40,155 nucleotides of DNA from Candidatus Nanopelagicales bacterium. Its GTDB lineage: Bacteria; Actinomycetota; Actinomycetes; S36-B12; CAIYMF01. The translations under genes and the position numbers were made by a program. Numbering within the stretch: the stretch's first letter is position 1; every line of letters starts with the position of its first letter. The notes beneath the pieces were generated by a model. That model had not been told where the DNA came from, did not search any database, and saw only the letters and a program-made list of their open reading frames with translations. Where the stretch lies: assembly GCA_025456065.1 (NCBI GenBank), contig JALOLH010000007.1, positions 1 through 40,155 on the forward strand, in the 5' to 3' direction. Of this stretch, positions 1 to 40,155 are shown piece by piece.

Positions 1-2
1 AC

Positions 3-503
3 CCCGGGCAGCCGGGCCTGCCCTACGACCCGGCCGGGAGCGCCGCGCACTGGGAGGCCCGCTACAGGCGCCAGCGGATGTTCCTGGGGGTGCTCGCCGC
101 GTTCGTCCTGCTCGGCACGCTCGCCGTCGTCGGGGTGGGGTTCGCAGCATGGCAGGCCATCCGATCCAACCCGCTCGTCGACGCGGCCCAGGGGCTCAGC
201 GACACCCTGGGCGGATCCTCAGGCGACCGCAACCCGCTCGATGGGCTGCTCCCCCAGGTCCCCTCCCCCGAGGGTGCCACCCCCGAGGAGGGGACCCCGA
301 CCGACCCGGGCGCGCCCGGGGAGGGCCAGGGCGAGCTCGCGCTGCCCGAGGAGCTGCGCGACCTCGGCAGTGCGCTGGGCATCACCGACGTGCGCCAGCT
401 GCTCGACCTCGCTGTCGCCAACGGCCTGATGACCCAGGAGCAGGCCGACGCGCTGGCCGCGGCGATCGGGATCGGCTCGGCGCTGGGCTCGTTGGGGGGG
501 TAG
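3..503 (+). CDS. Hypothetical single-pass membrane/secreted protein, 5' truncated by window edge
   Basis: Frame is open to the left edge (PGQPGLPYDPAGSAAHWEARYRRQRMFLGVLAAFVLLGTLAVVGVGFAAW...); one hydrophobic segment, then a Pro/Gly/Glu-rich region; stop TAG at 501-503. Confidence 0.7.
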   Translation, partial: PGQPGLPYDPAGSAAHWEARYRRQRMFLGVLAAFVLLGTLAVVGVGFAAWQAIRSNPLVDAAQGLSDTLGGSSGDRNPLDGLLPQVPSPEGATPEEGTPTDPGAPGEGQGELALPEELRDLGSALGITDVRQLLDLAVANGLMTQEQADALAAAIGIGSALGSLGG

Positions 504-535
504 GGGACGCCGGGACGACGCCCGCGGGTCGAGCG

Positions 536-943
536 TCACGGGCTGGTGAAGCGCCCCGCGCTGGCCCGCTCGGCCTCGGTGAGTGGCCGGAACCGCAGCG
601 CCGACCACACCTCGTCGATCGCGACCTGCGTGATCGGTCGCACCCCGTACGCCGCCATCAGCCGCCAGAGCGAGTCGCGGTTGAGCGCGATCCGGTTGCC
701 CTTCGGGTAGCACAGCCAGAGCGCGCGCGGGACGCCCAGGAGGTCCCGGTGCACCTCGGCGAACCCACGCAGCCCAGCCTCGTCGTCGACGAGCACGACA
801 GCGACGTCCGCCGCCGCGAAGCCCTCGACCTGGGTCACCCCCTCGGGCAACGGACCCAGCAGGTGCAGACGGGTCGGGTCCGAGCACCAGACCGCCGAGC
901 CCGGCCGGATGAGCAGCTTCTGGGCGAGGGTCCTGGCAGCCAT
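536..943 (-). CDS. DUF3052-like protein
   Basis: 135 aa from ATG (CAT at 941-943): MAARTLAQKLLIRPGSAVWCSDPTRLHLLGPLPEG...WLCYPKGNRIALNRDSLW...; pattern recalls DUF3052. The longer ORF in the track has an implausible Arg-rich N-terminus. Confidence 0.7.
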   Translation of the reverse strand: MAARTLAQKLLIRPGSAVWCSDPTRLHLLGPLPEGVTQVEGFAAADVAVVLVDDEAGLRGFAEVHRDLLGVPRALWLCYPKGNRIALNRDSLWRLMAAYGVRPITQVAIDEVWSALRFRPLTEAERASAGRFTSP

Positions 944-971
944 GGGTCCTCCGGGGTCGACGGTGCCGCGT

Positions 972-1919
972 TCAGGGCGCCGCGGGGGTGCCGGCGGCCA
1001 GCTCCGCGACGAACTGCACGGAGGCGTTCGAGATCTGGGTGCGTGCCTCGTCGTGGCTGATCGTCGGCTCCCCGTCACCGCGCTGGGCGCCGTAGTCGCC
1101 GAAGTGCGCGTGCACCGCGCCCTCGATCGCCTGGAACCGGGCGTCGTCGGGCAGGTCGGCCCTCGATGCCTCGATGTCGGCCGGCGTCGCGAGCCCATCG
1201 TTCGTCCCGGAGATGCTCAGCACCCGCGCACGCAGGGAGTCGGCCATGTCCGTGGCGGGGTACGAGGCGTAGAGCAGCAGGCCGGTCGCCGGCGCCGTCG
1301 CCGCGTCGTCGGCCCCATCGGCCTCGATGGCGGCGACGGTGCCCCCGAGGCTGTGCCCGCCGATCACCCAGCCGGTGACGTCGGGGCGTGCGGCCCGGGC
1401 GTCGTCGAGCGCGCCGGTGGCCAGGAACGCGATGCCCAGCGGCTGCTGGACGATCACCACCGTGTGGCCCGCCTCGGCCAGGGGCCGCAGCACGGCGGCG
1501 TAGGCGCGCGCCTCCACGCGTGCGCCGGGCTGGAAGAGGACGCCGGTCGACGAGCGGGTCCCCGTGGGCTCGAGCACGATCCGGGTGCGCGTCTCCGTGA
1601 CCCGGACGGCGCCGTCCGAGGCCATCGCCGCCAGCGCCGGCTCCTGGGCGCTGAACGGCCGGAAGTAGGCCACCATCGCCAACCCCCCGACCGCACCGAC
1701 GAGCAGGGCGATCGAGCCGACCCGTCGCCACCCGCCCGGCAGGGGCCGGGCGCGGCGGTGCAGCCAGAGCGCCCAGAGGGCCCCGAGCACGGTGAGGAGC
1801 AGCAGCACCGCGTACGCCCAGTGACCGTGCACGACCGCGGGCGCCTGCGTCAGCAGCGCCCACGCGACGACGGCCAGCCCCAGCACGGCGACGATCCGGA
1901 CCACCCACGACCACGACAC
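972..1919 (-). CDS. Alpha/beta hydrolase with N-terminal transmembrane segments
   Basis: GGHSLGG nucleophile elbow, ISGTNDGLATP and a late His (EGAVHAHFGDYG); two N-terminal hydrophobic helices; GTG start at 1917-1919 chosen over the longer ORF. Confidence 0.8.
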   Translation of the reverse strand: MSWSWVVRIVAVLGLAVVAWALLTQAPAVVHGHWAYAVLLLLTVLGALWALWLHRRARPLPGGWRRVGSIALLVGAVGGLAMVAYFRPFSAQEPALAAMASDGAVRVTETRTRIVLEPTGTRSSTGVLFQPGARVEARAYAAVLRPLAEAGHTVVIVQQPLGIAFLATGALDDARAARPDVTGWVIGGHSLGGTVAAIEADGADDAATAPATGLLLYASYPATDMADSLRARVLSISGTNDGLATPADIEASRADLPDDARFQAIEGAVHAHFGDYGAQRGDGEPTISHDEARTQISNASVQFVAELAAGTPAAP

Positions 1920-2007
1920 GGGCCGGATCCTACGAGTCGTGTCGGCCAGAGCCCGCCACGTGCGGCGGGACGGCAGAATCTCCCCCTGCAGGCGTTTGCT
2001 CCGTTGG

Positions 2008-2045
2008 GGTATGTCCGCTCCGTGGTGCGGCGGAGCAGACGTACC
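2008..2045 (+). repeat. Imperfect hairpin formed by inverted copies of the CGGAGCAGACGTACC motif
   Basis: GGTATGTCCGCTCCG (2008-2022), 8-nt loop, CGGAGCAGACGTACC (2031-2045); one G.U wobble and one mismatch. Confidence 0.6.
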
Positions 2046-2082
2046 GCGGCGGAGCAGACGTACCGTGGCGGAGCAGACGTGA
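2029..2082 (+). repeat. 19-bp tandem repeat, about 2.8 copies (GGCGGAGCAGACGTACCGY)
   Basis: Units at 2029-2047 and 2048-2066, partial unit 2067-2080, directly upstream of the DUF4032 gene. Confidence 0.85.
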
Positions 2083-2101
2083 CCATCCCCGAGGAGCCCC
2101 C

Positions 2102-3352
2102 ATGGCGCTGCGCGCAACGACGACCGCGGGCGAGCCCGACCTGCTCTTCCTGCCGTGGGCCGTGCCGCTCGAGGCCTGGCCCGCCGACCTGACCGTGGCA
2201 CTGCCCCGCGGCATCTCCCGGCACACCGTCGGCTTCGTCGAGGTCAACGAGCGCATCTACGCGGTGAAGGAGACCACCGAGGCCGCCGCGCGCCGCGAGT
2301 ACGACCTGCTCGCCGAGCTGCGCCGGCTCGGCGCGCCGTGCGTCGAGCCGGTCGGCATCGTCGCGGGTCGCCAGGACGCCGACGGCGAGGAGCTGGCGGC
2401 CGCGCTGGTCACCCGCCACCTGCCCTACTCGCTGCCGTATCGCGCGCTGGTCACCCCGACCCTGCGGCTGCAGACCGGCGAGCGCCTGCTGGACGCACTC
2501 GTGGTGCTGCTGGTGCGACTGCACCTGTTCGGCTTCGCGTGGAACGACTGCTCCCTGTCGAACGCGCTGTTCCTGCGCGACGCCGGGGAGTTCGCCGCCT
2601 ACCTCGTCGACGCCGAGACCGGCGAGCTGCGCCCGGGCCTGTCCGACGGCCAGCGCCGCTCGGACGTGGAGACCGCCGCGCTCAACGTGTGCGGCGAGCT
2701 GCTCGACCTGCAGGCCGGCGGGATGATCCCCGAGGCGTTCGACGTCGCGGTGGTCGGCGACGAGCTGCGGATGCGCTACGAGCACCTCTGGATGACCCTG
2801 ACCGAGCCGGTGTCGGTCACCGGCGACGATCGCCACCAGATCCACACCCTGCTGCGGACGCTCAACGGGTTGGGCTTCGACGTGGGGGAGCTGAGCGCGG
2901 AGGCCAGCCCGGACGGGACGTCGGTGCACGTGCGTCCGCAGGTTGTCGAGCCCGGCCACCACCGGCGCCGGATGATGCGCCTGACCGGCCTGGAGATGCA
3001 CGAGAACCAGGCCCGCCGCCTGTTGAACGACCTCGACTCGTACCGGGCCATCCACGGGGGCGGGGCCGACGAGCAGGTGGTCGCCCACCGCTGGGTGCAC
3101 GACACGTACGAGGCGGTGCTGGCGCGCGTGCCGGCCGAGCTGCGCCGCCGCATCGAGGACCCCGAGCTGGTGCACGAGGTGCTCCAGCACCGGTGGTTCG
3201 GCTCGGAGCGGGCCGGCCGGGACGTGGGCCTGGCGTGGGCCACCGACGACTACGTCGACCAGTACCTCCGGCACGCCGCGGACGAGGCGATCCTGCTCGT
3301 GGCCGAGGCCGCGACGGACGCGCTCGACGCCAAGCCCGACGAGCAGGCCTAG
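2102..3352 (+). CDS. DUF4032 domain-containing protein (kinase-like fold at N-terminus)
   Basis: 416 aa; kinase-like FAWNDCSLSNALFLRDAGEFAAYLVDAETGE; SD-like GAGGAG upstream of ATG; recalled DUF4032 family. Confidence 0.8.
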   Translation: MALRATTTAGEPDLLFLPWAVPLEAWPADLTVALPRGISRHTVGFVEVNERIYAVKETTEAAARREYDLLAELRRLGAPCVEPVGIVAGRQDADGEELAAALVTRHLPYSLPYRALVTPTLRLQTGERLLDALVVLLVRLHLFGFAWNDCSLSNALFLRDAGEFAAYLVDAETGELRPGLSDGQRRSDVETAALNVCGELLDLQAGGMIPEAFDVAVVGDELRMRYEHLWMTLTEPVSVTGDDRHQIHTLLRTLNGLGFDVGELSAEASPDGTSVHVRPQVVEPGHHRRRMMRLTGLEMHENQARRLLNDLDSYRAIHGGGADEQVVAHRWVHDTYEAVLARVPAELRRRIEDPELVHEVLQHRWFGSERAGRDVGLAWATDDYVDQYLRHAADEAILLVAEAATDALDAKPDEQA

Positions 3353-3493
3353 CCCGACGCGGGTTCGGGCCCGTCGAAGAACGCCGCGGACGAGGCGATC
3401 CTGCTCGTGGCCGAGGCCGCGACGGACGCGCTCGACGCGGAGCCCGACGAGCAGCCCTAGCCCGACGCGGGTTCGGGCCCGTCGAAGAACGCC
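3273..3493. repeat. 108-bp tandem duplication (two copies plus 5 bp) spanning a convergent gene junction
   Basis: ACGCCGCGGACGAGGCGATCCTGCTCGTGGCC... starts at 3273 and again at 3381; 3 mismatches by eye (CCAAG/CGGAG and GGCCTAG/GCCCTAG). Confidence 0.93.
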
Positions 3494-4320
3494 CACAGCA
3501 GCACGTCGGCGAACCGGGCCCCCCAGGCGAGCTCGTCGTGCGCCGCACCGGGCACGACGCGCGCCGCCAGGCGCTCGGGCGGCCGGACCGAGGCCCGGCA
3601 CGCGGCAGCGGTCGCCTCGAGGTCCTCGACGAGGCGGTCGGGATGGTCGACGTAGCCGAGGTGCTCGGCCCCACCCATGTCGAGGCTGACCCACGTGCCC
3701 GGGGCGAAGCCCGTGTGCACGAGGTGGTCGCGCAGCAGGCTCCCGCGCATGGGCTCGTCGAGGAGCACCGGCGAGAACGCCAGCAGGCGGCCGAACAGCG
3801 CGGGGTGCCGCAGCCCCGCGTAGAGCGTCATGTACCCACCCATGGAGGAGCCCGCCAGCCCGACGCGCGTACGGTCCTGAGCCACGCGGTACGTGCGCCG
3901 GACGAGCGGGACGACCTGCTCGGCGAGGAGGTCGGCGGTGGCGGCCCCGTCAGCCGTGATGGGCCGGCCGTCGAGCATCCAGTCCCACGCCGTGTACTCG
4001 GCGTAGCGGCCCCACGGGTCCTGCGGGCTGTCGATGCCGACGACGACCAGCCCGGGGATCCGACCCTCGGTGACCAGCGCGTCGACCGTCTCGTCGATCC
4101 CCCACTCCATGCCGAACGCCGTCGTCGACCGGTCGAAGAGGTTCTGGCCGTCGAACATGACCAGCACGGGGTGGTCACGGTCGTCGCGCTCGTAGCCGGG
4201 CGGCAGGTAGGTCCGCACGGCGCGGCGCTCGCCGCGGTGCAGCACGTGCGTCACGTCCACCCGCCCGGTGACGGTCGAGCGCCACGGCCGCTCGTCGTCG
4301 CCGGTCCGACCGATCGCCAT
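3457..4320 (-). CDS. Esterase family protein (putative esterase / esterase D-like alpha/beta hydrolase)
   Basis: VLVMFDGQNLF, VVGIDSPQDPWGRYAEYTAWDW, GLAGSSMGGYMTLYAG nucleophile elbow; promoter-like TAGCGT 6 nt upstream of ATG. Confidence 0.85.
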   Translation of the reverse strand: MAIGRTGDDERPWRSTVTGRVDVTHVLHRGERRAVRTYLPPGYERDDRDHPVLVMFDGQNLFDRSTTAFGMEWGIDETVDALVTEGRIPGLVVVGIDSPQDPWGRYAEYTAWDWMLDGRPITADGAATADLLAEQVVPLVRRTYRVAQDRTRVGLAGSSMGGYMTLYAGLRHPALFGRLLAFSPVLLDEPMRGSLLRDHLVHTGFAPGTWVSLDMGGAEHLGYVDHPDRLVEDLEATAAACRASVRPPERLAARVVPGAAHDELAWGARFADVLLWAFFDGPEPASG

Positions 4321-4368
4321 GGACGCACGCTAGCGGCGGGCGGCCGGCGATCGCCTCGGGACGACCGC

Positions 4369-5394
4369 TCAGCCGCGGCGGGCGGTGGCCACGGCGTAGA
4401 GGGCGATCCCGGCGGCCACCCCGGCGTTCAGTGACTCGGTCGCGGCATCCATCGGGATGGCCACGAGGTCGTCGCAGGTCTGCGAGACGAGGTGCCCCAG
4501 GCCCTTGCCCTCGCTGCCCACCACGAGCACGACCGGGCCCGCCGCCGTGGCGGCGTCGAGCTCGGGCAGCGTCAGGCGGCCGCCCATGGCCAGGCCGAGC
4601 ACGGTCGCACCGTCCTTCTGGGCCGCCGTGAGCCAGCGCACGAGGTTCGTGACCCGGGCCACCGGCACTCGGGAGGCCGCCCCGGCCGAGGTCTTCCAGG
4701 CCGCCGCGGTCATCCCCGCGGCACGGCGCTCGGGGATCACCACGCCGTGGGCGCCGAACGCGGCCGCCGACCGGACGACGGCACCGAGGTTGCGCGGATC
4801 CGTCACGCCGTCGAGGACCACGACCAGCGGCTGCTCGCCGCGCTCGTACGCGGCCCCGAGCAGATCCGCGCCGTCGGCGTACCGGTACGGCGGCACCTGC
4901 AGCACGATCCCCTGGTGCACCGCACCACCGCTGAGGCGGTCGAGGTCGCCGCGGGTGGTCTCCAGCAGCGGCACGCCACGCCCCACCGCGAGCTGCATCG
5001 CCGCGCGCACGCGGTCGTCGGCATCGAGGTACTGCTGGACGTGCAGCGCGGAGGCCGGGATCCCCGCCTGCAGCGCCTCGAGCACCGCGTTGCGCCCGGC
5101 CACCGCCTCCGTCGCCGGCTTGCCCCGGGAGCCGCCCGCACGGCTCCCCGAGCCCCCGGTCCGGCCGCCCGATGCGCCACCGCCGCCCCCGCCCGGGCGC
5201 CCGCCGCGGCGGTCCCCGCCGCGCTGCGCCGCCTGCTTGCGCTGCTGCGCCACGTGCCCGGGCCGGTCCTCGGCCCGCGGCGTCGGCCCCTTGCCCTCGA
5301 GCTTCTGGCGGCTCTGGCCGCCCGAGCCCACGGTGGCGCCCTTCTTCGTGCCCGCCCGGCGCATCGCGCCGCGGCGCTGCGAGTTGCCGGCCAT
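4369..5394 (-). CDS. rlmB: 23S rRNA (guanosine(2251)-2'-O)-methyltransferase RlmB (SpoU family) with Gly/Arg-rich N-terminal extension
   Basis: VAGRNAVLEAL, VLDGVTDPRNLGAVVRSAAAFGAHGVVIP, VLVVGSEGKGLG, ATESLNAGVAAGIALY (SPOUT motifs); ATG at 5392-5394 overlaps the cysS stop (TGATG). Confidence 0.93.
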   Translation of the reverse strand: MAGNSQRRGAMRRAGTKKGATVGSGGQSRQKLEGKGPTPRAEDRPGHVAQQRKQAAQRGGDRRGGRPGGGGGGASGGRTGGSGSRAGGSRGKPATEAVAGRNAVLEALQAGIPASALHVQQYLDADDRVRAAMQLAVGRGVPLLETTRGDLDRLSGGAVHQGIVLQVPPYRYADGADLLGAAYERGEQPLVVVLDGVTDPRNLGAVVRSAAAFGAHGVVIPERRAAGMTAAAWKTSAGAASRVPVARVTNLVRWLTAAQKDGATVLGLAMGGRLTLPELDAATAAGPVVLVVGSEGKGLGHLVSQTCDDLVAIPMDAATESLNAGVAAGIALYAVATARRG

Positions 5395-6782
5395 CAGGGC
5401 TCCAACGCCCAGCGCGGGCCCGAGGGGGTGTCCTCGATCGTGATCCCCGCGGCCTTCAGCTCGTCGCGCACCGCGTCCGCGGTGGCGAAGTCGCGCTCGG
5501 CCCGAGCCGCCTGCCGTGCGGCGAGCCGCCCCCCGACGAGGACGTCGAGGGCCCGGCGGGCCGCATCGCTGGCGCCCCCAGCCGCCCAGAGCGGGTCGAG
5601 CGGGTCGACGCCGATGACGCCGAGCATCCGGCGCACCGAACCGAGCAGCTCCGCCAACCCGTCGGTCGCCCCGGCGGCCAGCATGCGGTTGCCCTCCGAG
5701 ACCGTCTCGTGCAGCACGGCCAGGGCCGCGGGCACGCCGAGGTCGTCGTCCATGGCCGCGACGAAGGCCTCCGGCAGGGGCGCATCCGCCCCCTCGCCGA
5801 CGCGCTCGACGGCGCGCTGCACGAACCCCTCGAGCCGGCGGTACCCGGCCGCGGCGTCGGCCAGCGCCTCGTCGGAGAACTCGATGCTCGAGCGGTAGTG
5901 CGCCGCCGCGAGGTAGAAGCGCAGCTCGACCGGCCGGACCCGCTTGACCACCTCGGTGACCAGCAGCGAGTTGCCCAGCGACTTGCTCATCTTCTCGCCG
6001 GCCGTGGTCACCCAGGCGTTGTGCATCCAGTACTGCGCGAACCCGTCGCCGACCGCCCGGGACTGGGCGATCTCGTTCTCGTGATGCGGGAAGACCAGGT
6101 CCAGCCCGCCGCCGTGGATGTCGAACGCCGGGCCCAGGTACTCCCGGGCCATCGCCGAGCACTCGAGGTGCCAGCCCGGCCGGCCGACGCCCCACGGCGT
6201 CTCCCACCCGGGGTCGCCGTCGGTGCCCTTCCAGAGGGCGAAGTCGCGCGGGTCGCGCTTGCGGGCGTTCGGGTCGGCATCGGCGGCGGGCTGCATGTCG
6301 GCCATGCGCTGCCCGGACAGCGCCCCGTACTCGGGGAACGACGCGACGTCGAAGTAGACGTCGCCGTCGGACGCGTATGCGTGCCCGGCGTCGATGAGCC
6401 GTCGCATCAGGGTGGTCATCGCCGGGACGTGCCCCGTGGCCCGCGGCTCGATCGTGGGCGGCAGGCAGCCCAGGATCCGGTACGCCTCGGCGAACGCGCG
6501 CTCGTAGTGCGCTGCCACGGCCCACCAGGGCCGGCCCTCCTCGACCGCCTTGGCGAGGATCTTGTCGTCGATGTCGGTCACGTTGCGCACGAACGTGACC
6601 TCGTAGCCGGATGCCTGCAGCCACCGGGCCAGCACGTCGAAGCTCACGCCCGAGCGGATGTGCCCCACGTGCGGCGCGGACTGCACGGTGGCGCCGCAGA
6701 CGTAGATCGACACGCGTCCCGGCTCGAGGGGGACGAAGTCGCGCATGCCGCGCGTCGCGGTGTCGTGCAGTCGCAGTGCCAC
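5394..6782 (-). CDS. cysS: Cysteine--tRNA ligase
   Basis: [70 protein letters not shown] start with TAGGAT-N6 upstream. Confidence 0.97.
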
Positions 6783-7032
6783 CCGCGAATCCTACCGGCG
6801 GCACTGCACGCGCAGCCGCGGCCGAATCCACACTCCGCCCCTGCCGAAGGGCGCGCCTGGCAGGAGTCGCAGCCCAAAGCCACCTTCCCGAACCCCGCCG
6901 GCCGGCTGGAGGGTCGATTCCGGGTGCGGGTGGACGACTGCGGCGTGGGGCGCAGCCCTTCCTTGTCGAGAGCGCCGCGGGTCGCCGCGCGCGGCGGCGG
7001 CACGCGGCCGCACTGGGCGAGGCCGGCGCGGC

Positions 7033-7524
7033 TCAGCGGCGGGGCACGACCAGGGCCGTCGCGATCGCGGCGACCCCCTCGCCACGACCGGTCAGCCCCA
7101 GGCCGTCGGTGGTGGTCGCGGACAGGCGCACGACCGCGCCGTCGAGCGCGGCGGCGAGGGCGGCCTGCGCCTCGGCGCGCCGCTGGCCGAGCCGCGGGCG
7201 CTCGCCGATGACCTGGACCGCGACGTTGCCGACCTCGAACCCGGCGGCCCGGACGCGCCGCAGCGTCTCGCCGAGCAGGGCCGCGCCGGAGGCGCCGCCC
7301 CATTCAGGCGCCGCGGTCCCGAAGTTCGAGCCCAGGTCGCCCAGGCCAGCGGCGGAGAGCAGGGCGTCGCACGTCGCGTGGGCCGCGACGTCGGCATCGG
7401 AGTGCCCGGCCAGGCCCGGTACCCCGGGCCAGTCCAAGCAGGCCAGCCGCATGGGCCGGCCAGCGTCGGAGGGGGCGAACGGGTGGACGTCCACCCCGAT
7501 CCCGACCAGCGGCAGCACGTCCAC
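7033..7524 (-). CDS. ispF: 2-C-methyl-D-erythritol 2,4-cyclodiphosphate synthase
   Basis: [54 protein letters not shown]. Confidence 0.95.
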
Positions 7525-7525
7525 C

Positions 7526-8215
7526 TCAGTCCTCCTGTCCCGCCACCAGCGCCTCGGCGAGCAGCAGGTCCAGCGGCGTGGTCACCTTGAACGCCCGCGG
7601 ATGCCCGGGCACGAGCGTCACGGGCAGGCCGAGCGCCTCGACCATGCCGGCGTCGTCGGTCGCGCCGGGATCACCGGCCCCGTGGGCCCGGCGCAGCACC
7701 GCGGCGGGGAAGCCCTGCGGCGTCTGCACGGCGCGCAACGTGGCCCGATCGAGGGTGCGGGACCGCCCGTCGGCATCCACCGCGCGGATCGTGTCGACGA
7801 CCGGGAGGCCGGGCACCACCGCGGAGGCGCCGTCGAGCACGGCGTCCACGACGGCGGCGACCACCTCCATCGGCACCAGGCATCGGGCCGCGTCGTGCAC
7901 GAGGACCACCGCGAACGTCTCCGGCACCACGTCCAGCGCCCGGCGGACCGACCCGGCCCTGGTCGCGCCGCCGGTCACCGCCACGACGGGCACGCCCCCG
8001 GCCACCTCGGCCGCCACGGCGGCCATCGACGCCTCGAGGCCGTCGGGGCACGCCAGCACCACGAGCCCGACCCGCGGCTCGGCCACGAGCCCGCGCACCG
8101 CGTGGGCCAGCACCGGCTCGCCCCCGAGCAGCGCCATCGCCTTGGGCACCCCTGCCCCCAGCCGCTCGCCGGAGCCGGCGGCCGGCACGATCGCGGCGAC
8201 GGGACGGGGCGGCAC
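7526..8215 (-). CDS. ispD: 2-C-methyl-D-erythritol 4-phosphate cytidylyltransferase
   Basis: [54 protein letters not shown]. Start placed at GTG 8213-8215, 7 nt downstream of TAGCGT; the track's longer start (8224) would overlap that -10. Confidence 0.93.
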
Positions 8216-8287
8216 GGACATCACGCTACGACACCGACGCCCACCGGCCGGGGCGGCACGGTGGGCGTCGGGCGGTTCGTCAGGAGG

Positions 8288-8770
8288 TCAGGACTGCAGG
8301 ACCTCGTCGAGGATGGCCTCGGCCTTGTCCTCGTTGGTGCGCTCGGCCAGGGCGAGCTCGCTGACCAGGATCTGGCGGGCCTTGCTGAGCATGCGCTTCT
8401 CGCCGGCCGACAGGCCGCGCTCGCGCTCGCGGCGCCACAGGTCGCGGACGACCTCGGCCACCTTGATGACGTCGCCGGACGCCAGCTTCTCGAGGTTCGC
8501 CTTGTAGCGGCGCGACCAGTTCGTCGGCTCCTCGGTGTAGGGCTGCCGCAGCACGTCGAAGACCCGGTCCAGGCCCTCGGCGTTGACCACGTCCCGCACG
8601 CCGACCAGGTCGACGTTGTCGGCGGGGACGCGGACCGTCAGGTCGCCCTGGGCGACACGCAGGACCAGGTACTCCCGGTCGACGCCCTTGATGGAGCGGA
8701 CCTCGATGGATTCGATGAGGGCGGCCCCGTGATGGGGATACACGACCGTGTCGCCAACCTTGAAAGACAT
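8288..8770 (-). CDS. carD: CarD family transcriptional regulator
   Basis: [23 protein letters not shown]...[20 protein letters not shown]...[32 protein letters not shown]...[23 protein letters not shown]. Confidence 0.97.
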
Positions 8771-8797
8771 AGAGTGGGGGACCCCTTTCGTGGGCGT

Positions 8798-8805
8798 CCA
8801 GTCTA
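8798..8805 (-). promoter_or_regulatory. Predicted carD -10 element (TAGACT)
   Basis: AGTCTA on plus (8800-8805) = TAGACT on minus, about 30 nt upstream of carD ATG with an AAAGGGG SD-like sequence between. Confidence 0.5.
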
Positions 8806-8856
8806 CCACGCAGGGGGGTCCCCTCCAGGACGTCGAGCGCCCGCTAGCATGCGGCC

Positions 8857-9384
8857 GTGATCCGTTCGCGCGTCCTCGCCACCGTCGCCGTCTGCCTCGC
8901 CGCCGTGCTGCCCACGGCCGGCTGCTACCAGGGGTTCGAGGGCACCGTGAACACGCAGGGCCCCAGCGGCAACGGCACCGACTTCGTGGTGGGCGACCTC
9001 AAGGTGCAGGACGCCACGCTGGTCACCGACCCCGAGGATCCCACGGCCGCGTCGCTCATCATGACCCTGCTCAACGAGGGCGAGACCGACGACAGCCTGG
9101 TCGCGGCGACGGTCGGGACGAGCACGGGTGCGACGGAGGGTCCGATCGCGCTGCCATCCGGCGCGGTGGTCCCGGTCGGCTCGCCGGAGCCCGGCAGCCC
9201 GTCGATCGCGTTCATCGGCCTGACCGCCAAGCCCGGGGACTTCGCCCCGGTCACGCTGCGGTTCGGCTCGGCCGGCAGCACCGAGCCGGTGGGGGTCAAG
9301 GTCGTGGTGGGCGAGGGGTACTACGCCGACTACGCGCCCACCATCGACCGCGAGGAGTCGCCCGACGCCTCCCCCGCCCCCTGA
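8857..9384 (+). CDS. Putative lipoprotein of unknown function
   Basis: Signal peptide with lipobox-like LPTAGC; TAGCAT-N6-GTG leaderless start. Confidence 0.75.
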
Positions 9385-9415
9385 CCCGCCCTGACTCGGC
9401 GGCCCGCCAGGCGGC

Positions 9416-10090
9416 TCAGGCCTCGAACTTGTACCCAAGCCCGCGCACCGTGACCAGGTGCACCGGGTGGGCGGGGTCCGGCTCCACCTTCGAGCGCAGC
9501 CGCTTGACGTGGACGTCGAGGGTCTTCGTGTCGCCGACGTAGTCCGAGCCCCAGATCCGGTCGATGAGCTGCCCGCGGGTGAGCACCCGCCCGGCGTTGC
9601 GCACGAGGTACTCGAGCAGGTCGAACTCCTTGAGCGGCAGGTTCACGACCTCGCCGTTGACCTGCACGAGGTGGCGGTCGGGGTCGATGCGCACGGGGCC
9701 GGCCTGGACCACCGGCTCGTCGAACTCCTCGAGGTTGCGGCGCAGGACGGCCCGGATGCGCGCCACGAGCTCACGGCTGGAGAACGGCTTGGTCACGTAG
9801 TCGTCCGCGCCGAGCTCCAGGCCCAGCACCTTGTCCAGCTCGGAGTCCTTGGCCGTCACCATGATGATCGGCACGCGCGACCTCGTCCGGATCGAGCGGC
9901 AGACGTCCGTGCCGGACATCCCAGGCAGCATCAGGTCCAGCAGGATCAGGTCGATCTGCTCGCGCTCGAACACCGCGAGGGCCTCGGGACCGGTGCCGGC
10001 CAGCGAGACGCTGAACCCCTCCTTGCGCAGCATGAAGCCCAGCGCGTCGGAGAAGGACTCCTCGTCCTCCACCACCAGGATGCGCGTCAC
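9416..10090 (-). CDS. regX3: OmpR/PhoB-family response regulator (RegX3/PhoP-like)
   Basis: ILVVEDEESF, LILLDLMLPGMSGTDVCRSIR, VTAKDSELDKVLGLELGADDYVTKPFSSRELVARI, winged-helix C-terminus; next to a kinase and phoU. Confidence 0.92.
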   Translation of the reverse strand: MTRILVVEDEESFSDALGFMLRKEGFSVSLAGTGPEALAVFEREQIDLILLDLMLPGMSGTDVCRSIRTRSRVPIIMVTAKDSELDKVLGLELGADDYVTKPFSSRELVARIRAVLRRNLEEFDEPVVQAGPVRIDPDRHLVQVNGEVVNLPLKEFDLLEYLVRNAGRVLTRGQLIDRIWGSDYVGDTKTLDVHVKRLRSKVEPDPAHPVHLVTVRGLGYKFEA

Positions 10091-11289
10091 GTCTCCTCCT
10101 TGACCGGGCTGGTGCGCCCGCGCTTGCGGCCCTCGCCGAGCTCGGGCAGACGGATGGTGAAGGTCGAGCCGGCGCCGACCCGCGACCAGACGTCGCAGTG
10201 GCCGCTGTGGTTGGCGCAGACGTGCTTGACGATCGCCAGGCCCAGGCCGGTGCCGCCGGTGTCGCGGGAACGGGCCTGGTCGACCCGGTAGAAGCGCTCG
10301 AAGATGCGGTCGAGCTCGCCGGGCGGGATGCCGATCCCCTGGTCGGTGACCGCGATCGTGACCGACCCGTCGGCCTGGCCGGTCGCCACGGCGACCTTGG
10401 TGCTCGCCGGGCTGTAGTTGACCGCGTTGACCAGCAGGTTGCGCACGGCGGTGACCAGCTGCGACTCCACGCCGAGCACCTTCAGGCCGGCCACGCCGCC
10501 GCGCAGGAACCGGATGCCCTTCTCGCGGGCGAGCAGACGCACGTCGTCGCACGCCTGGGACACCACGTCGTCGACCGACACGGGCTCCATGGGATGCAGC
10601 GGGTCGATCCCCTCGAGCCGCGACAGGTCCATGAGGTCGTTCACCAGGGTGGTGAGCCGCCGCGTCTCGGCCACCATCCGAGAGGCGAAGTGGGCCACGG
10701 CCTCGGGGTCGTCGCGGCCCTCGGTCACCGCCTCGGCGAGCAGCGACAGGGCGCCGATCGGCGTCTTCAGCTCGTGGCTGACGTTGGCGACGAAGTCGCG
10801 GCGGACGTGGTCGAGCCGCTCGGCCTCGGTCATGTCCTGGACCAGGACGATGGCCGAGCCGTCCTCCATGGGGGAGACCCGCACGCGCAGACTCAGGCGG
10901 GGCTGGCGCCGGCCGGGGCGCTTCACCGACATGTCGCGCTGGATGACCTGGTCGGAGGTCCGGGCGGACTCGACCATGGCGGCGATCTCACCCACCCCGA
11001 TCCCCCGGCGCCGCACGATGCGCAGGGCCTCCAGCGCCGGGTGCCACCAGAGGACCACGCCGTGCGGGTCGACCCACATCGCGGGGGTGGGCAGCGAGCG
11101 CAGCAACCGCGCGGTGTCCCTCGGCAGGGACGCACCGGGCACCTCCGACGTCGCCTGCTCAGCGGCGGCGGGCGATCCCGCGACCGGGCTGGGCGCGGGA
11201 TCCTCGGGGGTGGGGCTGAGGGTCAGCGGGAAGCGGCGCCGCCGGCCGGACTGCCCCGGCTCGGCCTGCGATGTCGACTCCCTCGCCAT
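10087..11289 (-). CDS. senX3: SenX3/PhoR-like sensor histidine kinase without obvious transmembrane segments
   Basis: PAS-like region, DFVANVSHELKTPIGALSLLAEAV H-box, LLVNAVNYSP N-box, GIGIPPGELDRIFERFYRVDQARSRDTGGTGLGLAIVKH; ATG 11287-11289 preceded by TATCCT-N7. Confidence 0.9.
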   Translation of the reverse strand: MARESTSQAEPGQSGRRRRFPLTLSPTPEDPAPSPVAGSPAAAEQATSEVPGASLPRDTARLLRSLPTPAMWVDPHGVVLWWHPALEALRIVRRRGIGVGEIAAMVESARTSDQVIQRDMSVKRPGRRQPRLSLRVRVSPMEDGSAIVLVQDMTEAERLDHVRRDFVANVSHELKTPIGALSLLAEAVTEGRDDPEAVAHFASRMVAETRRLTTLVNDLMDLSRLEGIDPLHPMEPVSVDDVVSQACDDVRLLAREKGIRFLRGGVAGLKVLGVESQLVTAVRNLLVNAVNYSPASTKVAVATGQADGSVTIAVTDQGIGIPPGELDRIFERFYRVDQARSRDTGGTGLGLAIVKHVCANHSGHCDVWSRVGAGSTFTIRLPELGEGRKRGRTSPVKEET

Positions 11290-11351
11290 GTCGGTCAGGA
11301 TAGGGGCGCGCCGGAATCGCGTCCGCCGTCCTCTTGGGCTGGGCAACGGTA

Positions 11352-11390
11352 TTCACCGCCGAGGTGAGGATTGTTCATCCGGGGATCACC
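11352..11390. promoter_or_regulatory. Candidate Pho box / RegX3-PhoP operator
   Basis: TTCACC (11352), GGTGAG (11363), TTCATC (11374), ATCACC (11385) at 11-bp steps; TCACC-N5-GGTGA dyad; lies between senX3 and phoU. Confidence 0.5.
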
Positions 11391-11432
11391 GGAAGGCCAC
11401 ACGGGTGCGGTCCAGTGCGAGCGTCGCGGCCC

Positions 11433-11438
11433 TAGACT
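11433..11438 (+). promoter_or_regulatory. Predicted phoU -10 element (TAGACT)
   Basis: CCCTAGACT about 20 nt upstream of an AGGAGG-containing leader and the phoU ATG; same CCCTAGACT occurs upstream of ppk. Confidence 0.5.
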
Positions 11439-11457
11439 GCCCCCAGGAGGACCCACC

Positions 11458-12147
11458 ATGCGCGCAGCGTTCCACGAGCAGCTCGACGAGATCAGCGACC
11501 TCCTGGCGGAGATGGCGATCGCAGCCGGTGCGGCGATGAACCAGGCGACCCAGGCGCTGCTCAACGCCGACCTGACCGCCGCCGAGTCCGTGATCTCCAG
11601 CGACGACCACATCGACGAGCTGACCAGCGAGGTGGAGCGACGCTGCTACGACGCGGCCGCGCTGCAGCAACCGGTCGCCACCGACCTGCGCATCGTGGTC
11701 GGCTCACTGCGGATCTCCTCCTCGTTGGAGCGCATGGGCGACCTGGCGGTGCACGTGGCCAAGCAGGCGCGGCTGCGCTACCCGAACCCGTCGATCCCCA
11801 ACGAGCTGCGCGCCTCGTTCGCGCGGATGGGCGCCCTGGCCGACGCGATCACCGCCAAGACCGCCACCGTGATCACCACCAAGGACGTCAGCCTCGGGCC
11901 GGACATCGAGCGCTACGACCAGGAGATGGACTACCTGCACCGGGAGCTGTTCGCGGTGGTGCTGTCCCCCACGTGGTCGCACGGGGTGGAGGCGGCCATC
12001 GACGCCACCCTGCTCTCGCGCTACTACGAGCGGTACGCGGACCACGCCGTGAGCATCGCGCGCCGTGTCATGCACGTGGTCACCGGGGAGCCCTACGCGG
12101 ACACCCAGCTCGTGGTCGAGGGACCAGAGGCCGCGCCGGCCACCTGA
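11458..12147 (+). CDS. phoU: Phosphate transport system regulatory protein PhoU
   Basis: [20 protein letters not shown]...[27 protein letters not shown]...[17 protein letters not shown]. Confidence 0.96.
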
Positions 12148-12197
12148 CCCTCCCCGCAGCGGCACCTGCCTACCGGACCCCGGGCCGAGTTGCTCCC

Positions 12198-13511
12198 GTG
12201 AGGCGCGACGCGCATCGTGTACCCGTGCATCCGGCCGCCCGCCCGCTGCGCCGCACGCCGCGGCGCGTGGCGATGATCAGCGTCCACACCTCGCCGCTGG
12301 ACCAACCGGGCACCGGGGACGCCGGAGGGATGAACGTGGCCATCGCGGAGGTCTCCCGCCGGCTGGCGGCGCGGGGCACCCAGGTGGAGGTCTTCACCCG
12401 CGCCACCTCCGGCGACCAGCCGGCGCAGGCCGAGCTGGCCCCAGGCGTGCTGGTGCACCACGTGGTCGCCGGTCCGTTCGAGGGCCTGCCCAAGGAGGAC
12501 CTGCCGGGCCAGCTGTGCGCGATGACCGCAGGCGTGCTGCGCCGCGAGGCGGCGCGGCGCGAGGGCTGGTACGACCTGGTCCACTCGCACTACTGGCTGT
12601 CCGGGCAGGTCGGCTGGCTGGCCAAGGAGCGCTGGGGCGTCCCGCTCGTGCACACGATGCACACCATGGGCCGGGTGAAGAACCGGGCGCTGGCGCCCGA
12701 CGACTCCCCGGAGCCCGAGCTGCGCATCATCGGCGAGCAGCAGGTGGTCGACGCGGCCGACCGGCTGGTGGCGAACACCGAGGCCGAGCGCGCGGAGCTC
12801 ATCGAGCTCTACGACGCCGACCCCGCGCTCGTCGACGTCGTGCTGCCGGGGGTCGACCTCGAGGCGTTCCACGGGCGCGATCGGGCGCAGGCCCGCGCGG
12901 CCCTCGGCTACCGGCCCGACGAGCGGGTGGTCTGCTTCGTGGGCCGCATCCAGCCGCTCAAGGCTCCCGACGTGCTGGTCAGGGCCGCCGCCGAGCTGCG
13001 CACGCTCGACCCGGCCCTGGCCGCCCGGACCCGGCTGGTGTTCTGCGGGGGGCCCTCCGGGACCGGCACAGCCCGACCGACCGCCCTGGTCGACCTGGCC
13101 CGCAGCCTCGACGTCCCGGCCACCTTCCACCCGGCGCTGGACCGTGAGGCGCTGCGCCGGCAGTACGCGGCCGCCGACGTCGTGGCGGTGCCCTCCCACT
13201 CGGAGTCCTTCGGACTGGTGGCGGTGGAGGCCCAGGCGTGCGGGACCCCGGTCCTCGCCGCCGATGTCGGGGGCCTGCCCGTGGCGGTGGCCGACGGCCG
13301 GTCCGGGATGCTCGTCGCCGGCCACGAGCCGGGCACGTGGGCCCGGGCCCTGGCCCGGGTGCTCGGTGACGACGCCCTGCGCGCCCGGCTCGCCGCCGGC
13401 GCGCGCCCGCACGCCGAGACACTGTCCTGGGACCACACGGTCGAGGGCCTGCTCGGCTCCTACGCCGCGGCGCTGGCCGCGCCGCGCGACGCGCTGGCGA
13501 GGGTCGGCTGA
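12198..13511 (+). CDS. mshA: D-inositol-3-phosphate glycosyltransferase (mycothiol biosynthesis)
   Basis: [82 protein letters not shown]; exact start uncertain (GTG 12198 or later). Confidence 0.94.
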
Positions 13512-13996
13512 TGCCGCACCGCGAGGTGGCGCACCGACTCCAGGCCCTGCTCGAGGCCGAGGGGCTCGAGCACGAGCAGGTCGAGCCCGGCCGCTTCGTG
13601 GTGGTGCTGCCCGGTCGGGCCAAGCTGCGCACGACGGTGAGCCTGACGGTCAGCCCGCAGTCGCTCACCGTGAACGCCTTCGTCTGCCGTCGCCCCGACG
13701 AGAACGCCGAGGCGGTGTACCGCTGGCTGCTGCAGCAGAACAGCCGGATGTTCGGGGTCGCGTTCGCCCTGGACCGGCTCGGGGACATCTACCTCGTGGG
13801 GCGCCTGCCGGTCTCCGGCCTGCGCGACGACGACCTCGACCGCCTCCTCGGTGCGGTCCTGCACGCCTCCGACGAGTCGTTCAACACGCTGCTGCGCCTG
13901 GGGTTCGCCAGTGCGATCCGGCGGGAGCGGGCGTGGCGCGAGGCACGCGGGGAGTCCCTGGTGAACCTCGCCGTGTTCGACGACCTGCGGCCCTGA
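13511..13996 (+). CDS. YbjN domain-containing protein
   Basis: [38 protein letters not shown]...[21 protein letters not shown]; overlaps mshA stop (TGATG). Confidence 0.88.
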
Positions 13997-14073
13997 CCGA
14001 CCCGGGTGCGGTCCGGCGGGGTCGCGCGCGCTCGCCGCGCGGACGACGCCCGGGCTGGGCCAGTATGGGCGCC

Positions 14074-14820
14074 ATGACCTACACCCTGATCCTGCTGCGC
14101 CACGGCGAGTCCGAGTGGAACGCCCTGAACCTCTTCACCGGCTGGGTGGACGTGGACCTGACCGAGAAGGGTGCGGCCGAGGCCGCCCGCGGCGGCGAGC
14201 TGCTGCTCGAGCAGGGGATCCTGCCCGACGTGGCGCACACGTCGCTGCAGAAGCGGGCGATCCGCACCACGCAGATCGCCCTGGAGCGCTGCGACCGGCA
14301 CTGGATCCCGGTGCGGCGCAGCTGGCGGCTCAACGAGCGCCACTACGGGGCGCTGCAGGGCAAGAACAAGAAGGAGACCCTCGAGCAGTTCGGCGAGGCG
14401 AAGTTCATGGAGTGGCGGCGCTCGTACGACGTGCCCCCGCCGCCGATCGACCCGGAGGACCAGTACGCGCAGACCCACGACGCGCGCTACGCGGCCCTGC
14501 CCCCGGAGATCCGCCCGGCCACCGAGTGCCTCAAGGACGTCGTGGCCCGGATGCTGCCCTACTGGTACGACGGGATCGTCCCGGACCTGCGGGCCGGGCA
14601 GTCGGTCCTGGTCGGCGCCCACGGCAACTCCCTGCGCGGCCTGGTCAAGCACCTCGAGGGCATGAGCGACGAGGCGGTCATCAAGCTGAACATCCCGACC
14701 GGCATCCCGCTGGTCTACCGGCTCGACGAGGACCTCAAGCCGACCGTGCCAGGCGGCGAGTACGTGGACCCGGAGGCGGCGGCTGCCGCGGCCGCCGCGG
14801 TGGCCAACCAGGGCAAGTAG
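14074..14820 (+). CDS. gpmA: 2,3-bisphosphoglycerate-dependent phosphoglycerate mutase
   Basis: [72 protein letters not shown]. Confidence 0.97.
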
Positions 14821-14872
14821 CGCACTCGGAGGTCGGCCCGGCGAGGGGATCACGCCCGGGGGACGGACGCGA

Positions 14873-15694
14873 TCAGTCGGACGCCCCGGTCGGGGCGACC
14901 GCCGACCAGGCCACCGTGCACTCGCCGAGCCTCCAGCGCGCCGCGCCGTCGGCCACCGGCCACCCGGCCACCCGCAGGGCTGCGATCGCTGCGATCCAGC
15001 GCTGCCGCGGGCCGAAGGCCGCGTGCGGCGCCGCCCGGTCCCACGCGCCATCCAGGGCCGCCAGCAGGCGGTGCACCGGTTCACCCTCGACGTTGCGGTG
15101 GATCAGCGCCTTCGGCAGCCGGGTGGCGACCTGCGAGGGCCGGTCCAGGTGGCGCAGGTCGACCGACAGCGTGAGCGACTCCGGGACGGCGTCGCCGCCG
15201 GCGGGCAGGGTGACCCACGCCCCCAGCCGGCCGAGCTCGTCGCACGTGCCCTCCACGAGCACCCCGTCGGGCGCCAGCCGCGCGACCATCGCGCCCCAGG
15301 CGGGCGCCACCTCCGGCTCGCCGTACTGGCGCAGGACGTTGGCCACGCGGATGACGATGGGCTGCTGTCCGCCCGGCGTCGGGACCTCGAAACCGCCCAG
15401 CGCGAACGCCACCCCGGGCCGCGCGAACTGCCGGGCGGCGGCCACGCGATCCGGGTCGATCTCGAGGCCGAGCACCGCGACGGCCCGCCCGCTCCGCCCG
15501 GCGAGGCGCTCGGCCAGCTCGAGGGTGGTGACCGGGCTGGTGCCGAAGCCCAGGTCCACCACCAGGGCCGACGGGACACGGCGCAGGGGGCCCGCCGCGC
15601 GGTGGGCGATCCAGCGGTCGAGCCGGCGCAGGCGGTTGGGGCTGGTGGTGCCCCGGGTAACGGTGCCCAGCGGCGCCGGGGCGCGGACCGGCAC
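14873..15694 (-). CDS. Class I SAM-dependent methyltransferase-like protein
   Basis: VVDLGFGTSPVTTLELAERL Rossmann motif; GTG start 15692-15694 just after the upstream gene's stop. Confidence 0.75.
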   Translation of the reverse strand: MPVRAPAPLGTVTRGTTSPNRLRRLDRWIAHRAAGPLRRVPSALVVDLGFGTSPVTTLELAERLAGRSGRAVAVLGLEIDPDRVAAARQFARPGVAFALGGFEVPTPGGQQPIVIRVANVLRQYGEPEVAPAWGAMVARLAPDGVLVEGTCDELGRLGAWVTLPAGGDAVPESLTLSVDLRHLDRPSQVATRLPKALIHRNVEGEPVHRLLAALDGAWDRAAPHAAFGPRQRWIAAIAALRVAGWPVADGAARWRLGECTVAWSAVAPTGASD

Positions 15695-15696
15695 GG

Positions 15697-15996
15697 CTAC
15701 CGTCGGCCGCCGGTGATCTCGATGATGCGGGGGCGGATGTCGAGCAGGTAGACCGCGCTGATCACGATGGCCACGATCCCGAGCAGGCTGATCGGGCTGC
15801 GCCACAGGGAGACGTTGATCAGCCCGATCAGGGCCGCACCCCCGGTCAGGGCCACCCAGAGCTGCTTCGATCGCCGACCGACGGCAGGGAACGCGTCGGG
15901 GCGACGCCGCAGGCAGTCGACGAAGGCGAACGCGGACATCAGCAGCGTGGCGATCGAGATCGCGATGAGCAGCCAGGCGCCCAGGGTTGGGAACAT
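15697..15996 (-). CDS. DUF2516 family small membrane protein
   Basis: 99 aa with three hydrophobic segments; TACCCT-N6-ATG leaderless start. Confidence 0.8.
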   Translation of the reverse strand: MFPTLGAWLLIAISIATLLMSAFAFVDCLRRRPDAFPAVGRRSKQLWVALTGGAALIGLINVSLWRSPISLLGIVAIVISAVYLLDIRPRIIEITGGRR

Positions 15997-16061
15997 GACA
16001 GCAGGGTACGTGCCTGCGGCGCACCCTGCCGGCGTCGCGTGACGGAGGTCACCCGCGGCAT

Positions 16062-16088
16062 GCTTGCAGGGCGCTTGCAGATGCAAGC
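16062..16088. promoter_or_regulatory. Candidate operator: GCTTGCAG half-site plus GCTTGCA-GA-TGCAAGC palindrome
   Basis: GCTTGCAG at 16062 and 16073 (11 bp apart), the second forming a perfect 7-bp-arm palindrome 16073-16088, 9 bp upstream of GATACT. Confidence 0.7.
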
Positions 16089-16109
16089 ACTCGCGCGGAT
16101 ACTTGAGGT

Positions 16110-16493
16110 GTGGCCAAGATCGACGCCTCGAAGCTGGGCGAGTACATCCGCGAGCAGCGGATGGCCGCCCAGATCTCCGTGCGTCAGCTGGCCAAGGCCG
16201 CCGACGTCTCGAACCCCTACCTGAGCCAGGTGGAGCGGGGGCTGCGCCGGCCCAGTGCGGAGATCCTGGCCAGGATCGCCGCGGGCCTGCGGATCTCCGC
16301 CGAGACGTTGTACGTGCGGGCCGGGATCCTCGAGGAGCGTGAGGGGGACCGTACGGTCCTCCTCGCCATCAGCGAGGATCCCACCCTCACCGACCGGCAG
16401 CGACGCGCGCTGCTGGAGATCTACGCGGCGTTCCAGACCGAGAACTCGGCCCGCCGGGACGAGTCCGACACAGAAGAGGAATCCCTCGCATGA
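16110..16493 (+). CDS. XRE-family helix-turn-helix transcriptional regulator
   Basis: LGEYIREQRMAAQISVRQLAKAADVSNPYLSQVERGLRRPSAEILARIAAGLRIS; GATACT-N6-GTG start. Confidence 0.93.
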   Translation: MAKIDASKLGEYIREQRMAAQISVRQLAKAADVSNPYLSQVERGLRRPSAEILARIAAGLRISAETLYVRAGILEEREGDRTVLLAISEDPTLTDRQRRALLEIYAAFQTENSARRDESDTEEESLA

Positions 16494-17140
16494 CTGAGCA
16501 GACCACTCCCGAGACCGTCGTCGAGACGGCGCAGGAGACCACCGAGGCCGCGGCCGAGACCGTGACCGCCCAGGCCGAGCAGGCCACCACCGCGGCCAAG
16601 CAGACCGCGACCAAGGCGCGCAGCACGGCCGCCAAGAAGGCCACCACCGCGCGCAAGACCGCCACCAAGAAGGCGACCGCGGCCAAGCAGACCGCCACCG
16701 CGCGGACCGCCGCCGCCCGCAAGGCAGCCAGCAAGGCCGAGGCCAAGGCCGTGGAGGGCCTGCACGTGCCGAGCGTGGAGGAGGTGCGCGACCTGGTCGG
16801 CCGCATCGAGGTGCCCACCGTCGCCGACGTCCGCGAGGCCGTCGCCAAGGTCGAGCTGCCCACCGTCGCCGACGTCCGCGACGCCGTCGCCAAGGTCGAG
16901 CTGCCCACCGTCGCCGACGTCCGCGACGCCGCGGCCAAGGTCGAGCTGCCCACCGTGGAGGAGGTGCGCGCCCTCGTCGGCCGCATCGAGGTGCCCACCG
17001 TCGCGGACGTCCGCGAGGCCGTCGCCAAGGTGGAGCTGCCCACCGTCGCGGACCTGCGCGACGACGCCACGGCGTTCGCCCACACCGCCCAGGAGCAGGC
17101 GACCGCGCTGTACCGCAAGGTGCTCGCCGTCATCAAGTGA
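16490..17140 (+). CDS. HbhA-like Lys/Ala-rich protein with tandem 15-aa repeats
   Basis: N-terminal Lys/Ala/Thr-rich tract (AKKATTARKTATKKATAAKQTATART), then seven 15-mers (VPTVADVREAVAKVE-type); ATGA overlap with the XRE gene, as in mycobacterial XRE-hbhA-DUF2516 neighbourhoods. Confidence 0.75.
   Translation: MTEQTTPETVVETAQETTEAAAETVTAQAEQATTAAKQTATKARSTAAKKATTARKTATKKATAAKQTATARTAAARKAASKAEAKAVEGLHVPSVEEVRDLVGRIEVPTVADVREAVAKVELPTVADVRDAVAKVELPTVADVRDAAAKVELPTVEEVRALVGRIEVPTVADVREAVAKVELPTVADLRDDATAFAHTAQEQATALYRKVLAVIK
16766..17080 (+). repeat. Seven in-frame 45-bp coding repeats with nested higher-order structure
   Basis: Units start at 16766, 16811, 16856, 16901, 16946, 16991 and 17036; units 1-3 parallel units 5-7 (180-bp super-period). 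Confidence 0.92.
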
Positions 17141-17180
17141 CCCCACCCGCTCGCGCGGGATCCCCACGAGGGATGGGACC

Positions 17181-17212
17181 AGCGGGGCCCGGCCAACCGG
17201 CCGGGCCCCGCT
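17181..17212 (+). terminator. Strong hairpin, likely transcription terminator
   Basis: AGCGGGGCCCGGCC-AACC-GGCCGGGCCCCGCT, perfect 14-bp stem, 40 nt after the repeat-protein stop. Confidence 0.8.
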
Positions 17213-17308
17213 CGCACGTCCTGGGGCGGTCAGTCGCGCGCGCCGGGGGCAGTTCCCCGCAGCGCCGCTGTGGCCCCGACCCAGACGGCACGGGGGCGGT
17301 CCCCCACC

Positions 17309-18259
17309 TCAGCGCAGCGCGGCCTCGACCACGCCGACCGGGCGTCCACCGCCGAGGACGGGCGCCGGACCGGCGGCCGCGAGCACGTCCGGGTCGTCGA
17401 TGCCGAGCCGGCGCAGCAGCCCCACGACCACCGCTGCCCGCGCGCGCTCGGATCCGTCGGCGACCTTGAGCGCCCCGGCCCGGCCGTCAGGCAGCGCGAA
17501 GGCGTGCACGGCTTCCGCGCCGTCCTTGGCGATCGCCCCGGGCAGCGCCTGCATGAACATGGTGACGTCGCGATCCGTGCCGCCGACGAAGAACGGATGC
17601 CCGGCCATCGCCGCGGCCACCCGCCCGCCCGCGCTGTCGGAGGGGGCCTGCACGAGCCGGCCGAACGCCCGCGCCAGGCCGACCAGGGAGATCGCCACGA
17701 CGGGGGCCCCGCAGCCGTCCACGCCGATGCCGGCGATCCGCTCACCGCAGCAGCGCTCGATCCCGGCGATGCACGCGCGCTGGACCGGGTGTGCCGGGTC
17801 GAGGTAGCCGATCGTCGGGGCCGACAGCCGCACGGCGGTGCGCAGCATCGCCGCGTGCTTGCCCGAGCAGTTCTGGGCCAGCGACGAGGGTCCCCCACCG
17901 GCGCGGATCCATGCGACCTGGGCGGCCGGGCCGTAGGGCAGGCCGGGCGCGTTGGCCAGGTCGTCCTCGGTGAGCCCGGCGTCGGCGAGCACCTTGCGCA
18001 CGCCGTCCAGGTGCAGGGCCTCGCCGCTGTGCGAGGCCGCCGCGAGGGCCAGCGGCTCCCCGTCGAGGTCCAGGCCCGCCTCGAGCATCCCCACGGCCTG
18101 CAACGGCTTGTTCGACGAGCGCGGCAGGATCGGCTCGGCTGGGCTCCCCCACGCGGCGACCACCGCGCCGTCCGGGTCGACCAGGACCGCATGACCCGTG
18201 TGCACGGACTCGACCCATCCGCTGCGCACGACGCGGGCCAGCGGGACCCCGGCATCCAC
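17309..18259 (-). CDS. Asparaginase (L-asparaginase II / Rhizobium-type family)
   Basis: PRSSNKPLQAVGML, ASHSGEALHLDGVRKVL, QNCSGKHAAMLRT, GVDGCGAPVVAISLVGLARAF. Confidence 0.9.
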   Translation of the reverse strand: MDAGVPLARVVRSGWVESVHTGHAVLVDPDGAVVAAWGSPAEPILPRSSNKPLQAVGMLEAGLDLDGEPLALAAASHSGEALHLDGVRKVLADAGLTEDDLANAPGLPYGPAAQVAWIRAGGGPSSLAQNCSGKHAAMLRTAVRLSAPTIGYLDPAHPVQRACIAGIERCCGERIAGIGVDGCGAPVVAISLVGLARAFGRLVQAPSDSAGGRVAAAMAGHPFFVGGTDRDVTMFMQALPGAIAKDGAEAVHAFALPDGRAGALKVADGSERARAAVVVGLLRRLGIDDPDVLAAAGPAPVLGGGRPVGVVEAALR

Positions 18260-18260
18260 G

Positions 18261-19100
18261 TCAGCGACCCGCCGCGAGACCGAGGACCGCACGCGCCTGC
18301 GCCGGCGTCGCCGCGGGGCGCAGCGCCTCGCCGGCCAGCCGGGCGGCCCGCTCGACCAGCTCGGCGTTGTCGCGCACCGGGCGCTTCGGCGCGTACGTGA
18401 GGGTGTCCTCCATGCCCACCCGCAGGTGGCCGCCCATCGACAGCGCGGCGAGCATCACGGGGACGCTGGTCCGACCGATCCCGGTGGCCGACCACGTCGC
18501 ACCATCGGGCAGCATCGCGACCCCGGCGACGAGGGCTGGCGTGGTGCCGGGCATGCCCCCGGGCACCCCCAGCACGAAGTCGCAGTGCACGTGCCCGCCC
18601 GCGGGCGGGCCGTACTCGTCGAGCAGGCGGCGCAGCGCGACGACGTGGCCCAGCTCGAACAGCTCGAACTCCGGCAGGATCCCCAGCGCCTGGGTGCGCT
18701 GGTAGAGCTCGACGACGAACGGCCACGGGTTGTGGAACACGTCGTCGCCGAAGTTGACCGTGCCGGTGGTCAACGAGCAGGCGTCGGGCGCGGCGTCGAG
18801 CACGGCCAACCGGGCCTCGAACGGGTCGGTCACCGCGCCCCCGGTGGACAGCTGCACGATCAGCTCGGTCGCCTCGCGGATCGCCGCCACCGTCTCGCGC
18901 AGCCGACCGGGGTCGAGCGTGGGCCGCCCAGCCTCGTCGCGGATGTGGATGTGGACCATCGAGGCCCCCGCCGCCTGGCACTCCCGCGCCGCGACCACCA
19001 ACTCGTCGAGCGTGACGGGCAGCGCGGGGTTCGCGTCCTGCTGGCTCTCGGCACCCGTGGGCGCGACCGTGATGAGCGTGGGGGCCGGCATGAGCGGCAT
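18261..19100 (-). CDS. 3-keto-5-aminohexanoate cleavage protein (BKACE/DUF849 family)
   Basis: LITVAPTGAES, GASMVHIHIRDEAGRPTLD, CSLTTGTVNFGDDVFHNPWPF, LRVGMEDTLTYAPKRPVRDNAELVERAARLA. Confidence 0.92.
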   Translation of the reverse strand: MPLMPAPTLITVAPTGAESQQDANPALPVTLDELVVAARECQAAGASMVHIHIRDEAGRPTLDPGRLRETVAAIREATELIVQLSTGGAVTDPFEARLAVLDAAPDACSLTTGTVNFGDDVFHNPWPFVVELYQRTQALGILPEFELFELGHVVALRRLLDEYGPPAGGHVHCDFVLGVPGGMPGTTPALVAGVAMLPDGATWSATGIGRTSVPVMLAALSMGGHLRVGMEDTLTYAPKRPVRDNAELVERAARLAGEALRPAATPAQARAVLGLAAGR

Positions 19101-19174
19101 TGTGGCACCGGCCCCCCTCGCGTGCCGCCGCGGTGCCGCACGGGGCAGCCGCCCCCGGAGCCGCCCGAGCGCCC

Positions 19175-19202
19175 TCAAGTGCGCCGCACCGAGTGCCGAC
19201 GA
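19175..19202 (+). promoter_or_regulatory. Candidate FliA/WhiG-type promoter (TCAA-N16-GCCGACGA)
   Basis: TCAA 19175-19178, 16-nt spacer, GCCGACGA 19195-19202; compare recalled consensus TAAA-N15/16-GCCGATAA; 31 nt upstream of the DUF4388 ATG. Confidence 0.4.
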
Positions 19203-19233
19203 CAGCAGCAGCGAGCGCTGCGGAGGGACTCAG

Positions 19234-21018
19234 ATGACGATCGAGTCGGTGTCGACCGGTGCGTCGCCGACGGCTGAGCTGCTGCTGCGGGAGGTGGCCG
19301 CGCGTGCGGCGTCGGGCGTGCTGGAGGTGCGCCACCCGGACGAGACGTGCTCGCACGTCTGGGTCCGCCAGGGCCGCGTGTACGGCATGCAGGTGCCCGG
19401 GTACCGGCCTGCGCTGGGCATCAGGCTGCTCTCCGGCGGCCTGATCACCCCGGAGCAGCTGAGCGCGGCTGCCGCCGTGCAGCGCGAGCAGCACCCGACG
19501 ATGCTGATCGGCCAGGTGCTGGTCGAGCAGGGGTCCGTCGCTCCCGACGTGGTCCGCACCTTCGTCGAGGAGCAGGTGCTCGACCAGGTGGCCGACCTGC
19601 TGGACCTGCCGATCCGCTCGGCCGCCTTCCATCCCGGTCGGCGTGTTCAGCACGACGTCATCGCACCGACCGACGTCGACACCCTGCTCACGGTCGTGCG
19701 CGAGCGGCGGGCGCGACGCGCCGACGTGCTGGCGACGGTCGGTGGGCGGCGGGTCGTGCCACAGCTGGGGGCGCCGGGCGCCCACCCCAGCCGCACCCCC
19801 CTGGGCCCCTACGACTGGGCGCTGCTGTGCCGGGTGGACGGCCGTCGCGACATCACCGAGCTCGCTCGCGTCTGCGGGTACACCCTCCAGGAGGCGGCCC
19901 AGATCGTGGCGGACCTCGCGCTGACGGGCCTGCTCGAGCTGCCCGAGGCGGGGCCTGCCACCGAGGAGCCGTTGGCCGAGGTCGTGCCGCTGCGCAAGGC
20001 GCCGCTCGGCGAGCCGGACGCCCCCGAGTGGCGCTTCGACGGCACCGACGCCGGTGAGCCCGAGCCCGTGGAGCCACCGCCTGCCCCGGCTGCGGTCACC
20101 CCACCACCGGGACCCGGGCCGGGATCGGGACCGGGGCCGGCGGAACCGGCGGAACCGGCAGAGGATCCGCCCGAGCCGGAGTCCCGCGGTGCTGCCGTGA
20201 CCCCGCCCATCCCGGGTGCCGACGAGGCGCTGCTCGCCGAGCTCAGCGCATTCGTCCACGACGAGCCAGCGCCGGCACCGACCGCGCGCGACCCGCTGTC
20301 CGCGTCGCGGGACGCCTCGCCGGAGCCGTCCATCGATCCCGTCGAGGCACCCGCGGCCGGGCCACCCGCTGCGGTGATGGCAGACGCCCCGCCGGGCACG
20401 GAGACTGCGCCGGGCACGGAAGCCGCTCCCACCCCGGAAGCCGCTCCCACCCCGGACGCCGCTCCCGTCCCGGACGCCGCTCCCGTCCTGGACGTCGCGC
20501 CCGTCCCGGAGGCCGCGCCCGTCCCGGAGGCCGCGCCCGTCCTAGGCGCCGAGCCCGGCCCAGAGGCCGTGCGGGCGGCCCGCCTCGCCGAGGAGGCGCA
20601 GGTCATCCCGGACCCGGCCGCGCCGGTCCCCGGCCCGACGGCCACGCCCGCCCCACCGCAGGTCCCGGCAGCACCGTCGGAACCGCCCACCGTCGCGGCC
20701 ACCGCGACCGCCCCGCCCCTGACCACGGTCCTGCCCCCAGCAGCGGACCGGACCCAGCCCGGCTCGGACCCGTCCGCACCCCTGCCGCCGATGCCGCGAC
20801 CGCACCAGCCCACGGCCGGCCAGGAGCCGGCGGAGCCGGTGTTCCCAGCCGGCGCCCCGGTCGCCCCGGCCAGCGATGCCGGGTACACCGACACGAGCCT
20901 GTTCATGCGCGAGCTGTCCAGCCTCAGCGACGCACCAGCGGAGGAGGAGCCGGTCGTGACGCGGATGGTCATGCCGCTCACCCCCCAGCCGCGCAGGCGG
21001 CGGTTCTGGGGCCGCTGA
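19234..21018 (+). CDS. DUF4388-type domain protein with long Pro/Ala-rich low-complexity linker
   Basis: N-terminus GVLEVRHPDETCSHVWVRQGRVYGMQVPG...GGLITPEQLSAAAAVQREQHPTMLIGQVLVEQGSVAPDVVRTFVEEQVLDQVADLLDL; SD GGAGGG; C-terminal FMRELSSL...RRRRFWGR. Confidence 0.75.
   Translation: MTIESVSTGASPTAELLLREVAARAASGVLEVRHPDETCSHVWVRQGRVYGMQVPGYRPALGIRLLSGGLITPEQLSAAAAVQREQHPTMLIGQVLVEQGSVAPDVVRTFVEEQVLDQVADLLDLPIRSAAFHPGRRVQHDVIAPTDVDTLLTVVRERRARRADVLATVGGRRVVPQLGAPGAHPSRTPLGPYDWALLCRVDGRRDITELARVCGYTLQEAAQIVADLALTGLLELPEAGPATEEPLAEVVPLRKAPLGEPDAPEWRFDGTDAGEPEPVEPPPAPAAVTPPPGPGPGSGPGPAEPAEPAEDPPEPESRGAAVTPPIPGADEALLAELSAFVHDEPAPAPTARDPLSASRDASPEPSIDPVEAPAAGPPAAVMADAPPGTETAPGTEAAPTPEAAPTPDAAPVPDAAPVLDVAPVPEAAPVPEAAPVLGAEPGPEAVRAARLAEEAQVIPDPAAPVPGPTATPAPPQVPAAPSEPPTVAATATAPPLTTVLPPAADRTQPGSDPSAPLPPMPRPHQPTAGQEPAEPVFPAGAPVAPASDAGYTDTSLFMRELSSLSDAPAEEEPVVTRMVMPLTPQPRRRRFWGR
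20391..20570 (+). repeat. 18-bp (6-aa) coding tandem repeat, about 10 degenerate units
   Basis: TCCCACCCCGGAAGCCGC-type units encoding [A-P-T/V-P-E/D-A]. Confidence 0.85.
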
Positions 21019-21037
21019 CCGCCGCCCGGCCGGGGGG

Positions 21038-21529
21038 TCAGTCCAGCTCGACGATCACGGTCACCGGGCCGTCGTTCACCAGCTCCACGCGCATGCTCGC
21101 CCCGAACCGGCCCTCGGCCACGGTCGCCCCCCGCTCGCGCAGCCGCGCGGCGAAGGCCGCGACCAGCGGCTCGGCGATCGCTCCCGGCGCGGCCCGGTCC
21201 CAGGTCGGACGGCGACCCTTGTGGGTCTGCCCGTAGAGCGTGAACTGGCTGACGACGAGCACCGGCAGGCCCAGGTCCGAGGCGGACAGCTCCCGGGGCC
21301 GGGCGGGCGGCGCGCCCTGCGCCGGCACCGACGCGCCCAGCGCGGCATCGTCGAAGATCCGCAGGTCGTAGACCTTGTCGGCCAGCCGGCCCGCCAGGGC
21401 GGTCGTGTCGGAGTGCGTCGCCCCGACGAGCACGCAGAGGCCGGGCCCGCTGATCTCGCCGACGACCGCACCGTCCACCACGACCCGGGCACCGTCCACC
21501 CGCTGCACCACCGCTCGCACGGGCGCCAT
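21038..21529 (-). CDS. dtd: D-aminoacyl-tRNA deacylase
   Basis: [73 protein letters not shown]. Confidence 0.95.
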
Positions 21530-21578
21530 CCTGCACCCGGGCGAGGACACGGATCGACGCGCGGGGATCGACCGGGGA

Positions 21579-23741
21579 TCACGAGCCGGCGGCCGGCACC
21601 GACCAGTGCACCTGCAGGGACCGTGGGGCCACCAGCACCGTGGTGCCCGGGGCCCGCAGGGGGGCGTCCGTGGGCGGGGGCACCACCGGCGCCAGCACGG
21701 AGGTGTCGAACTGCAGCGCCCAGCGGTAGCCGGCGGCTGCGCCCGCCCCCGGACCCGTGGCGGTGAGGCCGTTCGTGGCCGGCACCAGGAACGGGACGGG
21801 CTCGGCCGAGCCGTTCACCAGGGCGAGCAGGTGCTGGTCGAGCAGGGGCCTGCCGACGGCGTCGCGGTCCGGCGCCACCGTCCCGTCCACGAACACCGCG
21901 ACGGCCTGGCGCCACGGCTGCTGCCACATCGACGTCGTCATCGCGCTGCCGTCCGGGGCGAACCACACCGAGTAGCCCGGGTCGGCGAGGTAGCGCCGGC
22001 GGCGCAGGACCGGATGGGCCCGACGCATCGCGACCACCGCGCGGGTGAACGCGAGCAGCCCCTCGTCCACGGACTCCCAGTCGAACCACGACACGGCGTT
22101 GTCCTGGCAGTACGCGTTGTTGTTGCCGTGCTGCGTGCGGCCCAGCTCGTCGCCGCCGAGCAGCATCGGCACGCCGCGCGAGAGCAGCAGCACCATCAGC
22201 ATGGCTCGCACGTCCCGGGCCCGGGCCGCGACCACCTCGGGATCGTCGCTCGGCCCCTCCACGCCGTGGTTCCACGACAGGTTGTCGTTGGTGCCGTCGC
22301 GGTTGTCCTCGCCGTTGGCCTCGTTGTGCTTGTGCTCGTAGCTGACCAGGTCGCGCAGCGTGAAGCCGTCGTGGCAGGTCACGAAGTTGATCGAGGCGTG
22401 CGGCCGGCGGCGGCTGGGCCCGTAGATGTCCACGGAGCCGGCGACGCGGGTGGCCAGCTCGCCGAGGATCCCCGGACGCTGCCCCTGCCAGAACGCGCGG
22501 ACGGTGTCGCGGTAGCGGCCGTTCCACTCGCTCCAGGTGTCGGGGAAGGCGCCGATCGCGTAGCTGTCCACCTGCCCGACGTCCCAGGGCTCGGCGATGA
22601 GCTTGACCCGGCTGAGCACCGGGTCCTGGTCGACCAGGGCGAAGAACGACGACAGCCGCTGGAACGTGCCGTCCTCACGCGCGAGCGCGGTGGCCAGGTC
22701 GAACCGGAACCCGTCCACGCCCATGTGCTGCACCCAGTACCGCAGCGAGTCCATGATCAGGCGCAGCGTGACGTGCTCGTCGACGTTGTAGGAGTTGCCC
22801 GTCCCCGTGGTGTCCAGGTAGCGCGAGGGGTCGGCGGGGTCCACCCGGTAGTAGGTGTGGTTGTCGATGCCGCGGAAGCACAGGCTGGGACCGAAGTGGT
22901 CGCCCTCGGCCGTGTGGTTGTAGACCACGTCGAGGATCACCTCGATGCCGTGGCCGTGCAGCGCGTGGACCATCTGCTGGAACTCGCGCACCTGCCCGCC
23001 CACCCACCGGGCCCGGGCCGCCGCCGAGTAGCCGTCGTGCGGGGCGAAGAACCCCAGGGTGTTGTAGCCCCAGTAGTTGCCGATGCCGGCCCGTGCCTGG
23101 CTGCTCGCGGTGATGTGCTGGTGGACCGGCAGCAGCTCCACCGCGGTGACGCCCAGGCCGGTGAGATGGTCGATGGCGGCAGGGTGGGCCAGGCCCGCGT
23201 AGGTGCCGCGCAGCTCCGGCGGGATGCCCGGGTGCTGCATGGTGAAGCCCTTGACGTGGACCTCGTAGATCACCGAGTCGGCGTAGGCGGTGCCCGGTCG
23301 GTGGTCCATCTCCCAGTCGTAGGTCGGGTCGACCACGAGCGCCAGCGGGGTGCTGCCGGCGGAGTCCAGCTGGGAGGCCCGCTCGGGTGCCGCCCAGTCG
23401 TAGTCGAAGACCGCGGGCCCCCAGCGCACCTCCCCGGTGACCGCCCGGGCGTACGGGTCGAGCAGGACCTTGTTCGGGTTGCAGCGCAGGCCACGGGCCC
23501 GGTCCCACGGCCCGTGCACGCGGTAGCCGTACCGCTGGCCGACCCCGACCCCGGGGACGAACCCGTGCCACACGCCGTTGTCGAAGTCCAGCAGGCGCAG
23601 GCGGGTCTCACGACCCGACTCGTCGAACAGGCAGAGGTCGACGGCCTCGGCGACCTCGCTGGCCAGGGCGAAGTTGGTCCCGCCCGGTCCGGGGGTCGAC
23701 CCCAGGGGAACGTGCGTGCCCGGCCACAGCTCGTGCTGCAC
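21579..23741 (-). CDS. glgX: Glycogen debranching enzyme GlgX
   Basis: [121 protein letters not shown]. Confidence 0.97.
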
Positions 23742-23768
23742 CCCCCCAGCGTCGCACCTGCGGGGCGG

Positions 23769-24800
23769 TCAGGGCGCGACGACGACCTCCTGGCCGGCGA
23801 CGATCTCGCCGTCCGCGGCGCGGATCAGCAGGTCCGCCGCGGGGTCGGTCGCCCGCTTGAGCACGACGGTCGCGATCGGGCCGAGCTCGTGGTGCCGCGC
23901 TGGGGTGCCGACCCAGCCGACGACCCGGTCTCCGAGGAGCACCGCGTCGCCGTGCGCGGGGAGCACGTTCGCGGAGCCGTCGAGGTGGGCCAGGGCCAGG
24001 CGGCGCGGCGGTCGCCCCAGGTTGTGCACCCGAGCCACGGCCTCCTGCCCGCGGTAGCAGCCCTTCGCCAGGTGCACGCCGGGGCCGACCCAACCCACCT
24101 CGTGGGGCAGCGTCCGGTGGTCGGTCTCCAGCCCGATCCTGGGCACGGCGGCCGCCACCCGCAGGGCCTCCAGCGCCCAGGTGCCGGCTGGCGACCCGGA
24201 GTCCGCGACCCGGGCGCCGAGCGCGTCGCGCGGGACCAGCACCTCGCGGCCGACGAGGGGCGCGGGCCGGGACGGGACGTACCGGCTGGCGTCCCCGCCC
24301 CGGTCGCTGCCCGCGGGCGTCGGCTCGCCGCCGCGGTAGTCCCCGGGCACGACCCATGTGGGCAGGCCGGCCGGGTCGGGGAGGGCCTGCGGCTCCCAGA
24401 CGACGGCCAGGTCGGGACGGGCGAGGACCTCCACCCGCATGAGGAAGCGCATGGCGTCGAGGTAGGCGCGCAGCGCTTCCCCTGTACCCGGCTCGACGGA
24501 GACCAGCACCGACGTGCCGGTCTCGACCAGGTGCAGCTCGTGCTCGACGTGCCCGTGCGGGCTGAGGACCAGCACGAGCCGCGAGGCACCGGCCGGCAGG
24601 TCGAGCAGGTGGGCGGTCGTGAGGCTGTGCAGCCAGGGCAGCCGGTCGGCGCCGGTCACCTCGAGCACCTCGCGGTGCGACAGGTCGACCGCCCCGCGGC
24701 CGGCGGCGAGGGCGCGCTGCTCGGCGTGCGGGTCGCCGTAGTGCCAGGGGACGCCGGCGTCCGGGGACTCGGGCGGGGCGGGGATCGGCTGGGGGGTCAC
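23769..24800 (-). CDS. ygfZ: YgfZ/folate-binding (GcvT-like) protein
   Basis: Signature KGCYRGQEAVARVHNLG, AVDLSHREVLEVTGADRLPWLHSLTT. Confidence 0.9.
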   Translation of the reverse strand: MTPQPIPAPPESPDAGVPWHYGDPHAEQRALAAGRGAVDLSHREVLEVTGADRLPWLHSLTTAHLLDLPAGASRLVLVLSPHGHVEHELHLVETGTSVLVSVEPGTGEALRAYLDAMRFLMRVEVLARPDLAVVWEPQALPDPAGLPTWVVPGDYRGGEPTPAGSDRGGDASRYVPSRPAPLVGREVLVPRDALGARVADSGSPAGTWALEALRVAAAVPRIGLETDHRTLPHEVGWVGPGVHLAKGCYRGQEAVARVHNLGRPPRRLALAHLDGSANVLPAHGDAVLLGDRVVGWVGTPARHHELGPIATVVLKRATDPAADLLIRAADGEIVAGQEVVVAP

Positions 24801-25315
24801 GCCTCGGTCAACGTCGGCGGGGCCGGGAGGCTTCCCGCGGCCGGCGCCTCGCTCGTGTGCAGCGGCGGCGCGAGCGGGTCGTCGGGGATGGCGGGCGCGC
24901 AGCTCGCGCACCGGCCGTGCAGCGCGAGGTGGGTGAGGTCGACCCGGAACCCCGACGCCCGGCGGACGGCCGTGGCCAGGTCGAGCGCGACCTCGACGGA
25001 TTCGGAGGCCACCGCGCCGCACGCCTGGCAGACCAGATGGAGGTGCGGCTCGTCGTCGACCGAGTGGTAGGTCGGCGCGCCGTGGTGCAGGTGGGTGTGG
25101 GTGACCAGGCCGACCGCATCGAGGGCCTCCAGCGTCCGGTAGACGGTGGAGAGGCTCACCTCGGGCATGGATGCCTGGACCTCGGCGGCGAGCTCGTCGA
25201 CGGTCGCGTGGCCGAGCCGGGACAGGGCCTCGAGGACCGCCCGGCGCTGGCCCGTGCTGCGCAGGCCCGCGGCCCGCAGCCGCGCCGCCGCGTCGACGGA
25301 TCGCCCGGCGGCCAT
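24797..25315 (-). CDS. Fur family transcriptional regulator
   Basis: GLRSTGQRRAVLEALSRLGHATVDELAAEVQASMPEVSLSTVYRTLEALDAVGLVTHTHLHHGAPTYHSVDDEPHLHLVCQACGAV; two CxxC motifs. Confidence 0.95.
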   Translation of the reverse strand: MAAGRSVDAAARLRAAGLRSTGQRRAVLEALSRLGHATVDELAAEVQASMPEVSLSTVYRTLEALDAVGLVTHTHLHHGAPTYHSVDDEPHLHLVCQACGAVASESVEVALDLATAVRRASGFRVDLTHLALHGRCASCAPAIPDDPLAPPLHTSEAPAAGSLPAPPTLTEA

Positions 25316-25317
25316 CG

Positions 25318-25842
25318 TCAGGGGGCCGGGACGGGGATCGGCTCGAGGGCGATCGCGAGGTGGTTGGTCAGCGGGTGCCCGACCGCGCTCATGTCGTAGG
25401 TGCTCAGCAGGCGACCCTCGACCAGGCCGTACAGCCGGTGCCCGGCCGTGACCTCCTTCGCCGACTCGGTGCGCACCACCGCGTCGGTGCTCAGCGCGAT
25501 GCGGGCCCCGGTGATCCGGGCGTCCTGGATCGCGGTGACCTCGACCCGCCCCAGCCACACCTCCACGAAGCCGGTGGGGTGGGCCAGCAGCAGCTCCACG
25601 CCGTTGTCCGGGCGCGGGCGCCAGTACCCGGACTCCGTGGCAGCTCGGCGCACGCGGGTGTTGTCCGCGTCGACGATCCACGAGACGGACCGGTACTCGA
25701 GGAACGGCCGGCCGTCCGTGGCGAACTCGACGACCTGCTCGTAGCGGAACGGCTCGATGGAGGGGTAGCCGCCCTCGCCGATGCCGCCCCAGCGGCCGAC
25801 CAGCCAGCTCAGGTGCGCGAGCTCGGCGGGGAGGTCGGCCAC
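25318..25842 (-). CDS. Nitrobindin-like heme-binding protein (FABP/THAP4-like, DUF1794)
   Basis: LVGRWGGIGEGGYPSIEPFRYEQVVEFATDGRPFLEYRS...ESGYWRPRPDNGVELLLAHPTGFVEV. Confidence 0.9.
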   Translation of the reverse strand: MADLPAELAHLSWLVGRWGGIGEGGYPSIEPFRYEQVVEFATDGRPFLEYRSVSWIVDADNTRVRRAATESGYWRPRPDNGVELLLAHPTGFVEVWLGRVEVTAIQDARITGARIALSTDAVVRTESAKEVTAGHRLYGLVEGRLLSTYDMSAVGHPLTNHLAIALEPIPVPAP

Positions 25843-25950
25843 TCAGGCCTGGCCCTTGTAGAGCTTGTACACCACGTAGCCGGCGAACCAGGCGATCAGG
25901 ATGCTCACGAGGATGAGCAGACCGGTGAAGAAGATCTCGATACCGTCCAC
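25843..25950 (-). CDS. 35-aa small membrane protein (smORF, absent from ORF track)
   Basis: GTG 25948-25950: VDGIEIFFTGLLILVSILIAWFAGYVVYKLYKGQA*; one TM helix, basic C-terminus; TAGACT-N7-GTG promoter/start signature; abuts the nitrobindin start. Confidence 0.75.
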   Translation of the reverse strand: MDGIEIFFTGLLILVSILIAWFAGYVVYKLYKGQA

Positions 25951-26066
25951 GCCGGTGAGTCTAGTGCGGCGCGCCACGCCTGCCCCCGCCGCGGCCAGCG
26001 TGGGTCCGGCACGCCGGCCGGGGGCTCGCGATGGCCATCGCCGGTGCGCGCGCCTACCGTGTCGGC

Positions 26067-26453
26067 ATGCCCGCCCGCGCCCTGGTCGTGAAGTGCACCA
26101 CCGTCGAGCCCGAACCGTGCTCCCAGGCGTTCACGGTGGCGGCGACGGCCCTGGCCGCCGGGGCGCCGGTCTCGCTGTGGCTCACCGGCGACGCGACGTT
26201 CCTCGCGACGCCGGGGCGCGCCGAGTCGGTCGCGCTGGCGCACGCGGCGCCGCTGGCCGAGCTGCGCGACGCGGTCCTGGCCGACGGCACCGTGACGGTC
26301 TGCACCCAGTGCGCCGTCCGGCGCGGGCTGGGCCAGGACGACCTGCTGCCGGGGGTCCGCATCGCCGGCGCGGCCTCGTTCGTCGACGAGGTGCTGGCCG
26401 AGGGCGCGCAGGCGCTGGTGTACGGGGCCGGTGGCGTGGCCCCCGCCGGCTAG
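26067..26453 (+). CDS. DsrE family-like protein
   Basis: ALVVKCTTVEPEPCSQAFTVAATALAAGAPVSLWLTGDATFLA...CTQCAVRRGLGQDDLLPGVRIAGAASFVDEVL; TACCGT-N6-ATG. Confidence 0.75.
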   Translation: MPARALVVKCTTVEPEPCSQAFTVAATALAAGAPVSLWLTGDATFLATPGRAESVALAHAAPLAELRDAVLADGTVTVCTQCAVRRGLGQDDLLPGVRIAGAASFVDEVLAEGAQALVYGAGGVAPAG

Positions 26454-26499
26454 GTGCGGCTGCGCGCCATCCCGCGCGGCCGATGGCTAGCGTGGCCGC

Positions 26500-27384
26500 A
26501 TGCCGACGCGACCCGACTGGTTCGACGCGACCCTGCTGCCCTACGAGTCCCACTGGCTGGACCTCGACGGGCACCGCCTGCACTACCTCGACGTGGGCAC
26601 CGGCCCGACGCTGCTCATGCTGCACGGCAACCCGACCTGGGGCTTCCTGTACCGCCGCCTGGTCGCGGGCCTGGCCGACCGTTTCCGCTGCGTCGTGCCC
26701 GACCACCCCGGCTTCGGCCTGTCGCAGGCCCGGGCGGGGTACGGGTTCACCGCCGCGGAGCACGCCGAGGTGGTGCGCGGCTTCGTCGAGGCCCTCGACC
26801 TGCGCGACGTCACACCGATCGTGCAGGACTGGGGCGGCCCCATCGGCCTCGGCGCGGCGGTCCGCGACCCCGATCGCTACGCCGGCCTCGTCGTCGGCAA
26901 CACGTGGGCCTGGCCCAGCAGCCTGTGGACGCGCAGCTTCGGCCAGGTGATGGGCGGGCCGCTCACCGGATGGCTCATGAGCCAGCGCCTGAACCTGTTC
27001 GTCGGGCAGATGGTCCCGCGCATGATGCGCCGCCGGACCCTCACCCCCGCCGAGCGCGCGATGTACGCCGGGCCCTTCCCGACCGTCGACTCGCGCCGGC
27101 CGGTTCGGGTGCTGCCCGACCAGATCAGCGCGGCAGGGCCGTTCCTGCGCGACCTCGAGGGCCGCCTGGGGGCCATCGCCGGGAAGCCGTCGCTGCTGCT
27201 CTGGGCCACCGGCGACATTGCCTTCGGGGACGGCGAGCGCCGACGCTGGCAACAGGTGCTCACCGACCGGACCGACCACACCCTCCACGGCGCCGGGCAC
27301 TTCTGGCAGGACGACGCCGGCGAGGAGGCGGTCGCGGTGATCCGGGGGTGGTTCGACGACCGCGGTCGACCCGGCCACGGGTGA
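26500..27384 (+). CDS. Alpha/beta hydrolase (haloalkane dehalogenase-like)
   Basis: MLHGNPTWGFLYR, VVPDHPGFGLS, VQDWGGPIGLGAAVRDPDRYAGLVVGNTWAWP, GAGHFWQDDAGEEAV; TAGCGT-N6-ATG. Confidence 0.9.
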   Translation: MPTRPDWFDATLLPYESHWLDLDGHRLHYLDVGTGPTLLMLHGNPTWGFLYRRLVAGLADRFRCVVPDHPGFGLSQARAGYGFTAAEHAEVVRGFVEALDLRDVTPIVQDWGGPIGLGAAVRDPDRYAGLVVGNTWAWPSSLWTRSFGQVMGGPLTGWLMSQRLNLFVGQMVPRMMRRRTLTPAERAMYAGPFPTVDSRRPVRVLPDQISAAGPFLRDLEGRLGAIAGKPSLLLWATGDIAFGDGERRRWQQVLTDRTDHTLHGAGHFWQDDAGEEAVAVIRGWFDDRGRPGHG

Positions 27385-27507
27385 GCGCCGGCGCGGGTCG
27401 CCGGTGCCGGCAGGGCACGGGGCGCTGGTCGTTGGGCTGGGTCGGCACGGCGCCCGCAGCGCGCGAGCTCACACCACCTGGGCGCGCAGGGCAGCCCGCC
27501 GCGGCGC

Positions 27508-28083
27508 TCAGGCCCGGCGCAGGCGCTGGGCGCGCAGGTACAACTCGCAGCCGATGCAGAAGTCGAAGGCGGCGTTGAGGAACGCCGCTGCGAGGGCGGC
27601 CGCGATCGCGGCGAGCGCCAGCCACGACAGGCCCAGGGCGAAGCCGGCGAGGCCGACCAGGCTGAACGCGAGGCCGCACGCCTGCGCGAAGCGCGGCGCC
27701 GCCGGGTCCTCGAGGTGGTCCGGGGCCGCCAGGCGCGGGCGGACCAGGCGCTTGAACACCAGGCCGTACGGCTGGTGCGCCGGCCCGGCGAGGGCGCCGA
27801 TCGCGAACACCAGGGCCTGCAGCGCCAACAGGACCGGGGAGGCCAGCACCAGTGCGGCGGCCAGGACGACGGTGGTGACGGCGGCGCCGAAGCGGGGACC
27901 GCGCGGGTCGATGGCGGCGGACGGGGTGCGAGCGGCGCCAGCGGCCGGGGCGGTGCTGCCCGCGGCCGGGGCGGTGCTGCCCGCGGCCGGGGCGGTGCTG
28001 GCCGCAGCCGGGGCGGTGCTGGCCGCAGCCGGGGCGGTGCTGCCCGCGGCCGGGGCGGTGGTGGTCGGGGCGTCAGGGGACAC
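27508..28083 (-). CDS. DUF4395 domain membrane protein with Ala/Pro repeat N-terminus
   Basis: IDPRGPRFGAAVTTVVLAAALVL...GLVFKRLVRPRLAAPDHLEDPAAPRFAQACGLAFSLVGL...AAFDFCIGCELYLRAQRL; GTG start 28081-28083 preferred over the long read-through ORF. Confidence 0.88.
   Translation of the reverse strand: MSPDAPTTTAPAAGSTAPAAASTAPAAASTAPAAGSTAPAAGSTAPAAGAARTPSAAIDPRGPRFGAAVTTVVLAAALVLASPVLLALQALVFAIGALAGPAHQPYGLVFKRLVRPRLAAPDHLEDPAAPRFAQACGLAFSLVGLAGFALGLSWLALAAIAAALAAAFLNAAFDFCIGCELYLRAQRLRRA
27940..28065 (-). repeat. 21-bp coding tandem repeat x6 (STAPAA[G/A])
   Basis: CGCGGCCGGGGCGGTGCTGCC-type units of exactly 21 bp. Confidence 0.9.
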
Positions 28084-28135
28084 GGCACTCAGCTCCAGAG
28101 GAGGTCGGGGATGCGCGAGCGGGCGGGGGCGGGCG

Positions 28136-28213
28136 TCAGCGCATGCGACACAGGCAGGTGCTGGTGCGGCCGTGGTCCACGGCCCGCCGCCTCGTGAGGA
28201 GCACCTGCTGCAT
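28136..28213 (-). CDS. Putative cysteine/sulfur-responsive leader peptide (25 aa uORF)
   Basis: Codon-by-codon read: MQQVLLTRRRAVDHGRTSTCLCRMR*; resembles actinobacterial leader peptides of the form LTxRRxVDxxRxxSxxC; TAGCCT-N6-ATG; 52 nt upstream of the DUF4395 GTG. Confidence 0.75.
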   Translation of the reverse strand: MQQVLLTRRRAVDHGRTSTCLCRMR

Positions 28214-28243
28214 GTGCTGAGGCTACCCTGACCTGTTGAAGGG

Positions 28244-28257
28244 CGAACGCTTGTTCC
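28244..28257. promoter_or_regulatory. Candidate LexA (SOS) box
   Basis: CGAACGCTTGTTCC; 13/14 to the recalled Gram-positive consensus CGAACRNRYGTTYC; GAAC-N4-GTTC dyad. Confidence 0.45.
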
Positions 28258-28317
28258 ATATGGTGAGACGCGGGCGCGCGTTCCCGATCCTCGCGGGGCA
28301 CCTGTCAGGCTGGGCCC

Positions 28318-29163
28318 GTGACCACCGCGAGCCGTGACCGCGCCAGCGCCCGCTCCGCCCGGGCCTCCGAGTCCGACGAGGGCCAGCTGCGCCTGGCCGT
28401 CCTCATCGACGCCGACAACGCCCAGGCGACCGTGATCGAGCAGTTGCTCGCCGAGGTGGCACGCTACGGCGACGCCACGGTCCGGCGGATCTACGGCGAC
28501 TTCACCTCGCCCCACAGCGCGTCCTGGAAGCGCGTCCTGCAGCGCAACGCGATCAAGCCGGTGCAGCAGTTCGCCTACTCCACCGGCAAGAACGCCACCG
28601 ACAGCACGCTGATCATCGACGCGATGGACCTGCTCTACACCGGCAACTTCGACGGCTTCTGCCTGGTCACCAGCGACAGCGACTTCACGGGCCTGGCCAT
28701 GCGGCTGCGCGAGGAGGGCCTCACGGTGCTCGGCTTCGGCGAGCGCAAGACGCCCGAGGCGTTCCGCAACGCCTGCCACCGGTTCGTCTTCGTCGAGGTG
28801 CTGCGCGAGGCGGCCAGCGGCGTGGCCCCCGCCCCGGAGGGGCCCGAGGCCGACCAGCGCGCCGAGGCCCTGCCCAGCGCCGAGGCCAGCCAGGAGCCGC
28901 GGGGCGCCGCGACGGCCGCCCGGCCGAAGCTGCCGAAGAAGTTCGTGCTCTCGGCGTTGGCCCAGTCGGTGGACGACGAGGGCTGGGCCCACGTCGGGAC
29001 GTTCGGCAGCTACCTGAACAAGCTCCAGCCGGACTTCGACCCCCGGCTGTACGGCTACCGCAAGCTCTCGGACCTGATCCGCGCCCGGACCGACCTGTTC
29101 GTCACCGAGGAGCGGCGCGCGCCCGGGGCGAACCAGTCGGCCCTGTACCTGCGCGCGCGCTGA
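28318..29163 (+). CDS. NYN-domain protein with C-terminal OST-HTH/LOTUS-like domain
   Basis: LAVLIDADNAQATVIEQLLAEVARYGDATVRRIYGDF, DSTLIIDAMDLLYTGNFDGFCLVTSDSDFTGLAMRLREEGLTVLGFGERKTPEAFRNAC; C-terminal DDEGWAHVGTFGSYLNKLQPDFDPRLYGYRKLSDLI. Confidence 0.92.
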   Translation: MTTASRDRASARSARASESDEGQLRLAVLIDADNAQATVIEQLLAEVARYGDATVRRIYGDFTSPHSASWKRVLQRNAIKPVQQFAYSTGKNATDSTLIIDAMDLLYTGNFDGFCLVTSDSDFTGLAMRLREEGLTVLGFGERKTPEAFRNACHRFVFVEVLREAASGVAPAPEGPEADQRAEALPSAEASQEPRGAATAARPKLPKKFVLSALAQSVDDEGWAHVGTFGSYLNKLQPDFDPRLYGYRKLSDLIRARTDLFVTEERRAPGANQSALYLRAR

Positions 29164-29234
29164 CGCGGCGCCGCTGCACGGCTGGCCGCCGTGTGGGCAT
29201 GGCGTCGTGGGGGTGGCGGTGCTAGGCATCAGGC

Positions 29235-30821
29235 ATGACCCAAGCGCCGAGGCCCGTCCGGACCGCAGTGACGCCCGGCCCCGCCACCGGCGCCGCCGTG
29301 GACGTCGATGACCTCACCGTGGAGGACGCGGTGCGGGTGGGACGGGGCGAGCGGCACCTGGCGGTCGGCCCGGCGGCACTCGCGCGGGTGCGGGCCGCCC
29401 GCCGGCACGTCGAGACCCTCGCGAGTGCGGACCGTCCGGCCTACGGGGTGTCGACCGGGTTCGGGGCACTGGCGACGGTGGCGATCCCGCCCGACCGGCG
29501 GGTCGACCTGCAGCGCAGCCTGATCCGCAGCCACGCGGCCGGCATGGGCGCCCTCGTGGAGCCGGCGGTGGTCCGCACGATGATGGCACTGCGCGTGCAC
29601 GCGCTCTGCTCGGGCCACACGGGGGTGCGGGTCGAGGTCGTGGCCGCGCTCACCGACCTGCTCGAAGCGGGGGTCGTGCCGGCGGTGCACGAGCACGGCT
29701 CGCTCGGGTGCAGCGGGGACCTCGCCCCGCTGGCGCACGTGGCCCTGGTGCTCATGGGCGAGGGGCAGGTCGTGCGACCCGACGGCTCGCGGGAACCGGC
29801 GGACGAAGCGCTGGCCCGTGCCGGGCTGGCCCCGATCGCGCTGGCCGAGAAGGAGGGCCTGGCCCTCACGAACGGCACCGACGGCATGCTCGCGATGCTG
29901 TGCCTGGCGGTCGTCGAGCTCGCCGACCTGCTGCGGGTGGCCGACGTCACCGCGGCGATGAGCGTCGAGGCCCTGCTCGGCACCGATCGGGCCTTCGCCG
30001 CCGACCTGATCGCGCTGCGCCCGCATCCCGGCCAGGCAGCCTCCGCGGCCAACCTGCGCGCGCTGCTGGCGGACTCGCCCATCGTCGCCTCGCATCGCGC
30101 GGACGCCACCCACATCGTGCAGGACGCCTACTCGCTGCGCTGCGCGCCGCAGGTGGCCGGTGCCGCGCGTGACGCGGTGGACTTCGCCCGCGGCGTCGCG
30201 CAGCGCGAGCTGGCCGCGGCCATCGACAACCCCGTGGTCACTGCGGACGGGCGCGTGGAGTCGAACGGCAACTTCCACGGGGCGCCCGTCGCGCACGCGC
30301 TGGACTTCCTCGCGATCCCGCTGGCCGACCTCGCCTCGATGAGCGAGCGGCGCACCGACCGGCTCCTCGACCGCAGCCGCAACCAGGGGCTGCCGGCGTT
30401 CCTGGCCCACGAGGTCGGCGTCGACTCCGGCGCCATGATCGCCCAGTACACCGCGGCCGGCGTCGTGGCCGAGCTCAAGCGGCTGGCGGTGCCTGCGAGC
30501 GTGGACTCGATCCCGACCTCGGCGATGCAGGAGGACCACGTCTCGATGGGCTGGGCCGCCGGGCGCAAGCTGCTGCGGGCCGTGGCCGGGCTGCGGCAGG
30601 TGCTCGCCGTGGAGCTCATGGTCGCGGGCCGGGCGCTGGACCTGCGCGCCCCCCTGGCGCCGGGGCCCGGCACCGCCGCCGCCCTGGCCGCGCTGCGCAC
30701 CGTCGTCGCCGGGCCCGGCCCGGACCGTGTCGTGGCCGAGGAGCTGGCGGCCACCGAGGCGCTCGTCGCCGACGGCCGGCTGCTCGCCGCCGTCACGGCC
30801 ACGATCGGCCCCTTGGCATGA
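29235..30821 (+). CDS. hutH: Histidine ammonia-lyase
   Basis: YGVSTGFGALA, EHGSLGCSGDLAPLAHVAL (MIO site), LALTNGTDGMLAML, QDAYSLRCAPQV, ESNGNFHGAP. Confidence 0.97.
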   Translation: MTQAPRPVRTAVTPGPATGAAVDVDDLTVEDAVRVGRGERHLAVGPAALARVRAARRHVETLASADRPAYGVSTGFGALATVAIPPDRRVDLQRSLIRSHAAGMGALVEPAVVRTMMALRVHALCSGHTGVRVEVVAALTDLLEAGVVPAVHEHGSLGCSGDLAPLAHVALVLMGEGQVVRPDGSREPADEALARAGLAPIALAEKEGLALTNGTDGMLAMLCLAVVELADLLRVADVTAAMSVEALLGTDRAFAADLIALRPHPGQAASAANLRALLADSPIVASHRADATHIVQDAYSLRCAPQVAGAARDAVDFARGVAQRELAAAIDNPVVTADGRVESNGNFHGAPVAHALDFLAIPLADLASMSERRTDRLLDRSRNQGLPAFLAHEVGVDSGAMIAQYTAAGVVAELKRLAVPASVDSIPTSAMQEDHVSMGWAAGRKLLRAVAGLRQVLAVELMVAGRALDLRAPLAPGPGTAAALAALRTVVAGPGPDRVVAEELAATEALVADGRLLAAVTATIGPLA

Positions 30822-30835
30822 GCAGCCCACGTCTG

Positions 30836-30876
30836 CGTAGTCGATTCCAGCAACTGGGCTGACGGGATCGACTACG
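30836..30876 (+). repeat. Inverted repeat/hairpin between hutH and hutU
   Basis: CGTAGTCGATTCC (30836-30848), 15-nt loop, GGGATCGACTACG (30864-30876); 10 bp perfect outer stem. Confidence 0.85.
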
Positions 30877-30905
30877 CGGGACACGCGGCAACGAGAGGAG
30901 GGCGC

Positions 30906-32573
30906 ATGACCCACGACCTCGGCACGCCCATGCCGGTCCGCGCACCACGCGGCACCACCCGCACCGCCGTGGGATGGCCGCAGGAGGCGGCGCTGCGGAT
31001 GCTGCAGAACAACCTCGACCCCGAGGTCGCCGAGCACCCCGAGGCGCTGGTCGTCTACGGCGGCACGGGCCGCGCGGCTCGGGACTGGCCGAGCTTCCAC
31101 GCGCTCGTGCGCACCCTGACGACGCTGCGCGACGACGAGACGATGCTCGTGCAGTCCGGCCGCCCGGTGGGCGTGCTGCGGACGCACGAATGGGCGCCGC
31201 GCGTGCTCATCGCCAACGCCAACCTCGTCGGCGACTGGGCGACCTGGCCCGAGTTCCGCCGGCTCGAGGCGCTGGGCCTGACGATGTACGGCCAGATGAC
31301 GGCCGGCTCCTGGATCTACATCGGCACGCAGGGCATCGTCCAGGGCACGTACGAGACCTTCGCCGCGGTCGCCGCGAGGGCCTTCGGCGGGAGTCTCGCC
31401 GGCACCCTCACGCTCACCGCGGGATGCGGCGGGATGGGCGGCGCCCAGCCGCTCGCGGTCACGCTGAACGGCGGGGCGTGCCTGATCGTCGACGTCGACC
31501 CATCCCGGCTGGTCCGCCGGGTCGAGCACCGCTACCTCGACGAGTGGACCAACGACCTCGACGCCGCCGTCGAGCAGGCGCTGGCAGCGAAGCTCGAGCG
31601 GCGCGCGCACAGCGTGGGCCTGGTCGGCAACGCCGCCGAGGTGCTCCCGGAGCTGCTGCGCCGGGGCATCCCGGTCGACGTGGTCACCGACCAGACCTCG
31701 GCGCACGACCCGCTGGCGTATTGCCCGACCGGGGTGTCCCTCGAGGCGTGGCACGACCTCGCCGCGGCCGATCCCGAGGGCTTCACGCTGCGCGCCCGGG
31801 AGTCGATGGCCCGGCACGTCGAGGCGATGGTCGGCTTCCTGGACGCCGGGGCCGAGGTGTTCGACTACGGCAACTCGATCCGCGGCGAGGCGCAGCTGGC
31901 CGGGTACGACCGAGCGTTCGAGTTCCCGGGGTTCGTGCCGGCCTACATCCGCCCGCTGTTCTGCGCGGGCCGGGGCCCGTTCCGCTGGGTGGCCCTGTCC
32001 GGCGACCCCCGGGACATCGCGGCCACCGACCAGGCGGTCCTGCGGCTGTTCCCGGACGACGAGCCGCTGGCGCGGTGGATCCGCGCGGCCGGCGAGCGCA
32101 TCGCCTTCCAGGGCCTTCCGGCCCGGATCTGCTGGCTGGGGCAGGGCGAGCGGGACCGCGCGGGCCTGGCGTTCAACGACCTCGTCGCATCCGGGGACGT
32201 GCGCGCGCCGATCGTGATCGGGCGCGACCACCTCGACACGGGCTCGGTCGCCTCGCCGTACCGGGAGACCGAGGGGATGCGCGACGGGTCGGACGCGATC
32301 GCCGACTGGCCGCTGCTCAACGCCCTCGTGGCCGCCTCGTCGGGGGCTGCGTGGGTCTCGATCCACCACGGCGGGGGCGTGGGGATGGGTCGCTCGATCC
32401 ATGCCGGCCAGGTCAGCGTCGCCGACGGCACGCCGCTGGCCGCGGCCAAGCTCGAGCGCGTGCTGGCCAACGATCCGGCGACGGGCGTGCTGCGCCACGC
32501 CGACGCCGGCTACGAGCGCGCCGCCGAGGTCGCGGCGGCACACGGCCTGCGCATCCCGATGCGGGAGGGGTGA
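30906..32573 (+). CDS. hutU: Urocanate hydratase
   Basis: [90 protein letters not shown]. Confidence 0.98.
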
Positions 32574-32576
32574 GCC

Positions 32577-33800
32577 GTGTCCCGCCCCGGCACCAGCCTG
32601 CTGCTCGACAACGTCGGCGAGCTGGTCACGAACGACCCCGAGGGCACGGCGCCCGCGGACGACCGCGACGTGTGGGCGCTGGGCGTCCGTCGCGACGCCG
32701 CGGTGGTCCTCGCCGGCGGCCGGATCGCCTGGATCGGGCCCGCCTCCGCCGCCCCGGCCGCCGACGCCCGGGTGGACTGCGGGGGCCGCGCGCTGCTGCC
32801 CGGCTTCGTGGACTCGCACGCGCACCTGGTGTTCGCCGGTGACCGGGCCCGCGAGTACGCGGCACGGATGTCCGGGCGCCGGTACGCCACGGGCGGCATC
32901 CGCACCACCGTGGCGTCGACCCGCGCCGCCTCGGACGACGAGCTGCGGGCCAACGTGGCTGATCTCGTCGGCGAGCTGCTGCGCAGCGGGGTGACGACCT
33001 TCGAGGTGAAGTCCGGCTACGGCCTGACCGTCGACGACGAGGCCCGCAGCTGCCGGCTGGCGGCGGAGGTCACCGACGAGGTCACGTTCCTCGGCGCGCA
33101 CGTCGTCCCACCGGAGTGGGCCGGCGACCGGGGCGGGTACCTGGACCTGCTCACCGGCCCGATGCTGGCCGCGGCCGCGCCGTTCGCTCGCTGGGCGGAC
33201 GTGTTCGTCGAGCGTGGGGCGTTCGACGCCGTGGAGGCCCACGTCCTGCTCGAGCGCGCCGCCGCCGCCGGGCTGGGCCTGCGGGTGCACGCCAACCAGC
33301 TGGGGCCCGGCCCCGGCGCGGCGCTCGCCGCCGCGCACGGGGCGGCCTCCGCGGACCACTGCACCCACCTCAGCCGCACCGACATCCGCACCCTGGCCGA
33401 GTCGGGGACGGTGGCCACGCTCCTGCCGGCCGCCGAGCTGGGGACCCGCTCGGCCTTCCCGGACGCGCGGCGGCTGCTGCGGGCCGGGGCCACCGTCGCC
33501 CTGGCCACCGACTGCAACCCGGGCACCTCGTACACCACCTCGATGCCCCTGTGCATCGCCCTGGCGGTGTCCCTCATGCGCATGACCCCGGCCGAGGCGC
33601 TGTGGGCCGCCACGGCCGGCGGGGCGGCCGCACTGCGCCGCTCCGACGTGGGTCACCTCGTCGTGGACGGTCCCGCCGACGTGGTGCTGCTCGACGCGCC
33701 CAGCCACGTGCACCTGGCCTACCGCCCCGGCGTCGACCTGGTCGCGGGGGTCTGGCGGGCGGGCACGCGGGTGCCCCCGAGGAGCAGGCTGGAGCCATGA
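32577..33800 (+). CDS. hutI: Imidazolonepropionase
   Basis: [88 protein letters not shown]. Confidence 0.97.
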
Positions 33801-34720
33801 CCGACGACCCGCACTGGCCACGGGCATCCACCTGGCTGACCGACTCGACCGCCCGGCTCCACCAGTCCCGCCATCCGGGCCGTCCCGACCTGGTGGTGCT
33901 CGGCGTGCCCGCCCATCGGACCTCGCTGTCCCCCACGGGCGCGCACGAGACCCCCGGGGCGATCCGGGCCGCCCTGCAGCGCTGCTCCACGTGGGTCACC
34001 GACCCGGGGCTGGACCTGGCCGAGCTCACGGTCCTGGATCTCGGCGACATCGACGAGCCCGACGGTCCCGACGGGGAGCATGCGACGGTCCAGGCGATCC
34101 GCCAGTACCCGGACGTGCCCGTCCTGGCGCTCGGTGGGGACAACTCGATCACCTACGCCGTCGCGCGCGGCGCCTGGGCCGACGGCCTGGTCACCCTCGA
34201 CGCCCACCACGACCTGCGCGACGGCACCTCGAACGGCTCGCCGGTCCGCCGGCTCGTCGAAGCCGGGATCCCGGGGCCACGGGTCGTCCAGATCGGCATC
34301 GCCGACTTCGCGAACTCCCCCGAGTACGCGACGCGGGCCCGCGACCTCGGCGTCACCGTCGTGCCCGCAGCGGCGCTGGACGACCGACCGATGGCCGACG
34401 TGATGGCCGAAGCGCTCGAGATCGCCTCGGCGGGCTCGCCCGACGCCCGCGTCCACGTCGACCTCGACCTCGACGTGTGCGACCGCGCCGTGGCCCCCGC
34501 CTGCCCGGCCTCGCTGCCCGGCGGGATCGGCGCGCGACAGCTGCGCGCCGCCGCCCGGGCGGCCGGGGCGGACCCACGCGTGGTCTCGATCGACCTCACC
34601 GAGGTGGACGCCACCGCCGACCTGCCCGACCAGCGCACGGTCCGGCTCGCTGCGCTGTGCGTCCTCGAGGTCGCGACCGGCGTGCTGCTGCGCCGCGTCG
34701 CCCCCGGCGGGCGCGCCTGA
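33797..34720 (+). CDS. hutG: Arginase/ureohydrolase superfamily protein, probable formimidoylglutamase
   Basis: [68 protein letters not shown] overlap with hutI. Confidence 0.85.
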
Positions 34721-34722
34721 GC

Positions 34723-35364
34723 TCAGGCGACCTCACCGATCGCCGCGATCACGTCGGCGCGGCGGGGGGCACCGGTGGCCCGCCTGCGGATCCGTCCGGC
34801 TGCGTCGAGCACCAGGACCGTCGGCGTGCGGGTGATGTCCAGGCGTCGCACGAGCTCGAGGTGGGACTCCGCATCGACCTCGACGTGGGTGACCCCTGCG
34901 ACCATCCCGGCCACGTCGCCGAGGACCACCCGGGTGGCCCGGCAGGGCTGGCAGAACGCCGAGGAGAACTGCACGAGCGTGGCTCGGGCGCCGAGCGGCG
35001 TGCCGAGGTCCTCGGCGGTGAGCCGGTGGGCGGCCGGCACGAGGGTGTGGTCGATCGTCACGGGCCGACCGTCGACGACCAGGGGCTCGGAGACGTCGTC
35101 GGCGGCCAGCGGCCCCTCGGCGACGGGCGAGTCGTCCCCGGCCGGCGAGTCGTCTTCGAGCGGCGGGGCACCACCAGCGGACGGGGCATCGCCCCCCGCC
35201 GGCAGCCCCGCCGCGGCACCGGGCGCGGTGGCCGGGACCGGCGGTCCGAGGGGCGGACCCTCGGCGACCGCGACGTGCTGCATCCGGCCGTCCGTGCGCC
35301 GGCGCCACACCCCGAAGGCGGTCGCCGCGCCCAGCACGACGACCAGGATCAGCACGCCCTCCAT
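34723..35364 (-). CDS. Membrane-anchored thioredoxin-fold protein
   Basis: N-terminal TM (MEGVLILVVVLGAATAFGVWRRRTDGR), TLVQFSSAFCQPCRATRVVLGDVA (CxxC), ITRTPTVLVLDAAGRI. Confidence 0.87.
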   Translation of the reverse strand: MEGVLILVVVLGAATAFGVWRRRTDGRMQHVAVAEGPPLGPPVPATAPGAAAGLPAGGDAPSAGGAPPLEDDSPAGDDSPVAEGPLAADDVSEPLVVDGRPVTIDHTLVPAAHRLTAEDLGTPLGARATLVQFSSAFCQPCRATRVVLGDVAGMVAGVTHVEVDAESHLELVRRLDITRTPTVLVLDAAGRIRRRATGAPRRADVIAAIGEVA

Positions 35365-35410
35365 GAGGCCCACAACGTCGCCGCCCCGCTCGCCCATTCC
35401 CGCGGGGGCG

Positions 35411-35416
35411 TATCCT
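35411..35416 (+). promoter_or_regulatory. Predicted glnR -10 element (TATCCT)
   Basis: GGGCGTATCCTCGG about 58 nt upstream of the glnR ATG. Confidence 0.45.
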
Positions 35417-35474
35417 CGGCTCCAGCGAGCGGGACCTCTGGGGTCGTCGCAGGGGGCGTGCGGAGGAGGTGCCG

Positions 35475-36200
35475 ATGAGCCGATTGCTGCTCATGACGGC
35501 ATCCCTCGGGCCCTCCGGGGACGTCCTTCCCGCGCTCGGGCTGCTCGCCCACCACGTCCGCGTGCTGCCGGCCGAGGCCAGCGCGCTGCTGGACGCACCG
35601 CGCGCCGACGCCCTGCTCGTCGACGGTCGCCAGAACCTCGCGCACGTGCGCGCCCTCACCCGGCTGATCCGCCAGACCGGCGTCGAGTGCCCCGTGCTGC
35701 TCATCACGACCGAGGGCGGCCTGGCGGCCGTCAACGCCGAGTGGGGCATCGACGACGTCCTGCTCGAGGCCGCCGGCCCGGCGGAGGTGGAGGCCCGGCT
35801 GCGCCTGGCGATCGGCCGGACGGCGGTCGCCGAGGAGGCCGAGTCCGACGGCGAGCTGCGCCTCGGTGACCTGGCCATCGACGAGCGCGCCTACAGCGCG
35901 CGCCTGCGCGGGCGCAGCCTGGACCTGACGTTCAAGGAGTTCGAGCTGCTGCGGTTCCTGGCCGGTCATGCTGGTCGCGTGTTCACCCGCGCCCAGCTGC
36001 TCCAGGAGGTCTGGGGCTACGACTACTTCGGCGGCACCCGCACCGTCGACGTGCACGTGCGCCGCCTGCGCGCGAAGCTCGGCTCCGAGCACGAGGCGAT
36101 GATCGGCACGGTCCGCAACGTCGGGTACCGGTTCGTCCCGCCCCGCCAGGACGAGGGCCTCGACGTCGCCACCGCGGCCACCCTGCGGGAGCCGGTCTGA
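35475..36200 (+). CDS. glnR: GlnR-like atypical OmpR-family nitrogen regulator
   Basis: [65 protein letters not shown]...[37 protein letters not shown] plus winged helix; matches recalled GlnR pattern. Confidence 0.9.
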
Positions 36201-36244
36201 GCGCGGTCCACCTGCGCGCCGCGGCGGCCCTGACCCCCGCCGAG

Positions 36245-37147
36245 GTGGCCGCGGTGCTCGCCCTGGCCGAGGCCGCAGCGGCTGCCGACGGCGCCCACCC
36301 GCTCAGCGAGCACGTCGTGCTGCACCTGCGCCACGGCGACCCCGACGCCCTGCACCTGCTGGCCGAGGACCCGGGCACGGGCCAGCTGCTCGGCTACGCC
36401 CACCTCGACCTCGACGACTCCGCCGATGGTCCCGCTGCCGAGCTCGCGGTCAGCCCGACCGCCCGCCGGCAGGGCGTGGGGACCGCCCTGCTCGACGTCC
36501 TCGTCACCCGCGCCGACCAGGAGCCGGGCCGCCTGAGGCTCTGGGCGCACGGCACCGACGCCGCCGCCGGCCGGCTCGCCGCCGCCCACGGCTTCCGGCG
36601 CGTGCGCCGGCTCTGGCAGATGCGCCGCTCCCTGTACGCCCCGCTGGACCCCGTGGTCCTCCCGCCCGGCGTCACGCTGCGGGCCTTCGACCCCGACCGG
36701 GACCCGGAGCCCTGGCTGGCCCTGAACGCGCGGGCGTTCGCCGCGCTGCCCGACCAGGCCGGCTGGACCCGCGCCGACCTCGACCGGCGGATGGCCGAGC
36801 CGTGGTTCGAGCCGGCCGGGTTCCTGCTCGCCGAGCAGGTGGACAGCCGGTTGGTGGGGTTCCACTGGACGAAGGTGCACGGGCACCACGCGCGGGCGGG
36901 GGGCGACCCCGAGGACGGGCACCGCCACCACGAGCCCATCGGCGAGGTCTACGTCGTCGGCGTGGACCCGCAGGCCCGGGGCGGGGGGCTCGGCCGGGCC
37001 CTGACCCTCGCCGGGCTGCACCACCTCCGCGGGCGCGGACTGGCCTCGGCGCTGCTCTTCGTCGACGCAGACAACGCCCCGGCCATCGCGCTGTACCGCT
37101 CGCTGGGCTTCGCCACCTGGGACGTCGACACCCTGTTCCGCCGCTGA
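36245..37147 (+). CDS. mshD: Mycothiol synthase (tandem GNAT)
   Basis: ADGAHPLSEHVVLHLRHGD, VSPTARRQGVGTALLDVL, GFHWTKVH, GEVYVVGVDPQARGGGLGRALTLAGLHHL, LFVDADNAPAIALYRSLGF; start uncertain (no ATG/GTG/TTG further upstream in frame before glnR's end). Confidence 0.93.
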   Translation: MAAVLALAEAAAAADGAHPLSEHVVLHLRHGDPDALHLLAEDPGTGQLLGYAHLDLDDSADGPAAELAVSPTARRQGVGTALLDVLVTRADQEPGRLRLWAHGTDAAAGRLAAAHGFRRVRRLWQMRRSLYAPLDPVVLPPGVTLRAFDPDRDPEPWLALNARAFAALPDQAGWTRADLDRRMAEPWFEPAGFLLAEQVDSRLVGFHWTKVHGHHARAGGDPEDGHRHHEPIGEVYVVGVDPQARGGGLGRALTLAGLHHLRGRGLASALLFVDADNAPAIALYRSLGFATWDVDTLFRR

Positions 37148-37215
37148 ACGCCGCGCGGGCCGTGGCACGCCGGCCGCGGCCTCGCGCTCCACTGCGTCGG
37201 CCCAGCACGAGGCCC

Positions 37216-37221
37216 TAGACT
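37216..37221 (+). promoter_or_regulatory. Predicted ppk -10 element (TAGACT)
   Basis: CCCTAGACT, identical 9-mer to the phoU promoter candidate. Confidence 0.45.
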
Positions 37222-37254
37222 CGATCGATCCACGAACGGGCGCGAGGGGGCACG

Positions 37255-39396
37255 ATGACCGACACCATCGCCGAGCACGAGGCGGATGCACCGGACGGCG
37301 CCCCACCCCGAGCAGCCGCCACCGCGACGGCCGCGCTGCCCCGCGATCGCTTCGCCGACCGCGAGCTGTCCTGGCTGTCGTTCAACGAGCGTGTCCTCGA
37401 GCTCGCCGAGGACACCGGGCTGCCCCTGCTGGAGCGAGCCAAGTTCCTGGCGATCTTCGCGTCGAACCTCGACGAGTTCTTCATGGTGCGGGTGGCCGGG
37501 CTCAAGCGGCGCATCGACGCCGGCATCGCCGTGCGCGCGGCCAGCGGCCTGATGCCCCGCGACCTGCTCGACCAGATCCTGTCGCGGACCCGCGCCCTCA
37601 TGGACCGCCACGCCGCGTGCTTCAGCGACGTCGTCCTGCCCCAGTTGCGCGCCGAGGGCATCCAGGTCCTGCGCTACCACGCGGCCACGCAGGAGGAGCA
37701 GGCCGACCTGCGGCAGCTGTTCATCGACAAGGTCTTCCCCGTGCTCACGCCACTGGCGGTGGACCCGGCGCACCCCTTCCCGTACATCTCCGGGCTGAGC
37801 CTCAACCTGGCGGTCGTGGTCCGCAACCCCAGCACCGGCACCGAGCTGTTCGCCCGGGTGAAGGTGCCGCCGAGCCTGCCGCGCTTCCTGTCGGTCGGCC
37901 ACGAGCGGTTCGTCCCCCTCGAGGAGGTCATCGCGGCGAACCTCGGCGACCTGTTCCCCGGCATGGAGATCCTGCAGCAGCACTCGTTCCGGGTGACCCG
38001 CAACGAGGACGTGGAGGTCGAGGAGGACGACGCCGAGAACCTGCTCAAGGCGCTCGAGCGCGAGCTCATGCGTCGCCGGTTCGGCCCGCCGGTCCGCCTC
38101 GAGGTCGAGCGCTCGATCGACCCCTACGTCCTCGAGGTCCTCGTCCGCGAGCTCGGCATCTCCGACGAGGAGGTCTTCGCCCTGCCCGGGCCGCTGGACC
38201 TGACCGGCCTGTGGACGATCTACGCGATCGACCGGGACGACCTCAAGGAGCGCGCCTTCCTGCCGAAGACCTCCCCGCAGCTCTCGGAGGTGGAGAGCGC
38301 CTCGGCGCCCGACGTGCTCGAGGCGATGCGCGACCACGACGTGCTGCTGCACCACCCGTACGACTCGTTCTCGACCAGCGTGCAGCGCTTCCTCGAGCAG
38401 GCGGCGGCCGACCCCAAGGTGCTCGCGATCAAGCAGACCCTCTACCGCACCTCGGGCGACTCCCCCATCGTCGACGCCCTCATCGACGCCGCCCAGAGCG
38501 GCAAGCAGGTGCTCGCGCTGGTGGAGATCAAGGCGCGCTTCGACGAGCAGGCGAACATCTCGTGGGCCCGCAAGCTGGAGCGCCAGGGCGTGCACGTGGT
38601 CTACGGCCTGGTCGGCCTGAAGACCCACTGCAAGCTGAGCATGGTCGTGCGCGACGACGGCGACAAGCTGCGCCGCTACGTGCACATCGGCACGGGCAAC
38701 TACCACCCGAAGACCGCGAGGCTCTACGAGGACATGGGCCTGCTCACCGCCGACCCCGCGGTCGGCGAGGACGTCAGCCACGTGTTCAACGTGCTCTCCG
38801 GGTACTCGATGAACACCACCTACCAGCGGCTGCTGGTCGCACCGCACTCGATCCGCACCGGGCTGATCGAGCGGATCGAGCGGGAGGTGGCCCATCACCG
38901 CGAGGGACGGCGGGCGCGCGTGCGCTTCAAGTGCAACTCGATCGTGGACGAGGCGATCATCGACGCGCTGTACCGGGCGTCGCAGGCCGGCGTCCCGGTG
39001 GACGTGTGGGTCCGCGGCATCTGCGCGGTGCGCCCCGGCGTGCCGGGCATGAGCGAGAACGTGCGCGTCCGCTCGGTGCTGGGCCGGTTCCTGGAGCACT
39101 CACGGGCCTACGAGTTCGCCAACGGCGGCCAGACCGAGACGTGGATCGGCTCGGCGGACCTGATGCACCGCAACCTCGACCGCCGCGTCGAGGTGCTCGT
39201 CCGGCTCAACGACGAGCACGCCGAGTCCGTCGCCACGCTGCTGGACATGGGGTTCGACGAGCGCACCAAGGCGTGGATCTGCCAGCCCGACGGCACCTGG
39301 GCCCGGCACGTGGCACCCGACGGCGGTGGCGGGCGGGACCTGCAGGAGCACCTCATCGACCTGCACGCCCGGGGGGCCCGACGACGGGTGGTCTGA
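37255..39396 (+). CDS. ppk: Polyphosphate kinase 1 (RNA degradosome polyphosphate kinase)
   Basis: [111 protein letters not shown]. Confidence 0.98.
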
Positions 39397-39493
39397 GGTC
39401 ATCCGTTCACCCGACCATGGCATCCTGTCGGGGCCGGATCCGGGCGCCCGCGCCCATCCTTCCGCCCCGAGCCGCCGACCCTGAGAGGCCCAC

Positions 39494-40155
39494 GTGAGCA
39501 ACGGCGCCGCCGCCCCCAGCCGGGTGGAGCACACGCTGCGCGTCCATGCGCTGTTCCGCATGCCCGAGCTCACCGGGACCGTGGCGGGGCTGGCCGGCAG
39601 CACCATCGAGACCGGCATCGCCCACGTCGAGCGCCGGGACGGCGTCGACGTACGGGCGGTGTACCACGACACCGCGGACCTGCGGCTGATCCGCTGGGGC
39701 GCCCGGCTGCGCCGCCGTGAGGGGGGCGCCGACGAGGGCTGGCACCTCACGCTGCCCGTCGAGGGTGCCACGTCCGGCAGCCGGGACGAGGTGCGCCTGC
39801 CGCTGGCCGCCGGGGCGGTCGGCGAGGTCCCCGCCGAGCTGGCCGACGTGGTGACCGCCCTGGCCCGCCGCGAGCCGCTCGTGCCGGTCGCCACCCTGCA
39901 GACCACGCGCACCCTGCACGTGCTCCACGACGCCGCCGGCACGCCGGTGGCCGAGCTGGTCGACGACGTCGTCTCGATCATGGACGGCGAGGTGGTGGCG
40001 GGCCGGTTCCGGGAGCTCGAGCTCACCGCCCTCGGCGAGGACCCGGAGGTGCTCACCCCCGTGCTGGCCGTGCTCGAGGCGCACGGCGCCATGCCCGGCT
40101 CGACCAGCAAGCCGGGCAGTGCCCTGGGCCCGCGCGCGAAGGACGCCCCGGACGT
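39494..40155 (+). CDS. CYTH domain protein (likely CYTH-CHAD), 3' truncated by window edge
   Basis: GTG 39494: VEHTLRVHALFRMPELTGTVAG...VYHDTADLRLIRWGARLRRREGGADEGWHLTLPVEG...TTRTLHVLHDAAGTPVAELVDDVV...RELELTALGED; open to the right edge. Confidence 0.87.
   Translation, partial: MSNGAAAPSRVEHTLRVHALFRMPELTGTVAGLAGSTIETGIAHVERRDGVDVRAVYHDTADLRLIRWGARLRRREGGADEGWHLTLPVEGATSGSRDEVRLPLAAGAVGEVPAELADVVTALARREPLVPVATLQTTRTLHVLHDAAGTPVAELVDDVVSIMDGEVVAGRFRELELTALGEDPEVLTPVLAVLEAHGAMPGSTSKPGSALGPRAKDAPD

Follow-up and report, generated by a model that had tools for sequence, protein, structure and literature searches.

The window analysed here, a 40,155-nucleotide stretch of a Candidatus Nanopelagicales genome (contig JALOLH010000007.1), carries on its minus strand a gene for a DUF4395 protein with a short upstream open reading frame (uORF) before it (Table 1). 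A first-pass annotation of this DNA had described an ATG-initiated ORF six nucleotides behind the hexamer TAGCCT and 52 nt ahead of the DUF4395 start codon, and its coordinates prove exact. It had also noted two Cys codons within the last six residues, and these are indeed present as C-L-C. Among 323 candidates, namely the ATG or GTG starts of ORFs of 15 to 40 residues in the window, this uORF alone combines a TAnnnT element 6 or 7 nt before the start with at least two Cys in the last seven residues. With the Val of the VD motif numbered 0, the peptide has Gly in place of Cys at +3 and contains no contiguous poly-Cys tract.

The DUF4395 protein has a confident, helical predicted model (pLDDT 85), and no solved relative was found by sequence or by fold. 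Its N-terminal extension (window 27925-28071) is encoded by a 21-nt tandem repeat specifying APAA(G/A)ST units. A convergent gene follows DUF4395, and a THAP4-type protein, which also occurs in the mycobacterial neighbourhood of DUF4395, and a Fur-family gene lie nearby. The surroundings further include a DsrE/DsrF-like sulfur-relay protein (26031-26453, plus strand) and, divergent from the leader, a protein with an NYN domain and an OST-HTH/LOTUS domain (28318-29163, plus strand).

Table 1. Positions of the leader, its elements and the associated genes.
Feature	Position	Strand	Remarks
Leader peptide uORF MQQVLLTRRRAVDHGRTSTCLCRMR	28213-28136	minus	ATG start 28213, TGA stop 28138-28136, 25 aa
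-10-like hexamer TAGCCT	28225-28220	minus	6 nt before uORF ATG; predicted leaderless start
Putative sensing codon C+10, TGT	28148-28150	minus	Invariant Cys codon of the leader class
Second Cys codon C+8, TGC	28154-28156	minus	Cys at +8 in 19/55 leaders
Intra-uORF hairpin GGCCGTG-GAC-CACGGCC	28168-28184	minus	Codons -2 to +4 around the VD motif
Shine-Dalgarno GGAG and weak local partner CTCC	28096-28093; 28103-28100	minus	From predicted fold; opening energy 1.7 kcal/mol
DUF4395 protein gene, GTG start (28083)	27508-28083	minus	PF14340, 144.9 bits; invariant C-x-G-C near C-terminus
Second Cys leader MTSAGNATGALVARRHVDLCRMQSCMCRA, L099 (G000:C121)	around 70114-70200	minus	110 nt before nitrite/sulfite reductase (NIR_SIR) gene, on another contig

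The window leader belongs to a class of element that is already known. In 2005 Seliverstov et al. predicted Cys leaders for cys operons of mycobacteria (PMC1262725), and in 2015 a leader occupied by ribosomes was described in front of cysA2/Msmeg_5788 and another leader in front of nirA/Msmeg_4527 (PMC4633059). In M. smegmatis, leaderless uORFs with Cys codons are reported to act as Cys-responsive attenuators of downstream genes (Canestrari 2020, doi 10.1111/mmi.14498; via PMC9031893 and PMC9094748). The closest counterpart is the Ms5788A family (NCBIfam NF042933, leader_Ms5788A; M. smegmatis Ms5788A and the M. tuberculosis uORF upstream of cysA2/Rv0815c), with which the window uORF shares the motif LTKRRAVDLCR, a probable leaderless start, a site directly upstream of DUF4395 or its operon, and UGU at +10 (PMC4633059). 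Unlike Ms5788A, which has about six contiguous Cys and Cys at +3, the window uORF has only two, and no cysA2 and sseC genes follow its DUF4395; it matches the family profile at 29.4 bits (E 4.5e-7), under the curated cut-off of 45. It likewise shows the (R/K)RRxVDxxR core and terminal Cys of cis_reg_atten (NF042934) and scores 18.7 bits (E 1e-3), under that cut-off of 27. An Rfam scan of the window leader at gathering score gave no match. Like the window uORF, the leaders that Seliverstov et al. describe in Mycobacterium and Propionibacterium acnes precede cys operons, lack intrinsic terminators and are short ORFs whose Cys codons lie close to the stop; the accessible part of that text makes no mention of a fixed spacing or a UGU feature and does not name Nanopelagicales among its genomes (PMC1262725). 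The cysS leader uORFC-8-2 of Rhodobacterales is also a ribosome-mediated attenuator with Cys codons, but it is alphaproteobacterial, has an intrinsic terminator and two tandem Cys codons, and uses predominantly UGC (PMC8632094).

Membership in the broader class is indicated by relatives. A DUF4395 search of the window's GTDB family yielded 17 loci in 16 genomes, and 16 of these loci, one in each of the 16 genomes, have a homologous leaderless uORF of 25-27 aa with the form ...LTKRRAVDxCRVxSCxC... upstream of DUF4395. At the remaining locus (L017, G012:C128), where one family genome has its second copy of DUF4395, no leader uORF could be recognised. A same-family orthologue clears both NCBIfam cut-offs; for NF042933, scores reach 46.4 bits for L003, 48.2 in Actinomadura and 56.3 for a poly-Cys mycobacterial leader. 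A wider GTDB genome scan gave 80 named DUF4395 loci, at many of which, across Actinomycetota, a similar leader is present, including mycobacteria with the poly-Cys, Ms5788A-type MSARLEPMLTKRRAVDLCRVAGCCCCCCSC; no recognisable leader was found at many Streptomyces loci of this set. Matches to cis_reg_atten are common, with at least one in 76 of 98 sampled Actinomycetes genomes.

From these searches 61 leaders, 55 of them distinct, were collected as short ORFs with a VD..R motif and TAnnnT before the start; Cys was not part of the rule. The gap between the -10 element and the start codon, for which 4-9 nt were allowed, is 6 nt in 21 leaders, 7 nt in 38 and 8 nt in 2. The first-pass annotation had given the peptide pattern as RRxVDxxRxxS, which fits the family in the form of a core (K/R)RRxVDx(C/G)R followed by an invariant Cys ten codons after V; the search pattern demanded D+1 and R+4, so no invariance is claimed for these two. 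The core is constrained (pN/pS 0.20-0.24, with synonymous sites saturated). Having this homologous core with conserved spacing to the C-terminal Cys, and being co-oriented with and directly upstream of DUF4395, which heads CysA2-type operons in relatives, the window uORF belongs, judged by sequence, to the known Cys leader peptides of actinobacteria, as a divergent representative.

A further regularity of the class concerns a single codon. Cys+10 is present in all 55 distinct DUF4395-linked leaders and is encoded by TGT in every one; among 119 distinct leaders overall, upstream of DUF4395 and other genes, the codon is TGT in 118. At the remaining Cys residues of these peptides, TGC is used 155 times and TGT 44 times (Fisher p about 2e-48 against +10, shared ancestry ignored). 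At loci of at least 65% G+C, the TGT:TGC ratio is 98:1 at +10 and 35:131 at other Cys. The background likewise favours TGC, with 108 TGC to 7 TGT in DUF4395 genes and 28 TGC to 0 TGT in genes of the window. Leaders upstream of sulfite reductase, rhodanese-type sulfurtransferase, solute-binding protein and luciferase-like monooxygenase genes agree on TGT. Retrieval of the leaders that do not precede DUF4395 relied on a position-specific profile with a loose filter for Cys; the DUF4395 set is thus the more reliable basis for judging the fixed +10 position, whereas the choice of codon at +10 is unbiased in both sets. The sole leader with TGC at +10 (VDLCRLGGCCCLCR; L109/L154) carries TGT at +8, to which the control codon may have moved.

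Common ancestry alone is insufficient to account for this invariance, since the rest of the uORF has diverged strongly at synonymous sites (pS about 0.4-0.6), as at the D+1 codon, which is GAC in 31 leaders and GAT in 24. Two RNA-level explanations were considered. Pairing of UGU with the stop-codon region (a GUCG/UGAC hairpin predicted by RNAalifold in relatives) was rejected as a general cause, as UGU stays constant where the identity and distance of the stop codon do not. In L002 and L004, UGU may pair with the downstream Shine-Dalgarno sequence, yet UGU is retained before other genes. UGU persists although the sequence after it is variable in the adjoining codons, in the stop codon and in the linker, which favours a cause at the level of the codon over one at the level of pairing. 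In silico replacement of UGU+10 by UGC shifts the predicted opening energy in some relatives, where effects of UGU on the RNA are accordingly not fully excluded. Bacteria typically read both UGC and UGU with one tRNA-Cys(GCA), UGU by G-U wobble, and the simplest reading is that UGU serves as a slow, charging-sensitive control codon. The invariant UGU at fixed +10 spacing suggests a single sensing codon, perhaps aided by the nascent KRRxVDxxR peptide. Literature searches, which covered Canestrari 2020 through PMC9031893 and PMC9094748, returned no earlier description of the fixed spacing or the UGU codon, and this pairing of fixed Cys+10 spacing with a near-invariant UGU looks to be the new part of the finding.

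The inverted repeat that the first-pass annotation had placed inside the uORF at 28168-28184 lies exactly there and can pair. In DNA it is an 8+8 dyad with a 1-nt centre; a 1-nt loop cannot form in RNA, so the stem would be 7 bp with a 3-nt loop. In 47 of 55 DUF4395-type leaders, codon -1 can pair through its third base with the first base of codon +3; purines stand mostly against T and pyrimidines mostly against G (Fisher p 5e-5, without correction for ancestry). At Ala-1, GCC is avoided although no other Ala codon is as frequent in DUF4395 genes. The dyad is the local form, in the window's genus, of a small predicted hairpin with such pairing-consistent changes, which spans codons -2 to +4 in DUF4395-type leaders. 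The hairpin is absent from most other leader types, which makes it an accessory feature and not a general switch, and the dyad was rejected as a general attenuator hairpin.

The compared genomes directly show a conserved uORF with a leaderless signature, a UGU codon at fixed spacing and the genomic context of both, and on these the main interpretation builds: with a probability of roughly 0.8, the window uORF is a Cys-sensing leader in which a ribosome pause at UGU+10 raises DUF4395 expression through folding of the leader RNA. A leaderless mRNA would start at the ATG of the 25-codon uORF, so that the ribosome would translate it at once. With cysteinyl-tRNA plentiful, the ribosome would pass UGU+10 quickly and terminate at the stop codon; with cysteinyl-tRNA scarce, it would pause with UGU+10 in the A site, and the KRRxVDxxR segment would then lie about 5-12 residues from the peptidyl-transferase centre, up the exit tunnel. 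By its geometry, this position would be comparable to that in known arrest peptides. The paused ribosome would refold the leader RNA and increase production of the DUF4395 protein. That the pause depends on Cys, that the nascent peptide contributes to it and how the signal is read out in the window's genus are inferences. The first-pass proposal, in which ribosomes short of cysteine stall near the C-terminal Cys codons and so control DUF4395, appears right in kind and is partly supported by these comparisons. Its likening of the uORF to short leaders upstream of sulfur-metabolism genes is borne out by the NF042933 match and by operons of relatives, and the conservation that it called for upstream of DUF4395 homologues is found both in the family loci and in the wider leader set.

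In family relatives, the output step is predicted to be translational. A consensus fold of 12 relatives pairs CUCCUG, at codons +7/+8, with the Shine-Dalgarno sequence CAGGAG and contains a hairpin 3ʹ of the stop codon with compensatory changes; an alternative anti-Shine-Dalgarno element, CCUGA, overlaps the stop codon. The anti-Shine-Dalgarno/Shine-Dalgarno helix is paired in 93% of cells in the relatives. A ribosome paused on the uORF tail would remove this pairing and so release the sequestered Shine-Dalgarno: across 13 family relatives, placing the A site at +8 to +10 lowers its mean predicted opening energy from 8.3 kcal/mol to 3.2-3.9 kcal/mol. Compared with their synonymous recodings, natural leaders of the set are on average better sequestered (7.7 versus 5.2 kcal/mol), with exceptions among species. 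The predicted release occurs with any ribosome close to the uORF end, and the switch would therefore depend on dwell time. In the window's genus, the anti-Shine-Dalgarno is changed to ACCUGC and the Shine-Dalgarno to UGGAG or CGGAG. With the ribosome placed at every codon, the switch was not reproduced for the window leader (opening energy 1.7 kcal/mol free, 5.0 stalled), and the whole leader is not more stable than shuffled sequences (z -0.27).

For the window's genus, the main rival for the output step keeps the same sensor and has uORF translation control Rho-dependent, or other, premature termination of transcription instead of access to the Shine-Dalgarno. No intrinsic terminator was found between the window leader and the DUF4395 gene, the linker after the uORF is C-rich and G-poor, the Shine-Dalgarno switch is not predicted in this genus, and Seliverstov et al. 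suggested Rho termination for mycobacterial cys leaders (PMC1262725); however, the predicted, conserved sequestration of the Shine-Dalgarno in 13 relatives of the same family leaves this reading rather unlikely. Improbable by a wider distance is that the uORF merely delivers ribosomes to DUF4395 by reinitiation or coupling, with no regulatory role for Cys: the gap to the next start is short, and reinitiation has been put forward as a way in which leader genes enhance translation downstream of them (PMC4833913), but this would give no reason for the fixed C+10, the invariant UGU or the placement before sulfur genes. Strong amino-acid constraint on the core (pN/pS 0.2) could instead reflect a peptide that is itself functional, such as a metal- or redox-binding microprotein; its variable N- and C-termini, a Cys count ranging from 1 to 8, its invariable location in cis just upstream of another gene and the constraint at a synonymous site make this very improbable. 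Spurious ORFs abound in high G+C DNA, but a chance ORF is refuted by conservation in relatives, the leaderless signature and the family match.

The Cys-sensing leader would not be the only one in this genome. Upstream of the NIR_SIR gene of the same metagenome-assembled genome (MAG), the second leader has TGT at +10 and scores 31.8 bits against cis_reg_atten, above the cut-off that the window uORF misses. It resembles the Ms4527A family (NF042936), which its name and PMC4633059 place upstream of nirA/MSMEG_4527, although it lies elsewhere in the genome from the window and, at 26.7 bits, falls below that family's cut-off of 45. Two sulfur loci of one MAG are thus each preceded by a putative sensor of one kind, a situation also found in M. 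smegmatis. As read from the sequences, Mycobacterium, Actinomadura and Kutzneria have operons of the order uORF-DUF4395-CysA2-type sulfurtransferase, and an SseC-like protein comes next in Mycobacterium and Kutzneria (uORF-DUF4395-CysA2-SseC in mycobacteria). Beside these, the window locus, where the THAP4-type and Fur-family genes still lie close by, suggests a reduced operon, and a role of DUF4395 in sulfur handling is suggested by gene context.

A bolder extension, held tentatively and at a little under even odds, makes the whole actinobacterial Cys-leader class a single-codon sensor. Nascent KRRxVDxxR, at a fixed distance in the exit tunnel, would pause the ribosome at the invariant UGU+10, and wobble decoding by tRNA-Cys would set the cysteine threshold for many sulfur operons. 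Mycobacterial poly-Cys tracts would then be a derived amplification, and the window and its relatives would share a mechanism akin to that of arrest peptides, not simple starvation on a run of Cys codons. The UGU at a fixed distance from the peptide motif (118/119) is a precise and cheaply testable claim that the poly-Cys starvation model does not explain. At the locus itself, a leader type known for cysteine sensing is now seen in an uncultured order of actinobacteria, the Nanopelagicales, and in front of an orphan DUF4395 gene, whose membrane protein product it would tie to sulfur metabolism.
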